Part shown: positions 1 through 64,000 of the stretch, one piece after another | Position numbering within the stretch: position 1 is the stretch's first letter | Layout: every line of letters begins with the position of its first letter | Assembly (NCBI RefSeq): GCF_002797435.1 | Contig: NZ_PGEN01000001.1 | Location: forward strand, 744,001-808,000 | Origin: Sphingomonas koreensis | GTDB taxonomy: Bacteria > Pseudomonadota > Alphaproteobacteria > Sphingomonadales > Sphingomonadaceae | Direction of reading: 5' to 3' | Length of the DNA: 64,000 nt | Translations under genes and position numbers: made by a program | The notes under the pieces: model-generated | What the model saw: only the letters and a program-made list of their open reading frames with translations | Database searches by the model: none | Told to the model about the DNA's origin: nothing

Positions 1-409
1 GCGTCTGCGCCTCGCGGATATATTCGCCGCGGATGTAGATATACGCGGCGCGCGCGCGCATCGCGAAGCCCGCGACCAGCGCGCCTTCGAGCAGCAGATG
101 CGGGTCGTGGCGGATGATCTCGCGATCCTTGCACGACCCCGGCTCGGACTCGTCGGCGTTGATGACGAGGAAGCTGGGGCGTTCGGGCGTCGGGTTCTTG
201 GGCATGAAGGACCATTTCATGCCGGTGGGGAAGCCCGCGCCGCCGCGGCCGCGCAGGCCCGACGCCTTGATCTTCTCGATGATCGTATCGGGACCGAGTT
301 CGAGCAGCTTCTTGGTATTGTCCCACGCGCCACGCTTGATGGCGGCATCGAGGGTCCACGGCTGATAGCCGTAGAGATTGGTGAAGATGCGATCCTTGTC
401 AGCGAGCAC
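1..409 (-). CDS. nuoF: NADH-quinone oxidoreductase subunit F (N-terminal part; 3' end outside window)
   Basis: NuoF is the NADH- and FMN-binding subunit of the peripheral arm of complex I. About 136 residues are visible. They contain the nucleotide-binding glycine-rich segment [10 protein letters not shown] (residues about 54-63) and the [12 protein letters not shown] segment (about 84-95), both typical of NuoF. The start is a GTG at 409-407, placed directly after an in-frame TAA that ends the preceding small gene, so no earlier start is possible. It belongs to the minus-strand nuo operon and continues past base 1. Confidence 0.95.
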
Positions 410-580
410 TTACTTCGGGCCCCCGATACGCTTGTTGTCCTGAACCGCGAGGTACACGGCCACGCCGACGCCGATCAGCAGCAGCGGAATGAAGAGCTTG
501 ACGGCGAGCTTCAGCACCCAGCCGAGCACGACGATACCGCCGATGATCGCGAGGATCGTGATGAGCGTGTTCTTGTTCAT
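410..580 (-). CDS. Small membrane protein between nuoE and nuoF (56 aa)
   Basis: A 56-residue frame with ATG at 580 and TAA at 412-410, immediately followed by the nuoF GTG. The translation starts MNKNTLITILAIIGG and is almost entirely hydrophobic up to about residue 45, consistent with one or two membrane segments, then ends in a short basic tail (QDNKRIGGPK). I do not recognise a family. Its tight spacing between complex I genes suggests co-translation with nuoF; a role in complex I assembly or stability is only an inference. Confidence 0.75.
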   Translation of the reverse strand: MNKNTLITILAIIGGIVVLGWVLKLAVKLFIPLLLIGVGVAVYLAVQDNKRIGGPK

Positions 581-583
581 GCC

Positions 584-760
584 TTATGCTCCCGGACCAG
601 AGGCGCCGGACTTGCCCGACGGAAGGAGGCGAAGCGCGCCGAACAGGACGGCGAGGATCAGCCAGACGATCCAGTTCCCGCCCTGCAGGAATTTGAGGGC
701 CGCCAGCATCAGGAAGATGATGGCGATGACCGGCAGGCTCTTCTTGACCGGATCCGGCAT
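584..760 (-). CDS. Small membrane protein after nuoE (58 aa)
   Basis: A 58-residue frame with ATG at 760 overlapping the nuoE stop by one base (TGATG) and TAA at 586-584. The translation begins MPDPVKKSLPVIAIIFLMLA and shows two hydrophobic stretches (about residues 9-24 and 30-46) separated by QGGN, then a Gly/Ser/Pro-rich tail. It looks like a two-span inner-membrane protein. The family is unknown to me. Start overlap with nuoE and the 3-base gap to the next small gene argue that it is really translated as part of the nuo operon. Confidence 0.75.
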   Translation of the reverse strand: MPDPVKKSLPVIAIIFLMLAALKFLQGGNWIVWLILAVLFGALRLLPSGKSGASGPGA

Positions 761-1428
761 CACCACTCCCCTCGATAGTCGTGGTTGGCCTTGACCATTT
801 CCTTGAGGGTGGTCGGCCCGCCGACCGGCTCGACGGTGTGGCGGCCCGGCTCCTGCGTGCCCGTCTTGGGCTGCTGTCCGCTGGCCAGCGCGTCGAGGAT
901 CGCGACGGTGCGGTCGTAATCCAGATCCTCGTAATTGTCGTCGTTGATCTGGACCATCGGCGCCGACGCGCAATTGCCCATGCACTCGACCTCGGTCAGC
1001 GTGAACAGGCCGTCGGGCGTGGTCTTGCCCTTGGCCATGCCGCGGTTCTTGCACGCGGCGAAGACATCGTCCGACCCGCGCAGCCAGCATGGCGTCGTGC
1101 CGCACACCTGGACATGGTACTTACCGACCGGGTGCAGATTGAACATGGTGTAGAAGGTCGCGACCTCCAGCACGCGGATCACCGCAAGGTCGAGCTCCTT
1201 CGCGACGAACTCGATCACCGGGATCGGCAGCCACCCCTGCGTATCCGTCTCCGCCCCGACCTGACGCTGGGCGAGGTCGAGATAGGGGATGGTGCAGCTC
1301 TGCTGCCGCCCCTCTGGATAGCGCGCGCGGATGGTCTTCGCCTTCTCGGCGTTTTCCGCGGTCCACGCGAAGCTACCCCAGCGTGCGCGGAGTTCCGGCG
1401 TGTCTTCGATTGCGTTTGCGTCGGCCAT
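760..1428 (-). CDS. nuoE: NADH-quinone oxidoreductase subunit E
   Basis: NuoE (24 kDa type) carries the [2Fe-2S] cluster N1a next to NuoF in the NADH-oxidising module. The 222-residue protein has the expected thioredoxin-like fold features: CGTTPCWLRG and, about 40 residues on, CMGNCASAP, which supply the four cluster cysteines. The length is normal for alphaproteobacteria, with a roughly 50-residue C-terminal tail after the cluster region. The ATG at 1428 overlaps the stop of the NTF2-like gene (TAATG), and its own stop overlaps the next small gene. Confidence 0.95.
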   Translation of the reverse strand: MADANAIEDTPELRARWGSFAWTAENAEKAKTIRARYPEGRQQSCTIPYLDLAQRQVGAETDTQGWLPIPVIEFVAKELDLAVIRVLEVATFYTMFNLHPVGKYHVQVCGTTPCWLRGSDDVFAACKNRGMAKGKTTPDGLFTLTEVECMGNCASAPMVQINDDNYEDLDYDRTVAILDALASGQQPKTGTQEPGRHTVEPVGGPTTLKEMVKANHDYRGEW

Positions 1429-1796
1429 TAGCGGATGAACTCCACGCGGCTCACTCTGTCGCCGCTGAAGGTGTAGATGGACATGACCTCGAACTGCTCG
1501 CCATCAGGCGCGCGCGAGACCGTTTCGTGGAGCAGCACCGTCTCGCCCAGCTCATAGCTGGCGAGGATCTCGGCGCGGTTCTGCGGGAACTGGGCGAACA
1601 TCGCCTTGAGGCCCGAGCGGACGCCTTCCTTCCCTTCACGCAGCACCGCACCGCGATAGCCCGCTTCACAGGCATCGTCGGTCATCAGCGCGACATAGGC
1701 GTCGGCGTCCTGCGCGTTGTAATGCGCGATCATTTCGTGCGCGGTGGCGATGCGGGTGCTCACGGGGGCATCTTGGAGAGTGAGAGAGTCAGCCAT
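1428..1796 (-). CDS. NTF2/SnoaL-like protein inserted in the nuo operon
   Basis: A 122-residue protein from ATG 1796 ([13 protein letters not shown]). This start overlaps the end of the upstream 91-aa gene by 8 bases, which is why I prefer it to the ATG at 1826. The pattern (helical IATAHEMIAHYNAQDADAYVALMTDDA, then strands around VLLHETVSRAPDGEQFEVMSIYTF) is that of the SnoaL/NTF2 cone fold used by ketosteroid isomerase-like and ester-hydrolysing small enzymes. No substrate can be assigned. It overlaps nuoE by one base, so it is co-translated with complex I genes. Confidence 0.8.
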   Translation of the reverse strand: MADSLTLQDAPVSTRIATAHEMIAHYNAQDADAYVALMTDDACEAGYRGAVLREGKEGVRSGLKAMFAQFPQNRAEILASYELGETVLLHETVSRAPDGEQFEVMSIYTFSGDRVSRVEFIR

Positions 1797-2064
1797 TCGC
1801 GCCGCCAGCAGCTTTGTCGTTGGCACACTGAGCGACTACCGCGACACTGACCGTCAGTAGAAACATCACAAGAAATGGTGCCCCGACCACCCAAGACAAC
1901 CAATTCCGATGCGGTGCAAGAACGTCGGCTGCAGCGAATGCGCCAACTCCAGCGAGCATCCACAAGCCGCCGTGATCGCGAACAACCGTCACGCCAGCCA
2001 TCGGCCCAAGCGTCGCGTGGAGATGCCTCACGCGCCGAGCCACGTAATGCAGGTAGCGCCTCAC
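1789..2064 (-). CDS. Two-span membrane protein between nuoD and the NTF2-like gene (91 aa)
   Basis: A frame with GTG at 2064 overlapping the nuoD stop (GTGA) and TGA at 1791-1789. The 91-residue translation has a basic N-terminus ([16 protein letters not shown]) and two hydrophobic segments, about residues 33-50 and 57-80, ending in a Gly/Ala-rich tail. I recognise no domain. The overlaps at both ends make it part of the nuo transcript. Whether it associates with complex I is unknown. Confidence 0.65.
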
Positions 2065-3296
2065 CGGTCGCACTCCCCGAACACGATATCCATCGCGCCC
2101 AGAATCGCGGTGATGTCCGCCAGCATGTGGCCGCGCGTCATGAAGTCCATTGCCTGGAGGTGGCTGAACGCGGTCGGGCGGATCTTGCAGCGGTACGGCT
2201 TGTTGGAGCCGTCGCTGACCATGTAGATGCCGAACTCGCCCTTGGGGCTTTCGGTCGCGACATAGACTTCGCCCGCGGGGACGTGGAAGCCCTCGGTGTA
2301 GAGCTTGAAGTGATGGATCAGCGCTTCCATCGACTGCTTCATCTCGGCGCGCTTGGGTGGCACCACCTTGCGGTCGAGCGACGCGATCGGGCCCGACGGC
2401 ATCTCGTTCAGACACTGACGCATGATGCGCGCGGACTGATAGACTTCCTCGACGCGGACCATGAAGCGGTCGTAGCAGTCGCCGCGCGTGCCGACCGGGA
2501 TTTCGAACTCCATGCGGTCGTACACGTCATAGGGCTGCGACTTGCGCAGATCCCAGGGCAGGCCGGCGCCGCGGATCATCGGGCCGGAGAAGCCCCATTT
2601 GATTGCGTCTTCGCGGCTGACGATGGCGATGTCGACATTGCGCTGCTTGAAGATGCGGTTTTCCGCGACCAGGCTGATCGCGTCGCCGAACAGCTTGGGC
2701 AAGCGGTTGTCGAGCCAGTCGCCGATATCGGTGAGCAGCTTCAGCGGCACGTCCTGATGGACGCCGCCGGGGCGCAGGTAATTGTGGTGCATGCGCGCAC
2801 CGGACATGCGCTCGAAGAAGTTGAGGCAATCCTCGCGCAGCTCGAACATCCACAGGTTCGGCGTCATCGCGCCGACGTCCATCACATGGCTGCCGAGGTT
2901 CAGCATGTGATTGCAGATGCGGGTCAGCTCGGCGAAGAACACGCGCAGATACTGCGCGCGCACCGGCACTTCGAGGTCGAGCAGCTTCTCGACCGCAAGG
3001 ACGAAGCTGTGCTCCATCGCCAGCGGCGAGCAATAGTCGAGGCGGTCCATATAGGGGAGCGCCTGGGTATAGGTCTTGTACTCGATCAGCTTTTCGGTGC
3101 CGCGGTGGAGCAGGCCGACATGCGGGTCGATCCGCTCGACGATCTCGCCGTCGAGCTCGGTGACGAGGCGGAGCACGCCGTGCGCCGCCGGGTGCTGCGG
3201 GCCGAAATTGATCGTGTAGTTGGCGATCTGGGTGTCGCCGACGGTGGGATCGCTGGCGTCGGTGACCCCCGCGATTTCGTCGAGATACTGGGCCAT
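2061..3296 (-). CDS. nuoD: NADH-quinone oxidoreductase subunit D
   Basis: NuoD (49 kDa) forms the quinone-binding pocket of complex I together with NuoB. The 411-residue protein is full length and collinear with the family: the [11 protein letters not shown] block near residue 30, [15 protein letters not shown] around 60, MDRLDYCSP around 84, and a C-terminus ending in the usual [15 protein letters not shown]. The ATG at 3296 overlaps the nuoC stop (TAATG). No anomaly was seen. Confidence 0.97.
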
Positions 3297-4219
3297 TACG
3301 CTTCACCCTCCCCCTTCTTGGCGCGCGGCTTGGCGGGCTTGCGGGGTTTCTTGACTACATCCGGATCGGCGGGCTTGGGGCCGGCCTCGGGCGAGGCCTT
3401 GCCGATGCCGGTATCCTTGGGACCGTCGCTGGTCTTGGGCTTGCGCACGCGCGCCTTGACCGGCTTGGCAGCGTCATCGGCCTTGACCACCTGATCGGCG
3501 GTAACGGGCGACGGCGCGCCCTTTGCCTCGGGAACCGCGGCGGGCCTGGCTTCCGGCGCCTTGGCGGGCGCGGGCGGGGCTGGTGCGGCGGCGGGCGGTG
3601 CTTGCGGCGCCTTCTCGTCGCCCGGCAGCACATATTGCGCGCCTTCCCACGGGCTCATGAAGTCGAAGTTGCGGAAATCCTGCGCGAGCTGGACCGGCTC
3701 GTACACCACGCGCTTCGCCTCTTCCGAATAGCGCAGCTCGACGAACCCGGAGAGCGGGAAGTCCTTGCGCTGCGGATGGCCGCGGAAGCCATAGTCGGTG
3801 AGGATCCGACGCAGGTCCTCGTTCCCTTCGAACAGCACGCCGTACATGTCGTACACCTCGCGCTCGAGCCAACCGGCGACCGGCCAGATCGAGGTGACCG
3901 ACGGCACCGGCTGAACCTCGTCCGTCGTCACGCGGACGCGCAGGCGATGGTTCCGCGTGTAGCTGAGCAACATGTAGCAGACGTCGAACCGCTCGGCGCG
4001 AGCGGGGTAATCGACTCCGGCGATCTCCATCAGCGCCTGATATTGCAGGCCCGCGCCGTCGCGCAGCGCGATCATCGCATCGACAAGCGACTCGCGCTTC
4101 ACGGTCAGGTTGACCTCGCCGACCAGATCGGTCGCCTCGATCAGCATGTCGCCGAGCGCGGCCTTCGCAGCCGCGATCACGCCGTCATTGGCGGCGTATT
4201 TCGGTGCCGGGGCCCTCAC
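3296..4219 (-). CDS. nuoC: NADH-quinone oxidoreductase subunit C with long low-complexity tail
   Basis: NuoC (30 kDa) links the hydrophilic modules of complex I. Residues 1 to about 200 match the family, including [31 protein letters not shown] and the closing [17 protein letters not shown]. Roughly 100 further residues rich in Ala, Pro and Lys follow, with no recognisable fold; NuoC normally ends near residue 200-210. The start is a GTG at 4219 overlapping the nuoB stop (GTGA). The tail stays open and in frame to its stop just before nuoD, so it is probably translated. Confidence 0.95.
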
Positions 4220-4776
4220 CGCGTCACCGTGCCCGAACGGCGGATCTTCCGCTGGAGCTGCATCACGCCATAGAGCAACGCCTCGGCGGTCGGCGGGCAG
4301 CCGGGGACGTAGATGTCGACCGGCACGATGCGGTCGCAGCCGCGAACGACGCTGTAGCTGTAATGGTAATAGCCGCCGCCATTGGCGCAGCTGCCCATCG
4401 AGATGACGTATTTCGGCTCCGACATCTGGTCATAGACGCGGCGCAGCGCCGGGGCCATCTTGTTGCAGAGCGTGCCCGCGACGATCATCACATCCGACTG
4501 GCGAGGCGAGGCGCGCGGGGCGGCGCCGAAGCGTTCCATGTCGTAGCGCGGCATGTTGACGTGGATCATCTCGACCGCGCAGCAGGCAAGACCGAAGGTC
4601 ATCCACCACAGCGAGCCGGTGCGGGCCCACTGGAAAAGATCCTCGGTCGAGGTGACGAGGAAACCCTTGTCGTTGAGCTCGCCGTTGAGGTCGTTGAAGA
4701 ACCCCTGATCCGGCTGGACCACGGAGCCGCCCGCAGGGGGCATGAGGATCGAAGAAGGCTGGTTCACTTGCGTCAT
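4216..4776 (-). CDS. nuoB: NADH-quinone oxidoreductase subunit B
   Basis: NuoB carries the terminal [4Fe-4S] cluster N2 that reduces quinone. The 186-residue protein shows the adjacent cysteines in [10 protein letters not shown], the third in GSCANGGG and the fourth in [12 protein letters not shown], all in family order. The ATG at 4776 ([17 protein letters not shown]) overlaps the nuoA stop (ATGA), which fixes the start even though the frame is open further upstream. Confidence 0.97.
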
Positions 4777-5147
4777 TCCCAATCCAGCGCCCCGACCTTC
4801 CAGGCATAAGCCAGGCCGAGCGCCAGTTCGCCGATGAAGATCATCATGGAGATCCACGCCGCCCAGCCGAGGTCGAATACGCTGACCGCCCAGGGGTAGA
4901 GGAACGCCGCTTCGAGATCGAAGATGATGAAGAGGATCGCGACCAGGTAGAAGCGCACGTCGAACTGGCTGCGCGAATCCTCGAACGCGGGGAAGCCGCA
5001 CTCATATTCGGTGAGCTTCTCAGGGGTCGGCTGGTGCGCCCCCGTGAAGCGCGCCGCGATCATCGGCAGGAACACGAAGGCGCTCGAAAGCACCAGGGCG
5101 ACCCCCAGAAACAGGAGGATCGGCAGATATTGCGTCAGATCGACCAA
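4773..5147 (-). CDS. nuoA: NADH-quinone oxidoreductase subunit A
   Basis: NuoA is a three-helix membrane subunit near the quinone channel. The 124 residues include the hallmark loop [15 protein letters not shown] and [21 protein letters not shown]. The first codon appears to be TTG at 5147; no ATG or GTG lies nearby in frame that keeps the first helix, and only a weak purine stretch precedes it. It is the first gene of the minus-strand nuo operon. A second, very similar copy lies at 33774-34151. Confidence 0.95.
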
Positions 5148-5204
5148 GACGGCTCTCGCGGTTGCGGAATCTTCGGGCCGCTTTAGGCCGATGGTCTGGG
5201 GGCT

Positions 5205-5224
5205 TCAAGGGCGGAAACCCTTGA
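5205..5224. other. Hairpin upstream of nuoA
   Basis: A perfect 7-bp inverted repeat (TCAAGGG, 6-nt loop, CCCTTGA) lies in the roughly 150-bp region between nuoA and the gene relic at 5296. It could be an operator, or part of the nuo leader or a terminator; it has no T-run. No convincing promoter boxes were identified here by eye. Confidence 0.35.
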
Positions 5225-5295
5225 GAATCACTCGCAACTGGACGCGCACCCAAAGGGCGTGCATTATCTGAGCACGACAGTTCGCAACGAACCGT

Positions 5296-5549
5296 GGCGG
5301 GGGAGAAATCTCCCTTGCGGTCGATGGCAAGGCCCTGCCTTTCATGCCCTATCGCGGGTTTACCGAAGGGTTGCTCAATCCGGCCAAGGCGGACCTGCGC
5401 GCGATCCACGACAATGGCCGCGCCGACCACCCCCAACGCGAAGCCCCGCGCAGACGCGCGCGGCGGCAGCACGCCTGAAGCCAATGCCGCGGCGCGCGGA
5501 TGCCTGGCCCGAGGCGATGGCGTTCCTGAAGGATGCGCTCAAGCCCTGA
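5296..5549 (+). pseudogene. Relic of an alpha/beta hydrolase, perhaps of the acyl-CoA thioesterase/BAAT type
   Basis: No intact gene is present. One frame (5305-5477) reads EISLAVDGKALPFMPYRGFT followed by GLLNPAKADLRAIHDNG and then stops. A different frame ends at 5549 with DAWPEAMAFLKDALKP, the usual C-terminal helix of dienelactone-hydrolase-like enzymes. The first piece resembles the strand before the C-terminal part of BAAT-family acyl hydrolases. The catalytic core is missing between the two pieces, so this looks like a decayed gene with an internal deletion and frameshift. The family assignment is tentative. Confidence 0.45.
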
Positions 5550-5555
5550 GGCGCG

Positions 5556-6449
5556 TCAGGGCAGATCGAAGGCGACCACCGTACCGGCGCCGCGAGGCGG
5601 TGCCTCTGGCTTGCTCGCTGCGGGCCAGCCAGCATCGGCGACGACGAGCAGGCGCTTGCCGTCGACCACAAGCTGAGTCGGATCCGCGAGCGGCGCGCCG
5701 CGATGGACCACCGTCACGTCGATCTTGATGCCGTCGATACGAAAGCGGATCAGCGATCCGGGGGTACTGCCGTTGTGGACGCCATAATAATCCTCACCGA
5801 CGCGAACGAGCCCGTCGATCCCGCGCAGCGGCTTGCCATCGGCCATCGGCAACGGCAGCCGCACCTTGCTCGCGAGATCGACCACCGAGATGCCGCGGCC
5901 ATAGTCGGCGACAACAAGATATTTGCCGTTCGACATCAGCGCCGAGCCCTGCGCCGAGCGGCCGGTGCCGGGCGCGATCAGCGGGTCGAGCGTCTTCGCG
6001 CCTCGGCGCAGGCGATAGACCGCACTGTTCTGGCTGTCGGAAACGAAGACGTCGCCACCGCCGACCGAGACGTCGTCGGGATGGAAACCCACCCCCGGCG
6101 ACAGCTTCATCCTGAGCCGGCCGTTGCGATCGACCGCCACGAGTGCGCCGGAATCGCAGCGCGCGATCGCGGTCAGCCGCGGGCAATCGGTCGCGATCCA
6201 GAGCCAGTTTCGCGTGGCGTCCCAGGCCAGGCCCATCGGATGGAGCGTGCCCGCCGGCATCGCGAACCGGCCGACCTTGCCACCACGATGCGTGAGGATC
6301 GTGCGATCGACCACACTGGACAGCCAGATGGTGCTGCCATCGGTGGCGATCCCTTCGACCACCGCATGGTGCGCGGGGACCGAGACGATTGCCCTGGGCG
6401 CGTCCGCCGCGGCACCGAAAGCCAGCAGCAGCGCGCCCGCGCGGATCAC
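5556..6449 (-). CDS. Secreted SMP-30/NHL-type beta-propeller protein
   Basis: A 297-residue protein starting at a GTG (6449) that overlaps the stop of the phosphatase gene (GTGA). Residues 1-20 form a short signal peptide (IRAGALLLAFGAAADA). The rest is a series of repeats such as GIATDGSTIWLSS, GLAWDATRNWLWIATD and DDVSVGGGDVFVSDSQNSAVYRL. This is the pattern of six-bladed propellers related to gluconolactonase or NHL proteins. A lactonase activity is possible, but the metal ligands were not verified. It is the last gene of a short unit with the phosphatase and cupin. Confidence 0.7.
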   Translation of the reverse strand: MIRAGALLLAFGAAADAPRAIVSVPAHHAVVEGIATDGSTIWLSSVVDRTILTHRGGKVGRFAMPAGTLHPMGLAWDATRNWLWIATDCPRLTAIARCDSGALVAVDRNGRLRMKLSPGVGFHPDDVSVGGGDVFVSDSQNSAVYRLRRGAKTLDPLIAPGTGRSAQGSALMSNGKYLVVADYGRGISVVDLASKVRLPLPMADGKPLRGIDGLVRVGEDYYGVHNGSTPGSLIRFRIDGIKIDVTVVHRGAPLADPTQLVVDGKRLLVVADAGWPAASKPEAPPRGAGTVVAFDLP

Positions 6450-7261
6450 CGCAGCGAGCTCGCCAGCAGCTTGTGGAGCTTCGAATGGAGCGCGTCGTTG
6501 GCGGCGAGCACCTGGCCCTTGGCGAAGGCGTTATCCTGTCCGCGATAGTCGGTGACGAAGCCGCCCGCTTCCTTGACGATGAGGATACCCGCAGCGACAT
6601 CCCACGGCTTGAGCTCGCTTTCCCAGAAACCGTCGAAACGGCCCGCCGCGACCCAGGCGAGGTCGAGCGCCGCCGAGCCGAAGCGGCGGATGCCGGCGAC
6701 TTCGGGCGCGATCGCACCGAAGATTCGGCTCCACTCGGCGAAATTGCCATGGCCCATGAAGGGAATGCCGGTGCCGATCAGCGAATCCGCCAGATCCTTG
6801 CGCGCCGACACGCGCAGCCGCTGGTCCTGAAGCCAGGCGCCGCGGCCCTTTTCGGCCCAGAAGCTCTCATCGGTGACCGGCTGGTAGATATAGCCATGGG
6901 TGATCTCCGGCTTGCCCTGCGCGCCGAACGGGTCCTCGACCGCGATCGACATGCAGAAATGCGGGATGCCGTGCAGGAAGTTGCTGGTGCCATCGAGCGG
7001 ATCGATGATCCAGCGCGGCTTGTTCGGGTCGCCCTCGATCACGCCGCGCTCCTCGACCAGGAAGCCCCAGTCGGGCCGCGCACGCTGCAGTTCCTCGATC
7101 AGCGTGTCTTCGGCGCGCCTGTCGGCGATCGACACGAAGTCGGCCGGCCCCTTGCGGCTGACCTGGAGGTGCTGAACCTCGTTGAAGTCGCGCCGCAGCC
7201 GCGGCCCCGCCTTGCGCGCGGCGCGTTCCATGACGGTGATGAGGCCGGAATGCGAAACCAT
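6446..7261 (-). CDS. Inositol monophosphatase family protein (SuhB-like)
   Basis: A 271-residue Mg-dependent sugar or inositol phosphatase. The metal-binding motifs are present: VEERG near residue 70, IIDPLDGTSNF at 85-95 and GSAALDLAWVAAGRFDGFWE followed by KPWDVAAGILIVKEAGG near the C-terminus. The length is typical of bacterial SuhB proteins, which hydrolyse inositol-1-phosphate and can also act in rRNA transcription antitermination. The start at 7261 overlaps the cupin stop (TGATG). Confidence 0.88.
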   Translation of the reverse strand: MVSHSGLITVMERAARKAGPRLRRDFNEVQHLQVSRKGPADFVSIADRRAEDTLIEELQRARPDWGFLVEERGVIEGDPNKPRWIIDPLDGTSNFLHGIPHFCMSIAVEDPFGAQGKPEITHGYIYQPVTDESFWAEKGRGAWLQDQRLRVSARKDLADSLIGTGIPFMGHGNFAEWSRIFGAIAPEVAGIRRFGSAALDLAWVAAGRFDGFWESELKPWDVAAGILIVKEAGGFVTDYRGQDNAFAKGQVLAANDALHSKLHKLLASSLR

Positions 7262-7578
7262 CAGACGGAGCCTTTACGTTCGATCACGAGGATACGGGCC
7301 TCGCCCCGGGGATGCGCGACATGCTCGTCGCCGACATCCGCGGCGAAGATGTCGCCGCTGTTCAACACTGCGCTGCGTTCCTCGCCCGCCACCCGGTATC
7401 GCATCTCCACGACACCATCGAGGACGAGGAACACTTCAGCGCCGTCATTCACATGCCATTGATAGGGCTGATCCGTCCAATGCAGGCGGACGCTGGCCCC
7501 TTCGATCTCGGCGATGTCGCGCGCGCCCCAGGCGCGGTCGGCGCGGAAGCTGCGCGCATCGCTGATGATCGTGGGCAT
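7261..7578 (-). CDS. Small cupin-domain protein
   Basis: A 105-residue single cupin. It shows the two conserved motifs of the double-stranded beta-helix: HVNDGAEVFLVLDGVVEMRY (residues about 42-61) and the second half around SGDIFAADVGDEHVAHP. Metal-binding residues (His, Glu, late His) are retained. Substrate unknown; it may bind a small organic ligand. Six bases separate it from efp upstream, so it is probably on the same transcript. Confidence 0.8.
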   Translation of the reverse strand: MPTIISDARSFRADRAWGARDIAEIEGASVRLHWTDQPYQWHVNDGAEVFLVLDGVVEMRYRVAGEERSAVLNSGDIFAADVGDEHVAHPRGEARILVIERKGSV

Positions 7579-7584
7579 GCGCCC

Positions 7585-8148
7585 TCAGTCCGCGCGGCGG
7601 ACGTAGGTCTGCTCGTAGACATCGACGACGATGCGGGTGCCCGATGCGATGTGCGGCGGGACCATGATGCGCACGCCATTGTCGAGGATCGCGGGCTTGT
7701 AGCTCGAGGAGGCGGTCTGCCCCTTCACCACGGCATCCGCCTCGACGATCGTCGCTTCGATCGTGTCGGGAAGCTGGACGCTGATCGCCTCGTCCTCATA
7801 CAGCTCCATCACCACGTCCATGCCGTCCTGAAGGAAGGCCGCGGCGTCGCCCAGCAGGTCGCGGGGCAGCGTGGTCTGGTCGTAGGTTTCCTTGTCCATG
7901 AAGACGAGCATGTCGCCCTCGGGATAAAGGAACTGGAAGTCCTTGGTGTCGAGCCGGATGCGCTCGACCGTCTCGGCCGAGCGGAACCGAACGTTGTTCT
8001 TGCGGCCGTCGCGCAGGTTCTTCATCTCGACCTGCATATAGGCGCCGCCCTTGCCGGGCTGCGTGTGCTGGATCTTGACCGCGCGCCAGATGCCGCCTTC
8101 ATATTCGATGATGTTGCCGGGACGGATGTCCACGCCGCTGATCTTCAT
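7585..8148 (-). CDS. efp: Translation elongation factor P
   Basis: EF-P relieves ribosome stalling at polyproline stretches. The 187-residue protein has the KOW-like N-domain ([19 protein letters not shown]) with the modification-site loop [10 protein letters not shown], where Lys33 corresponds to the residue modified in lysine-type EF-P. The two OB domains follow, ending [19 protein letters not shown]. The ATG at 8148 was chosen because it begins exactly at the family N-terminus; the open frame upstream is not homologous. Confidence 0.96.
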
Positions 8149-8189
8149 GGGGATCGCCCTATAGTGCTGAGAAAGACAGGTGGCGCGCC

Positions 8190-8768
8190 TTAGCGGGGAG
8201 ACGGCCCGCCCGCAAGCAGCGGATAGGGATCGACCGGCGTTCCCTGCCACCACCCTTCCCCCGGCGCCATCCGGGCGACCGCGAAATGGAGGTGATAATT
8301 GCCTGCCCCGGCGTTGCCGGTATCGCCGACATAGGCCAGCATCTCGCCAGCCCGCACCACCTTGCCCTCCGCGATACCGGGCGCATAGCCGCGCAGATGA
8401 GCATAATAATATATCCAGCGCCCGTCCTCCGAACGCTGGTAAAGGGCGATCCCGCCCCCGCCTTTGGAGAAATAGAGCTTCTCGATCACGCCGCCGGCAG
8501 CGGCGATCACCGGCGTGCCCGGCGGCGCCATGACGTCAAGTCCCTGATGCCTGCGCCCGCCGCCGCGCGCTTCGCCCCAGCTGCTGCGCAGCCGGGCCGG
8601 ATCCACCCCCTCGACCGGGACGATCAGCATCGGGGCATCTTCGTCCGCGACCGGCCGAGGCGATCGCTCGGGCTGCGGTTCGATCACGCGGATCGTGGCG
8701 GCAAGAAACGCGAGGGCGCCGGCAAGGCAGGCGAGCAGCGTCCAGCCGACGATGCGCGGGACGTTCAT
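8190..8768 (-). CDS. Membrane-anchored M23 family metallopeptidase
   Basis: A 192-residue peptidoglycan endopeptidase of the LytM type. An N-terminal hydrophobic segment (residues 6-26) anchors or exports it. The zinc ligands are present as HQGLD (HxxxD) and YHLHFAV (HxH), so it is probably catalytically active. The ATG at 8768 overlaps the stop of the L,D-transpeptidase gene (ATGA), so the two cell-wall enzymes are translationally coupled. The coding end at 8190 lies 41 bp before the efp start. Confidence 0.9.
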
Positions 8769-9817
8769 TCCTGGAAGATCACCGCCGTCCCCGGCTCGAC
8801 CATCAGCGCGAGCCGCGCGGCGTCCCAGTTGGTCAAGCGGACGCAGCCATGGCTCTGCGTCCGGCCGATCAGGTGCGGCTCGGGCGTGCCGTGGATGCCG
8901 TAATGCGGCTTTGAAAGGTCGATCCACACCACGCCGACCGGGCTGTTGGGACCGGGCGGCAGCAGCACTTTAGGTTTCTTGTCGGAAACATCCCAGAACA
9001 GTTTGGGATTATAGTGAAAATCCGGATTGGTCGCGATGCCCAGCACCTTCCAGCTGCCGATCGGCAGCGGGTCGCGGGTGCTGCCGGTGGTCACACTGAA
9101 CTGTGCCGCGAGCTTGCCCTGCCTGTCGAAGACGCGCAGCACCTTGTCCGACTTGTCGACCACGATCCGCCCCGCCTTGGGCTGGACCGCGCTGACATTG
9201 AGGTCGTTCAGCGTCTTGCGCCATTCGGGCTTGAAGTCGGCGGGATAGTCGCGCGAGGCGGGTACTGCATTGGGAACCTGAACCGGCACGCCGGGCGCGA
9301 GGCGCGTATCGGGGCTGTTGAGCTCGATCAGCACCTGCGGGGTGGTGTGGAACATCTCCGCCAGCTTCTCGATCGCCGAGCGGTATCCCATCGCCTGGAG
9401 CTTTGCCTGCGCCTGCGGGTCCCTGGGCCAGGGGCGGACAAACGGGCCCGCGAGCGAATCGGCGGTGAGGCGCAGGATGCGCGTCGGACGGATGGCGCGG
9501 TGCGGGTGCAGCGCCTGAAGCGTGCGCTGGTCCATCTTGCCGGTGACGGGAAGCTGGCGCGCGATCTGGAACCCGGTAAGCGCGGCGGTGAGCGACTGGC
9601 CCTCGCGCCCGTCGAGAATACCGGGCGAGAAGCCGAGCTGGTCGAGGATAACCTGGACATGCAGGATATCGCGATTGAGACCGGGCGCTTCTGCCCTGGC
9701 CGGCGGTTTCGCAGGCGCGGCCGACGGGACCTGGTTCTGCGCGAGCGCGATGCCGCTCCCGAGAATCGCCAGCCCTGCCCATCCTGCAAACACCCGATTC
9801 ACGCAAGCCCTCCACAT
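8765..9817 (-). CDS. Secreted L,D-transpeptidase with peptidoglycan-binding domain
   Basis: A protein of about 350 residues: signal peptide (CVNRVFAGWAGLAILGSGIALAQ), a peptidoglycan-binding-like helical domain (LDQLGFSPGILDGREGQSLTAAL, residues about 50-75), a mid region, then the YkuD catalytic domain with HGTPEPHLIGRTQSHGCVRL, holding the catalytic Cys in SHGCVRL. It forms 3-3 cross-links or attaches ligands to peptidoglycan. I take ATG 9817 as start; a TTG three codons upstream is also possible. It is coupled to the M23 gene. Confidence 0.9.
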   Translation of the reverse strand: MWRACVNRVFAGWAGLAILGSGIALAQNQVPSAAPAKPPARAEAPGLNRDILHVQVILDQLGFSPGILDGREGQSLTAALTGFQIARQLPVTGKMDQRTLQALHPHRAIRPTRILRLTADSLAGPFVRPWPRDPQAQAKLQAMGYRSAIEKLAEMFHTTPQVLIELNSPDTRLAPGVPVQVPNAVPASRDYPADFKPEWRKTLNDLNVSAVQPKAGRIVVDKSDKVLRVFDRQGKLAAQFSVTTGSTRDPLPIGSWKVLGIATNPDFHYNPKLFWDVSDKKPKVLLPPGPNSPVGVVWIDLSKPHYGIHGTPEPHLIGRTQSHGCVRLTNWDAARLALMVEPGTAVIFQE

Positions 9818-9860
9818 CGTTTTCAATGGGATAACGACGAAGCGCGCCTCGGGTTTCCCG

Positions 9861-10268
<408 letters not shown>

Positions 10269-10287
10269 CTCGCCTCCCTGGTCTGGA

Positions 10288-10977
10288 CTAAGCCCCGGTC
10301 AGAACCGCGTGGAAACGGCGGATCGCATCCGTCTCGTCCCCATTCCACACAGCGCCCGACACCGCCAGAAAATCTGCGCCCGCGGCAACCAGCGGCGCGG
10401 CGTTGTCCGGGGTGATCCCGCCAATCGCGACACAGGGGATCTCGAACACCGTCGTCCACCAGGACAGGATCGAAGGGTCCGGACGGTGGCTGGTGTCCTT
10501 GGTCGTGGTAGGATGGAAGGCGCCGAACGCGACATAGTCGGCCCCTGCCTCCCCCGCTTCCATCGCAAGGTGGCGGCTGTCGTGGCAGGTGACTCCGATC
10601 TGCGCCGACGGGCCAAGAATCGCGCGTGCCTCCCGCGGGTCGCCATCGCCCTGCCCCAGATGCACGCCGTCGGCGCCCAGGCGTTTGGCGAGGCTGATGC
10701 TGTCGTTGACGATGAACGCGACCTCCCGCTCGGCGCAGACGCGCAGCAGCGGCTCGGCCAGACGCGCGGCCTCGTGTTGATCGACGTCCTTGACCCGGAA
10801 CTGGAAGGCCGCGACCGGCCCGGCATCGAGCGCGCGGGCGAGGCGGTCGGAAAAGCCGCCCGACACGTCGAGCGGCGAGATCAGATAGAGCTGGCAGGGC
10901 GGGCGCCTGTCGTCGCGCTGGAAGCGCTCCGCAAATTGAGGGTCGAGCGCCAGTTCGTCATCGGTGAAATCGGTCAT
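10288..10977 (-). CDS. thiE: Thiamine phosphate synthase family protein
   Basis: A 229-residue TIM-barrel protein. It shows the ThiE phosphate-binding and active-site segments [77 protein letters not shown] and [27 protein letters not shown]. The enzyme joins HMP-pyrophosphate and thiazole phosphate. The first 30 or so residues are an extra N-terminal segment. ATG 10977 is the only sensible start, since the open frame upstream runs into the divergent peptidase promoter. Confidence 0.9.
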
Positions 10978-11076
10978 CCGCGCCTTATAACCGCTCGCGC
11001 GCAGGACGCGAGGGCGCTTGCGCGACGGGCGCGAAGCGGCAGGATGGGCTACGAATCTTCCCCGGAGACCAGACCC

Positions 11077-12216
<1,140 letters not shown>

Positions 12217-12365
12217 CGGACTGATTTATCGAAAATATGTCCGCCGGGATCGAGGGTCACGAACGCCTGGAGCCGCCGATCGGCCAATGCGATCCCCGCC
12301 CTATTCCCCCTGCTCCCCTGACGCCATTCATGCGCGCGTCAGCCGGTTGCAGCTAGCCGGTCGTC

Positions 12366-12752
12366 ATGTCATCCAGGATCGCCCTCGCCGCCCTCGCTTC
12401 CATCGCCCTTGCGGGCTGCACCGCTACCGCGGTCTCCCCCCAGCCGCCTTCGGGTCCGGCCCGGCTCGGGCAGACGGTGTTCGTCGATGGTCCGCACGTT
12501 ACCCCGCTCAGGGTGATCGAGGACAGCCGCTGTCCGATGAACGCGCGCTGCGTCTGGGCCGGGCGATTGGTGCTGCGAGTCAAGGTGACGGGCGGCGCCT
12601 GGCAGCGCACCATCGACCTGACGATGGGCGAACCGGTGCAGGTAGCCGATGGCGGGCTGACGCTGGTTTCGGTGACGCCCGACAAACGGACCGACCTGGC
12701 GATCAAGCCGCGCGACTATCGCTTCGCCTTCACCTTCGAGGGCGGGTTCTGA
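12366..12752 (+). CDS. Hypothetical lipoprotein
   Basis: A 128-residue protein with a clear lipoprotein signal: RIALAALASIALAGC, cysteine at residue 18. The mature part is short and beta-rich, with the conserved-looking core SRCPMNARCVWAGRLVLRV in the middle and ending DYRFAFTFEGGF. Two cysteines in that core could form a disulfide. I recognise it as a recurrent uncharacterised sphingomonad lipoprotein type but can give no function. Confidence 0.7.
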   Translation: MSSRIALAALASIALAGCTATAVSPQPPSGPARLGQTVFVDGPHVTPLRVIEDSRCPMNARCVWAGRLVLRVKVTGGAWQRTIDLTMGEPVQVADGGLTLVSVTPDKRTDLAIKPRDYRFAFTFEGGF

Positions 12753-12919
12753 CCGGCACCAGGGTCAGACTTGATTTCCGCAGCGAATCCGGCCACTTGC
12801 CGCGCTCCTCGAACAGGAGATTGATGCGCAGAAGCTGAAAATCCGGCCGCATTGAAGCGGCGATTGCACGGTGCCTCCCGGCGCCGTGGCTGCGCATAGT
12901 CTGTTTTCAGGAAATCAAC

Positions 12920-13369
12920 ATGACATATTCGGATCTGACGATCCGCGGCTATCGCGCCGCGGATATGGAAGCCCTGTCGGCCATCTGGTTCGACGCGTCG
13001 CGGATCGCCCATCCGTTCATCGGCGAAGCGCGCTTGCGCGAGCAGCGCGTGCTGATCGAGACGATCTACCTTCCGCAGGCGGAGACGCTGGTCGCGGTCC
13101 ATCGCGGCGAACCGGCGGGCTTCATCAGCCTGATGGACGATTTCGTCGGCGGCCTGTTCGTCTCTCCGCACCATCAGGGCGCGGGCATCGGGCGCACGCT
13201 GATCGAGCACGCGATCGAGTCGAGAGAGGAACTCCGGCTGGAGGTGTACACCGCCAATGCAGGCGCCTGCGCCTTCTACCGGTCACTCGGCTTCGTCGAA
13301 ACCGGCCGCCGGCCACTCGACGATCAGGGGCTGCCGTTCGAGAACGCGCAGATGGCTCTGACACGCTGA
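12920..13369 (+). CDS. GNAT family N-acetyltransferase
   Basis: A 149-residue acetyltransferase of the GCN5 fold. The acetyl-CoA pyrophosphate loop is VSPHHQGAGIGRTLIEHA (residues about 92-109), followed by LRLEVYTANAGACAFYRSLGFVETGRR, the typical C-terminal half. Acceptor unknown. The roughly 165 bp between the lipoprotein and this gene show nothing I can assign. Confidence 0.88.
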   Translation: MTYSDLTIRGYRAADMEALSAIWFDASRIAHPFIGEARLREQRVLIETIYLPQAETLVAVHRGEPAGFISLMDDFVGGLFVSPHHQGAGIGRTLIEHAIESREELRLEVYTANAGACAFYRSLGFVETGRRPLDDQGLPFENAQMALTR

Positions 13370-13439
13370 TCACCGGGCCGCACGGCCACCCGCGCGACGC
13401 CGGGCGTCGCGCGGGCTTGCCACACCACCGCAAGCGGCG

Positions 13440-14345
13440 TCAGGTGGTGACGGGCACCTTGACGGTGGATGCCGCGTGGATCTCGTCGATCGCGGCGCCG
13501 AGCGAAGCGTCGAATTCCGCGTCGGTCATGCCGTGGCGCAGATCCTCGAGCAGCGCGCGGCTGAAGCTCGCGATCATGCCGCGATTCTTCGCCAGTTCCG
13601 CGCACGCCTCGGGTCGCTTGAACCCGCCCGAGAGCGCGACGACGCGCAGCACGCGCGGATGATCGACCAGCGCGTCGAACAGGCCGGGCTGCGCCGGGAT
13701 CGACAGCTTGAGCATCACCTTGTCGTCGCCGGTCATCGCGTCGAGGTGCTTGAGGATCTCGTCACGCAGGATCGCGTCGGCCTGCGCACGCTCGGGCGAC
13801 TTGATGTTCACCTCGGGCTCGAGGATCGGCATGAGGCCGGCGGCGAGCACCTGACGGCCCACTTCGAACTGCTGTGCGACGATCGCGGCGATGCCCTGGG
13901 CGTTGGCAAGGTTGACGACCGAGCGCTCCTTGGTCCCGAACACCCCCAGCCCCTTGGCGCGGGCGAGCAGCGCATCGAGCTCGGGCATCGGCTTCATCAA
14001 CTGGACGCCGTTTTCCTCAGCCTCCAGCCCCTTGTCGATCTTGATGAAGGGGACGACGCCGCGTTCGATCAGCGCCTGGGGAGTCGGCTCGCCATCGACC
14101 TGGCCGTCCATCGTGCGTTCGAACAGGATCGCGCCGATCACCTTGTCACCATTGAAGCTGGGCGAAGTGATGATGCGGCTGCGCATCGCGTGGATCAGGT
14201 CGAACATCTCCTCGTCGCCCGAATAGGCATCTTCCTCGATGCCATATCCCTTGAGCGCCTTGGGCGTCGAACCGCCGCTCTGGTCGAGCGCGGCGATAAA
14301 ACCGTTTCCTTCCGCGATCTTCGCGGTCATCCCGGTGAAATTCAT
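13440..14345 (-). CDS. fda: Fructose-bisphosphate aldolase, class I
   Basis: A 301-residue Schiff-base aldolase of the short bacterial class I type. It cleaves fructose-1,6-bisphosphate into glyceraldehyde-3-phosphate and dihydroxyacetone phosphate. Recognisable blocks: GFIAALDQSGGSTPKAL, GVVPFIKIDKGLE, PILEPEVNIKSPERA and VMLKLSIPAQPG with the Schiff-base lysine, then VVALSGGFKRPEAC. ATG 14345 (MNFTGMTAKIAEGNG) is preceded by GGAGA at a suitable distance. It is the last gene of the tkt-gap-pgk group, after a 238-bp gap that includes the severed end of the preceding gene. Confidence 0.93.
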   Translation of the reverse strand: MNFTGMTAKIAEGNGFIAALDQSGGSTPKALKGYGIEEDAYSGDEEMFDLIHAMRSRIITSPSFNGDKVIGAILFERTMDGQVDGEPTPQALIERGVVPFIKIDKGLEAEENGVQLMKPMPELDALLARAKGLGVFGTKERSVVNLANAQGIAAIVAQQFEVGRQVLAAGLMPILEPEVNIKSPERAQADAILRDEILKHLDAMTGDDKVMLKLSIPAQPGLFDALVDHPRVLRVVALSGGFKRPEACAELAKNRGMIASFSRALLEDLRHGMTDAEFDASLGAAIDEIHAASTVKVPVTT

Positions 14346-14499
14346 TGTGGCTAGTCTCCAGCTTTCGGCTTTTTTGGTGCCGCGACTTCGTTGAGTCGTT
14401 TGTAGCAACCCGGCCTATTGCAGTGCGGCACGCGGGTGAAAAGCCTGACAACGGTAGCCAGCGGAAGCGAGGCGGCTCCCAACCGATCGATCGGCGTGA

Positions 14500-14976
14500 T
14501 CAGATCGGCTTCGGGCGAAGCGCGATCAGTATCCAGCGCTGGGCAAGACGCCCGGGATTGGTCACGCCATGCCGCACGAACGCCTAAAACAGGGTCATTT
14601 CGCCGGTTGCGGGCGCAACGGTCGTGACGGGTGATCCCGCGATGACGTCCAGCCCGTGCACCCCCGCAGCGACGGTCGCGATCCGGGGGTCCTCGATCAT
14701 CAGCCCGCCCGCGCCGTCACCCGGATCGATGCAGCAGGCGGCAACCCAGAAATTCCCGGGCGACGTGACGAGCCGCTCGGTTTCGCCGGGAGCGATCGTT
14801 GCGACACGCGCTTCCGCCGTCCAGGTGAAACGCGGCGTCGCAGGCTGGCTGACATCAACGGAATAACGTTCCGCGAGGGCCAGCGCGGCGGCGGTCGCCG
14901 CGTCGACGTCAAACGCGGGAAGCGTCTGCGCGATCAGCGGGGTTTCGAAGAAATACTGGACAGCCGGCGCGGTCAT
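14500..14976 (-). pseudogene. Degenerate copy of the adjacent 2OG-Fe(II) oxygenase, interrupted by an in-frame TAG
   Basis: The intact frame 14584-14976 encodes 130 residues and resembles its neighbour. Matching pairs are FFETPLIAQTL / LFATPVIAEIW, PGNFWVAACCIDPGDG / PGSFWSMVYYVDDG and GGLMIEDPR / GGELSFLDPR. It stops at TAG 14586-14584 after GEMTLF. In the same frame beyond the stop the reading continues 27 codons to TGA 14502-14500. There F plus six positions is His and a further 11 positions is Arg, the same spacing as the neighbour's MFPSWLMHSV...TR. The proximal metal ligands (HAH in the neighbour) are replaced by VTS. It is either a pseudogene or a truncated protein without catalysis. 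Confidence 0.65.
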
Positions 14977-15629
14977 GCGTCGCGCGCCAGAATATTGATC
15001 GCGATCGAAATGCGCGTCCCCTGCCCGGCATAGGGACGCACCGAATGCATCAGCCAGGACGGGAACATCACGACCAGCCCCGCGCGCGGGCGCATCCACA
15101 CCTCCTGATTGTCGACCGACCCATCGTCGCGGCGATAACGCAAGTCTGGTGCGGCCATCCGCACCATTGGAAACCGCGGATCGAGGAACGACAGCTCGCC
15201 GCCCAGTAGCTTGTCGTGCGACCCGGCATAGCCGTCATCGACATAATAGACCATCGACCAGAAGCTGCCAGGGTGCGCGTGGGTCTGGTTCGCCGCGCCG
15301 CGCCTGGACACGTTCGCCCACATCTCCGCGATCCAGGCGATCTCGCGCGTACCGGCAAATGCGTCGACCGCGAATTCGCGCGCGCGCTCAAGGGCATGGT
15401 CTCGCAGCGCCAACGCCGCCTCACCGCCCCAGCGGTCAAGGTCGGTCCCTGATTGCCAGCCATGGAGATTGGATTTGCTGACGCCGCGATCCTGACCGCT
15501 GCGGGCGAGGATCGCAGCCTTGAGCGCGGCGTTCCATCGCGGCGCTTCCTGCCATATTTCAGCGATCACCGGCGTGGCAAACAGCGCGCGAACGCGCGGC
15601 TCACCTGCGCCGGAAACCGGATCAGCCAT
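14973..15629 (-). CDS. Putative 2OG-Fe(II) oxygenase (2OG-FeII_Oxy_5 / TIGR02466 type)
   Basis: A 218-residue protein. It has the features of the cupin-fold 2-oxoglutarate oxygenases: WANVSRRGAANQTHAHPGSFWSMVYYVDDG with candidate iron ligands in THAHPG, GGELSFLDPR, and the distal segment GLVVMFPSWLMHSVRPYAGQGTRISIAIN, containing the third ligand His and the 2OG-binding Arg. Substrate unknown. Its start overlaps the pgk stop by 8 bases and its stop overlaps the degenerate paralogue (ATGA), so it is co-translated with glycolytic genes. Confidence 0.8.
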   Translation of the reverse strand: MADPVSGAGEPRVRALFATPVIAEIWQEAPRWNAALKAAILARSGQDRGVSKSNLHGWQSGTDLDRWGGEAALALRDHALERAREFAVDAFAGTREIAWIAEMWANVSRRGAANQTHAHPGSFWSMVYYVDDGYAGSHDKLLGGELSFLDPRFPMVRMAAPDLRYRRDDGSVDNQEVWMRPRAGLVVMFPSWLMHSVRPYAGQGTRISIAINILARDA

Positions 15630-16815
15630 GCAGCGCAGCCACCCCGGGGAGCGCCTTGCCTTCCATCCATTCGAGGAAAGCGCCGCCCGCGGTGGAGACG
15701 AAGGTCATCTCGCTCGACACGCCGGCCTGGTTGAGCGCGGCGACGGTGTCGCCGCCACCCGCGACGGACACGAGCGAGCCTTCCTTGGTCAGCGCCGCAA
15801 CCGTGTGGGCGAGTGCCATCGTCGCGGTGTCGAACGGCTTGGTCTCGAACGCGCCGAGCGGGCCATTCCAGACCAGCGTGCGGCAGTTCTTGAGCACGTC
15901 GGCCAGCGCCTCGCTCGCCGCCGGGCCGACGTCGAGGATCATCTCGTCCTCGGCGACCTCGTGCACGTTGCAGGTGCGCAAGCTGGGCGGGTTGGCGGCG
16001 AACTCCTTCGAGACGACCACGTCGTACGGGAGATGGATGGTGCAATTGGCCTTCTCGGCCGCGTCGAAGATCTCTTCCGCGGTGCCTGTCAGGTCATGCT
16101 CGCACAGCGACTTGCCGACATTCACCCCGCGCGCGGCGAGGAAGGTGTTGGCCATGCCACCGCCGATGATCAGGTGATCGACCTGGCCGACCAGATGCTT
16201 GAGCACGTCGAGCTTGGTCGAGACCTTGGCGCCGCCGACCACCGCCGCGACCGGGTGCTCGGGGTTACCAAGCGCCTTGTCGAGCGCGTCGAGCTCGGCC
16301 TCCATCTGGCGGCCGGCGAACGCCGGGAGGCGGTGCGCCAGCCCCTCGGTCGAGGCGTGCGCGCGGTGTGCGGCGGAAAAGGCGTCGTTGACGTAGAAGT
16401 CGCCCAACGCAGCGAAGCGGTCGATCACCTTGGGATCGTTCTTCTCCTCGCCGCCGAAGAAGCGGGTATTCTCCAGCACCGCGATGTCGCCGGGCTGGAG
16501 CGTCGCGGTCGATTCGATGTCGCCTTCCCAGTCGATGTAACGGACCGGACGACCCAGCACCTGGCTGAACGGGCGGACGAGCTGCGCGGTCGAAAGCTCA
16601 GGGCTCGGCGTCTTGGGACGGCCGAAATGGGCAAGGACGAGGACGATCGCCCCCTTGTCGGCGAGTTCGCTCACCGTGGGCACCGCGGCGCGCAGGCGGG
16701 TGTCGTCAGTGACATGGCCATCGGCCATCGGCACGTTCAGATCCTCACGGACCAGCACGCGCTTGCCGGTGACGTCGCCCATATCGTCCAGCGTCTTGAA
16801 AGCTCGCTCGCTCAT
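15622..16815 (-). CDS. pgk: Phosphoglycerate kinase
   Basis: PGK transfers phosphate between 1,3-bisphosphoglycerate and ADP. The 397-residue protein is full length: KRVLVREDLNVPMADG at the N-terminus, LVLAHFGRPKTP, NTRFFGGEEKND, VGGAKVSTKLDVLKHLVGQVDHLIIGGGMANTF in the hinge region and VWNGPLGAFE, SVAGGGDTVAAL in the nucleotide domain. ATG 16815 overlaps the MOSC gene stop (ATGA). Confidence 0.97.
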   Translation of the reverse strand: MSERAFKTLDDMGDVTGKRVLVREDLNVPMADGHVTDDTRLRAAVPTVSELADKGAIVLVLAHFGRPKTPSPELSTAQLVRPFSQVLGRPVRYIDWEGDIESTATLQPGDIAVLENTRFFGGEEKNDPKVIDRFAALGDFYVNDAFSAAHRAHASTEGLAHRLPAFAGRQMEAELDALDKALGNPEHPVAAVVGGAKVSTKLDVLKHLVGQVDHLIIGGGMANTFLAARGVNVGKSLCEHDLTGTAEEIFDAAEKANCTIHLPYDVVVSKEFAANPPSLRTCNVHEVAEDEMILDVGPAASEALADVLKNCRTLVWNGPLGAFETKPFDTATMALAHTVAALTKEGSLVSVAGGGDTVAALNQAGVSSEMTFVSTAGGAFLEWMEGKALPGVAALHG

Positions 16816-17264
16816 TCTTCGATCCTGATCTCGTCGCCCACCGCGATGTCGCCGGGGGCGATCACCATCGTACATATGCCGCCGCGCCAGTCCGGCGTCA
16901 GCGCGTCGCGCAGCCCGTCAGCCAGCGCGTTCATCCGCTCGCACGGATCGGTCTCGACCGTCACCTCAAGCACCACATCGGCGCCGATACGCAGCCTTGT
17001 ACCCGCGACCTGCGGCAGGTCGAACCCCTCGACCAGCAGATTGGCGCGACGCTGTTCCCAGGGGAGGTCGCGCCCCACCTCGGCCATCGCCGCTGCCCAA
17101 TCGCCCGCCTCGATCAGCGAGACCTGGCGCTTGTAGGGCTTGCCCTTCATCGCGCCGCGGAAATCGCCGGCAATGCCGCCCTCCAGCGTCACTGCGGCGC
17201 GATCGATCGTCTCGATCGGCGCCTTGGCGAACGCGTGGCGGGCGATGCCGGCGATCCGGCCCAT
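16812..17264 (-). CDS. MOSC domain-containing protein
   Basis: A 150-residue stand-alone MOSC (molybdenum cofactor sulfurase C-terminal) domain. It has the conserved cysteine in TVETDPCERMNAL, the motif GIAGDFRGAMKGKPYKRQVSLIE near the start and the ending GDIAVGDEIRIEE. Such small proteins relate to YiiM/YuaD and may bind or transfer sulfur or Moco. It is overlapped on both sides by gap and pgk, so it is part of the glycolytic operon although its role there is unclear. Confidence 0.85.
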   Translation of the reverse strand: MGRIAGIARHAFAKAPIETIDRAAVTLEGGIAGDFRGAMKGKPYKRQVSLIEAGDWAAAMAEVGRDLPWEQRRANLLVEGFDLPQVAGTRLRIGADVVLEVTVETDPCERMNALADGLRDALTPDWRGGICTMVIAPGDIAVGDEIRIEE

Positions 17265-18271
17265 TATCCGAGCTTCGCCATCGTCGACGCGGTGTCGACC
17301 ATGCGGTTCGAGAAGCCCCACTCGTTATCGTACCAGCTGACGACGCGGACGAGCTTGCCGTCGATCACCGCGGTCTCGAGGCTGTCGATGGTCGACGAGG
17401 CCGGGGTGTGGACGATGTCGATCGAAACCAGCGGCTCGTCGGAGTAGTAGAGCACGCCCTTGAGCGGTCCGCTTTCCGACGCCGCCTTGAGGATCGAATT
17501 CACTTCCTCGACGCTGGTGTCGCGCTTCGGGGTGAAGGTCAGGTCGATGAGCGAGCCATCGGGAACGGGTACGCGCACCGACGAACCGTCGAGCTTGCCC
17601 TTGAGCTCTGGCAGCACTTCGCCAACGGCACGCGCGGCGCCGGTGGTGGTCGGGATCATGCTCATCGCCGCAGCGCGTGCGCGGCGCATGTCCGGGTGGA
17701 TCTGGTCGAGGATCTTCTGGTCGTTGGTATAGGCATGGATCGTGGTCATCAGGCCACGCTCGATGCCCACCGTATCGTTCAGCACCTTGGCCACCGGCGC
17801 GAGGCAGTTGGTGGTGCACGACGCGTTCGAGACGATCGTCATGTCGGCGGTCAGCTTGTCGTGGTTGACCCCATAGACGACGGTCAGGTCGACATTCTTG
17901 CCCGGGGCCGAGATCAGCACCTTCTTGGCGCCGGCATCGATGTGCTTCTGGCAGCTCTCGCGGTCGGTGAAGAAGCCGGTGCACTCCAGCACCAGATCGA
18001 TGCCCTGCTCGCCATGGGGCAGATTGGCGGGATCGCGCTCCTTGGTCACGCGAATGCGCTTGCCGTCGACGACGATGTCGTCGCCATCCGCCTCGACCGT
18101 GCCCGGATATTTGCCGTGCACGCTGTCGCGGCTGAACAGCCATGCGTTCGACTTGGCGTCGGCGAGGTCGTTGATCGTCACCAGCTCGAGACCACTCTCA
18201 GGCCGCTCGAGGATGGCGCGCGCCACCAGCCGGCCGATACGTCCGAATCCGTTGATCGCAACTTTCGTCAT
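17264..18271 (-). CDS. gap: Glyceraldehyde-3-phosphate dehydrogenase, type I
   Basis: A 335-residue GAPDH. The NAD-binding GFGRIGR motif is at the N-terminus, the catalytic cysteine is Cys152 in SNASCTTNC, and the C-terminus carries the usual [19 protein letters not shown] 18271 is used, although an in-frame TTG lies one codon upstream. It sits 18 bp after tkt and overlaps the MOSC gene (TAATG). Confidence 0.97.
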
Positions 18272-18289
18272 CAATGTCCTCCTAAAGCC

Positions 18290-20239
18290 TTAGAGTCGTG
18301 CAAGAATCTGGGGTGTGATCGCGGCAGCGGTCAGCCCGAAATGGTCGTAGAGCTTGGGCCCGGGGCCCGACGCGCCGAAGCGGTCGATGCCGAAGCGCAG
18401 CCCGTGGATGCCGGTATAGCGTTCCCAGCCGATCGTCGTGCCCGCCTCGATCGAGACGCGCAGCACGCCTTCGGGCAGCAGATCGGCATGATAGGCCGCG
18501 TCCTGCGCGTCGAAACGCGACCAGCAGGGCAGCGAGACGACGTCGGCGCCGATCCCCTGCCCTTCCAGCTCGGCGCGAACCGCGACTGCGATCTCGACTT
18601 CCGAACCCGTGGCGATCAGCACCACCTTGCGCTCGGCCTGCGCGGCCTGGAGGCGGTAGCCGCCGTTCGCTGCGCCGCCCGAGCTGAGCTGGGGCAGATT
18701 CTGGCGCGACAGGGCGAGCAGCGAGGGGCCGTCCTTGCGCGCGACCGCGGCGCCCCACGCCTCGGCGGTCTCGACCACGTCGCACGGGCGCCACACCTCG
18801 AGGTTCGGGATCAGGCGCAGCGACATGACATGCTCGACCGGCTGATGAGTCGGACCGTCTTCGCCAAGCCCGATCGAATCGTGCGTCATCACATAGACGA
18901 CGCGGGCGTTCTGCAGCGCCGACAGGCGGATCGCCGGGCGGGCATAGTCGGAAAAGACCAGGAAGGTGCCGCCATAGGGCAGCACGCCGCCGTGCAGCGC
19001 CATCCCGTTCATCGCCGCAGCCATGCCGAACTCGCGAATGCCATAGCGGACATAGCGGCCCGCGCGGTTCTGCGCGGTGAAATCCTGCAGTCCCTTGGTC
19101 AGGGTGTTGTTCGACGGGGTGAGGTCGGCCGAGCCGCCGATCGTCTCGGGCAGTGCGGCGTTGATCACGTCGAGCGCCATCTGGCTGGCGGTGCGCGTCG
19201 CGACCTTCTTGGGGTCGGCCAACAGGCTTTCGATATAGGCGTCGAGCGCGAAGCCATTGGGCAGGTCGCCCGCCATCCGCCGCGTGAACTCGTGGCGATC
19301 AGAATGACTTGCGAGGCGATCCTGCCACGCAGCATGAGGCTCCGCCCCGCGCTTGCCCGCGGCGAGCCAGGCGGCGCGGATCTCATCCGGCACGACGAAG
19401 GGCGGATAGTCCCAGCCCAGTTCGACACGCGCGGCGGCGACTTCCTCGGCGCCAAGCGCCGCGCCGTGGGTGGCCGAAGTGCCCTGCTTGTTGGGGGCGC
19501 CCTTGCCGATGATCGTCTTGCAGCGGACGAGCGACGGGCGGCCATCGGCCAGCGCGGCATCGAACGCCGCCTTGATGCTCGCCGGATCGTGCCCGTCGCA
19601 CTCGACGACGTGCCAGCCGGTCGCGGCATAGCGCGCGGGGATATCCTCGTTCGACGACAGTTCCACCGCGCCATCGATCGTGATCTTGTTGTCGTCCCAC
19701 AGCACGATCAGGCGGCCGAGCTTGAGATGCCCGGCAAGACCGATCGCCTCGTGGTTGATGCCTTCCATCAGGCAGCCATCGCCCGCGACAACCCAGGTAC
19801 GGTGGTCGACAAGATCGTCGCCGAACCCGGCGTTGAGGTGCCGCTCCGCGATAGCCATGCCTACCGCCATGGCAAGGCCCTGGCCCAGCGGACCGGTGGT
19901 GCACTCGACGCCGGGAAGCTCGAAATTCTCGGGGTGACCGGCGCACGGGCTGCCGACCTGGCGGAAGTTCGCAATATCCTCGATCGTCGGCTGGGCGTAG
20001 CCGGCGAGGTTGAGCAGCGCGTAGATCAGCATCGAGCCATGGCCCGCCGACAGCACGAAACGGTCGCGATCGGCCCATTTGGGATCGGTGGGATCGTATT
20101 TCAGATAGTCGCTGAACAACACGGTGGCGACATCGGCCATGCCCATCGGCATGCCCGGATGGCCGGAATTTGCTGCCTCGATGGCATCCATCGCGAGCGC
20201 GCGGATGGCGTTGGCGCGATCACTGAACGAAACGGTCAC
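18290..20239 (-). CDS. tkt: Transketolase
   Basis: A 649-residue thiamine-diphosphate enzyme of the pentose phosphate pathway. The N-terminal PP domain shows ANSGHPGMPMGMADV, GHGSMLIYALLNLAGY and the TPP motif GDGCLMEGINHEA through DDNKITIDG. The Pyr domain has RYGIREFGMAAAMNG and DSIGLGEDGPTHQPVEH. The start is the GTG at 20239: it lies 6 bases after AGGGGA, and the family begins here (FSDRANAIRALAMDAI). It is the first gene of the tkt-gap-pgk-fda group. Confidence 0.95.
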   Translation of the reverse strand: MTVSFSDRANAIRALAMDAIEAANSGHPGMPMGMADVATVLFSDYLKYDPTDPKWADRDRFVLSAGHGSMLIYALLNLAGYAQPTIEDIANFRQVGSPCAGHPENFELPGVECTTGPLGQGLAMAVGMAIAERHLNAGFGDDLVDHRTWVVAGDGCLMEGINHEAIGLAGHLKLGRLIVLWDDNKITIDGAVELSSNEDIPARYAATGWHVVECDGHDPASIKAAFDAALADGRPSLVRCKTIIGKGAPNKQGTSATHGAALGAEEVAAARVELGWDYPPFVVPDEIRAAWLAAGKRGAEPHAAWQDRLASHSDRHEFTRRMAGDLPNGFALDAYIESLLADPKKVATRTASQMALDVINAALPETIGGSADLTPSNNTLTKGLQDFTAQNRAGRYVRYGIREFGMAAAMNGMALHGGVLPYGGTFLVFSDYARPAIRLSALQNARVVYVMTHDSIGLGEDGPTHQPVEHVMSLRLIPNLEVWRPCDVVETAEAWGAAVARKDGPSLLALSRQNLPQLSSGGAANGGYRLQAAQAERKVVLIATGSEVEIAVAVRAELEGQGIGADVVSLPCWSRFDAQDAAYHADLLPEGVLRVSIEAGTTIGWERYTGIHGLRFGIDRFGASGPGPKLYDHFGLTAAAITPQILARL

Positions 20240-20338
20240 GGCGAGTCCCCTGATGCCGGGCCCGCATCCCGCCTGACCCGGCGAATCGAATGTGGCGTGC
20301 CAATGGGGCGAGCGGGCGCGGAGGTCAACACCGAGGGG

Positions 20339-20367
20339 TTGCAGGTGGCCTAAAGCGACCCTATCCA
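20339..20367 (+). promoter_or_regulatory. Candidate sigma-70-type promoter for the zapA unit
   Basis: TTGCAG (20339-20344), a 17-bp spacer and TATCCA (20362-20367) lie just before the ATG at 20374. If used, transcription would begin about at the start codon, giving a leaderless message. No Shine-Dalgarno sequence precedes that ATG, which is consistent with this. Confidence 0.4.
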
Positions 20368-20373
20368 CCCATT

Positions 20374-20559
20374 ATGGCGGAGGCGGCATCCCCGGCGCTC
20401 GGGAGGATCGAGCGCGCACTCGTTCGGATCGAGGCTGCGGCGGCTAAGCGCGCGTTCGACGCGGACGCGCTTCAGCGCCGTCACACGATTCTGCGCGAGA
20501 AGATCGAGGACGCGATCGAAGCGCTCGACGCGCTGATCGAGAAGCAGGCGGCCGAATAG
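20374..20559 (+). CDS. Small coiled-coil protein upstream of zapA (61 aa)
   Basis: A 61-residue protein made almost entirely of helix (IERALVRIEAAAAKRAF, then LREKIEDAIEALDALIEKQAAE), with a heptad-like spacing of hydrophobic residues suggesting a coiled coil. Its TAG overlaps the zapA GTG by one base, so the two are co-translated. The position next to zapA suggests a division-related helper, but there is no direct evidence. Confidence 0.7.
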   Translation: MAEAASPALGRIERALVRIEAAAAKRAFDADALQRRHTILREKIEDAIEALDALIEKQAAE

Positions 20560-20852
20560 TGGGCCAGATCACCCTTACCGTTGCCGGCCGCAGTCACACC
20601 ATCGCCTGCCGCGATGGCGAAGAGGTGCATCTGGAGCGGCTGGAGCGGATGCTCAACAAACATGCCGAGACCGCACTCGCCGCCTCGGGCGGCATGTCGG
20701 GCGAACGTACGATGCTGTTCATCGCGCTGATCCTCGCCGATCTGCTCGACGAGGCCGAACGCAATCCGCCGGGCGGCGTATCCCCGGTGCTGCTCGACAC
20801 GCTCGCCGCGCGCCTCGAATCGGTTGCGGCGGCACTTGAGGATCGCGGCTAG
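20559..20852 (+). CDS. zapA: Cell division protein ZapA
   Basis: ZapA binds and bundles FtsZ at the division ring. The 97-residue protein has the N-terminal ZapA globular domain (ITLTVAGRSHTIACRDGEEVHLERLERMLN) and a C-terminal helix (MLFIALILADLLDEAERNP, then LDTLAARLESVAAAL) that forms the coiled coil. The start is GTG at 20559. The order zapA, 6S RNA, cyclo-ligase is the one conserved widely in proteobacteria. Confidence 0.88.
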   Translation: MGQITLTVAGRSHTIACRDGEEVHLERLERMLNKHAETALAASGGMSGERTMLFIALILADLLDEAERNPPGGVSPVLLDTLAARLESVAAALEDRG

Positions 20853-20861
20853 ATTCCCTAC

Positions 20862-21036
20862 ATCGGCGCGTGGCGGGTTCTGCCCGGTACGAGCTTACGA
20901 TCATCCCTGAGGCTATTCATCATCCAAGGGGGCTGTCCCTGCCCAGGTCCAGGCCTGAAGCATATGGTCCCCACCTGACGTTTTGGGCGTCAGTGGATAT
21001 CACAGCCAACGGCCCATGGTGGTCCCGCCACACGAG
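20862..21036 (+). ncRNA. ssrS: 6S RNA
   Basis: The interval between zapA and the 5-formyl-THF cyclo-ligase gene is the standard 6S RNA locus. Its ends pair: GTGGCGGG (20870-20877) with CCCGCCAC (21024-21031), extended by one mismatch to about 21034. The interior shows the long irregular stem of 6S RNA, with CCTGAGGC in the 5' half and GGCCTGAAGC, CACCTGACG and GGGCGTCAG in the 3' half. 6S RNA mimics an open promoter and sequesters RNA polymerase in stationary phase. The exact ends are estimated. Confidence 0.85.
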
Positions 21037-21060
21037 TTTTGACGCATTCGGACTTCCGCG

Positions 21061-21612
21061 ATGGATGATAAACCCACCCTTCGCGCCCGGATGCGCGCGC
21101 TGCGCGACGAATTCGCGATGACCATCGGCGGGGTGATCGTGCCGTCCCCCGCCCTTCTTGCCCGCTTCGCACCGGGTGCCACCCTTTCCAGCTATGTCCC
21201 GATCGGCAGCGAGGCCGATCCCAGCGCGATCGCGTTTGCCGCGCGCGAACGCGGCTGCGCGATCGTGCTTCCTCATGTCACCAGTCGCGAATCGCCGGTG
21301 CGCTTCTTCGAATGGCATCCGGATCAGCCGCTGATCGACGGTCCGCTCGGCCTGCGCCAACCCTCGACCGACGCGCCCGAGGTCGATCCCGACATCGTGC
21401 TGGCCCCGCTGCTTGCGTTCGATGCGGCGCTCAACCGACTGGGACAAGGCGCGGGCCACTACGACCGCGTATTCGAACGCCTGCCCGGTGCATGGCGGAT
21501 TGGGATCGCCTGGTCGGTGCAGCAGGTCGCGGCGCTCGCGACCGACCCGTGGGACATGCCGCTCCACGGCGTCGTCACCGAGGCGGCGGCGTTCGGAGAG
21601 GCCGCAGCGTGA
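21061..21612 (+). CDS. 5-formyltetrahydrofolate cyclo-ligase
   Basis: A 183-residue enzyme (YgfA/Fau family) that converts 5-formyl-THF to 5,10-methenyl-THF using ATP. The N-terminus starts KPTLRARMRALRDEF, and the ATP-binding block VLAPLLAFDAALNRLGQGAGHYDR (residues about 113-136) contains the family signature. Its place directly after 6S RNA is classic. The stop overlaps the next gene (GTGA). Confidence 0.93.
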   Translation: MDDKPTLRARMRALRDEFAMTIGGVIVPSPALLARFAPGATLSSYVPIGSEADPSAIAFAARERGCAIVLPHVTSRESPVRFFEWHPDQPLIDGPLGLRQPSTDAPEVDPDIVLAPLLAFDAALNRLGQGAGHYDRVFERLPGAWRIGIAWSVQQVAALATDPWDMPLHGVVTEAAAFGEAAA

Positions 21613-21839
21613 CCCCCCATACCCCCTCTTGGCGCAAACCCGTTGGCGCCTTTGCGATCGTCGCGCTGATCCTGGTCTGGTGCGTCGGCGTCGCCAGCCT
21701 TTCCGCTAGCGTCGGCCAGTGGCCGGTGCTCGTCCAGCTTGTCTTTTACGTCTTTACAGGGATCGTCTGGATCCTGCCGCTCAAGCCGCTGCTCCGCTGG
21801 ATGGAGACCGGCCGCTGGCGTTTGCCCAAGGCCGACTAG
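21609..21839 (+). CDS. DUF2842 family membrane protein
   Basis: A 76-residue protein from GTG 21609, with two membrane spans (about residues 13-31 and 37-56) and the PSWRKPVGAF start and WILPLKPLLRWME segment typical of DUF2842. This family is common in alphaproteobacteria and has no known function. It is coupled to the cyclo-ligase gene through a GTGA overlap and converges with the PRC-barrel gene, overlapping it by four bases. Confidence 0.8.
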   Translation: MTPHTPSWRKPVGAFAIVALILVWCVGVASLSASVGQWPVLVQLVFYVFTGIVWILPLKPLLRWMETGRWRLPKAD

Positions 21840-22198
21840 ATGTAGGGGAAGCCGTAATAGGTATAGACCTGCTCCTGATAGGCGCGGTCGTATTTCGGCT
21901 CCTCGCCCTCTGCATCATAGCCCGGCGCGCCCTCGACCTGCTCCTTGGTCAGATCAACGACATAGCCGCCTTTCTCCGGATCGAAGTCGAGCGCCTTCCA
22001 TGGCAGCGGATAGTGGCGGTGCCCAATCCCGAACAGGCCGCCGAACGACATCACCGCATACTGGGCGTGTCCCGAGACCTTATCGACCATGAAGCGTTCG
22101 ACCCGGCCGAGCCGTTCGCCGGCGCGGTTGAACACCGCAGTTCCCTCCACACGATCCGATGCGATCATCGGATGCGCGGTTTCGATCGTATCGCTCAT
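21836..22198 (-). CDS. PRC-barrel domain protein
   Basis: A 120-residue protein. Residues about 12-75 form a PRC-barrel (EGTAVFNRAGERLGRVERFMVDKVSGHAQYAVMSFGGLFGIGHRHYPLPW), followed by an acidic, Tyr-rich tail. Such proteins are soluble beta-barrel modules often seen in stress or photosynthetic settings. ATG 22198 is chosen because the ten codons before it do not fit the family. Function unknown. Confidence 0.85.
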   Translation of the reverse strand: MSDTIETAHPMIASDRVEGTAVFNRAGERLGRVERFMVDKVSGHAQYAVMSFGGLFGIGHRHYPLPWKALDFDPEKGGYVVDLTKEQVEGAPGYDAEGEEPKYDRAYQEQVYTYYGFPYI

Positions 22199-22244
22199 CG
22201 CAACTCTCCTTACCGGAGCAGAACGCATGAGCGGCCGGATAGTG

Positions 22245-23048
22245 TCAGCGCCCGAGCGCTGCCCGGGTTGCCGCGTCGGCAGGATAGAAGGCCTCGATCG
22301 CCAGTTCGGCGAGCGTCACATTCTGCGGCGTGCCGAAGACGGTGGTGGTTGAGATGAAGGAGAGTTCGCCCTGATCGGTGCGCAACCTGAGCGGGACCAC
22401 GGGGCTGGCGGCCACCACCGGCGGCTGGCGGCGCTGTTCGAGCGAGGGCATCGCTTCCAGCTCGGCCAGCACGGCTTCGATCGTCGCATCGCCCGTCGCC
22501 TTCGCCTCGTGCCGCAGCCGCGCGAGGATATGCGCGCGCCACTCGCCATAATTGACGATGCGCGGGCCCAGTCCCTCGCGATGCAGGCTGAGCTTGAGCA
22601 CGTTGCACGGCCGCGCGAGCAGCCAGGGCGCGACCCCGGCGAGCAGCGGCCCCAGCGCATCGTTATGCGCGACGAGGTTCCACGCGCGATCCACGACCAG
22701 CGCCGGGAACGGCTCATGCCCCTTGAGGATCAGCATCATCGCCTCGCGGACATCGGCCATCGCGTCATCCTCCAGCGCATGTTCGGCGAAATGCGGGGCA
22801 TGACCGGCGCCGAGCAGCAGCCGGTTGCGCTCGCGCAGCGGCAGTTCGAGGCTTTCGGCGAGCAGCAGCACCATGTCGCGCCCCGGCCGCGAGCGTCCGC
22901 TTTCGACGAAGCTCAGATGCCGCTGCGAGATGCCCGCCTCCATCGCGAGGTCGAGCTGGCTGAGGCGCCGTCGCGCGCGCCAGTGGCGAAGCTGCTCGCC
23001 GACCGGCTGGATGGATTGCTGGGCGGCGTGCTGGATGACGTGCTGCAT
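22245..23048 (-). CDS. XRE-family transcriptional regulator with MmyB-like ligand domain
   Basis: A 267-residue regulator. Residues about 17-71 are a helix-turn-helix of the Cro/CI type (LRHWRARRRLSQLDLAMEAGISQRHLSFVESGRS). The rest is an MmyB-like PAS-type domain (PFPALVVDRAWNLVAHNDAL and later LRTDQGELSFISTTTVFGTPQNVTL), which binds fatty acids or other small ligands in studied members. It is divergent from the M1 peptidase gene, so that gene is a possible target. Confidence 0.87.
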   Translation of the reverse strand: MQHVIQHAAQQSIQPVGEQLRHWRARRRLSQLDLAMEAGISQRHLSFVESGRSRPGRDMVLLLAESLELPLRERNRLLLGAGHAPHFAEHALEDDAMADVREAMMLILKGHEPFPALVVDRAWNLVAHNDALGPLLAGVAPWLLARPCNVLKLSLHREGLGPRIVNYGEWRAHILARLRHEAKATGDATIEAVLAELEAMPSLEQRRQPPVVAASPVVPLRLRTDQGELSFISTTTVFGTPQNVTLAELAIEAFYPADAATRAALGR

Positions 23049-23131
23049 GAGCGCGAGCCTATCGCCACCATCCCCGACACGCCAGTCTGGACGGTTGCGA
23101 TCGATACCAACCCGGCCTAGCAACACCGTCC

Positions 23132-24982
23132 ATGCGTAACCTTGCTCTCGCAGCCCTGCTGCTCGCCACCGCCGCCTCCCCCGCCCTTGCGCAGAAGGTC
23201 GCGCCGATCCTGACGACGCCGGAGGCAAGGGACGTCCTGACCAACGCCAGGCCCGCCGAGGCGCGGGTGACGCATGTCGACCTCGACCTCGACGTCGATT
23301 TCGACAGCAGGACGATCGGCGGCACCGCGACCCTCAATGTGCTGGCGGCAAAGGGTGCGAAGGAGATCGTGCTTGATGCGGTCGATCTGAAGATCGCGGC
23401 GATCACCGATGAAAAGGGCAACAAGCTGCCCCATGCGATCGGTCCGAACGGCAGTGCGCTGACCATTCAGCTCAACGGCGCGAAGAAGATCCGGATCGAC
23501 TATCGCTCCGGCCCCAACGCCAGCGCGCTGCAATGGCTTACCCCCGAACAGACGCTGGGCAAGGCCAAGCCTTTCCTCTTCAGCCAGGGACAGGCGATCA
23601 ACAACCGCAGCTGGATCCCGACCCAGGACAGCCCGGGCATCCGCCAGACCTGGCGCGCGACGGTGCGCGTACCCGAAGGGCTGATCGCGGTGATGAGCGC
23701 GCGTGCCGAAACCCCGGCGGGGATCCCGGTGGCAGGCGGCAAGCGCGCCTTCCGCTTCGTGATGGACAACCCGGTCCCGCCCTATCTGATCGCGATCGCG
23801 GCGGGCGACCTCAAGTTCAAGCCGATCGGCCCGCGATCGGGCGTGTGGTCGGAGCCGGGGATGCTCGATGCCGCGGTCGCCGAATTCGGCGATGTCGAGA
23901 AGATGATAGACGCCGCGCAGGCGCTCTACGGCCCCTATCGCTGGGGCCGCTACGACATGCTCGTCCTGCCGCCCTCCTTCCCCTACGGGGGCATGGAGAA
24001 CCCCAATCTCACCTTCCTCACCCCGACGCTGCTGACCGGCGACCGGTCGAACACCGATGTCGTCGCGCACGAGCTGGCGCACAGCTGGTCGGGCAACCTC
24101 GTCACCAACGCGACCTGGGCCGACGGCTGGCTGAACGAGGGGTTCACCACCTATTTCGAGAACCGGATCATGGAGTCGCTCTACGGCAAGGAGCGCGCGG
24201 CGATCTATTCCGACCTCGATTATGCCGGCATGGTCCGCGACGTGAAGAATGCCGGCGGCGAGACCGCCAAGAGCACGCGGCTGCACGGCGATCCGGGCGA
24301 CGGCGCCGGGCAGCTCGACTACCTCAAGGGCAGCGCCTTCCTCCGCACGATCGAGTACACCGTCGGCCGCGCGAAGTGGGACGTGTATCTCAAGGGTTAT
24401 TTCGATCGTTACGCCTTCCAGCCGCAGACCAGCGCCGGGTTTCTTGCGGACCTGCGCAAGCAGCTGATCAAGGGCGACAAGGCGCTGGAGGCGAAGCTCC
24501 AGCTCGACCGCTGGGTGTTCGAGCCGGGCATCCCGTCCAATGCCGTGCATGTGAAATCGGCGACGCTGGCTCAGGTCGACGCGATGCTCGCGGCGTTCAA
24601 CGCCGGCGGCCCGGCCAGCGCGATCAAGACCGAAGGCTGGCAGACCCAGCAATGGAAGCGGCTGCTCGACGGCCTGCCGCGCCAGCAAAGTGCCGCGCGG
24701 CTCAGGGAGCTGGACGACGCGCTGGGCCTTACCAGATCGACCAACGCGTACATCCAGTCGGCTTGGTTCGACCTCGCCATCGCCAACCGGTACGATCCGA
24801 TCGTTCCGGCGCTGGAGGAGTATCTGACGCGCGTCGGCCGCAATTTGCTGGTGACGCCGCTCTATCGCGGGCTCAAGGCGCAGGGCGACTGGGGGATGCC
24901 GATCGCGCAGCGCATCTTCGACAAGGCGAAGCCCGGATACCATCCGGTGACGGTCGTCGCGGTGACGCGGATCCTGGGCTGA
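23132..24982 (+). CDS. Secreted M1 family metallopeptidase (leukotriene A4 hydrolase-like)
   Basis: A 616-residue zinc aminopeptidase. A signal peptide (residues 1-20) is followed by the N-terminal beta domain, the exopeptidase motif GGMENPN (residues 286-292) and the zinc site HELAH (313-317) with Glu336 in NEGF, exactly the HExxH-x18-E arrangement. A C-terminal ARM-like helical domain follows. It is probably periplasmic. It converges with the AidB-like gene, leaving a 6-bp gap and no visible terminator. Confidence 0.93.
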   Translation: MRNLALAALLLATAASPALAQKVAPILTTPEARDVLTNARPAEARVTHVDLDLDVDFDSRTIGGTATLNVLAAKGAKEIVLDAVDLKIAAITDEKGNKLPHAIGPNGSALTIQLNGAKKIRIDYRSGPNASALQWLTPEQTLGKAKPFLFSQGQAINNRSWIPTQDSPGIRQTWRATVRVPEGLIAVMSARAETPAGIPVAGGKRAFRFVMDNPVPPYLIAIAAGDLKFKPIGPRSGVWSEPGMLDAAVAEFGDVEKMIDAAQALYGPYRWGRYDMLVLPPSFPYGGMENPNLTFLTPTLLTGDRSNTDVVAHELAHSWSGNLVTNATWADGWLNEGFTTYFENRIMESLYGKERAAIYSDLDYAGMVRDVKNAGGETAKSTRLHGDPGDGAGQLDYLKGSAFLRTIEYTVGRAKWDVYLKGYFDRYAFQPQTSAGFLADLRKQLIKGDKALEAKLQLDRWVFEPGIPSNAVHVKSATLAQVDAMLAAFNAGGPASAIKTEGWQTQQWKRLLDGLPRQQSAARLRELDDALGLTRSTNAYIQSAWFDLAIANRYDPIVPALEEYLTRVGRNLLVTPLYRGLKAQGDWGMPIAQRIFDKAKPGYHPVTVVAVTRILG

Positions 24983-24988
24983 AGCTGA

Positions 24989-26611
24989 TCAGGCCACCGG
25001 CATCGCGCGCTCGATCAGGGCGCGCGTGTCGACGACGGCGTCGAAGGCGCCATAGGCGCTGCCGCGCGGGCTGAGCCGCAGCCGGCAGAACGCGTCTGCC
25101 CCCGGGCTGTCCCAGCCGAGCAGGACCGCCGCCTGCGCCGCGAGCGCGAGTTGCTCGACGCAGAGCCGGGCATTGCCCTCATGCGCCGATTTGAGGTCGA
25201 TCACGCCGATCCACGCGTCATAGGCGGCGTCGCGCCCGCGCTGCGCCGCGAGGAAACCGTTGAGCGCTTCGACGCCCCCGGGCTCGCGGCCGATCGCGCG
25301 GAGCAGGTCGAGCGCGATGACATTGCCCGACCCTTCCCAGATCGCGTTGAGCGGCGACTGGCGAAACAGCCGCGGCATCGGCCCCGCCTCGATATAGCCG
25401 CCGCCGCCATGGCACTCCATCGCCTCATAGACGAGGCCTGGCGCACGCTTGCACACCCAGTATTTGGCGATCGGGGTGAGCAGCCGCGCGACCGGATCGG
25501 CTTCGTCGAACGCCTGTGCCAGCCGCAGTCCGAGCACGGTCGCCGCCTCGCTCTCAACCGCGAGGTCGGCGAGCACCGCCGCCATGGCGGGCTGGTCGAT
25601 CAAGCGGCGCTGGAAGGCCGAGCGATGTGCGGTGTGCCACAGCGCCTGGGCGAGCGCCCCGCGCATCTGCTGCGCCGATCCGATCACGCAATCGAGCCGC
25701 GTATGCTGCACCATCTGGATGATCGTCGCGACGCCGCGACCCTCCTCGCCCAGCCGCTGCGCGAGCGCGCCGTGATATTCGATCTCGGACGAGGCATTGG
25801 AGCGATCGCCCAGCTTGTCCTTGAGCCGCATCACCCGAAAGCCCGCATTGCGTGTTCCATCGGGGAGCCAGCGCGGGACGAGGAAGCAGGTCAATCCGCC
25901 CTGCGCATAGGCGAGCGTCAGGAATGCGTCGCACATCGGCGCCGAACAGAACCATTTGTGCCCGGTGAGGCTGTACCAGCCCGCCTCGCCCGCCGGTTCG
26001 GCGCGGGTGGTATTGGCGCGGACGTCCGACCCGCCCTGCTTCTCGGTCATCGCCATGCCGATCGTCACCCCGGCCTTCTCGGCGGCGGGGCGCGAGGCGG
26101 GATCGTACAGGCCGGCCGTGATCCGCGGTACCCATTCGCCGGCAACGCCCTCATCGGCACGCAATGCCGGGACCGCGGCATAGGTCATCGTCATCGGGCA
26201 GCTCGTTCCCGAATCCGCCTGTCCGGTCAGGAACAGGATCGCGGCATGCGCGACATGGCCGGCCGGCGTGCCATCCCACGCCACCGAAGCCAGCCCGCTG
26301 TCCAGCCCCAACCGCATCAGTTGGTGATAGGCGGGATGAAAGCGCACCTCGTCGATCCGCTGACCAAAGCGGTCGTAGCTCTCCAGCACCGGGATGTTGC
26401 GATTGGCCTCGACGCCCCAGTCGATCACCTCGGCCGAGCCGCAGCGCGCGCCGAGGGATGTGAGCCGTTCGCGATGCCGCGCGCCGCCCGCCCGCGCCAC
26501 GGCGTCGGCCAGCGCGCGGTCGCCGGTGAACAGGTTCACCTCCTCGAACGGGGGCGGCTGGTTCAGCACCTCATGCGTGTCGAGCTGGACGATCGGGCGG
26601 ATGCTGGACAT
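24989..26611 (-). CDS. AidB-like acyl-CoA dehydrogenase
   Basis: A 540-residue flavoprotein of the acyl-CoA dehydrogenase superfamily. The N-terminal segment THEVLNQPPPFEEVNLF, the FAD region around AMTEKQGGSDVRANTTRA and the block GYIEAGPMPRLFRQSPLNAIWEGSGNVIALDLLRA are those of the AidB branch, which in E. coli belongs to the alkylation response and binds DNA. No ada or alkB gene is seen nearby. The name rests on family resemblance; the substrate is unknown. Confidence 0.88.
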   Translation of the reverse strand: MSSIRPIVQLDTHEVLNQPPPFEEVNLFTGDRALADAVARAGGARHRERLTSLGARCGSAEVIDWGVEANRNIPVLESYDRFGQRIDEVRFHPAYHQLMRLGLDSGLASVAWDGTPAGHVAHAAILFLTGQADSGTSCPMTMTYAAVPALRADEGVAGEWVPRITAGLYDPASRPAAEKAGVTIGMAMTEKQGGSDVRANTTRAEPAGEAGWYSLTGHKWFCSAPMCDAFLTLAYAQGGLTCFLVPRWLPDGTRNAGFRVMRLKDKLGDRSNASSEIEYHGALAQRLGEEGRGVATIIQMVQHTRLDCVIGSAQQMRGALAQALWHTAHRSAFQRRLIDQPAMAAVLADLAVESEAATVLGLRLAQAFDEADPVARLLTPIAKYWVCKRAPGLVYEAMECHGGGGYIEAGPMPRLFRQSPLNAIWEGSGNVIALDLLRAIGREPGGVEALNGFLAAQRGRDAAYDAWIGVIDLKSAHEGNARLCVEQLALAAQAAVLLGWDSPGADAFCRLRLSPRGSAYGAFDAVVDTRALIERAMPVA

Positions 26612-26628
26612 GGCTTCAATCCTTCAAG

Positions 26629-26706
26629 CCGTTCGTCCCGAGCGAAGTCGAGGGACATGCCGCACGCGCTGTTCATGGTGTCTCGACTTCGCTCGACACG
26701 AACGGG
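26629..26706. repeat. REP-like palindromic repeat pair
   Basis: Two oppositely oriented copies of a short unit lie in the 146-bp gap between the AidB-like gene and the DUF4403 gene: CCGTTCGTCCCGAGCGAAGT (26629-26648, extending to about 26660) and its near reverse complement ending CACGAACGG (about 26678-26706). Each unit contains GAGCGAAGTCGAG. This GTTCG...GAGCGAAGTCGA type is a dispersed intergenic repeat common in sphingomonads. Confidence 0.7.
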
Positions 26707-26757
26707 CCAGTTAATGCACGGCACTCCAAACAGAGCAACCGCTCTACAATCGACAGC

Positions 26758-28281
26758 CTATCGCGCCGCCTTCGCCGCCTCCAGCGCCTTTGCCCGCTCC
26801 TTCGCGGCCTTCTTCGCCCGCCGCTCGGCGACAAGCTGTGCGGCGCGGCGCGGGTTATGGGTCATCGCCGCGGTTGCCGTAGCGTCCGCCTCCACCAGAA
26901 AGCCTTCGGGCGCGACCCGGACGCTGCGGATATGCGCTTCGCCCATATCGCCCTTGAACACGAACCCCTCGAACGGCTGTTCGGCCAGCCAGGCATCGGC
27001 CTTGGCGAGGCCATCGTCATAGTCCTTGGTGAAATCGTAGCGGATCGCGCCGATCATCCGGTCGCGCAGCGCGGTCTGGTTGACCACCTGAAGCAACAGG
27101 TTGAACGCCTTGCTGTCGGTATCGCCCGCCACGATCAGGTCGCGGATGCCGACGACGCGCTTCTCGATATCGACCACCGGCCTGGCGACGAACCAGACGG
27201 TCCCCTTGGTCGTCACCGCCCCGGCCTTCAGCGTCATGTCGATGCCGACCGCCACCTGGCCCTGCGGCGTGCCATAGATGGTGACGCGGTGATAGTCGGC
27301 GGTCGCCTGGATCCCGCCCTTCAGCTCCACCGCGCGAAACTCGGGCTTCTGCAACTCCTCAAGCGCCGCGCGCTCGAGCAGGTTGTAGAGCACCAGCACC
27401 GGCACATGGACGTTGATCCCGCGTCCCGGCAAATCGCCCATCAGGTTGGGCAGCGGCGTCACCGGCGGATCGGCGGGGCGCTCGCCCAGCACCGTTTCGG
27501 TCTTGGCCTGCCCGGCAAAGCCCACAACGAGGTTGCCGCCCTGCACCGAATAGCCCGAGAATCCCACGCGCTCGGGCGTGAAGCGCGCCCAGATCTGCGG
27601 ATCGGTCTTGACCCGGACCGAGGTGAAGCCCTTGGCCCAGATGCGCTGGACCTGCGATCGGGCCTGCACCTTGTCGAGATGGCGCGGCAACGTGCGCTCG
27701 AGGCCCGAGAGAATCTGGCGCAGCTTGGGATCGACCTTGGACGCGAAGGTGATCCGGCGGCCGAGAAAGTCGATCCCGATCTTGTTGGTCCAGTTATAGT
27801 CCGCGTCGACCTTGGCGCGGGGCCGCCAGTCGCGGCTCAGCCCCAGCGTCACCCGCGCCGTGACGTTCATCGCCCCGGTCGCGGTCTCGCGCTTGATGAT
27901 CTTGCCGATATTCTCCGCGCGCACCGTGGCACTGACCGGCATCGTCAGGCGAAGGACATTGCCCGATCCGGTCAGCCGGATATGCCCGCGGCGGACATTG
28001 CCGACCAGACGGCAGCTGATATCGGGCAGCAGCTTGCTCTTGGTCTTGATGCACGCCTGTTGCGGCTCGTCGATCCGCTCGAGTACTTGCGGCACCTCGT
28101 CATTGATCGCCTTCTCCAGCTCGCTGAGCGGGATCGCCACGGGGATGCGGATCGTGGAGGCCTGTTCCTTGAGGACCAGCGGCTCGATCAGGCGCGGCGG
28201 CGCGGGGTTGGACGCCTGATCGGTGCACGCCGCGAGCGGCGCGAGCGATATGATTGCAATCCCGGTCAGCCCCCGCTGCAT
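26758..28281 (-). CDS. DUF4403 family lipoprotein
   Basis: A 507-residue protein with a lipoprotein signal (GIAIISLAPLAACTD, Cys at about 19). The body is a long beta-rich fold with the DUF4403 pattern (STIRIPVAIPLSELEKAINDEVP near the start, later HVPVLVLYNLLERAALEEL). The last 40 residues are a highly charged helix (ERRAKKAAKERAKALEAAKA). DUF4403 has no assigned function; its shape suggests an outer-membrane or lipid-contacting role, which is speculation. ATG 28281 gives the proper lipoprotein signal. Confidence 0.82.
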   Translation of the reverse strand: MQRGLTGIAIISLAPLAACTDQASNPAPPRLIEPLVLKEQASTIRIPVAIPLSELEKAINDEVPQVLERIDEPQQACIKTKSKLLPDISCRLVGNVRRGHIRLTGSGNVLRLTMPVSATVRAENIGKIIKRETATGAMNVTARVTLGLSRDWRPRAKVDADYNWTNKIGIDFLGRRITFASKVDPKLRQILSGLERTLPRHLDKVQARSQVQRIWAKGFTSVRVKTDPQIWARFTPERVGFSGYSVQGGNLVVGFAGQAKTETVLGERPADPPVTPLPNLMGDLPGRGINVHVPVLVLYNLLERAALEELQKPEFRAVELKGGIQATADYHRVTIYGTPQGQVAVGIDMTLKAGAVTTKGTVWFVARPVVDIEKRVVGIRDLIVAGDTDSKAFNLLLQVVNQTALRDRMIGAIRYDFTKDYDDGLAKADAWLAEQPFEGFVFKGDMGEAHIRSVRVAPEGFLVEADATATAAMTHNPRRAAQLVAERRAKKAAKERAKALEAAKAAR

Positions 28282-28297
28282 TCGCCCCCCTGAACCG

Positions 28298-28627
28298 TCA
28301 GCGTGTCGCGCTCCATGCGAGCCATAACCACCCGACAATCAACGCGGTTCCGCCGATCGGGGTGATCGCGCCGAGCCAGCGCGGGCCGCCCAGCGCCATC
28401 GCATAGAGCGTCACCGCGAACAGGGCACCGCCCGCAACGAAGAGCCAGCCCGGCCCCTTCGCGCCCATCTGCGCCGCGACCAGCGCCGCCACCGCGTGGA
28501 TCAGCTGATACTGCCCGCCGGTCTTGAGCCACTCCTGCGCTTCGCCCGACGCGCCATGCGCACCGAACGCGCCCGCCCCGACCGCGATAGCGCCCGAAAG
28601 CGCCGCGAGGATCACCAGCCAGTTCAT
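28298..28627 (-). CDS. DUF423 family membrane protein
   Basis: A 109-residue protein with four predicted membrane segments. The family signature GAGAFGAHGASGEAQEWLKTG is at residues about 19-39 and is followed by QLIHAVAALVAAQM. DUF423 (YgdD-like) proteins are small inner-membrane proteins of unknown role. Its ATG at 28627 overlaps the stop of the Kef-type antiporter (ATGA), so the two are co-translated. Confidence 0.88.
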   Translation of the reverse strand: MNWLVILAALSGAIAVGAGAFGAHGASGEAQEWLKTGGQYQLIHAVAALVAAQMGAKGPGWLFVAGGALFAVTLYAMALGGPRWLGAITPIGGTALIVGWLWLAWSATR

Positions 28628-30441
28628 CCGCAATCATTCTCTGTCTTGGGCTCGAGCGGCTCGGGCTTCTCGCGCCCGGCACGCCAGTCGAGCTCGGGGT
28701 TGCCGATGATCGCCTCGCGCGCGGCGCGGATGTCGCCCGCCTCGTGCTGGATGCGCAGCCGCTCGCGGTCGCGGCGGCGATAGAGGTCCTCGGTGCGGTC
28801 GATCTCCTGCGCGTCCACGCCAACCGCGTCCATCGCGCGGCGCGCCATGACGATCGCGGATTCGAGAACCTCGCGCACGATCCCGGTCGCGGACCCGCCC
28901 TTGAGCTTCAGCAACGCGCGCCGGTCATAGGCACGGACGAAGATCGATGCGTTGGGGAAGGCTTCGTGGACCGCCTCGACCAGCTCGGCGCTCACCTGAT
29001 CGCCGTCGAGGCAGAACAGGATCAGCTCGGCGTCGCCCGCCCCCGCCTGACGGAGCATGTCGAGCCGGGTGCCGTCGCCATAATAGACCTTGGCGCCGAA
29101 CTGGCCGGCGATGTCGATCATCTCGATATCGGTGTCGATCAGCGTGACCGCGATGCCCTGTGCGTTGAGCATCTGGCCGACCGTCTGGCCGAAACGGCCA
29201 TAGCCGATGATGAGCGCGTTCGATCCGTCCGCCACTGGCCCCTCGCGTTCACCCTGCGGACCGGTTTCCTCGGTGCGGAAGCGGCGGGTGAACATCATCA
29301 GGAACGGCGTGGTGGCCATCGACAGCGTGACGACGGCACTGAAGATGCTCACCGCCTCGGGCGCGATCAGCTGCGCGCCCTGCGCCTGTGCGAACAGCAC
29401 GAAGGCGAACTCGCCGCCCTGGCTGAGCAGCAGGCCGAGCGCCAGCGCCTGCCGCCAGCCCATGCGGAAGGCGAGGCCAAGGCCGGTGATGACCACCGCC
29501 TTGGTCGCGATCAGGGCCAGCGCCATCGCGATCACGAACAGCGGGCGGTCGGCGATCGCGGACAGGTCGAGCAGCATCCCGACCGACAGGAAGAACAGGC
29601 CGAGCAGGATCGAACGGAACGGCTCGATATCCGCCTCCAGCTCGTGCCGGTACGGGCTGTCGGCGAGCATCACGCCCGCGACGAAGGCGCCGAGTGCGGT
29701 CGAGAGCCCCAGCGACTGCATCAGCGCCGCGCTCGCCACCACGGTGAACAAGCCGGCGAAGACGAACAGCTCGCGCTCGCCCCAATTGCCGATCAGCCGG
29801 AACAGCGGCCGCAGCACATAGCGCCCCGCAAGCACCAGGCCGGTGATCGCCAGGACGGTGTAGAGCCCCAGCAACCAGCCCGGCGGGCCGCCCGCATCGG
29901 CCGGATTGCGGCTCATCACCGCGATGATCGTGATCAGCGGGACGATCGACAGATCCTGGAACAGCAGGATCGAGAAGGCACGCTCGCCGAACGGGGTGCG
30001 CATCCGCCCCGCCGATTGCAGCATCGGCAGCACCTGCGCGGTCGAGGAGAGCGCCAGCGGCAGGCCGAGCGCCAGCGCCGCCTCGGGCGAGAAGCCCGCG
30101 CCCAGCGCAACCACCGCGCTGATGACAAGGCCGCACAGCACCACCTGAAGCAGACCGAACCCGAAAATGTCCTGCTTCATCCGCCACAGCCGCGCGGGGC
30201 TCAGCTCGAGCCCGACGAGGAACAGCAGCAGGGCGATACCGAATTCGGCGATGCCCATCTTGGTCTCGGCTTCGCCGACCAGATTGAGCAGTTGCGGGCC
30301 GACCAGGGCGCCCGCGACGAGGTAGCCCAGCGTGGCGCCCAGCCCCATGCGGCGGAAGATCAGCACGAACACCAGCGCAAAGCCGAACAGCGGCGCGTAC
30401 TCGGCGATATAGGTGTGTGCGGCGGCGGCCTCGTGTTCCAT
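28624..30441 (-). CDS. Kef-type potassium/proton antiporter with TrkA-N domain
   Basis: A 605-residue protein of the CPA2 family. About twelve membrane segments occupy residues 15-385, including the family motifs FGIALLLFLVGLELSP and LPLALSSTAQVLP. The cytosolic TrkA-N (RCK) domain starts at NALIIGYGRFGQTVGQML with its NAD-binding GxGxxG-like motif and ends in a highly charged tail. Glutathione regulation, as in KefB/KefC, cannot be judged from sequence alone. The ATG at 30441 overlaps the scaffold gene stop (TGATG). Confidence 0.9.
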   Translation of the reverse strand: MEHEAAAAHTYIAEYAPLFGFALVFVLIFRRMGLGATLGYLVAGALVGPQLLNLVGEAETKMGIAEFGIALLLFLVGLELSPARLWRMKQDIFGFGLLQVVLCGLVISAVVALGAGFSPEAALALGLPLALSSTAQVLPMLQSAGRMRTPFGERAFSILLFQDLSIVPLITIIAVMSRNPADAGGPPGWLLGLYTVLAITGLVLAGRYVLRPLFRLIGNWGERELFVFAGLFTVVASAALMQSLGLSTALGAFVAGVMLADSPYRHELEADIEPFRSILLGLFFLSVGMLLDLSAIADRPLFVIAMALALIATKAVVITGLGLAFRMGWRQALALGLLLSQGGEFAFVLFAQAQGAQLIAPEAVSIFSAVVTLSMATTPFLMMFTRRFRTEETGPQGEREGPVADGSNALIIGYGRFGQTVGQMLNAQGIAVTLIDTDIEMIDIAGQFGAKVYYGDGTRLDMLRQAGAGDAELILFCLDGDQVSAELVEAVHEAFPNASIFVRAYDRRALLKLKGGSATGIVREVLESAIVMARRAMDAVGVDAQEIDRTEDLYRRRDRERLRIQHEAGDIRAAREAIIGNPELDWRAGREKPEPLEPKTENDCG

Positions 30442-30875
30442 CAGACGCCTACCTTCGCCGCAGTGCGCGCGGCCTCGGCCACCGCCTCGAATCCCAGGCG
30501 GATCGAAGGATGACGCGCGCTGTGCGGCAGCGCGGGCGCAAAGATCTCCAGCCCCGGCCATGCGGGCGGCGCATCGCGCTCCCCGGCCAGCCATGCGGTC
30601 AGTTCGTCGCGCGCGGTTTCCAGTTCGTCCAGCGTCCGCCCCACGGCGTGCGCGCCCATCAGCGACGCCGAGGCCTGGCCCAGCGCGCAGGCGCGGACGG
30701 TCATCCCGATCGCCGCGACCCTGCCCTCGCCATCCAGATCCACATCGACCGCCACGCGGCTTCCGCAGACGGGCGAGCGCTTCTCGACGCTGGCCATCGG
30801 ATCGGCCAGCCGCTCATGAAAGGGGATCGACGCCGCGAGCCGCAGAATCTGTGTGTTGTAGAGCGGCGCGTTCAT
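30441..30875 (-). CDS. Iron-sulfur cluster assembly scaffold protein (NifU/IscU-like)
   Basis: A 144-residue NifU N-terminal-type domain. Two conserved cysteines are visible, in RSPVCGSRV (residue 37) and VRACALGQASASLM (residue 63). The third IscU cysteine is absent; that region reads LPHSARHPSIRLGFEAV. This reduced pattern may be a normal feature of an alphaproteobacterial subgroup. Coupled to cvpA upstream (ATGA) and the Kef gene downstream. Confidence 0.82.
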   Translation of the reverse strand: MNAPLYNTQILRLAASIPFHERLADPMASVEKRSPVCGSRVAVDVDLDGEGRVAAIGMTVRACALGQASASLMGAHAVGRTLDELETARDELTAWLAGERDAPPAWPGLEIFAPALPHSARHPSIRLGFEAVAEAARTAAKVGV

Positions 30876-31447
30876 TCGCCCGATGTATCGTGCCCGGCCC
30901 GGTTCGCAAGGCTCTGATTGCCCTCCTCCTCACCGAACACAGGCTCGCCGCGGCGGCGCTTGTCGACGAACTCGGCAATGCTCGCGCTGGTCGCGTTGAG
31001 CAGCGGGTAGGTCCGCGACTGGGTCATCCAGTCGGGTCGCTCCGAAGGTCCGCCGCCGACCGTATCCACCGCCAGCGTAACGAGCAGGAAGCCGAGGCTC
31101 ACCAGGATCAGTCCCTTGACCGCGCCGAAGCCGAAGCCGAGCGCGCGATCGACCGGCCCGAGCAGCCCGCTGCGGGTACGCGACCCGATCGCATTGGCGA
31201 TCAGCCGCCCGCCGAAGAAGGTGATGCCGGCGATCAGCGCGAAGGCCAGAACCGCCGCGCCCTGCACCGTACCGACCGGCCCGGCCAGCGCCTCCGCAAG
31301 CGGGGTGTGGAGGAACTTGAGCGCCACCACCACCAGCAGCCACGCCATCAGCGACAGCACTTCGGTGACGAAGCCGCGCATCACCCCCAGCACCGCCGCG
31401 CCGCCCACGGCGATCAGCACGATGATATCGATCGCGGTCAGTCCCAT
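30872..31447 (-). CDS. CvpA family protein
   Basis: A 191-residue inner-membrane protein with four hydrophobic segments: TAIDIIVLIAVGGAAVLGVMRGF, SLMAWLLVVVALKF, AAVLAFALIAGITFFGG and VKGLILVSLGFLLVTLAV. The GAVKGLILV motif is characteristic of CvpA (colicin V production, PUR regulon). The C-terminal 60 residues are polar. ATG 31447 is used; another ATG four codons upstream is also possible. Confidence 0.9.
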   Translation of the reverse strand: MGLTAIDIIVLIAVGGAAVLGVMRGFVTEVLSLMAWLLVVVALKFLHTPLAEALAGPVGTVQGAAVLAFALIAGITFFGGRLIANAIGSRTRSGLLGPVDRALGFGFGAVKGLILVSLGFLLVTLAVDTVGGGPSERPDWMTQSRTYPLLNATSASIAEFVDKRRRGEPVFGEEEGNQSLANRAGHDTSGE

Positions 31448-31533
31448 TGATACGCCCAATTCCTTTGCCCGTTCCCGCTCTTACCGCCGGGATGTGACTT
31501 GTCGAACCCCAGATTTAGGTTACGCGCCGCTTG

Positions 31534-32433
31534 ATGCCCGATCCCGCCGCCATGCACACCAATCACACAGTCCGCGGCTTGACGCTGTTCATGGCGGGGC
31601 TGGTGCTGTTCGCGTGCATGGATACGACGATCAAATATCTCGCCGCATCCTATCCCGTGCCGCTGATCGCCGCGGTGCGCTACGCCGTGAACCTCGTGCT
31701 GATGACGGCCCTGCTCACCCCCTTCCACGGCCGCGAGATCGCCCGGACCCGGCGAACCGGCCTCGTCCTCGTCCGCGCCTGCGCGCTGGCGCTCGGCACG
31801 CTCGCCGCGGGCCTCGCGCTCCAACGCATGCCGGTCGCGGAGACGATGTCGATCATCTTCGTCGCACCGATCATGGTGATCCTCGCCTCCGGCCCGCTGC
31901 TCGGCGAGCGGGTGAGCCGCAGCGGCTATATCGCCGCGGCGACCGGGTTCGTCGGGATCCTTCTGATCGCCCGTCCGGGCAGCGGGCTCGATCCGGCGGG
32001 GGTGTTCTGGGCATTGCTGGCGATGACGACCACCACCGCCTATCAGTTGCTTTCGCGCGTGCTGACCGCGAGCGAAAGCACGATCGCGCTGCTCTTCTAC
32101 TCCGCGCTGGTGGGGACGATCGTCTATGGCATCGCCGCCCCCTGGTTCATCGGCGGGCCGCAGCCCGGGCTGTTCGAGATGCTGCTGCTGATCAGCACCG
32201 GCCTGTATGGCGGGCTCGGCCACTTCCTCTTCACCGCTGCCTATCGCCACGCGCCCGCCTCGCTGCTTGCACCGGCCAACTATGCCCAGTTGCTGTGGGC
32301 CGCGCTGCTCGGCTGGCTGGTGTTCGGGCATATCCCCGACCAATGGGGCCTCACCGGCATGGCGGTGATCGCCGGAGCAGGGGTGTTCGCCGCGATCGGC
32401 ACCCGCCGCCCGCCGGTGAAGCGAAGCGTGTGA
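31534..32433 (+). CDS. DMT superfamily (EamA) exporter
   Basis: A 299-residue protein with ten predicted membrane spans, formed by two EamA repeats. The first begins TLFMAGLVLFACMDTTIKYL; the second begins AGVFWALLAMTTTTAYQLL and includes APANYAQLLWAALLGWLVFG near its end. Such proteins export amino acids, nucleosides or other metabolites; the substrate is unknown. Divergent from cvpA (86-bp gap). Confidence 0.88.
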   Translation: MPDPAAMHTNHTVRGLTLFMAGLVLFACMDTTIKYLAASYPVPLIAAVRYAVNLVLMTALLTPFHGREIARTRRTGLVLVRACALALGTLAAGLALQRMPVAETMSIIFVAPIMVILASGPLLGERVSRSGYIAAATGFVGILLIARPGSGLDPAGVFWALLAMTTTTAYQLLSRVLTASESTIALLFYSALVGTIVYGIAAPWFIGGPQPGLFEMLLLISTGLYGGLGHFLFTAAYRHAPASLLAPANYAQLLWAALLGWLVFGHIPDQWGLTGMAVIAGAGVFAAIGTRRPPVKRSV

Positions 32434-32465
32434 AAGCGGGACATATCGTTTTTCAATAAATCCCC

Positions 32466-32505
32466 TTGACCTGCGGATCGCAGGAAAATATCGATATTCG
32501 ATATC
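32466..32505 (+). promoter_or_regulatory. Promoter and candidate operator of the DUF2975/HTH pair
   Basis: TTGACC (32466-32471), a 17-bp spacer and TATCGA (32489-32494) form a promoter. Overlapping and just downstream of the -10 box lies GATAT-TCG-ATATC (32493-32505), an inverted repeat next to the self-palindromic TATCGATA. This placement fits repression by the HTH protein encoded two genes on. An SD sequence (GGAGG) precedes the ATG at 32526. Confidence 0.5.
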
Positions 32506-32525
32506 AAACATATCGGAGGTCGATA

Positions 32526-33041
32526 ATGAACAATGTTCCACGCAGCGACCCGCTGCTCACGGTCACCCAACTCATCCTGCGGATCGGCATGGTCGTTCTC
32601 GGCATCGGGATCGCCCTGGCCGCCGGCGTGGCGATCGCGCTGGTGGTGATTCCCGATCAGCAGCTGATGCCGCGACTTTCCGACGGCAGCACGGTCTGGC
32701 TGGTCGTTGCCGGTGCGGCCCTGGTCAGCGTGATGATGGCACTTTATTTCCTCTTCCTGCGGCACCTCAGCCGCATGGTCGCCACGGTCGGCACGGGTGA
32801 CCCCTTCCAGCCTGAGAACGCCGACCGGCTCGAGAAAATGGCCTGGCTGACCCTCATCCTGCAGGGCTGCATGTTCGTCCTCGCTCCGCTCGTCACGATG
32901 ATCATGGATCGGATCGGCGAGAAGGGCGGCGGCCTCGAGCTGTCGTTCGACAGCCTGCTCCTCGCCCTCGTGCTGTTCGTCCTCGCCCGCGTCTTCCGCC
33001 GCGGCACGGCGATGCGCGACGATCTTGAGGGGACGGTGTGA
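32526..33041 (+). CDS. DUF2975 family membrane protein
   Basis: A 171-residue protein with four membrane spans and the DUF2975 layout: TVTQLILRIGMVVLGIGIAL, a VVIPDQQLMP loop, WLVVAGAALVSVMMALYFLFLRHLSRMV, then TGDPFQPENADRLEKMAW, the most conserved segment. It is nearly always paired with a small HTH gene, as here (TGATG overlap). The pair resembles a membrane sensor-like protein with its cognate regulator, but no function has been shown to my knowledge. Confidence 0.85.
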   Translation: MNNVPRSDPLLTVTQLILRIGMVVLGIGIALAAGVAIALVVIPDQQLMPRLSDGSTVWLVVAGAALVSVMMALYFLFLRHLSRMVATVGTGDPFQPENADRLEKMAWLTLILQGCMFVLAPLVTMIMDRIGEKGGGLELSFDSLLLALVLFVLARVFRRGTAMRDDLEGTV

Positions 33042-33250
33042 TGGCGATCAACGTGATGCTCGACGAGATGCTGCACGAACGCCGCATGACCCTCACCGAA
33101 TTTGCCGAGCGGATCGATCTGACCCTCGCCAATGCCTCGATCCTCAAGACCGGCAAGGCCAAGGCGATCCGCTTCACGACGCTGGAGGCGATGTGCCGGG
33201 TGCTGGACTGCCAGCCCGGCGACCTGCTCCGCTACGAACCCGAATCTTGA
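33041..33250 (+). CDS. YozG/Cro-type HTH regulator paired with DUF2975
   Basis: A 69-residue single-domain helix-turn-helix protein (LDEMLHERRMTLTEFAERIDLTLANASILKTGKAKAIRFTTLEAMCRVL). It ends with the CQPGDLLRYEP motif typical of the YozG-like XRE family. Its ATG overlaps the DUF2975 stop. It probably represses its own operon through the repeat at 32493-32505. Confidence 0.9.
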   Translation: MAINVMLDEMLHERRMTLTEFAERIDLTLANASILKTGKAKAIRFTTLEAMCRVLDCQPGDLLRYEPES

Positions 33251-33260
33251 CCCCGGCATC

Positions 33261-33282
33261 GGGCGGTCCTATCTGACCGCCC
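33261..33282 (+). terminator. Hairpin after the HTH gene
   Basis: A perfect 8-bp stem (GGGCGGTC, loop CTATCT, GACCGCCC) starts ten bases after the HTH stop codon. There is no T-run, so it may be a weak terminator or an RNA-stabilising hairpin. It directly precedes the sugE leader. Confidence 0.45.
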
Positions 33283-33359
33283 GAAGGCCACGTCCTTCCC
33301 CTGCACCGCGCAGGCATCAAGTCCGGGACGGCCCGGCAGCTTTAGTCAAGGAAGCTGTC
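33283..33359 (+). promoter_or_regulatory. Structured 77-nt leader of the SMR gene (copy 1 of 2)
   Basis: Four consecutive hairpins can be drawn. (a) GAAGG-loop-CCTTC (33283-33298). (b) CCTGC-ACCGC-GCAGG (33300-33314). (c) CCGGG-ACGG-CCCGG (33323-33336). (d) CAGCTT-loop-AAGCTG (33337-33357), whose loop and 3' arm contain the AAGGA ribosome-binding site. Hairpin c, an ACGG tetraloop on a G/C stem before an SMR exporter gene, resembles one half of a guanidine-II (mini-ykkC) riboswitch, but a second ACGR hairpin is missing. See the second copy at 33697-33773. Confidence 0.5.
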
Positions 33360-33680
33360 ATGCCCTGGATCTATCTCACCGTTGCCGGCCTGCTCGAAAT
33401 CGCCTGGGCGTTTCTGATGAAACAGTCCGACGGATTCACCAAGCTCGGCCCCTCGATCGCCACGCTCGTCACCATGGCCGCAAGCTTCGCCTTGCTCTCG
33501 CTGGCGATGAAGTCGCTGCCGCTCGGCACCGCCTACACCATCTGGACCGGCATCGGCGCGGTCGGCGCGTTCGTCGTCGGCATCGCGGTGCTCGGCGAAC
33601 AGGCGACGCCGATGCGCATCGTCGCGGCTGCACTCATCGTAGGCGGGCTGGTGCTGATGAAGCTCTCGTCGCAGAGCTGA
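33360..33680 (+). CDS. SMR family transporter, SugE/Gdx-like
   Basis: A 106-residue protein with four membrane helices. The start MPWIYLTVAGLLEIAWAFLMKQSDGFTK contains the essential membrane-embedded Glu (residue 13) and the W-A/K-QSDGFT pattern of the SugE/Gdx branch. The middle reads LPLGTAYTIWTGIGAVGAFVVGI. Members of this branch export guanidinium (Gdx) or some quaternary ammonium compounds. ATG 33360 follows AAGGA at a distance of seven bases. Confidence 0.9.
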   Translation: MPWIYLTVAGLLEIAWAFLMKQSDGFTKLGPSIATLVTMAASFALLSLAMKSLPLGTAYTIWTGIGAVGAFVVGIAVLGEQATPMRIVAAALIVGGLVLMKLSSQS

Positions 33681-33696
33681 TCCCACAGCCCGACAA

Positions 33697-33773
33697 GGAG
33701 GCCACGCCCTCCCCTGCTCCGATGCAGGCTCAAGCCCGGGACGGCCCGGCACCCCTTCATCCAAGGAGTGCCG
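33697..33773 (+). promoter_or_regulatory. Structured 77-nt leader of the second nuoA (copy 2 of 2)
   Basis: The same four hairpins as at 33283, in the same order and the same total length. (a) GGAGG-loop-CCTCC (33697-33712). (b) CCTGC-TCCGAT-GCAGG (33713-33728). (c) CCGGG-ACGG-CCCGG (33736-33749). (d) GGCACCCCTT / AAGGAGTGCC (33748-33772, one mismatch), which buries the SD sequence AAGGAG. Stem (a) differs from copy 1 by a compensating pair change, and stem (d) has a wholly different sequence but still pairs. Confidence 0.5.
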
Positions 33774-34151
33774 ATGCCCCCTGTGCTGATCGAATGGCTG
33801 CCGATCCTGCTGTTCCTCGGCATCGCCCTACTGCTGTCGCTCGGCTTCGTGCTGGCACCCATCGTCGCCTCGCGCTTCACCGGCACGCATCAGCCGACGC
33901 CGGAAAAGCTCACCGAATATGAGTGCGGCTTCCCGGCGTTCGAGGCGCCGCGCAAGGGATTCGACGTGCGCTTCTACCTCGTCGCGATCCTGTTCATCCT
34001 CTTCGACCTCGAAGCCGCCTTCCTCTTTCCCTGGGCGGTCAGCGTGTTCGATGTCGGCTGGGAAGCCTGGATCGGGATGATGATCTTCCTGTTCGTGCTC
34101 AGCTGCGGGCTGATCTACGAATGGAAGATGGGCGCACTCGACTGGGAGTAG
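33774..34151 (+). CDS. Orphan second copy of NADH-quinone oxidoreductase subunit A
   Basis: A 125-residue NuoA paralogue located about 28 kb from the nuo operon. It keeps the three membrane helices and all the hallmark blocks: [38 protein letters not shown] and the ending MGALDWE. It is clearly close to the operon copy at 4773-5147 (compare VGALDWE). ATG 33774 sits five bases after the SD AAGGAG. It converges on radA with a 1-bp gap. It may be an alternative subunit or a recent duplicate. Confidence 0.92.
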   Translation: MPPVLIEWLPILLFLGIALLLSLGFVLAPIVASRFTGTHQPTPEKLTEYECGFPAFEAPRKGFDVRFYLVAILFILFDLEAAFLFPWAVSVFDVGWEAWIGMMIFLFVLSCGLIYEWKMGALDWE

Positions 34152-34152
34152 C

Positions 34153-35520
34153 TCAGCGCCCGAGCATATGCTCGACAAACCCGCCCAGGCTCTTGAACCC
34201 GGTCAGCGCCACAGCCCCCTCCTTGCCCTGCGCCGCGGGGACGAGCGCGCGGGTGAAGCCGAGCTTGCCCGCTTCCTTGAGCCGCAGCGCGCCATGCGCG
34301 ACCGGGCGCACCTCGCCCGACAGCGCGATCTCGCCGAACACCACTGCATCCGGCGCGACCGGGCGCTCGGACAGCGCAGAAACCAGCGCCGCCGCGACGG
34401 CAAGATCCGCCGCCGGGTCCTGCACGCGATAGCCGCCGGCGATGTTGAGATAGACTTCGCTGGTCGAGAAGCTGAGCCCGCAGCGCGCCTCGAGTACCGC
34501 GAGGATCATCGCCAGCCGCCCGCTGTCCCAGCCGACCACGGCGCGCCGCGGCGTCGCACCGGAGGCCAGCCGCACTACCAGCGCCTGGATCTCGACCAGC
34601 ACCGGGCGCGTGCCCTCCAGCGCGGGAAATACCACCGTCCCGGTGACGCTCTCGTCACGGCTGGTAAGGAACAGCGAGGAGGGATTGCCGACCTCGGCCA
34701 GCCCCTCCGACTGCATGGAGAAAACCCCGATCTCGTCGGTGCCGCCGAAGCGGTTCTTGACCGCCCTCAGGATACGATACTGGTGGCTGCGCTCGCCCTC
34801 GAACGCCAGCACGGTGTCGACCATATGCTCGAGCACGCGCGGCCCGGCGAGGCTGCCGTCCTTGGTGACATGCCCGACCAGCACCACCGCCGTGCCGCGC
34901 TCCTTGGCAAAGCGAATCAGCTCCTGGGCGGATGCGCGCACCTGGCTCACCGTACCGGGCGCGCCTTCGATCAGATCGCTGTGCATCGTCTGGATCGAAT
35001 CGATGATGAGGAGGCGCGGCGGCGCCGTCCCGCCCAGCGTCGTCAGGATATCGCGCACCGAGGTTGCCGCGGCGAGCTGGACCGGCGCATTGCCCAGCCC
35101 CAACCGCCGCGCGCGCAGCCGCACCTGATCGGCCGCCTCCTCGCCGGATACATAAGCGACTCCGTGACCGGCCAGCGCCATCTTCGCCGCCGCCTGTAGC
35201 AGCAGGGTGGACTTGCCGATCCCCGGATCGCCGCCGATCAGCGTGGCGCTCGCCTCGACGAAACCGCCGCCCAATGCGCGGTCGAGCTCGGCGATGCCGG
35301 TCGGCATCCGGTCGGGCAACGGTACATCGGTGTCGAGGCCGGACATCGAGATCATCCGACCGCCGCCCTGCAGATTGTGCTTGGCCTGGAACGGTGTCAC
35401 GACTGCGCCGGCATCCTCCACCAGCGTGTTCCAGTCCCCGCAATCGGCGCATTGCCCCGCCCATTTGGACGACACCGATCCGCATTGCTGACAGACATAA
35501 CGCTTCTGAAGCTTGGCCAT
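34153..35520 (-). CDS. radA: DNA repair protein RadA/Sms
   Basis: A 455-residue RecA-like branch-migration helicase. In order: an N-terminal C4 zinc finger (CQQCG and CADCGDW), Walker A GDPGIGKSTLLLQ, the RadA-specific KNRFGGTDEIGVF motif, and a C-terminal Lon-protease-like domain ending SLGGFVEHMLGR. It processes recombination intermediates. ATG 35520 matches the family start (KLQKRYVCQQCG). Confidence 0.97.
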   Translation of the reverse strand: MAKLQKRYVCQQCGSVSSKWAGQCADCGDWNTLVEDAGAVVTPFQAKHNLQGGGRMISMSGLDTDVPLPDRMPTGIAELDRALGGGFVEASATLIGGDPGIGKSTLLLQAAAKMALAGHGVAYVSGEEAADQVRLRARRLGLGNAPVQLAAATSVRDILTTLGGTAPPRLLIIDSIQTMHSDLIEGAPGTVSQVRASAQELIRFAKERGTAVVLVGHVTKDGSLAGPRVLEHMVDTVLAFEGERSHQYRILRAVKNRFGGTDEIGVFSMQSEGLAEVGNPSSLFLTSRDESVTGTVVFPALEGTRPVLVEIQALVVRLASGATPRRAVVGWDSGRLAMILAVLEARCGLSFSTSEVYLNIAGGYRVQDPAADLAVAAALVSALSERPVAPDAVVFGEIALSGEVRPVAHGALRLKEAGKLGFTRALVPAAQGKEGAVALTGFKSLGGFVEHMLGR

Positions 35521-35548
35521 GACGCCCGCTTAGCAGCAGCGGAACGAA

Positions 35549-36241
35549 TTAGGAACGATATTTCGCTTCCTGCGTCTTGATCCAGCGACTCTTCAGTGCG
35601 GCGGGACGATCCGGATAGCGCTCCTCCCGGAACGCCGCCCCCTCGATCCGGTCGATGCGGAAGCTGCGGAAGTCGTTACGCAGCTCACACCATGCGAAGA
35701 CCATCCGCACCGCGTCGCGATAGCCGATCAGGAACGGCCAGATGGTGCGCCGGGACCGTTTCCCTTCGCCGTCGCCATAACTCAGCTCGAGCTTGAACCC
35801 GCGCCGGCACCACAAGCGCAGCTGGGTCATGTCGATCGGCTCGACCTGCTCGCTCCAGCGCGGCGGCGTCGCGACCACGGGCTCCAGGATCAGGGCGCGC
35901 AGATTCTCGGGCACGGTCGCGGCCAGCTTGGCCAGCAGGTCCTCGGCGGCGCGCGCCAGCACGCGATCGCCCTGCGCCTTGACCCATTGCGCGCCCAGCA
36001 CCGCCGCCTCCACCTCGTCGGTGGTCAGCATCAGCGGCGGCAGGTCGAACCCGCTGTCGAGGACATAGCCGATCCCCGCCTCTCCCCGGATCGGCACGCG
36101 CTGCGCCATCAGCGTGGCGATGTCGCGATAGATCGTGCGTTTCGACGTCTCCAGCTCCTCGGCGATCGCATCGGCGGTCACCGGCCGGCTATGCCGCCGC
36201 AGCAGCTGGATGATCTGAAAGAGGCGGTCGGCGCGGCGCAT
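35549..36241 (-). CDS. YafY-type transcriptional regulator with HTH and WYL domains
   Basis: A 230-residue regulator. The N-terminal DeoR-like HTH_11 domain (RRADRLFQIIQLLRRHSRPVTADAIAEELETSKRTIYRDI) is followed by a WYL sensor domain (LSYGDGEGKRSRRTIWPFLIGYRDAVRMVFAWCELRNDFRSFRIDRI). ATG 36241 begins the HTH. It is divergent from a glutathione S-transferase gene; the repeats between them (36277-36322) are the probable binding site. Confidence 0.88.
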   Translation of the reverse strand: MRRADRLFQIIQLLRRHSRPVTADAIAEELETSKRTIYRDIATLMAQRVPIRGEAGIGYVLDSGFDLPPLMLTTDEVEAAVLGAQWVKAQGDRVLARAAEDLLAKLAATVPENLRALILEPVVATPPRWSEQVEPIDMTQLRLWCRRGFKLELSYGDGEGKRSRRTIWPFLIGYRDAVRMVFAWCELRNDFRSFRIDRIEGAAFREERYPDRPAALKSRWIKTQEAKYRS

Positions 36242-36276
36242 CGGCGGGGTCCTGCTTGAAATGACGAATTTGCGGC

Positions 36277-36322
36277 CTACTGACACACTACTGACAGCAT
36301 GTTGGCAGCAGGGTGGCAGTAG
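36277..36322. promoter_or_regulatory. Candidate WYL-regulator operator
   Basis: CTACTGACA occurs twice in direct orientation (36277-36285 and 36288-36296), exactly 11 bp apart, so on the same helix face. A close inverted copy (TGGCAGTAG, 36314-36322) lies downstream. The cluster sits between the divergent regulator and GST genes and fits a site for co-regulating both. Confidence 0.5.
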
Positions 36323-36375
36323 CAGGGTTTCAACGACGGCGACACCCGCCGGCCGGAACCTGAAAGGACACCGCC

Positions 36376-36975
36376 ATGATCACCTTCTACCACTCGCCCG
36401 AAACCCGCTCGGGCCGCACCATGTGGCTGATGGAGGAGAGCGGCCTTCCGTTCGAGACGCGCTATGTCACGATCGAGCATATGGACGGCCGCGGCGCCAT
36501 CGATCCTGCCAATATCCACCCGGACGGTCGCGTGCCCGCGATCGTTCACGACGGCGTCGTGATCTCCGAAAGCTACGCCATCGCCGTCTATGTCAGCGAC
36601 CTCGCAGCGAATTCCGGCCTGGGCGCGCCCGAGGGCTCGGCGGAACGCGGTCCGTTCCTCGCCTGGCTGATGTGGCTGGCGACCGAGATGGAGCCGGTGA
36701 TCTTCGGCCGTCTCTATGGCGGCGGCGGTGGCGATCCGCGCGCCGAGCGCAACTACCAGCAGGTGATCCGGCGCCTCGAAACCGCGCTCGCCAACGGTCC
36801 CTATCTGATGGGCGATCGCTTCACGGCGGTCGATGTGATGGCCGGCTCGACGATCGCCTGGGCGCGCCACGCCTTCCCCGAGAGCGCGGCGATCGACGCC
36901 TGGCTCGCCCGGATCGCCGACCGCCCCGCCCATCAGCAGGCATGCGCCAACGACGCGGAGCTTGTCGACGCCTGA
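36376..36975 (+). CDS. Glutathione S-transferase family protein
   Basis: A 199-residue GST. The thioredoxin-fold N-domain starts MITFYHSPETRSGRTMWLMEESGLPFETRYV and has the glutathione-binding segment GRVPAIVHDGVVISESYAIAVYV. The helical C-domain contains LMGDRFTAVDVMAGSTIAWA, the N-capping box region. The role is presumably detoxification or reductive conjugation under control of the divergent WYL regulator. Confidence 0.9.
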   Translation: MITFYHSPETRSGRTMWLMEESGLPFETRYVTIEHMDGRGAIDPANIHPDGRVPAIVHDGVVISESYAIAVYVSDLAANSGLGAPEGSAERGPFLAWLMWLATEMEPVIFGRLYGGGGGDPRAERNYQQVIRRLETALANGPYLMGDRFTAVDVMAGSTIAWARHAFPESAAIDAWLARIADRPAHQQACANDAELVDA

Positions 36976-36995
36976 TACCCCGGTGGCGGCGGAGG

Positions 36996-37691
36996 TCAGC
37001 CCTTCGCCGTCACCACCAGCCCACGCTGGACCGCCGGGCGCGCCAGCCCGCGCTCGAGCCATGCACCGACATTCCTGAAGTCGTCGAACCCGACCAGGTC
37101 GCGCGCCTCGTAGAAGCCGATCAGGTTGCGCACCCAGCCGAGCGAGGCGATGTCCGCGATCGAATAGTCGCCCATGATCCAGTCGCGACCTTCAAGCCGC
37201 CCATCGAGAACGCCAAGCAACCGCTTGGATTCATTGACATAACGCTCCAGCGGACGCTTGTCCTCATACTCGCGCCCGGCGAATTTGTGGAAGAAGCCGA
37301 GCTGCCCGAACATCGGACCCAGCCCCCCCATCTGCCACATCAGCCAGGCGATGGTCTCATAGCGCTGCGCCGGGTCGAGGAACTTGCCGGTCTTCTCGGC
37401 CAGGTAGATCAGGATCGCCCCGCTCTCGAACAGCGGCAGCGGCTTGCCGTCCGGCCCGTCGGGGTCGATCAGCGCCGGAATCTTGCCGTTGGGATTGAGG
37501 CTCAGGAATTCGGGGGTCTTCTGAACGTCGGCGGCGATGTCGATCAGATGCGCCTCATAGGGCAGCCCCGTCTCTTCCAGCATGATCCCGATCTTCACCC
37601 CGTTCGGGGTGTTGAGCGAATAGAGCTGGATGCGGTCGGGATGCTGTGCCGGCCAGCGGCGGGTGATCGGGAACTGCGACAGATCGGACAT
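36996..37691 (-). CDS. Glutathione S-transferase, YghU/YfcG-like
   Basis: A 231-residue GST of the nu class. The N-domain reads RIQLYSLNTPNGVKIGIMLEETGLPYEAHLID, with the TPNG motif of the YfcG/YghU group, which have disulfide-bond reductase activity. The glutathione-binding ESGAILIYLAEKTGKFL and the C-domain WIMGDYSIADIASLGWVRNL follow. ATG 37691 fits the family start. Confidence 0.9.
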   Translation of the reverse strand: MSDLSQFPITRRWPAQHPDRIQLYSLNTPNGVKIGIMLEETGLPYEAHLIDIAADVQKTPEFLSLNPNGKIPALIDPDGPDGKPLPLFESGAILIYLAEKTGKFLDPAQRYETIAWLMWQMGGLGPMFGQLGFFHKFAGREYEDKRPLERYVNESKRLLGVLDGRLEGRDWIMGDYSIADIASLGWVRNLIGFYEARDLVGFDDFRNVGAWLERGLARPAVQRGLVVTAKG

Positions 37692-37746
37692 GCGTGGAGC
37701 CTCCTGCGTTGATGCCGGGACATAGTAACGCCGCAATCGCTGCGCT

Positions 37747-38913
37747 ATGGGCGCTTCGATGAACCCGTCCGACCTCCGTGTCGCCCTCTTCAGCGGCAAC
37801 TATAACTATGTCCGCGACGGCGCCAACCAGGCCCTGAACAAGCTTGTCCGACACCTGCTCGACGCGGGCGTGCAGGTGCGCGTCTACTCGCCGACTACCG
37901 ACACGCCCGCCTTCGAGCCGCAAGGAGATCTGGTCAGCGTACCCGCCTTCGCGATGCCCGGCGGGCGCGGCGAGTACAAGGTCGCGCTGGGGCTGCCCAA
38001 GGCGCCGCGCGCCGACCTCGAAGCATTCAGGCCCAACCTCGTCCATGTCTCGGCGCCGGAGTTCCTCGGCCATGCCGCGGTCGCCTGGGCGCGCGACAAC
38101 GGGGTTCCCAATGTCGCCTCGCTCCACACCCGGTTCGAAACCTACCCGCGCTATTACAATATCGGCTTCGTCGAACCCTGGCTGATCCGCCGCTTGACGC
38201 GCTTCTACAACAAGTTCGATCGCGCGCTGGTGCCTGGCAACTCGATCGCCGAGCTGATCAAGGGCTGGGGCGTCCGGACCCCGGTCAGCATCTGGTCGCG
38301 CGGCGTGGATCACGCCCGCTTCAACCCGCAGCGCCGCGACGACGAATGGCGCCGCAGCCTCGGCATCCCCGACAACGTGCCCGCGATCGGCTTTCTCGGC
38401 CGCCTCGTGCTCGAAAAGGGCCTCGACATCTTCGCCGAGGTCGCGCGCGAGCTGAAGCGCCGCGAGGTGCCGCACCACATCCTCGTCATCGGTGAGGGGC
38501 CGGCGCGCGACTGGTTCGCCGAACGCGTGCCCGATGCGATCTTCACCGGATTCCAGTCGGGCGACGATCTCGGCCGCGCGGTGGCGGGGATGGACGTGTT
38601 CTTCAACCCCTCCGTCACCGAGACGTTCGGCAACGTCACCGCCGAGGCGATGGCGTGCCGCGTCCCCGTGGTCGCGGCCAAGGCCACCGGGGCAATGGAC
38701 CTAGTCGAAGAAGGCGTCACCGGGTTTCTGGTGCCGCCCCGCGCGGTCGATGCCTATGCCGACGCGATCGAGCGGCTCGCGCGCGACGCGACGATGCGGC
38801 GCAGCTTCGGCGAGGCGGGCCACGCCAAGATGCAGGCCTATGTGTGGGATCGCATCAACCAGGCCGTACTGGATGCGTATCTTGAGGTGATGGCGGAGCG
38901 CTCAGGCAACTAG
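37747..38913 (+). CDS. Glycosyltransferase family 4 protein (GT-B fold)
   Basis: A 388-residue transferase. The N-domain begins LRVALFSGNYNYVRDGANQALNKLVRHLL. The C-terminal nucleotide-sugar-binding half contains IGFLGRLVLEKGLDIFAEVARELK and the E-x7-E motif region NPSVTETFGNVTAEAMACRVPVVAAKATG, typical of GT4 retaining enzymes such as mannosyltransferases of the PimB type. The acceptor is unknown. ATG 37759 is an alternative start; neither has a strong SD. Confidence 0.88.
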   Translation: MGASMNPSDLRVALFSGNYNYVRDGANQALNKLVRHLLDAGVQVRVYSPTTDTPAFEPQGDLVSVPAFAMPGGRGEYKVALGLPKAPRADLEAFRPNLVHVSAPEFLGHAAVAWARDNGVPNVASLHTRFETYPRYYNIGFVEPWLIRRLTRFYNKFDRALVPGNSIAELIKGWGVRTPVSIWSRGVDHARFNPQRRDDEWRRSLGIPDNVPAIGFLGRLVLEKGLDIFAEVARELKRREVPHHILVIGEGPARDWFAERVPDAIFTGFQSGDDLGRAVAGMDVFFNPSVTETFGNVTAEAMACRVPVVAAKATGAMDLVEEGVTGFLVPPRAVDAYADAIERLARDATMRRSFGEAGHAKMQAYVWDRINQAVLDAYLEVMAERSGN

Positions 38914-38977
38914 CTGGCCGTCACCCCGCCCCAAGCGCTGATCAGCAGCCTCTTGCGCAGCGCTGGCCGCACCGTGG

Positions 38978-38999
38978 ATCCCGGCACGGGGGCCGGGAT
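38978..38999. repeat. Intergenic REP-like hairpin
   Basis: ATCCCGGC, a 6-nt loop and GCCGGGAT form a perfect 8-bp palindrome in the roughly 100-bp gap after the glycosyltransferase. With its flanks (GTGG before, GACG after) it matches the GTCATCCCGGC...GCCGGGATCCAC type of dispersed repeat in alphaproteobacteria. It may also serve as a terminator for both converging genes. Confidence 0.55.
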
Positions 39000-39010
39000 G
39001 ACGATTGCGC

Positions 39011-39325
39011 CTAGGACCAAACATATCCCAGCGGTGCCTCACGGAAGGCGAAGCGGTCGACATGACGCTCGACCGCGCCCTTGAGGCCTTCGAGCTGCCC
39101 TTCGGCGCTGGCGTCCACCCGGATCGCCAGGCCGTCGGGCTTAGCGTCGAGCGTGACCAGCCCGTCGCCGGGCCAGTCCGCACCGCGCGCATCCTTGGGG
39201 AACACGATCGTGCCGTGATCGGCCGAAAACTCGACCTTCAGATTATGCTCCCAATGCTTGCACAGCGCCTGAAGATAGCGGCTAGCCTTCTCGGTCTTGG
39301 CAAATCCGTTCGCAGATACGCTCAT
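39011..39325 (-). CDS. DUF2218 domain-containing protein
   Basis: A 104-residue protein matching DUF2218 (KASRYLQALCKHWEHNLKVEFSADHGTIVFP, then LEGLKGAVERHVDRFAFRE). DUF2218 proteins are often found beside siderophore, iron or PadR-type genes; the function is unknown. Its ATG follows the padR stop directly (TAAATG), so the two genes form a unit. Confidence 0.85.
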   Translation of the reverse strand: MSVSANGFAKTEKASRYLQALCKHWEHNLKVEFSADHGTIVFPKDARGADWPGDGLVTLDAKPDGLAIRVDASAEGQLEGLKGAVERHVDRFAFREAPLGYVWS

Positions 39326-39934
39326 TTACAGCCTCTCGATCTTGCGCGCCGCCTCGTCGATCAGGTCGGCGACCGCATGTAGGGTTTCCTGGCTCACCTC
39401 GCCATCGCCCAGCCGGTGCTGGAGCACCTGGCGAAGGTTACCCATCGCACGCCGCACCGGGCTGCCATGGCTGCGCGAGCGCATCGTGCCGATCTGGGCG
39501 AGCCGCTCCATCAGCGCCTCGACCTCTTCCTCGCGCTCGGTCAGGTGGGCCTGGCCGGCAGTGGTGATCGCGAAGATCTTCTTGGCGTCGTCGCTCGCCT
39601 GTTCGGCGATCAGCTCCATGTCGGCGAGCATGGTCAGCGTCGGATAGACCACGCCAGGACTCGGCGCATAGGCGCCGCCGGTGCGTTCCTCGATCTCGCG
39701 GATCAGGTCGTAGCCGTGACGCGGCGCTTCCTCGATCAGCTTGAGCAGCACCAGCCGCAGCTCGTCGCCCTGGAACATGCGCCGCCGCCCGCGGCCGCCG
39801 CCCATGCCCTCGCCGGACACGTCCCACTCCACGGTGAACGGCCCCCATTGGCGCCGCCCGCGCGGGCCGAAGCCGCCGCCAAAGCGCATCTCTCCACGCG
39901 GCCCGCAGCCGCGATGATGTGTTCCTCGAAACAT
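39326..39934 (-). CDS. PadR family transcriptional regulator
   Basis: A 202-residue regulator. The first 55 residues are rich in Gly, Arg and Phe (GPRGEMRFGGGFGPRGRRQW). The PadR winged helix follows (LRLVLLKLIEEAPRHGYDLIREIEERTGGAYAPSPGVVYPTLTML), then a C-terminal helical dimerisation part (LTEREEEVEALMERLAQIG). ATG 39934 is chosen over the ATG or other codons upstream. A strong palindrome upstream (39959-39993) is its likely operator. Confidence 0.9.
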   Translation of the reverse strand: MFRGTHHRGCGPRGEMRFGGGFGPRGRRQWGPFTVEWDVSGEGMGGGRGRRRMFQGDELRLVLLKLIEEAPRHGYDLIREIEERTGGAYAPSPGVVYPTLTMLADMELIAEQASDDAKKIFAITTAGQAHLTEREEEVEALMERLAQIGTMRSRSHGSPVRRAMGNLRQVLQHRLGDGEVSQETLHAVADLIDEAARKIERL

Positions 39935-39958
39935 TGTTGAACCTTTCAAATTCGAGTC

Positions 39959-39993
39959 GCGATGCGCTTAAGATATATCTTAGAATGCATCGC
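39959..39993. promoter_or_regulatory. Candidate PadR operator: nested palindromes
   Basis: TAAGATATATCTTA (39969-39982) is a perfect 14-bp palindrome of the AT-rich kind bound by PadR proteins. It is framed by GCGATGC (39959-39965) and GCATCGC (39987-39993), a second inverted repeat almost concentric with it. The site lies between divergent padR and rarA, 25 bp before the padR ATG. Confidence 0.6.
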
Positions 39994-40038
39994 ACAACCC
40001 CCTTCGCGAAATTTGCGCCAGTTCCTATATCGTTCCAC

Positions 40039-41360
40039 ATGGCCGACCTGTTCGGCGGGCTCGAATCCGCCACTTCCCCTGACGAAACCGCCGCCGGCGG
40101 GCCGCTTGCCGATCGCCTGCGCCCGCAGCGGCTCGAGGATGTCGTCGGCCAGGATCACCTGACCGGGCCGGAGGGCGCGATCGGCCGCATGGTCGCGGCG
40201 GGCAAGCTCAGCTCGATCATCCTGTGGGGGCCGCCCGGCACCGGCAAGACCACCACCGCGCGCCTGCTCGCCGACGCGGTCGGCCTGCGCTTCGTCGCGA
40301 TCAGCGCGGTATTTTCAGGGGTCGCGGACCTCAAGAAGGTGTTCGCCGAGGCGAAGGAGCACGGCCGGCTCGGCAAGCGCACGCTGTTATTCGTGGACGA
40401 GATCCACCGCTTCAATCGCTCACAGCAGGACGGTTTCCTGCCGTTCGTCGAGGACGGCACCGTCACGCTGGTCGGCGCGACCACCGAGAACCCTTCGTTC
40501 GAGCTCAACGCCGCGTTGCTCAGCCGCGCACAGGTGCTGATCCTGCGCCGCCTCGACCATGAAGCGCTCACCCGATTGCTCGACCGCGCCGAGGCGATGG
40601 AGGAGCGCCCCTCCCCCTGACGCCCGAGGCCCGCGACGCACTGGTCGCCAGCGCCGACGGCGATGGCCGATTCCTGCTCAACCAGGCGGAAACCCTGTTC
40701 TCCGTGAAGTTCGAACAGCCGCTCGATCCATCCGCGCTGGGCGACTTCCTCCAGCGCCGCGTCGCGGTGTACGACAAGGACCGCGAGGGTCATTACAACC
40801 TCATCTCCGCGCTCCACAAATCGGTGCGCGGCAGCGACCCGCAGGCGGCGCTTTACTATCTCGCGCGGATGCTGACCGCTGGCGAGGAGCCTCTGTATCT
40901 GCTGCGCCGCCTGATCCGCATGGCGGTCGAGGATATCGGCCTCGCCGATCCCAATGCGATCACGCAATGCCTCGCCGCCAAGGACACGTACGAGTTCCTT
41001 GGCTCGCCCGAGGGCGAGCTGGCGATCGCCCAGGCCTGTCTCTATGTCGCTACCGCGCCCAAATCGAACGCGGCCTATGTCGCGCAGAAGGCGGCATGGC
41101 GCGCGGCGAAGGAAACCGGCAGCCTGATGCCGCCGCAGAACATCCTCAACGCGCCGACCAAGCTGATGAAGGAGGTCGGCTACGGCAAGGGCTATACGTA
41201 CGACCACGATGCAGAGGGCGGTTTCTCCGGCGACAGTTACTGGCCCGAGGAAATGACGCCGCAGACCTTCTACACCCCCACCGATCGCGGCGTGGAGAAG
41301 CGCATCGCCGAACGCATGGCGTGGTGGGACGCGCGGCGGCGGGAGTTGAAGGGCGAGTAA
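40039..41360 (+). pseudogene. rarA: Replication-associated recombination protein A, interrupted by a frameshift
   Basis: RarA (MgsA) is an AAA+ ATPase acting at stalled forks. The first frame, from ATG 40039, has Walker A WGPPGTGKTTTARLL and Walker B FVDEIHRFNRSQQDGFLP, but ends at TGA 40618-40620 after 193 residues (EAMEERPSP). The homologous reading resumes at about 40602-40616 in another frame as PLPLTPEARDALVASADGDG and continues intact to 41360 (ILNAPTKLMKEVGYGKGY, QTFYTPTDRGVEKRI). The break is in a C-rich run (GCGCCCCTCCCCC) and equals one missing base. It is a true frameshift or an assembly error. Confidence 0.85.
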
Positions 41361-41404
41361 TCGCGGGCCTTCCAATGTTGGAGTTCATCTGCTCTCATCG
41401 GTAA

Positions 41405-42868
41405 ATGACCGGACCCAGCCTCTCCGCGCGCGCCGCTCGCCTCAGCCTGCACGGGATCGGGCGCAGATCGCGCGCGTTGTACCATGAACTTCACGATTTT
41501 CCGGTATCAGGGTACCTGCTTGCTGCGCTCGCGCTTGCCGTCCCGTCCGCCGCGCAACAGGCACCTCGCGAGCTCACCCCGCACCAGCGTGCCATCGCCG
41601 CGGGCTACAAGGCGCTGACCCTGTGCGAAGGCCAGTTCGGCGGCGGTCGCACATCCGAGCAGATCGCAGCAACGGAGCTCAAGGGGATCTATTCCGAATA
41701 TGAGGCGCTGGTGGCCGAGCTTCCGGCGACCAGCGACCGGCTGAGCCGCAGCGTCAGCGTGCCCTTCGCCCCCGACATGCCGCCGCGGATCGCCTATCAT
41801 ATGCCGCGTTTCGGCTGCTCGCTCGCGCCGATCGGGGGCAAGCGTGGAACGCCGCCGGCACTCCACCCGAACCCGTCGATGCCCATCCCGGCCGATCCGC
41901 GCCCCTGGCCGATGGGTGACGGCGGAATCGCCCCCAAGCCCTCGGAAGCGCTCAGCGCCGCGGTCGCTACCGCCTTCGACCCGGCCCGCTCGAAAGGCCG
42001 TACCACCGGCGTCCTGATCCTGCGTGACGGCAAGATCATCGCCGAGCGCTATGCCGACGGGTTCGGCCCGCTGGTACCCAACCGCACCTGGTCGGTCGCC
42101 AAGAGCATTGCGGGCACGCTCGCCGGCATCGCGGTGGCCGACGGCAAGCTCGATCCGATGAAGCCCGCGCCGATCCCGGAATGGCGAACGCCCGGAGATC
42201 CGCGCGCGGCCATCACGCTCGATCAGTTGCTGCGCATGGCATCGGGGCTGGGCAGCGACACCGCGGGCAACCGCACCGACGCGATCTATTTCGGCGGGAC
42301 GAGTGTGACCGAACAGGCGGTGGCCTGGCCGCTGGTCGCGCCGCCCGGAAGCATCTTCCGCTACGCCAACAACGACACGCTGCTCGCGGTCCGCGCGCTG
42401 CGAGCGGCGCTGGGCAATGACGATGCCTATCGGGATTTGCCCGGCACCCGCCTGTTCCGTCCGCTCGGCATGATGCACACCACACCCGGCATCGACTGGC
42501 AGGGCAATTTCGTCTTCTCCTCGCAGGTCTGGTCCACCGCACGCGACTTTGCCCGGCTCGGCGAGCTCTGGCGCAACGACGGCGTCTGGCAGGGCAAACG
42601 CATCCTCCCCGAAGGCTGGATGAAGTATATGACCACGCCCAGCGGGCCGCAGCCCGCCATGGGGCCGGGCTATGGCGCGACGCTCTGGCTGTTCGGTCCT
42701 GAACAGGGGCTGCCCGAAGGCACCTATGCCGCACAAGGCAATCGCGGACAGTTCATCTTCGTCATTCCCTCCGCCCGCCTCGTCATCGTCCGCCGCGGCG
42801 AGGACCCCAGCGGTCAGACCTTCGACGCGCGCAGTTTCGTCGCGGAGGTGCTGAAGGCTGCCCAATGA
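41405..42868 (+). CDS. Serine hydrolase of the beta-lactamase / 6-aminohexanoate-dimer hydrolase family
   Basis: A secreted class C beta-lactamase-fold enzyme, up to 487 residues. The catalytic Ser-x-x-Lys is in RTWSVAKSIAGTLAGIAV, the Tyr-Ala-Asn motif in FRYANNDTLLAVRAL, and a third motif may lie in AAQGNRGQFIFV. A signal-like stretch (YLLAALALAVPSAAQQ) begins about 34 residues after the first ATG, so the true start is probably near 41477 (TTG). Alternatively the ATG at 41484 in another frame belongs to it and one base is missing. Substrate unknown. Confidence 0.8.
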   Translation: MTGPSLSARAARLSLHGIGRRSRALYHELHDFPVSGYLLAALALAVPSAAQQAPRELTPHQRAIAAGYKALTLCEGQFGGGRTSEQIAATELKGIYSEYEALVAELPATSDRLSRSVSVPFAPDMPPRIAYHMPRFGCSLAPIGGKRGTPPALHPNPSMPIPADPRPWPMGDGGIAPKPSEALSAAVATAFDPARSKGRTTGVLILRDGKIIAERYADGFGPLVPNRTWSVAKSIAGTLAGIAVADGKLDPMKPAPIPEWRTPGDPRAAITLDQLLRMASGLGSDTAGNRTDAIYFGGTSVTEQAVAWPLVAPPGSIFRYANNDTLLAVRALRAALGNDDAYRDLPGTRLFRPLGMMHTTPGIDWQGNFVFSSQVWSTARDFARLGELWRNDGVWQGKRILPEGWMKYMTTPSGPQPAMGPGYGATLWLFGPEQGLPEGTYAAQGNRGQFIFVIPSARLVIVRRGEDPSGQTFDARSFVAEVLKAAQ

Positions 42869-42878
42869 GGGATCGGCC

Positions 42879-43226
42879 ATGAGCTTCTCCTGGGACGAGG
42901 CCGTCGCGTTCGCACTGACTTTGCCCGGCGTGGTCGTTGGTGCCGGGGCGAAAGGCTCGACCTCGCCCCAATTGCGCGGCAAGCAGTTGATCTCGCAAGG
43001 CCGGGCACCTGAAACCTACGTTCTTCGGGCCACGCGCGAGGAGATCGTGGTGCTCAAGGAAACCGATCCCGTCACCTTTTGGCAGACACCGCAATATGAA
43101 GGCTGGCCGACCGTGCTGGTGAACGCCGCCCATGCCGATCCCGATCGGGTGAAACTGCTGATCTCGCGCGCCTGGTGGGACCGGGCGACGCTCTCACAAC
43201 GCCGTGCCTATGGCGACCGCCCCTGA
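42879..43226 (+). CDS. MmcQ/YjbR family protein
   Basis: A 115-residue protein with the MmcQ/YjbR double-wing fold (SWDEAVAFALTLPGVVVG, then EETDPVTFWQTPQYEGWP-like core and LISRAWWDRATLSQRRAY). These proteins are small DNA-binding-like proteins of unknown role. It lies 10 bp after the serine hydrolase and 2 bp before the next gene, so the three probably share a transcript. Confidence 0.82.
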   Translation: MSFSWDEAVAFALTLPGVVVGAGAKGSTSPQLRGKQLISQGRAPETYVLRATREEIVVLKETDPVTFWQTPQYEGWPTVLVNAAHADPDRVKLLISRAWWDRATLSQRRAYGDRP

Positions 43227-43228
43227 CC

Positions 43229-44089
43229 ATGGGCGGTGTGCACTTCGACCGCTTCGCCGCGATCGACTGGTCGGGCGCAAAGGGCCGCAGCCATCGCGGC
43301 ATCGCGCTGGCAATCTGCGAGTCGGGCGACGCCGCACCCGCACTCGTCCCGCCGCCCGACCGCAACTGGTCGCGCGAGGGCATCCGCGACTGGATTCTGG
43401 CCCAGGCCGCCGAGCCGCTGCTGATCGGATTCGACATGAGCTTCTGCGCCCCGATCCTCGACCGGGGTGCCTATCTTCCCGGCGAGAGCACCGCCACCGA
43501 CGCCCGTGGTTTCTGGGCCTGGATCGATGCGCAGAGTGCGGACGAGGATCTCGGCGCAGCATCGTTCCTCGAGGCGCGTCGCGGCCGGCATTTCTACCTC
43601 GGCGCCGCCGATGGCACGAAGGCGGACTTCATCCATTTCCGCCGCTGCGAGCAACGATTCAACGCGACCGGCGGCGGCAAGGTGACCACGGTGTACGATG
43701 CGATCGGCGCAGCACAGGTCGCCAAGGCGAGCTTCGCCGGAATGCGCCTGCTCCATGCGCTCGATGGTCAGGTCGCGATCTGGCCGTTCGATCCCGCGCC
43801 GTCCTCGGGCGCTGCGGTGGTCGAGATCTACACCGCGATCGCCGCCCGCGCCGCCGGTCTGCCCAGGGGCCGGTCCAAGCTGCGTGACGCGGCCGCGCTC
43901 GATACTGCTCTCGCCATATTGGGTTCGCGGCCGCATGCACCGCTTGCCCGCTACGACGATCATTCCACCGATGCGATCCTCACCGCCGCCTGGCTGCGCG
44001 CCAATGCACGTCGCGCCGATCTCTGGCATCCGACTGCATTGACCCGCGAGATCGCACGAGCCGAAGGATGGACCTTCGGCATCGCATAA
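43229..44089 (+). CDS. Hypothetical protein, possibly RNase H-like fold
   Basis: A 286-residue protein I do not recognise with certainty. It opens FDRFAAIDWSGAKGRSHRGIAL, a strand with a conserved Asp as in DUF429/RNase H-like proteins. It has GFDMSFCAPILDRGAY as a second acidic strand and ARYDDHSTDAILTAAWLRANAR near the end, again with Asp pairs. Spacing of the acidic residues would suit a metal-dependent nuclease or relative, but this is inference. No signal peptide. Confidence 0.6.
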   Translation: MGGVHFDRFAAIDWSGAKGRSHRGIALAICESGDAAPALVPPPDRNWSREGIRDWILAQAAEPLLIGFDMSFCAPILDRGAYLPGESTATDARGFWAWIDAQSADEDLGAASFLEARRGRHFYLGAADGTKADFIHFRRCEQRFNATGGGKVTTVYDAIGAAQVAKASFAGMRLLHALDGQVAIWPFDPAPSSGAAVVEIYTAIAARAAGLPRGRSKLRDAAALDTALAILGSRPHAPLARYDDHSTDAILTAAWLRANARRADLWHPTALTREIARAEGWTFGIA

Positions 44090-44228
44090 GGCGCTGGCAG
44101 CCAGGAGACCGAAGGCCTTGCGGAGCAAGGATCGGCCCGCCGATAGCCCGCCAATTTTGGCCTTGACCCTGTCACAGGAACGGCCCAAGAGCGCGCAAGC
44201 CGCAGATTTCTGCGGATTTCGCGTAGTG

Positions 44229-44304
44229 GCCGGTTTAGCTCAGCTGGTAGAGCAGCGGTTTTGTAAACCGAAGGTCGCGGGTTCGATCCCTGCAACCGGC
44301 ACCA
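44229..44304 (+). tRNA. tRNA-Thr (anticodon TGT)
   Basis: A complete 76-nt tRNA with encoded CCA. The acceptor stem GCCGGTT pairs with AACCGGC, the D arm contains AGCTCAGCTGGTAGAGC, the anticodon loop is TTTGTAA (anticodon TGT), and the T arm reads GCGGGTTCGATCCCTGC. The 139-bp gap upstream includes TTGACC but no clear -10 was assigned. Confidence 0.96.
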
Positions 44305-44337
44305 TCGATCTTCCCCGCCCCGCCGGACGGCTGGCCG

Positions 44338-46413
44338 CTACTCGAGCGCCTCGCCGGGTTCTGTTGGCTCGTCTGCGCTCTCATCGTCATCCGCCGGGTC
44401 GATCGCAGTATGGGGAGCGATGGCCGGCACGTAGCCGGTTCGGGTCACATAGGTCGTCAGCCAGCGCATGCTGGCGTTCACCTGAAACAGCTGGTGGCGC
44501 AGTTCCTTGAAATTATGCGGCTCGCGCGGCGCCAGATAGAGTTCGGTCGGAACCCCCATATCCTTGAGCGCGCGGAACAGCATGACGGACTGCGCGGGCG
44601 GAACGCGCCGGTCCTCGGCGCCGGATAGGATCAGCGTCGGCGTCTTCACCGCGTCGATCGAAGCCAGCGGTGAATTGCGCAGATAGAGATCGCGACGTGC
44701 CTGGCTGCCATAAGGTGGTGTGACGAACCACTCCTTGCGCTGCCAACGCGTGTCCGAGCCCAGATACATCGATGCCCAGTCCACCGCGCCCGCGCCCACG
44801 ATCGCCGCCTTGAAACGATCGGTAACGGTGATCAGGCGGGCGGTCATGTGTCCGCCAGCACTCCATCCCATTGCGCCGAGCCTCGCGGGATCGGCAATCC
44901 CGCGCTTCACCAGCTCGTCGACGCCGGACAGCACGTCGCGGTCCGCGATCCGGAAATAGTCGCCGTTCATGCCCTGGAGGAACGTATCGCCATAGCCGGT
45001 ACCGCCACGATAATTGACGCTCAGCGTCACGAACCCATGCGACGCCAGCAGGGGCAGGAAGCGGCCGTAAGAGAAGATATTGAACTGGTCGGCCGAACGC
45101 GGACCGCCATGGCTCTGAACGATCAGTGGATAGCGCCGACCCGGCGTATAGCCGAGCGGATAGGTGATCAGCCCTTCGAGCTCCTGCCCTTCCGGACCGG
45201 GCCAGCGGATCGCCTCCTGACGCGGCAACTGGAAGCGCTTGCCGACATCGTCGTTGACCGCAGTCACCTGCACTGGTGCATTGCTGCCGCGTGGATTGAT
45301 CCGGACCACTTCCGCCGGCTGGGTTGCTGAGGTTCGCAGAAAGGCCAGCGTCCGGCCATCGCGCGACAGGGCGGGTGCCGAAATCACGCAATCGCAGCGA
45401 TCGAGCGGCCGGACCTCGCCCGTCGCGACGGCCACCGCGTGCAGGTTGGTGCGTACTCCGTCCTGCGCGGTGAAGTAGATTTCCGACCCATCGCCGGACC
45501 ACAAGGCGTCCTTGACCGCCCAGGAGCGCCCCTCGCCGAACTGGCGGATCGTCCCCTTCTCCACGTCGATGACGAACAGCCGTGCGTTGACGGTTGCATA
45601 TTTGCCATCGGCGGCATTGGCGACGAACAGAGCCGTCTTGCCGTCCGGCGCCAGACGGGCATCGTCCTCGCGATAGTCGTTGGCCGTGATCCGGCGCCGG
45701 GTTCCCGTCGCCGGATCGAGAATCCAGAGTTCCGATCGCGGCTGATCGTCGAGCAGGCGTGAGGTGGCCTGCCGGAGCAGGATCGTACCGGCATCGCGCG
45801 CGATGCTGAAGCTGCGCACGTCGAGGTCGCCACTCACCAAGGTGACGACCTGACCGGACGCGACGTCGAGATAGTTCAGCGTCGCACGCCTTCGCGGCGC
45901 TTCGAACGCGAACATGTCGTCCTTGGCCTTGATCCGGGCCGCCGTAGCCGGATCGTCCGGCTTGTCCGCAAGGAAGTAGATGCGCGCGCCATCGCTCGAC
46001 CAGGTGATATCCGAGGCCGAACTGCGCAGCTGGGTGAGCTGCCGCACTTTCTTGCCCGATGCGTACAGATGGATCTGCGCATACCGGCCGCCCTTCGGCT
46101 TGGTTGCGAAGGCAAGCGACTTGCCGTCCGGCGCCCACGCAATCTCCCCCTTCAGCTCGCGCAAGCGCTCCGGGACGCCGGAAGCGGTGGTTCGCCACGT
46201 ACGCATCGTGGACGCGTTTCGTGCCCAGTTCGCTGTGCGGATCTTATAGATGATCTCGCTGCCGTCCGGCGAGGGGAGCGGGCTCGCCGCACGTGCGAGC
46301 CCGATCAGGTCTGTCGCGGTCATCGGCTGCGGCGCCGCCGGTTGGGTCTGGCCCGCGGCGGGCGATGCCATGAACGCAGCACCAAGCGCCAACCAGAAGG
46401 TCTTCGCAGTCAT
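44338..46413 (-). CDS. Secreted S9 family peptidase (prolyl oligopeptidase-like)
   Basis: A 691-residue protein. It has a signal peptide (TFWLALGAAFMASPAAGQ), an N-terminal WD/PD40 beta-propeller (repeats such as GEIAWAPDGKSLAFATK and SDITWSSDGARIYFLADK) and a C-terminal alpha/beta hydrolase domain. The nucleophile is in LGAMGWSAGGHMTARL, with Asp in LILSGAEDRRVPP and His in REPHNF. It follows the TonB receptor on the same strand, suggesting that imported substrates are peptides; that link is inferred. Confidence 0.92.
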   Translation of the reverse strand: MTAKTFWLALGAAFMASPAAGQTQPAAPQPMTATDLIGLARAASPLPSPDGSEIIYKIRTANWARNASTMRTWRTTASGVPERLRELKGEIAWAPDGKSLAFATKPKGGRYAQIHLYASGKKVRQLTQLRSSASDITWSSDGARIYFLADKPDDPATAARIKAKDDMFAFEAPRRRATLNYLDVASGQVVTLVSGDLDVRSFSIARDAGTILLRQATSRLLDDQPRSELWILDPATGTRRRITANDYREDDARLAPDGKTALFVANAADGKYATVNARLFVIDVEKGTIRQFGEGRSWAVKDALWSGDGSEIYFTAQDGVRTNLHAVAVATGEVRPLDRCDCVISAPALSRDGRTLAFLRTSATQPAEVVRINPRGSNAPVQVTAVNDDVGKRFQLPRQEAIRWPGPEGQELEGLITYPLGYTPGRRYPLIVQSHGGPRSADQFNIFSYGRFLPLLASHGFVTLSVNYRGGTGYGDTFLQGMNGDYFRIADRDVLSGVDELVKRGIADPARLGAMGWSAGGHMTARLITVTDRFKAAIVGAGAVDWASMYLGSDTRWQRKEWFVTPPYGSQARRDLYLRNSPLASIDAVKTPTLILSGAEDRRVPPAQSVMLFRALKDMGVPTELYLAPREPHNFKELRHQLFQVNASMRWLTTYVTRTGYVPAIAPHTAIDPADDDESADEPTEPGEALE

Positions 46414-46434
46414 GAACCGTCTTCCCGTGCTCTT

Positions 46435-46466
46435 GGGGCCGCTGCGGGGGCTGGTGCAGCGGCCCC
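46435..46466. terminator. Strong hairpin between the TonB receptor and the S9 peptidase
   Basis: GGGGCCGCTGC, a 10-nt loop and GCAGCGGCCCC make a perfect 11-bp stem in the 62-bp gap downstream of the receptor gene. There is no T-run on the transcribed side. It could reduce read-through into the peptidase gene or protect the receptor mRNA 3' end. Confidence 0.5.
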
Positions 46467-46475
46467 TTCCCTACC

Positions 46476-49400
46476 TTAGAAGTCCAGCGAGAGGCCCATA
46501 TAGAAGCGGCGCCCCGCAACGTCGTAGGTCGGGTTGTAGTTGTTCGTACTCCCGCTCAGCACGTCGCCCGCAGGCAGCAAGGGACTCGTCTTGTCGAACA
46601 GGTTGGTGACGCCCCCGTAGAGGCGCAGCTTGGCATCGCGGACCTTGAAACTATAACCCGCATAGACGTTGTGCTGCCACACCGCCGGGATGTTCAGGAA
46701 CAGCGGATACTCCGCATTGGGATTGCTCGCCTTGAAGGTGCGATAGTCGTTGAGGCGGGTCAGACTGTCGTAGATCTTGCCGTAATAGACAGCGGTCCAG
46801 CGCAGGCTCAGCCCCTCATGCCGCCACGACAGCGATCCGCGCGCGCGGTATTTGAACGTGCCCGAAACCAACTCGCCCCGCTCATCGGTCGTGACCAGCC
46901 CAGTAAGACCGATAAAGCTGGTCTCGTACTTCAGCAGATGCGTCGCATCATAGCGCACGCTCCATTTTCCCGGGATTCCGATGCCGTCGAAATCGAACCG
47001 ATATTCGGCCGCGACGTCGATGCCGGAGGTCTTGAATCCCGCAAGATTGAACTCGCGCTGCGTGACTCCCGAAAGCTGCCCGTTGTTCGGATTGCGCGTA
47101 ATGTCTCCGCAGAACGGGTTGGCCGAAGCCGGCAGGTCACTGTCATAGCATTGGGTCAGGATGGCCTGATTGCCATAGGCGGTGATCGCGTCCTTGATCC
47201 GGATATCGTAATAGTCGACCGACAGCGTAAACCGCTTCAGGAAGCTCGGTGTGACGACCGCGCCAAGGGTGAAGGTGTCGGCGGTTTCCTCCTTGAGCGC
47301 CAGATTGCCGGCATTGGGGCTGAAGACCGAGGTTCCGGACTGATCGAACACCTGCGGCGACCCGCTCGCCGCCTGCGATGCGAACAGCGCCTGGATGCCG
47401 GGATTGGCCCGGCAGTTCGCCGCGATCCGCCCGGCCGTGGTCGGGGTGACGCCGTCGCAGATATCGCTGATATCGTCGAAGTCGCCGCGCGGAGGGGAGA
47501 ACAGCTCGGTCAGATCAGGCGCCCGCTGCGCACGCGCGAAGCTCGCGCGGAAACGGATATCCTTGACCGGGGCATATTGGACGCCACCGCGGAAGCTGAA
47601 CACCGTACCGACATTCTTGATGTCATAGGTTCCGACACGCGCTGACGCATCCACGCTGAGCAGCTCGATGCCGGGCTTGTCATTCACCAGCGGTGCGTTG
47701 ACCTCGGCATAGCCCTCGAACACCGAGATCGATCCGCCGAAATTGGGAACCGGCGGGCCCGAAGTACCCCCGAAACGCGAGTAATCGTCGCCCTCGATCT
47801 TCTGACTGTCCTTGCGATATTCGATACCGAACGCCGCGCCCACCGGCCCGGCGGGCAGATCGAACAGGTCGCCGGTCAAGAACCCGCTGAAACTGTGCTG
47901 CTTGAGCGTCGCGCGCTGACGCAGATCGGCCTTGATGAAGGCGGCCGCTTCGGGTGTGATCGAGCCTTCACCGAAAAGGTTGATCGGGACACAGCCGTTG
48001 GATGTGTCACGGCAGACGATCTGGCCGTTCACCGTGGTCGCATCGAGCGCCTGTTTGAGGCGCAGGCCATTGATCTCGCCCGCGCGCACCTGATCCTGAA
48101 CGAACTGGCCATAGGCGAAGCTCGTTTCCCACTTCCAGTTGCCCCATGCGTCGCCGCGCGCGCCAAACCAGCTGCGCACGGTCTCACGGTCATTGTACGT
48201 TGCCTGCGGCCCCAGCTCGATCAGGCGACGAGTAAAATAGACTCCCCGGTTGGCCGAACCGGTGGTGACGTCCGCCCTGATTTCGGCGGGGACGAAGGGA
48301 TTGCAGGGGCCCGAACCGGTGCCGGTTGCACGCTGGCATGGAATACGGCCGAGCGTCACTTCGCTGCCAACCCCGGTCACCCGATCGATCACCGGGAAGG
48401 TGTCGTCTGCGGTAATCGCGCTCGGCTCGCGGAAGTTGAGCGTCTTGACCTTCGAATACTGGACCTGCGCGAAGATGCTGGTCTTGTCCGATATCTCGAA
48501 GTCGAACTTCGCCGCGCCTAGATAGCGTTCGCGCTCACCGCTGATCCAGCGCACGTCGCGCGTGCTGTAGCCATCGCGGTTGGGCAGAAAATAGCCACTG
48601 TTGCCGGCATCGCTGGTGCCGACATTGACGACACCCCCCGTCTGAACGTCGGGGCCCAGCGGAACAAGCGTCCCGCCACGGTAGAAACGGTCGCGCGCGC
48701 TGCTCGAGCCATAGAAAACGCCGCCCGGAATCGAGCTCGACAGGTCAGCCGGCTTGTTGGGCGGAAAGGTACCGATCGGCCGGTCGCCGCTCGTCGGGAT
48801 ACCCGTCGCATCGGTGTACAGCGTCTCATATTCGTTGATCCCGCCCAGTGCAGGATCCCAGTCATATTCCCATTGGGTGAGCGCAAAGGCGCGCTGGTTC
48901 GCGCGGATCGGGTCCTGCCGGTCGTAGGAACCGCTGATCAGGAAATAGCCGCGCCCGTCGGCGAATTTGGTGCCAAAGCTGGCATCGAACTCATGTTCAC
49001 GCCCGCCGCCCGCATCAGTGAATTCGGTGCGCGCGCCGAGCCGCAGCCCGGTTTTCTTCGACTCGGTGATGATATTCACCACACCCGCCACCGCGTCCGA
49101 TCCATAGACCGATGAGGTACCGCCGGTGATGATGTCGACGCGGCTGACGAAGCCGTTCGGAATCGTGCTCAGGCTGACGCGGTTGGCGTTGGCGCTGTTC
49201 GATACGGTGCGACGGCCATCGACCAGCACGAGCGTGCGGTTGTCGCTCAGGCTGCGCAGCTGCACCGAGCTCAGGCCGTCATTCTGGACATCGCCGCTGT
49301 TCCGGCGATCGTTCAGCGTCGAGCTGACCGACGGCAGTTCCGCGATCACTTCGCTCAGTTCGGTCCGGCCGGACTCGGAGATCTCCTCTCCGCCCAGCGC

Positions 49401-49871
49401 GGTAACGGGCGAGGCAGTGTCGAAGGACTCGCGGCGGATGCGCGAGCCGGTCACGATCACCTCGCCCGATTCAACCGCTGGCGTGGCTTCGGGCTCAACC
49501 TGCGAAACCGGCTCGGGAGCAGCGCGCGGAGCGGTTGCCGACGTGGAAGCCGGCACCGGCTGAGCGCGTTCGCGCGTGACCACGAAGGTCTGCCCGCTCG
49601 ACCGGCGCGCGACGAGACCGGTTCCCCTAAGCATGCGCGCCAGCGCCTGCTCGACGGACATGGTGCCCTTGACCGCATTCGCCTGCTTGCCGCGCGTGTC
49701 GCCACGCGACGCGATGATCTGGACATCGGCCTGCCGCGCAAGGGTCACGATCGCCGAACGCGCTGCCTGTGCAGGAACGTCGAAGCGCTTTTCCTGTGCC
49801 TGCGCTGGCGTCGCCATCGCGCAAATGATCGCGGTCCCCGCCATGAAGGCGTTGCGCGTTATTCCCCCCAT
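46476..49871 (-). CDS. TonB-dependent receptor with N-terminal STN signalling domain
   Basis: An 1131-residue outer-membrane transporter. A signal peptide (to ATPAQAQ) is followed by an STN/secretin domain (RFDVPAQAARSAIVTLARQADVQIIAS, residues about 28-95), a Pro/Ala linker, the plug (GEVIVTGSRIRRESFD to YGSDAVAGVVNIIT) and a long beta-barrel ending FYMGLSLDF with the C-terminal Phe. The STN domain is the part that talks to FecR in FecA-type signalling. Substrate unknown; the S9 peptidase downstream hints at peptides. Confidence 0.93.
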   Translation of the reverse strand: MGGITRNAFMAGTAIICAMATPAQAQEKRFDVPAQAARSAIVTLARQADVQIIASRGDTRGKQANAVKGTMSVEQALARMLRGTGLVARRSSGQTFVVTRERAQPVPASTSATAPRAAPEPVSQVEPEATPAVESGEVIVTGSRIRRESFDTASPVTALGGEEISESGRTELSEVIAELPSVSSTLNDRRNSGDVQNDGLSSVQLRSLSDNRTLVLVDGRRTVSNSANANRVSLSTIPNGFVSRVDIITGGTSSVYGSDAVAGVVNIITESKKTGLRLGARTEFTDAGGGREHEFDASFGTKFADGRGYFLISGSYDRQDPIRANQRAFALTQWEYDWDPALGGINEYETLYTDATGIPTSGDRPIGTFPPNKPADLSSSIPGGVFYGSSSARDRFYRGGTLVPLGPDVQTGGVVNVGTSDAGNSGYFLPNRDGYSTRDVRWISGERERYLGAAKFDFEISDKTSIFAQVQYSKVKTLNFREPSAITADDTFPVIDRVTGVGSEVTLGRIPCQRATGTGSGPCNPFVPAEIRADVTTGSANRGVYFTRRLIELGPQATYNDRETVRSWFGARGDAWGNWKWETSFAYGQFVQDQVRAGEINGLRLKQALDATTVNGQIVCRDTSNGCVPINLFGEGSITPEAAAFIKADLRQRATLKQHSFSGFLTGDLFDLPAGPVGAAFGIEYRKDSQKIEGDDYSRFGGTSGPPVPNFGGSISVFEGYAEVNAPLVNDKPGIELLSVDASARVGTYDIKNVGTVFSFRGGVQYAPVKDIRFRASFARAQRAPDLTELFSPPRGDFDDISDICDGVTPTTAGRIAANCRANPGIQALFASQAASGSPQVFDQSGTSVFSPNAGNLALKEETADTFTLGAVVTPSFLKRFTLSVDYYDIRIKDAITAYGNQAILTQCYDSDLPASANPFCGDITRNPNNGQLSGVTQREFNLAGFKTSGIDVAAEYRFDFDGIGIPGKWSVRYDATHLLKYETSFIGLTGLVTTDERGELVSGTFKYRARGSLSWRHEGLSLRWTAVYYGKIYDSLTRLNDYRTFKASNPNAEYPLFLNIPAVWQHNVYAGYSFKVRDAKLRLYGGVTNLFDKTSPLLPAGDVLSGSTNNYNPTYDVAGRRFYMGLSLDF

Positions 49872-49921
49872 CTGTCTTCTCCCCCCTTGGGCGTCGGGCT
49901 CTTACCCGCTCACCCCTCCCA

Positions 49922-49950
49922 AGAGACCGGGACAGGAAGAATCCTTCGCC
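49922..49950 (-). promoter_or_regulatory. Candidate ECF-sigma promoter of the TonB receptor gene
   Basis: Read on the minus strand, GGCGAAGGATT (49950-49940), 11 bases, then GGTCTCT (49928-49922). The same two blocks with the same 11-base spacing occur upstream of the sigma factor gene (51578-51550). The end of the element lies about 50 bp before the receptor ATG. Confidence 0.65.
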
Positions 49951-49971
49951 GGCGGTGCATTTTTTGATTTT

Positions 49972-50910
49972 TTAGTTCGGATTTCTGCCGATACGGATGG
50001 CATCGGGCTGCCGGGTATCGACCGGAACGTCGAGGCTCTCGCGCACCGCGAGCGCGAACCCCTCCGGATCGTCGACGCGGAAAATCCCGTCAAACTCCTC
50101 ACTTGCGAGCGCGGGATCGACAATCACCAGCTTGCGCTGGTTGTAGCGGTTGAACTCGTCGACAGCGGCGTCGAGGCGGCTGCCGTCGAGATCGATCTTG
50201 CCCGCGCGCCAGGCGAGCGAGCGATCGACGGCCGAGGGCTCGGCGGCGGCAACGTCGATCGCGGCATCGTTGGAGACGAAGGCGCTGCCGCCCGCGGCGA
50301 TCCGGACGCGGTGCCCTTCAGCGCCCTCGACCCAGGCCTCGACCACGCCCTCGGTCACGAAAACCTGCGCACCGTCGCCGCGCAGCCGGATCGCAAAAGC
50401 AGTCCCCACTGCCTGCACCCGCACACGGCCCGCATTCACGACAAACGGCCGCTGCGCGTCCTTCGCAACCTGGAACCAGGCTTCGCCGGCGGCAAGGTCG
50501 ACGTTCCGGCGCTTGTCATCGACGCGTACCGCGATCCGGCTCGCGGTGTTGATCGCCGCAACCGAGCCATCGACCAGCGGCACACGCCGGATCTCCCCCA
50601 CCCCCGTCGCATAGTGCATCGAGCGGGTCGCCCAGATCAGCCCGCCGACGAGCGATGCGGCGAGCAGGCCCGCGCCCCCCGCCATAGCCCAACGGCGAGA
50701 GAAGCTGGGCACCGACTCAGGTTCCTCGTTCACCACCGCGATCGCAGGATCGGTCGAGATCCAGGCGGCCTGCGCGCGCAACAGCGCGCCGCTGTGCAGC
50801 GGGTGCACGGCAAGCCAGGCCCGAAGCTCGGCCTCGTCGCCTTCCGACCAGCCGCCAGCGTCCATCCGCGCCGTCCAGCGCGCCGCCTGATCGGCCATGT
50901 CGCGCGTCAT
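49972..50910 (-). CDS. FecR-type anti-sigma / signal transducer
   Basis: A 312-residue protein. The N-terminal cytoplasmic FecR_N part (QAARWTARMDAGGWSEGDEAELRAWLAVHPLHSGAL) binds the sigma factor. One membrane span follows (WAMAGGAGLLAASLVGGLIW), then the periplasmic FecR domain (VGEIRRVPLVDGSVAAINTASRIAV) and a C-terminal STN-like segment (YNQRKLVIVDPALASEEFDGIFRVDDPEGFAL). The ATG at 50910 overlaps the sigma gene stop (ATGA). Confidence 0.93.
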   Translation of the reverse strand: MTRDMADQAARWTARMDAGGWSEGDEAELRAWLAVHPLHSGALLRAQAAWISTDPAIAVVNEEPESVPSFSRRWAMAGGAGLLAASLVGGLIWATRSMHYATGVGEIRRVPLVDGSVAAINTASRIAVRVDDKRRNVDLAAGEAWFQVAKDAQRPFVVNAGRVRVQAVGTAFAIRLRGDGAQVFVTEGVVEAWVEGAEGHRVRIAAGGSAFVSNDAAIDVAAAEPSAVDRSLAWRAGKIDLDGSRLDAAVDEFNRYNQRKLVIVDPALASEEFDGIFRVDDPEGFALAVRESLDVPVDTRQPDAIRIGRNPN

Positions 50911-51488
50911 TTGCGCCACTTCGAAACCCTCGTTTTCTCGGCTGCGTCGATGCGGGCTTCCGCCTCCGCATCGGCCGCCTGCCATAATGCCTGCACCGCC
51001 CGGATGCCCTGCCAGACCTGCTTTTCTACCACCTTCTCGGTCACGCCGAGGCGCGATGCGATCTCCTTTTGCGACAGCCCCTCGATCCGCCGCATCTGCA
51101 CGATCTGCCGGCACCGTTCCGGCAGGCGCGCGATGAGCGCGAGCACGCGCTCCACCTCGAGCCGCCCGCCGGCCTCGCGCTCCGGGGACGGCGCCTCGTC
51201 CGCGGAATAGCTTTCGATCGCCGCGATCGTCTCGAACGGCACCACCCGCGCGCGCTTCAGGCGGCGCACATAGAGGTTGCGCACGATCGAGAAGAAATAG
51301 GCGTCCGGCCGGCCGATATGATCGACACTGTCGAGCATTGCGAGCCGGCAATAGGCCTCCTGGATCAGCTCATCGGCATCGTCGGGTGCCGCGCGCGACC
51401 GCAGAAGCCAGGCGCGCACGTCCGCTTCGTGGGGCATGACCTGCCGGGCCACCCACGTCGCGATGCGGACCCGCCGCTCGACTTCCAT
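50907..51488 (-). CDS. FecI-type ECF RNA polymerase sigma factor
   Basis: A 193-residue ECF sigma factor. Region 2 is at DADELIQEAYCRLAMLDSVDHIGRPDAYFFSIVRNLYVRRLKRAR, and region 4 at RLPERCRQIVQMRRIEGLSQKEIASRLGVTEKVVEKQVWQGI. Together with FecR and the STN-bearing receptor it forms a cell-surface signalling system: substrate binding at the receptor would release the sigma factor to transcribe the receptor. ATG 51488. Confidence 0.94.
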   Translation of the reverse strand: MEVERRVRIATWVARQVMPHEADVRAWLLRSRAAPDDADELIQEAYCRLAMLDSVDHIGRPDAYFFSIVRNLYVRRLKRARVVPFETIAAIESYSADEAPSPEREAGGRLEVERVLALIARLPERCRQIVQMRRIEGLSQKEIASRLGVTEKVVEKQVWQGIRAVQALWQAADAEAEARIDAAEKTRVSKWRK

Positions 51489-51549
51489 CCCCTCAGCCGT
51501 TGATCCGGCTCCCCGTTCTTGCGGTCATTTGAACTGACCCTAGCCGCAT

Positions 51550-51578
51550 AGAGACCTGTGGCGAGAAAATCCTTCGCC
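51550..51578 (-). promoter_or_regulatory. Candidate autoregulated ECF-sigma promoter of the sigma factor gene
   Basis: On the minus strand: GGCGAAGGATT (51578-51568), an 11-base spacer, GGTCTCT (51556-51550). Identical blocks and spacing precede the TonB receptor. The 11-base spacer between blocks corresponds to a usual ECF -35/-10 distance when the core hexamers are counted. It lies about 60 bp before the sigma ATG. Confidence 0.65.
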
Positions 51579-51694
51579 CGGTTCAGGAACACCGAACGAA
51601 AAGAAGCCTCCACCGGTCATTTTTTATCGCTACCGTCCTCTGTAAACGCATTTTCAATTCGCCTTTCGTCGGGCGCGCGGTATGTGTCACGCAA

Positions 51695-51710
51695 CTGACA
51701 ACGTTATCAG
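51695..51710. promoter_or_regulatory. LacI-type operator before the sugar transporter
   Basis: CTGACAACGTTATCAG is a 16-bp near-perfect palindrome (one symmetric pair differs) with the central AACGTT typical of LacI-family sites. It ends one base before the SD region (GGAGAGG) of the transporter, so a bound repressor would block elongation or initiation. No LacI gene is in this window. Confidence 0.6.
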
Positions 51711-51721
51711 GGAGAGGGGCG

Positions 51722-53026
51722 TTGGCCGCACCCGTCACACAATTGAGTTCGACCGATCCGGCGTCCGGCGACGCACAGGGCATCAACGCGCCCGACCTTC
51801 AGGTCTTCGTCTTCGCACTGTTCTTCATCTTCGGCGGCATCACCTCGCTCAACGATGTGATCATCCCGAAGCTCAAGGAACTGTTCACGCTCAACTACAC
51901 CCAGGCGATGCTGGTGCAATTCTGCTTCTTCACCGCCTATCTGGTGATCGGCATCCCCGGCGCGAAACTGGTCAAGAAGCTGGGCTATATGCGCGGTGCG
52001 GTCGCCGGCCTGCTGACGATGATGGTCGGCTGCCTGCTCTTCATCCCCGCCTCGCAATACGCGACCTATGGCGTGTTCCTGTTCGCGCTGTTCGTGCTGG
52101 CGAGCGGGGTGGTGATCGTCCAGGTCGTCGCCAACCCGCTGATCTCACTGCTCGGCAAGCCCGAGACCGCGCATAGCCGCCTCACCTTCGCGCAGGCATT
52201 CAACTCGCTCGGCACCACGGTCTTCCCGATCGTCGGGTCGATCCTGATCCTCGGCAGCCTCGCCACCGTGACCGCAGACCAGCTCTCGGGCCCGGCGCTC
52301 GAAGCCTATCGCGTGGCGGAGAGCAAGGCCATCATGCACGGCTATCTCGGCATCGCTGCAGCACTCGCAGTGGTCGCCGGCGTCGTCTGGCTGTTCCGCA
52401 ACCGCCTGAAGGGTGAGCGCCACCAGGCGAGCGCGGGTCTTGCCGGCCTCGACCTGCTCGGCCGGCCCCGCTTCGGCTTCGGCGCGCTCTGCATCTTCCT
52501 CTATGTCGGCGCGGAGGTCTCAATCGGCTCGCTGATCGTCAACTATCTGATGCAGCCCGGCGTGATGGGGCTTCAGGAGCAGGCAGCAGGCAAGCTGATC
52601 GGCTTCTACTGGGGCGGTGCGATGGTCGGGCGCTTCATCGGATCGGGCCTGATGCGCGTGATCAGCCCGGGCAAGCTGCTCGCCTTCGTCGCGGTCGGCG
52701 CGGTCGCGCTGATCCTGATTTCCACCAACACCACCGGCCATGTCGCGGGCTACAGCCTGCTGGCGATCGGCCTGATGAACTCGATCATGTTCCCGACGAT
52801 CTTCAGCCTCGCCAGCGAGAAGCTGGGGGGCCGCGCGGCGGACGGGTCAGGGATCATCAACATCGCGATCTTCGGCGGCGCCGTGGTGCCACTGGCGACC
52901 GGCGCGCTCGCCGATGCGACCGGCAGCCTGGGCCTTGCGCTGATCCTGCCCGCCATCTGCTACGCGATCATCGCCGGCTTCGGCTATTATGCCCGACGGC
53001 CCTATGCCGGGCCGGTCGCAGGCTGA
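51722..53026 (+). CDS. Sugar MFS transporter (FucP/GluP type)
   Basis: A 434-residue, twelve-span permease. The start region VFVFALFFIFGGITSLNDVIIPKLKELF and the GYMRGAVAGLLTMMVGCLLF segment are those of the fucose/glucose-galactose:proton symporter family. Later blocks are VVANPLISLLGKPETAHSRLTFAQAFNSLGTTVFP and IGLMNSIMFPTIFSLASEKLG. The start is a TTG (51722) preceded by GGGAGAGG. With the operator just upstream and the glycosidase operon nearby, it likely imports released sugar. Confidence 0.9.
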   Translation: MAAPVTQLSSTDPASGDAQGINAPDLQVFVFALFFIFGGITSLNDVIIPKLKELFTLNYTQAMLVQFCFFTAYLVIGIPGAKLVKKLGYMRGAVAGLLTMMVGCLLFIPASQYATYGVFLFALFVLASGVVIVQVVANPLISLLGKPETAHSRLTFAQAFNSLGTTVFPIVGSILILGSLATVTADQLSGPALEAYRVAESKAIMHGYLGIAAALAVVAGVVWLFRNRLKGERHQASAGLAGLDLLGRPRFGFGALCIFLYVGAEVSIGSLIVNYLMQPGVMGLQEQAAGKLIGFYWGGAMVGRFIGSGLMRVISPGKLLAFVAVGAVALILISTNTTGHVAGYSLLAIGLMNSIMFPTIFSLASEKLGGRAADGSGIINIAIFGGAVVPLATGALADATGSLGLALILPAICYAIIAGFGYYARRPYAGPVAG

Positions 53027-53034
53027 AACACGAA

Positions 53035-53064
53035 GGGCCGGTGAGTTACCTCACCGGCCCTTTT
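53035..53064 (+). terminator. Rho-independent terminator after the MFS gene
   Basis: A perfect 11-bp stem, GGGCCGGTGAG / CTCACCGGCCC with a TTAC loop, followed by TTTT. It starts nine bases after the transporter stop codon. The two A residues before the stem make it partly usable from the other strand too. Confidence 0.92.
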
Positions 53065-53090
53065 CGCATGTCCTGCCCTGTTCAGAAGGC

Positions 53091-53176
53091 TGGTACGGGT
53101 GGTCGGACTCGAACCGACATGATGTTGCCATCGGCGGATTTTGAATCCGCTGCGTCTACCATTCCGCCACACCCGC
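53091..53176 (-). tRNA. tRNA-Leu (anticodon CAA)
   Basis: An 86-nt class II tRNA with encoded CCA, read on the minus strand. The acceptor 5' strand is GCGGGTG and pairs with CACCCGT (one wobble). The anticodon arm is GCGGA-TTCAAAA-TCCGC (anticodon CAA). A long variable arm CGATGGCAACATCATG and the T arm GTCGGTTCGAGTCCGAC follow. Confidence 0.95.
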
Positions 53177-53271
53177 ATATCGCCGGCGCCTGCGGGCCGA
53201 AGATCGGTGCCGGAGCCTATACGAAGCCCCGGCACCGATTTCCAGACCGGAATGCCGCTTTGTGAAGCAGA

Positions 53272-55788
53272 TCAGGGATCGACCCGGATTTCGCCGGCCT
53301 GCCGGATATCCTCGGACGATGATCCCGCCAGCACGCGATAGGCGCCCGGCCGTACGCGCCAGCCGCCCGCCTTGACGTCGTAAAAGGAGAAGGCGCGCGG
53401 ATCGAGCGTCAGCGTCACCTCACGCTTGCCGCCCGCAGGGATCGCGACCTTCTGAAAGGCTCGCAGTGTCCGCGGCGGATCGCCCGCCATGGGTTCGACC
53501 GGCTCGACATAGAGCTGCACCACCTCTTGCCCCGTGCGTTTGCCGGTATTCCGCACAGTCAGCTTCACCGTCACCGGCTTCGCGCCCGACGCCCTGGCCG
53601 GAACGTTCAGCGGCGAATAGGCGAAGCTGGTGTAGGACAGCCCGTGCCCGAACGGGAACAGCGGCTTCACGCCCCGTGCCTGATAGCCGCGATAGCCGAC
53701 CAGCAGGCCCTCGGAATAGGCGCTCTTCGAGGTCTTGAGATCGGCCAGATCGTCCCCGCTACGCTGCGGGAAGGTCACCGGCAGCTTGCCTGACGGATTG
53801 ACCTTGCCGGTCAGCACATCGGCCAGCGCCGCGGCACCACCCTCGCCGGGCAGCCACATGCTGACGATCGCGGGCGCTTTCTCGTGCCAAGGCATCGTCA
53901 TCGCCGCGCCCGCATTGACCACCACCGCGGTCTTCGGATTGGCCGCGGCGATCGCCTCGACCAGCCGGTTCTGCTCGCCCGGCAGGTCGATATTCGCGCG
54001 GTCATAGCCCTCGCCCTCGGTGGTCGAGGACGAGCCGACGATCACGATCGCCGCATCCGCGCCCTTCGCCGCGGCGACCGCGGCGTCGAACGAAGGCTGC
54101 GGCTCGCGCACGCCGAAGCTCAGATTTTCGTAGGGCGTGCCCCCGTTCGCATAGTCGATGCGGATCGGATAGCCGCGCCCCGCCTCCAGCGTCACCTGCA
54201 CCGTGCGACGTGGCACCGGAAAGCCCAGCACGTCCCGATTGTCGGGAACGACCTTGCTCGCCTTTTCGAGGATCACCTTGCCGTCGAGCGTGACGCGCGG
54301 CGTGCCGGTGCCGCGCACGCTGAACTCATGCACGCCGCCGGTGCGCGGCCAGAACATCCCGTCCCAGCGGATCGCGGCATAGCCGGTGGCCTTGGGTCCC
54401 GCGACATTGCCGCTGATCCAGCGAACGAAGCGCGTGACGCGTTCGGTCTTGACCGGCTCGCCACTCGCGTCGGCGGTCATGAAGTAGCTGCCGGTCAGAC
54501 CGGTCTCGCCGCGCTTGCCGTCCGGGCTGAACAGCTTGGCATCGGCAGCAGGTGGCGTCTCCTCGTTATCGACGCCCTTTTCATAGGTGATGCGCACGCC
54601 GGGCAACGCCGCGCGCAACGCATCCAACGGCGTCTGCGTCTCGAACGGCACGACGTTCGAGCTGCCGCCGCCCTGCATGCGCACGACATCGGCATTGGGG
54701 CCGATCACCGCGAGCGACCTGATCGAGCGGTCGAACGGCAACACGCCATTGTTCTTGAGCAGGACCATCGCCTCCTCCGCCGCTTTCCGCGCGATGGCGG
54801 ACTGACGGAGCGGCGTCGCCGCTTCCGGACGCGACGCCCCGCGCTCGATCACGCCGCTGCGCACGATCAGGCGGACCATCCGCCGGGCATTGTCGTCGAT
54901 CTGCGCGGTGCTGACCTTGCCCTCGGCGACCGCGGCCTTAAGCTTGTCACCGAAATGCTTGGGCGGCCCCGGCATCTCGAGGTCCATGCCGGCGTTGACC
55001 GCCTCGGCGGTGGTGTGCGTCGCGCCCCAGTCGGACACGACGAAGCCCCGATAGCCCCATTCCTTCTTGAGCAGATCGGTCAGCAGCCAGCGATTTTCGG
55101 CCGCATAAGTGCCGTTGATCTTGTTGTACGACGCCATCACCGACCACGGATCGGCCTCGCGCACCACCATCTCGAATGCGGGCAGGTAGATTTCGTGCAA
55201 CGTGCGCTGATCGACGATCGAGTCGACGACGAAGCGATAGCTTTCCTGGTTGTTCACCGCGAAATGCTTGAGCGAGACGCCGATCCCTTCCCCCTGTACA
55301 CCGCGCACATAGCCCAGGCCCATGCGCCCGCTGAGCCAGGGGTCCTCCGAATAGGTCTCGAAATTGCGGCCCCAGCGCGGGGTGCGGACGATATTGACAG
55401 TGGGCGCGAGCAGCACGTCGGCGCCATGCGCCTTGGTCTCGCGCGCCACCGCCGCGCCGACCGTGGCGGCAAGGTCGGGATTCCAGCTCGCCGCCAGCGC
55501 GACGCCGACGGGGAAGACCGTCGCCGGCTTGCCGTCGGGCGAGCGTACGCCGGTCGGCCCGTCGGTCATCTTCACCGCCGGGATGCCAAGGCGCGGGATC
55601 GGGTTGAGCGCCATCGAGGATTCGCCCGCCAGCAGCAGGATCTTCTCGTCCAGCGTCAGCCGCGCCATCAGGTCTGCAACCCGCGCCTCGATCGGCGCCT
55701 TGGCATCGCGATAGACCGGTGCGGCCTCCTGCGATCCGGCCGGCGCCGCCATGGCGAGGGTCAGTGCAATTGCCGCACCCGATCTCAT
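53272..55788 (-). CDS. Secreted GH3 beta-glucosidase with PA14 insert
   Basis: An 838-residue family 3 glycoside hydrolase. A signal peptide ([18 protein letters not shown]) is followed by the TIM-barrel domain with the nucleophile Asp253 in [12 protein letters not shown], then the alpha/beta sandwich domain. A PA14 carbohydrate-binding insert contains [29 protein letters not shown], and a fibronectin-III-like C-terminus ends [16 protein letters not shown]. It removes terminal beta-glucose (or xylose) residues. Last gene of the operon; its ATG overlaps the small secreted protein's stop (ATGA). Confidence 0.94.
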
Positions 55789-56098
55789 TTGATCGCAGCC
55801 AGGCTGGCTTCGGTCTTGGCGAGCAGCTCGTCGGTCAGCTTGCCGTCCGAATAGGGCTGGAGCTGCTTGAGGCCGAGCCCCTTGATCATCTCGAGCTGCG
55901 GCAGCTGGGTCAGGCCGGGCAGTTCCTTGTCGAGCACAGCCTTGGCCGCGTCGTTCGCCAGCAGCTCGCCGATCGGCGTGTCGAGGTTGAACTTGGCTGC
56001 AGGCTTGGGGGCGTCCGCTGCGGGAGCCGCCGGCGCGGTCTGGGCGGTCGCAATGGTGGGGACGAGCAGCGCCGCCCCGAGCATGAGGTGAAGCTTCA

Positions 56099-56099
<1 letters not shown>
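55785..56099 (-). CDS. Small secreted protein in the glycoside/ester operon (104 aa)
   Basis: A 104-residue protein: signal peptide [19 protein letters not shown], an Ala/Pro-rich linker, then a compact helical domain of about 65 residues ([57 protein letters not shown]). I do not know a named family. It is coupled to the acyl-CoA synthetase (TGATG) and GH3 (ATGA) genes, so it is very likely expressed in the periplasm with the hydrolases. Confidence 0.75.
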
Positions 56100-57759
<1,660 letters not shown>

Positions 57760-57763
<4 letters not shown>

Positions 57764-59352
57764 TTGCCGGGCACCTCACAGGTGAAGCTCGCGGCCTCAT
57801 CGGTCGAACCCTTGCCGTCCCAGCGCGCGACCTTGGGCCAGGCGCAGAGCGGGCGCGTGCGCTGCGCCTTGGCGGGGAAACCGAGATAACCGAACAGGTC
57901 GTTATCGAACTTGGTCGCGACGATCCGCTCCGGCGCGGGGCCGCCCTTGTGCCAGGCGTCCAGCGTGCCGAGCGCATCGAACACATTCGGTCCTGGCCCC
58001 GCCATGCAGTGCGACATGCCCGGCGCCATGAACAGGCGGATGCGGTCGCGCGCGGCTGGGTCGGCGGCAAGCACGCGGCCGACAAAGCCGATCGTGTTCT
58101 CCGGCGGGATCGCGGCGTCCTGCCAGCCATGATACATCAGCAGCTTGCCGCCGCGGCGGAAGAACGCCTTGAGATCGGCACTCTCGATGTCGAGCTCCTT
58201 GCCGAGCTTCGCCCTGGCCAGCGGATAGTCGCTGGCCAGGTTGAAGCGCGACGCCGGCCACTCGGCATCGCTGTGGACGAAGTAGCGGAAGAACTCGCCC
58301 GAGAATTTCGCGTGCTGGGAGTCGGCGGCAGTCAGCCACATGCCCCAGGTGCCCGGTTCGCCCTCGGCGCCCGGTGCGAAGCCGGGGTAGAAGGACTTGC
58401 CGTCCGGCCCCTTCGGCCCCTGATAGAGATGCCGTGCCGACGCGACCTGCGGCGGGGTCAGGCATTCGCCGGTCGCCCCCGGCTTGCACTGAAGCTCGGC
58501 CGGATCGAAGCGGCACAGGCGCGGATTCTCGATCACGCCGTCGGCAACACCATCGAGCTTGTCGCATTTGGCGAGCGAGGCGGTCTGCAGCAGCTTGAGC
58601 TGGGTCGAGCCGAGCGCCGCGCCGGGCTGGCGCAGCACCTGCGCATTGCTGGCGAAGGCGCTGGCCATCCGTGTCCAGGGAATCGCCGGGGCACCTGCAA
58701 TGATCGCATCGTAATCGTCGGGGAAGCGCTGCGCCTCCATCAGCGCCTGACGCCCGCCGTCGGAACAGCCATGGAAATAGCTCGCGGCGAGCGGCGCGGG
58801 ATAATAGGCCGCGATCACCTGTTTCGCGGTCTGCGCGGCGATATGGTTGGCGCGCCAGCCATAGTCCCTGATCTTTTCCGGCGCATTGAGCGCCCAGCTG
58901 CCGTCGACGTCGCTCTTGCCGAAATGGCCCATGTCGCTGCCGACCGAGGCATAGCCCCGTGCCAACGCGCCGCGCATCAGCAATGCCGGGATGCCGAGAT
59001 TGGCGCCGAAGCCGCCATTGCCCGCACCCATCAGCTTGCCGTTCCACGCCGCCCGTTGGGGCAGCCACACCTCGACCTTGATCGACGATCCGGGAACCGG
59101 GGTCATCACCGCCTGCACACGGCAGAACGCAGCGCTGGACGGCAGGCCCGGCATGCCGGGGCCGGTATCGACGGTGGCGCCGATCGTTAGCGGGGTCGCC
59201 GCCTCGATCTTGCCATTCGCCAGTGCGCGGCCGGTCAGTGCGGTGCAGCTATCCGCCTGTTGGCGCGGCGCCGCGGCGGCCGGCGCCCCGCCTGTGGCCG
59301 ATCCGGCGGCGAGCGCGATGGCGCTCAGACTTGCAAAGCGGGTCGCTTTCAT
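57760..59352 (-). CDS. Tannase/feruloyl esterase family protein
   Basis: A 530-residue secreted serine esterase. After a signal peptide ([15 protein letters not shown]...) it shows the family nucleophile motif [20 protein letters not shown], the paired Cys typical of this family and [12 protein letters not shown] with the catalytic His near the end. Family members cleave esters of gallic, ferulic or related hydroxycinnamic acids from sugars. ATG 59352 fits the signal peptide and overlaps the next gene upstream (ATGA). Confidence 0.9.
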
Positions 59353-60239
59353 TTCTTGAGCACTCCCAGCGAATTCATCCATGCCTGCATCCGGTCGGTC
59401 CAGACGTCGCTCGGCTTGTCCTGGCGCTTCATGCCAAAGCCGTGGCCGCCACTGGCGAAGGTCGCGAATTCCGAGCGAGCACCCGCCGCACGCCAGGCCG
59501 CGTCGAGCCGGGCACTGTCGGTACGCGAAAGCTTGTCGTCGTCGGCGACCGCGACGAACAAGGGCGGCGCTTTCTGCGGCGCGACGATCGGGTCGGGAAG
59601 CAGGCCGGGATAGATCGCGGCAGCGAAGTCCGGGCGTGCATCCGGCTTGTTGCCGAGCATCGTCCAGACCGTGACCGCGCCGCCCGCCGAGAAGCCCATC
59701 AGGCCGACCCGGTTCGGCTTCACGCCATAGCGCGCGGCGTTGGCGCGGACATGGCGCACCGCCTGCTCACCGTCGGCGGTCGCCAGTGGGCGCAGCGGTT
59801 CCACTGCCTTGGCCAGCTCGGGCAGGTTCGTCATGTAGCGCAGCATCGCGAAGGGCAGATCGCCGCCGGTCTTCAGCAGCCGGTAGCGCAGCACGAATGC
59901 CGTCACGCCCTGAGCGTTGAGCCATTGCGCGACGGCTTCGCCCTCATTCTCGATCGACAGCAGGTGGAACGCGCCGCCGGGCGCGACGATCACGGCGGTG
60001 CCGTTGGCCTTGGCCGGATCGGGCCGATAGACGGTCAGCGTCGCGTCCTCGACATTGGTGACGACGATACCGAAGGGCGCGCGCTTCTCGCGTTCGCCGG
60101 GCGATTCCGCGGGCTGGTCCGGCCACACACGCACGACTTCCTGTGCGGACGCGGGTGCCGCGACCGGCATCAGCGCGACCGTGCCCAGTGCGGCGACCGC
60201 GGCAAGGCCTGCAAGCAGGCGTAAGGTGATCTTCTTCAT
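59349..60239 (-). CDS. Secreted alpha/beta hydrolase (acetyl-esterase / BD-FAE-like)
   Basis: A 296-residue esterase with a signal peptide (LRLLAGLAAVAALGTVALMPVAAPASAQ), the oxyanion segment VIVAPGGAFHLLSIENEGEAVA and the nucleophile in LMGFSAGGAVTVW. Asp is in VAVADDDKLS and His in SGGHGFGM. The pattern fits acetyl-xylan or bifunctional feruloyl/acetyl esterases. It is coupled on both sides (ATGA) to the tannase and carboxylesterase genes. Confidence 0.88.
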   Translation of the reverse strand: MKKITLRLLAGLAAVAALGTVALMPVAAPASAQEVVRVWPDQPAESPGEREKRAPFGIVVTNVEDATLTVYRPDPAKANGTAVIVAPGGAFHLLSIENEGEAVAQWLNAQGVTAFVLRYRLLKTGGDLPFAMLRYMTNLPELAKAVEPLRPLATADGEQAVRHVRANAARYGVKPNRVGLMGFSAGGAVTVWTMLGNKPDARPDFAAAIYPGLLPDPIVAPQKAPPLFVAVADDDKLSRTDSARLDAAWRAAGARSEFATFASGGHGFGMKRQDKPSDVWTDRMQAWMNSLGVLKK

Positions 60240-61696
60240 TGGGCGTCCCTGATCCTGGCGATGGCGGCGATCGGCGGCGTCGCGGCGGGCGCCATCGCGG
60301 TCTTGTCGATATCGATCGCGAGCAGCGTGGGTTTGGCCGGTTCGACCCGATGCCAGCTCGGCAATCCCTTGCCATTGGGATCGCCGGCGCGGGCGAAGTT
60401 GGTCCAATAGGTCATGAGCTGTGCCGAAGCGGCGCGGTCGGCCGCACTCGCGTCTGCGGGCAGATTGCCGAACTGGAACGGCACGTCGCTGGCGTGGCCC
60501 GCGCCCTTGCCCGGCTCGCGCTTGGCTTGCGCCACATAACCGAAGCGATAGAGCCAGGTCGGCGCGCCGCTCTTCGTGTGACGACCGGCAAGCGCGAGCG
60601 CCGGTTCGCCGAAGATCGCGTCACCGGCGAGGTAGCGGATGGCCTTTTCCTCCGAACCATAGGCTGCCTTCACAGCTTCCGCTCCCGGACCAAGTGCCTT
60701 GAGCACCGGCCCATTGACCATCGGCAGGAACGGCGCTGGCACAAAGCCAAGCTCGTCGTCATTACTGCCCGCGATGAAGGGGATGCGCGCCTGCTTGCCC
60801 GAAGCGAAGACCGCATCGGCATGGCCGGGAACGATCGTGCCGTCGGTGACCGGGCCGGAATAGAAGCCCTCTTCCTTGTTGAGGATCGTGATCCCGCCGC
60901 GCACCGTGTCGGCGTGGAGTGCCCGCAGTGCAGCGAGAGCGGCCGCGCCTGAGTTCGCGGCAAAGGCACTGCCCTTCGCCTGCGCATCCGCCAGTGCGGG
61001 CCAGCGATCGCGTCCGCCGCCCGATGCGGCAATCGCCTTGGCGAACAGGCCGTTGGCAGCGGGTGACGCCATCAGCCGCGCGACGGACTCGCCACCCGCG
61101 CTCTCGCCGAAGATCGTGACGTTCGCCGGATCGCCACCGAATGCCGCGATGTTGCGCTTGACCCAGGCCAGCGCGGCGATCTGGTCCATCAAACCCCAGT
61201 TCGCGCCCTGTCCCAGCGCCGGGTGCGCGAAAAAGCCGAAGCGCCCGAGCCGATAGTTGAAGGTCACCACCACGACATCGCGCCTGGCGAGCTGCGTACC
61301 GTCGGTCGGAGCGAACGCACCCGATCCGGCGACGAAGCCGCCGCCGTGAATCCAGACCATCACCGGAAGCTTCGCGCCCGCGGCAGGCTTCGGGGTCCAG
61401 ACGTTGAGGAACAGGCAATCCTCTGCCATCGGCGCGCCGTGGCTGACGTCGCCTGGCACCGCATTCTGCACGCAGTCCGCGCCGAAGCGGGTCGCGTCGC
61501 GCGGAGCAGACCAGTGTTGCACGGGCGCAGGCGCCGCCCAGCGCCGCTCGCCCACCGGCGGCGCGGCATAGGGAATACCCTTGAACGAAGCGACGTCATC
61601 CGCCGTGGCGCCGTTGAGGGGCCCGCTTTCGATGGTCACCTGTTGCGCGGCGGCGGGCGTCGCGGCGAGCAAGGCGAGGATAAGCAACCGGTTCAT
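60236..61696 (-). CDS. Secreted type-B carboxylesterase
   Basis: A 486-residue esterase of the COesterase family. Signal peptide NRLLILALLAATPAAAQQ; early EDCLFLNVWTP and oxyanion HGGGFVAGSG; nucleophile in VTIFGESAGGESVARL; Glu in AGSNDDELGF; His in KGAGHASDVPFQFG. It hydrolyses carboxylic esters of aromatic or aliphatic acids. The start at 61696 overlaps the rhamnosidase stop (ATGA). Confidence 0.93.
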   Translation of the reverse strand: MNRLLILALLAATPAAAQQVTIESGPLNGATADDVASFKGIPYAAPPVGERRWAAPAPVQHWSAPRDATRFGADCVQNAVPGDVSHGAPMAEDCLFLNVWTPKPAAGAKLPVMVWIHGGGFVAGSGAFAPTDGTQLARRDVVVVTFNYRLGRFGFFAHPALGQGANWGLMDQIAALAWVKRNIAAFGGDPANVTIFGESAGGESVARLMASPAANGLFAKAIAASGGGRDRWPALADAQAKGSAFAANSGAAALAALRALHADTVRGGITILNKEEGFYSGPVTDGTIVPGHADAVFASGKQARIPFIAGSNDDELGFVPAPFLPMVNGPVLKALGPGAEAVKAAYGSEEKAIRYLAGDAIFGEPALALAGRHTKSGAPTWLYRFGYVAQAKREPGKGAGHASDVPFQFGNLPADASAADRAASAQLMTYWTNFARAGDPNGKGLPSWHRVEPAKPTLLAIDIDKTAMAPAATPPIAAIARIRDAQ

Positions 61697-64000
61697 GCGC
61701 CGCCTCCCGTACGGAATTCGAAGATGCCGGGACCAGTGCGATAAACCGTGTAGCCCCCCTCGCGGCGCAGCAACTCGGCGCCCTGCGGCACGGCGATGGT
61801 GCCGAAGCGTTCGGGTACCCAGACCTCGCCGCCGGTATTGGGCGGGACTTCGGCGGTGAGCGTCAGGCGGCCGCCCTCCACCTTCCAGCGGGATGCGGCG
61901 CGGCCATGGACCGTCTCCATCACCGCTTCGGCCGAGGCGAGGCCGGTCGGGATCGCCGGCTTGACCAGCACCGTCTTGTAGCCCGGCGCGCCGGGACGCA
62001 GGCCGGCAAGGCGCTGGCGCATCCAGTCGGCGATCGACGCGAAATAATGATGGTCGCGCGAGCGGCTTTCGAGGCTCCAGCTTTCGAACATCGTCGAATG
62101 ACCGTTGGCGATCCACCAGCCCCAGCTCGGCTCGTCGGTACGCGTCGCGACGCGATAGGCGAGATCGGCATGGCCATAGTCGCTGAGCATTTCGAGCAGA
62201 TGGCGCGTGCCGTAGACGCCGGTGCGCAGTCCCTGCTTGTCGACATCGCGTGCGATCGCGTCGGCGACGCTTTGCTCGCGGCCCCTGGGGGTCATGCCGA
62301 AGGCGAGCGGCAGCACGTTCTGGATCTGCGCCGCCGGCCCGGCGACACCCCTGGCATCGACGGTGCGATACCAGCCATTGGCGTCGTCCCAGTAGCGGGC
62401 GTTGTAGGCAGTTCGGATCGCCTCGGCGAGCTCACGGTAGCGCGCGGCGTCCTCGGCCTTGCCGATCACCGCCGAGGAGCGTGCCAGCAGATCGGCCTCA
62501 TGGAAGAAATAGGCGGTGGTCACCGCGTCGACGCCGCCGCCGCGCGCGTTGAGGAAATCGAGGGGGCCTGGCGGCATCCACTCGCTCAGCCCTGCGGCGC
62601 GGCGATAGTCGGGCGCCTTGATATAGGTGGCGGTATAATCGACCAGCCGCCGCTGCATGTCGTGGCTCTGCGCCAGGATGCGTGTGTCGCCATAGGTGGT
62701 GTAGAGTTCCCATGGCAGGATCAGCGCGGCGGCATCCCACGGCGTGGTCGGCCCCCAGATGATGCTCCAGCCCGGTGTGTTCTCGTACCCGTAATAGGGC
62801 GTCGCCGGGACGATCTCTGGCAGTTCGCCGTTGGGCGCCTGCGCATCGCGAAAGTCAGCGAGCCATTTGGTCCAGACCCGCGCGATGTCGAGGCTGCGCG
62901 CCGCCGCGCCCGCCGATGCCTGGGCGTCGCCGGTCCAGCCATTCTTCTCGAACGCCGGGGTGTCGGTGACGAAGCCGTGGAGGTTGTTGAGAATGGTACC
63001 GGTCGCCGCCGCATCGATCTTGCCGAGCAGCGGGTTGGCGCTGGCGAAGCTGCCGGTGCGGGCAACGGCGGAATGGACGATCCGCGCCTTGAGCGTCGCG
63101 CCGGGCACCCCGCGCAGCTCGACATAGCGGAAGCCGCGATAGCCGAAGCTCGGCTCCCAGCGCTCGACGCCCTTCCCTGCCAGCGTGTAGCGGTCGGTCT
63201 GGAGCTGGGCGTGGATCAGGCCGGAGACCGGCACGACGCGGCCGTCCGCCGCAAGCTTCTCGCCCGCGATCATCGAGACGGTGGCGCCGCGAGGCCCGCG
63301 GACCTCGAGCACCGGACGGCCGGCGACGATGCGGCCGAAATCATGCACCCGGACCCCCGGGGCGACTTCCTTGACCGCAACGGCATCGATCGTCTCGACC
63401 GCCTCGATCGGCTCCGCATTGGCGGCGGCGAGCTTCCCGGCGGGGCCGGCGATGACCGCCGCGGGCCGCCAGTTCGCGCGGAAACCTGGACGGTCCCAGC
63501 CAGCGGGCAGCAGCCGTGCGTCGTAGCGTTCGCCGCGATGGACGGAGTCGCTGCGGGTGGGGCCGTCGGCGGCTTGCCAGTCCCCGCCGGTCGCGACCGT
63601 CTGGCGAGTGCCGTCGGCATAGTCGATCTCGAGCTGGGCCTTGAGTGCGGGCGCGGCGCGCCACGGCGCTGCGTGGAAATACCATTCGTCGGGATCGGTG
63701 AGCGCGTACCAGCCCCGGCCGAGTTCGGCGCCGAGCACATTCTCGCCCGGACGAAGCTGAGCGGTCAGGTCTTGGGTGTAGCTCAGCACGCGCTTGTCAT
63801 AGGCGGTGAAGCCCGCACCGAGCGGCGATCCGACCTGTGCACCGTTGAGCAGGACCCGAGGCATCCCGGCCCCCGCATAATAGAGACGCGCGCGCGCGAT
63901 TGGCTTACGCGCGACGGCGAAGCTGCGGCGCACCAGCGGCGCGGGTGCCTCGATCGGCAGGACGAAGGCGACCCGGGGCACGCCCGCGGGAATGGCCAGC
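61693..64000 (-). CDS. GH78 alpha-L-rhamnosidase (5' end outside window)
   Basis: About 769 residues are visible, open to the end of the window. The N-terminal beta-sandwich module reads ARLYYAGAGMPRVLLNGAQVG and YTQDLTAQLRPGENVLGAELGRGWY. The (alpha/alpha)6 catalytic part contains FGYRGFRYVELRG, DTPAFEKNGWTGDAQASAGAAARSLD and PAWSWWI-like PSWGWWIANGHSTMFESW, which are GH78 signatures including the general-acid Glu in the DxxxxEKxGWxGD segment. It removes terminal alpha-L-rhamnose from flavonoid or pectin side chains. It is the first visible gene of the operon. Confidence 0.93.
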   Translation of the reverse strand, partial: LAIPAGVPRVAFVLPIEAPAPLVRRSFAVARKPIARARLYYAGAGMPRVLLNGAQVGSPLGAGFTAYDKRVLSYTQDLTAQLRPGENVLGAELGRGWYALTDPDEWYFHAAPWRAAPALKAQLEIDYADGTRQTVATGGDWQAADGPTRSDSVHRGERYDARLLPAGWDRPGFRANWRPAAVIAGPAGKLAAANAEPIEAVETIDAVAVKEVAPGVRVHDFGRIVAGRPVLEVRGPRGATVSMIAGEKLAADGRVVPVSGLIHAQLQTDRYTLAGKGVERWEPSFGYRGFRYVELRGVPGATLKARIVHSAVARTGSFASANPLLGKIDAAATGTILNNLHGFVTDTPAFEKNGWTGDAQASAGAAARSLDIARVWTKWLADFRDAQAPNGELPEIVPATPYYGYENTPGWSIIWGPTTPWDAAALILPWELYTTYGDTRILAQSHDMQRRLVDYTATYIKAPDYRRAAGLSEWMPPGPLDFLNARGGGVDAVTTAYFFHEADLLARSSAVIGKAEDAARYRELAEAIRTAYNARYWDDANGWYRTVDARGVAGPAAQIQNVLPLAFGMTPRGREQSVADAIARDVDKQGLRTGVYGTRHLLEMLSDYGHADLAYRVATRTDEPSWGWWIANGHSTMFESWSLESRSRDHHYFASIADWMRQRLAGLRPGAPGYKTVLVKPAIPTGLASAEAVMETVHGRAASRWKVEGGRLTLTAEVPPNTGGEVWVPERFGTIAVPQGAELLRREGGYTVYRTGPGIFEFRTGGGA

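Follow-up and report, generated by a model that had tools for sequence, protein, structure and literature searches.

A stretch of 64,000 nucleotides of the Sphingomonas koreensis genome (contig NZ_PGEN01000001.1, positions 744,001 to 808,000 of the forward strand; hereafter the window) raises the question of why nearly the same leader RNA precedes two unlike genes, that of an SMR exporter and that of a solitary subunit of complex I. Leader 1 (33283-33359) ends directly before the ATG of gdx at 33360 and leader 2 (33697-33773) directly before the ATG of a nuoA paralogue at 33774. The original prediction, made from the sequence, regarded them as twin 77-nt leaders with the same order of four hairpins and proposed a guanidine-responsive or new translational switch that controls two different genes. 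Re-reading of the sequence agrees with the length, the positions, the order of the hairpins and the two different genes downstream, gdx/sugE and the nuoA paralogue. Of the interpretation, a guanidine-II-type translational switch with one ACGR hairpin that serves two different genes and is not a REP is retained, short of formal membership in guanidine-II; what is added here is that the first hairpin is altered rather than missing and that the element is widespread before gdx.

The two leaders of the window

Both leaders lie on the plus strand and are copies of one conserved RNA that consists of a first hairpin P1, a variable middle hairpin, a linker containing A-N-G, a second hairpin P2 and a masking hairpin. 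In leader 1, P1 (33283..33298, GAAGG-CCACGT-CCTTC, with the hexaloop CCACGT) is followed by the middle hairpin (33300..33314), the linker UCAAGU (33317..33322), in which A-N-G occupies positions -4 to -2 of P2, and P2 itself (33323..33336). The masking hairpin P4 (33335..33359) takes the GG of P2 and covers AAGGA at 33348-33352. Leader 2 contains P1 (33697..33712, GGAGG-CCACGC-CCTCC, with the hexaloop CCACGC), the middle hairpin (33713..33728), the linker UCAAGC (33730..33735), P2 (33736..33749) and P4 (33748..33772), with AAGGAG at 33763-33768. In an alignment of 55 columns the two are 87% identical, and P2 reads CCGGG-ACGG-CCCGG in both, as had been claimed. The compensating change predicted for the first stem is real, an A-T pair of P1 in one leader being a G-C pair in the other, and the ribosome-binding sites are masked in both by P4 stems of unrelated sequence. 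Since P2 and P4 share two bases, the GG at the 3' end of P2, in both leaders, the two helices can never be complete together, which yields two mutually exclusive forms.

Distribution of the element

The first search pattern comprised the linker and P2 only, with one mismatch allowed, and left the P1 loop outside. Among 295 genomes of the genus, 51 contain it, at 55 places in total. The 51 loci that were read cover 52 of these places; 44 lie before gdx or the nuoA paralogue and seven do not. A hexaloop of the form C-N-ACG-Y is present in all 45 gene-linked leaders of the 44 loci, though it was absent from the search pattern. A covariance model (R1) built from these 45 leaders gave 56 strong matches (E <=1.3e-6) in 55 of the 295 genomes, with the window genome alone containing two. 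The model had been trained on 45 of the 56, and of the 11 new ones ten precede gdx and one is a solitary leader in the genome G244. A short P1 pattern with two mismatches did not discriminate, with 701 matches in 25 genus genomes versus 687 for the reversed control.

Across the order Sphingomonadales, R1 matched 30 of 296 genomes at E <=9e-5, seven from the window genus, 20 from elsewhere in the family and three from other families. A gdx frame follows at all 24 order-wide loci fetched as L201-L224, and an SMR start lies downstream at two further matches with a changed P2 (L225 and L226). In a sparse sample of the class, six of 230 genomes matched at E <=1e-4, two of the window genus and four others (L408-L411). 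A 22-base pattern was found in at least 120 stretches of named genomes, and among the matches listed an SMR frame lies downstream at 45 of 80. These 45 records comprise two metagenome-assembled genomes (MAGs) labeled only Proteobacteria and 43 Alphaproteobacteria, whose class we partly take from their names, with Peiella, Mangrovicella, Marinicaulis and Paeniroseomonas having been checked. The SMR-linked genera among the matches listed include Sphingomonas, Sphingopyxis, Novosphingobium, Brevundimonas, Caulobacter, Phenylobacterium, Asticcacaulis, Methylobacterium, Methylorubrum, Siccirubricoccus and Belnapia. The pattern also matches Actinobacteria and other distant records. The 35 of 80 loci among the matches listed that have no SMR frame next to them are taken as chance, with the exception of L297 in Brevundimonas sp. 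Leaf363, where a variant leader and the promoter pattern described below precede a gene (2019-2270, minus strand) for an 84-residue protein that is not Gdx and has no Pfam match. A variant-like element also occurs before a short non-SMR frame in a Mesorhizobium MAG (L350, around 4265), and a Rhodospirillales MAG (L336) has an element at each of two oppositely oriented gdx genes, with an odd first hairpin in the second element.

From 255 matches, 64 of which were rejected and 59 of which were duplicates, a set of 132 distinct leaders was obtained by a filter that demanded C-(A/C/G)-ACG-Y in P1 and CCGGG-ACGR-CCCGG for P2. Real leaders are found among the rejected matches as well (L208, L218, L247, L338, L351, L359). 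The 132 copies come from many Alphaproteobacteria; 127 precede gdx/sugE, four a nuoA paralogue and one another open reading frame. A plasmid-borne cassette was also considered and rejected: 120 plasmid records match and none spans 80% of the gdx-nuoA stretch.

Conservation of helices and loops

Folding of the single leaders is modest evidence (z = -2.07 and -2.04, with 3 and 6 of 200 shuffles folding equally well), and the aptamer halves alone have no significant folding surplus (z = -0.57 and -1.04). The comparative evidence is strong. Across the 132 distinct leaders, the arms pair better with their own partners than with swapped ones, with -12.49 versus -9.90 kcal/mol for P4, -5.75 versus -5.01 kcal/mol for P1, and -8.60 versus -6.01 kcal/mol for the middle hairpin (0 of 300 permutations for each helix); the result is the same in 103 representatives of less than 90% identity. 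The structure is kept in relatives. In the 45 rows of the genus alignment P2 is invariant throughout, and P1 is closed by A-U in 24 rows and by G-C in 21. The support lent by the covariation table of this alignment is limited, since partners slid by -1 score higher (0.225 versus 0.138, with only 74.7% of the cells pairing).

The P1 loop of the 132 leaders is CCACGT in 104, CCACGC in 17, CAACGT in eight and another sequence in three, and the P2 loop is ACGG in 128 and ACGA in four; because the filter demanded the P1 loop and the form of P2, including ACGR, these counts are not independent evidence. Base -2 of P2 is G in all 132 leaders and also in 55 of 55 leaders of the named-genome scan, where the linker was unconstrained. 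Base -4 is A in 125 of 132, and base -1 is U, A or C.

Folding of P4 by itself brings the GG of P2 into the hairpin in 130 of the 132 leaders and pairs at least one base of an SD-like triplet in 126. By minimum free energy, the unliganded leader loses P2 to a P4 that uses the GG in 82 of 132 cases, keeps P2 intact in 40 and adopts neither form in ten, and the median cost of forcing P2 is 1.5 kcal/mol. The computed balance between P2 and P4 fits an ON switch without proving one.

The exporter gene and its putative promoter

The gdx gene (33360..33680, plus strand; PF00893, E = 1.2e-29) encodes an SMR protein whose best NCBIfam model is SugE, at 121.1 bits slightly below the cut-off of 126. According to PMC7695847, W16 marks Gdx proteins and G or A at that position marks Qac proteins. 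By its sequence the window protein is of the Gdx subtype, with E13, W16, S42, Y59 and W62, and the same set occurs in 124 of the 127 leader-linked SMR proteins, or 125 after correction of a start offset. The leader is not seen before the other SMR gene of the window genome (L030).

Upstream of leader 1 the sequence contains a sigma-70-like promoter, TTGACC-N16-CTATCT (33247..33274, plus strand), that would serve leader 1 and gdx. The pattern occurs upstream of 59 of 127 gdx leaders, none of the four nuoA leaders and none of 130 control stretches. Its presence before gdx leaders and never before nuoA leaders suggests one transcript with two switches, and gdx and the nuoA paralogue are probably carried together on a transcript that starts from this promoter. 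In the region directly upstream of leader 1 (32526-33250), a gene for a DUF2975 protein precedes a Cro/C1-type HTH gene.

The corresponding locus was observed in G244 (L159, about 520-640), where gdx and the nuoA paralogue are absent and the solitary leader remains. The leader has lost the ACG of P1 (CCACAT) and has an intact P2. It follows an HTH gene and precedes a gene that we take to be radA, as in the window. This one case is in line with the ACG of P1 being kept for gene control.

Relation to guanidine-II riboswitches

The guanidine-II class (mini-ykkC, RF01068) is characterized by two GC-rich hairpins with CG-bearing loops, of which both have the form ACGR, by its position before genes for guanidine exporters or degradation, by the binding of two guanidinium ions in a loop-loop dimer, and by an expected translational ON switch in which P2 competes with an SD-masking stem. 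The element described here shares the two hairpins, the ACGR loop of P2, the position before gdx/sugE, with leader 2 and its nuoA paralogue as the exception in the window, and, as judged by folding, the competition of P2 with the stem that hides the SD sequence. It differs in the loop of P1, which is C-N-ACG-Y instead of ACGR, in a P1 pocket devoid of the floor G, in the additional middle hairpin, in the conserved A-N-G before P2, and in its score below the Rfam cut-off. The single ACGR hairpin per leader that had been predicted is thus P2, with ACGG in both leaders, and P1 is present with the hexaloops CCACGT and CCACGC; by definition the variant lies outside guanidine-II.

The proposed comparison with RF01068 does return both leaders, with 19.6 and 18.1 bits, but below the gathering score of 32; the remaining Rfam matches in the window have E values of 0.32 to 9.4, all below cut-off, so that no other family accounts for the locus. 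RF01068 exceeded the cut-off in none of 121 genus genomes, and its matches at E <=10 in 115 of the 121 are mostly noise. Among 226 genomes of the order two exceeded it, both before gdx (41.8 and 33.1 bits); one of these loci has two ACGA loops (L005) and the other ACGA in P1 and ACGG in P2 (L242). No leader exceeded the cut-off at 18 further loci that were scanned along with these two, G591 among them.

In guanidine-II the pocket is formed by the floor G6, A7, the cross-strand pairs of C8 and G9, a purine at 10 and C11 (PMC5486947). The affinity for guanidinium quoted there is about 50 uM, with a Hill slope near 1.4. P2 of the variant has all of these nucleotides (G6, A7, C8, G9, R10, C11). 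P1 keeps A, C and G; an unpaired base replaces G6, and position 10 is a pyrimidine. Intermediate forms exist. The gdx leader of G591 reads AAGG-ACGG-CCTT and CCGGG-ACGG-CCCGG, with two ACGG loops, and the second leader of the same cassette, before the nuoA paralogue, combines the variant P1 GAGG-CAACGT-CCTC with the same P2, as if the two types of P1 were interchangeable. In other families of the class, hexaloops with a purine occur before gdx in L408 (CAACGA) and in L410 (CCACGA, with GCGA in P2), and L411, also before gdx, has a plain ACGA tetraloop in P1 and a compensated pair in the P2 stem (CCAGG/CCUGG). In L409, again before gdx, the loops are UAACGT in P1 and AACGG in P2. These graded P1 loops, the true guanidine-II leaders before gdx and the G591 cassette make derivation of the variant from guanidine-II likely, as far as can be judged from sequence. 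The P2 departures in L409 and L410, together with those before the SMR frames of L225 (a stem U for the floor G) and L226 (a loop ACAG), count against the pocket reading.

For off-consensus hairpins of vertebrate RNAs, it has been considered in PMC12335538 that they may be non-functional or that they partner a consensus hairpin for a single pocket, and PMC7544219 questions the extent of the interaction between P1 and P2 within one guanidine-II RNA. We favor the reading in which the altered P1 would partner the consensus P2 to form one pocket. Guanidine-III (ykkC-III) shares an ACGA element and similar genes (PMC2864571) but has a pseudoknot architecture (PMC5696562), and Rfam searches of the window gave no match to it. 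The guanidine-IV variant Gd4v is a precedent for variants of a guanidine riboswitch; it belongs to another class and, as far as described in PMC9788692, was never found before sugE. No description of the present variant was found in the titles and abstract beginnings searched; Weinberg 2017 and the 1977 sequences of PMC12335538 may include it.

Proposed regulation of gdx and nuoA-prime

For the conservation, the helices, the gene association and the promoter pattern described above, we consider it fairly probable that both leaders are copies of one asymmetric guanidine-II derivative that acts as a translational ON switch for guanidinium. P2 retains all nucleotides known from the guanidine pocket, and the C-N-ACG-Y hexaloop in P1 keeps the C and G required for loop-loop pairs and lacks the floor G and the purine. 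In the absence of ligand, the GG at the 3' end of P2 would pair into P4 and the ribosome-binding site would be hidden; guanidinium would stabilize P2 and the presumed contact between the loops of P1 and P2, freeing the site so that translation is turned on. Both genes would be carried on one transcript with a separate copy of the switch for each. The Gdx-type SMR gene after 127 of 132 leaders favors this proposal; against it stand the deviation of P1 from the ACGR definition and the absence of two pocket features, and likewise the RF01068 scores below cut-off, the 40 leaders whose unliganded fold keeps P2, the ten with neither form and the invariance of P2 in the genus alignment. We know of no link between nuoA and guanidine.

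The same pocket nucleotides missing from P1, and the A-N-G before P2 with its invariant G, would suit a riboswitch of the same build with a changed ligand, such as a substituted guanidine, a biguanide-like compound or another organic cation; variants of guanidine-I provide a precedent for a change of ligand. Gdx-Clo transports substituted guanidines too (PMC7695847), and a guanidine-IV variant has been proposed to take another ligand (PMC9788692). A changed ligand is nevertheless unlikely, since gdx is by far the most frequent gene downstream, as it is for true guanidine-II, the two-ACGG and the variant leader coexist in the cassette of G591, and the P1 types grade together. A structured leader that needs no small ligand, either an RNA thermometer or a repressor hairpin bound by a protein, would account for the masked ribosome-binding site and for the modest folding surplus of single leaders. 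This is improbable, as the loops and the A-N-G linker are kept far beyond the needs of masking and the sequence of the masking stem varies freely. REP elements or chance GC-rich hairpins are suggested by the GC-rich composition of the leaders and by the occurrence of two near-copies 413 nt apart. The covariance searches of genus and order revealed no sampled genome with more than two strong copies. The 56 matches of R1 are spread over 55 of the 295 genomes of the genus, and 44 of the 51 loci read for the first pattern lie before gdx or the nuoA paralogue, which places the element at gene starts. In agreement with the original prediction, the REP explanation is rejected on copy number and position in the sampled genomes, and we give it hardly any weight.

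The nuoA paralogue

The product of the second gene (33774..34151, plus strand; PF00507, E = 1.5e-34), here called NuoA-prime, is a full-length member of the NuoA/ND3 family of complex I subunits, with PF00507 over most of its length and the ECGF loop. Its nearest solved relative is 8qby_A, which we take to be from Paracoccus. The ordinary nuoA gene of the same genome (4773..5147, minus strand) heads the nuo gene cluster, and its product is 75% identical to NuoA-prime. NuoA-prime differs from ordinary NuoA/ND3 by its location beside gdx outside the nuo cluster, by forming a clade of its own and by an altered TMH1-2 loop.

At least two nuoA matches were obtained in nine of 298 genomes of the family. 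A renewed search of eight of these and of G451 revealed that the second matches are mostly split genes or distant relatives with 32-37% identity. A gdx-linked copy is present in three of the 298 genomes (the window genome, G565 and G591) and also in G451 and Sphingopyxis sp. LC81 (L265), amounting to five genomes of four genera; in four of the five the variant leader precedes it. In G565 (L367, around 1374) the leader before nuoA-prime keeps the P2 stem with a GAAA tetraloop, a change that, by its sequence, should abolish ligand binding. NuoA-prime forms one clade in a 49-row tree that holds four of the five copies (96/86; 94% of bootstrap trees). By this phylogeny, the nuoA regarded originally as an orphan is part of a distinct and rare clade of paralogues. 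An S. koreensis protein (P0012) is 89% identical to NuoA-prime.

Twenty columns separate NuoA-prime from 45 cluster copies; four are adjacent in the TMH1-2 loop after ECGF and the rest are spread. Among the five copies of known context, position 58 is A in four (D in 43 of 45 cluster copies), position 59 is P in all five (15 of 45), position 61 is K or R in four (S in 39 of 45) and position 62 is G, A or P in all five (Q in 44 of 45). Five further proteins with the same loop were chosen by that loop and hence are not independent evidence. The TMH1-2 loop carries Cys39 of ND3 and is part of the quinone channel where biguanides bind, and repulsion by Arg77 of NDUFS7 is thought to disfavor biguanides in the active state (PMC7614227). 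A complex I subunit tolerant of guanidino compounds would make sense beside an exporter, and such a role may be conceived for NuoA-prime from its sequence. The locus would then be a guanidinium-sensing operon of two genes, both preceded by a separate asymmetric guanidine-II switch. Gdx would export guanidinium, and NuoA-prime, whose quinone-site loop is more positive, would take the place of the normal subunit and render complex I guanidino-tolerant. The riboswitch class itself would combine a full pocket with a reduced one. This extended proposal is rather doubtful. The 8qby subunit also has a lysine nearby, the G591 copy lacks the cysteine and retains T58 and S61, and genes other than nuoA-prime follow 128 of the 132 leaders. 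Free guanidinium is, to our knowledge, not a known inhibitor of complex I.

Implications

If the assignment to a guanidine-II derivative is right, the commonest guanidine-II-like element of Sphingomonadales escapes the standard model at its cut-off. The variant model matched strongly (E <=9e-5) in 30 of 296 genomes of the order, and in another sample of the order RF01068 exceeded its cut-off in two of 226. The asymmetric pair of loops would serve as a test of the need for two identical pockets in guanidine-II. Since gdx and nuoA-prime are also paired in a few relatives, guanidinium and respiration may be linked, and if a complex I subunit is indeed controlled by a guanidine switch, the question arises of how guanidinium affects respiration.
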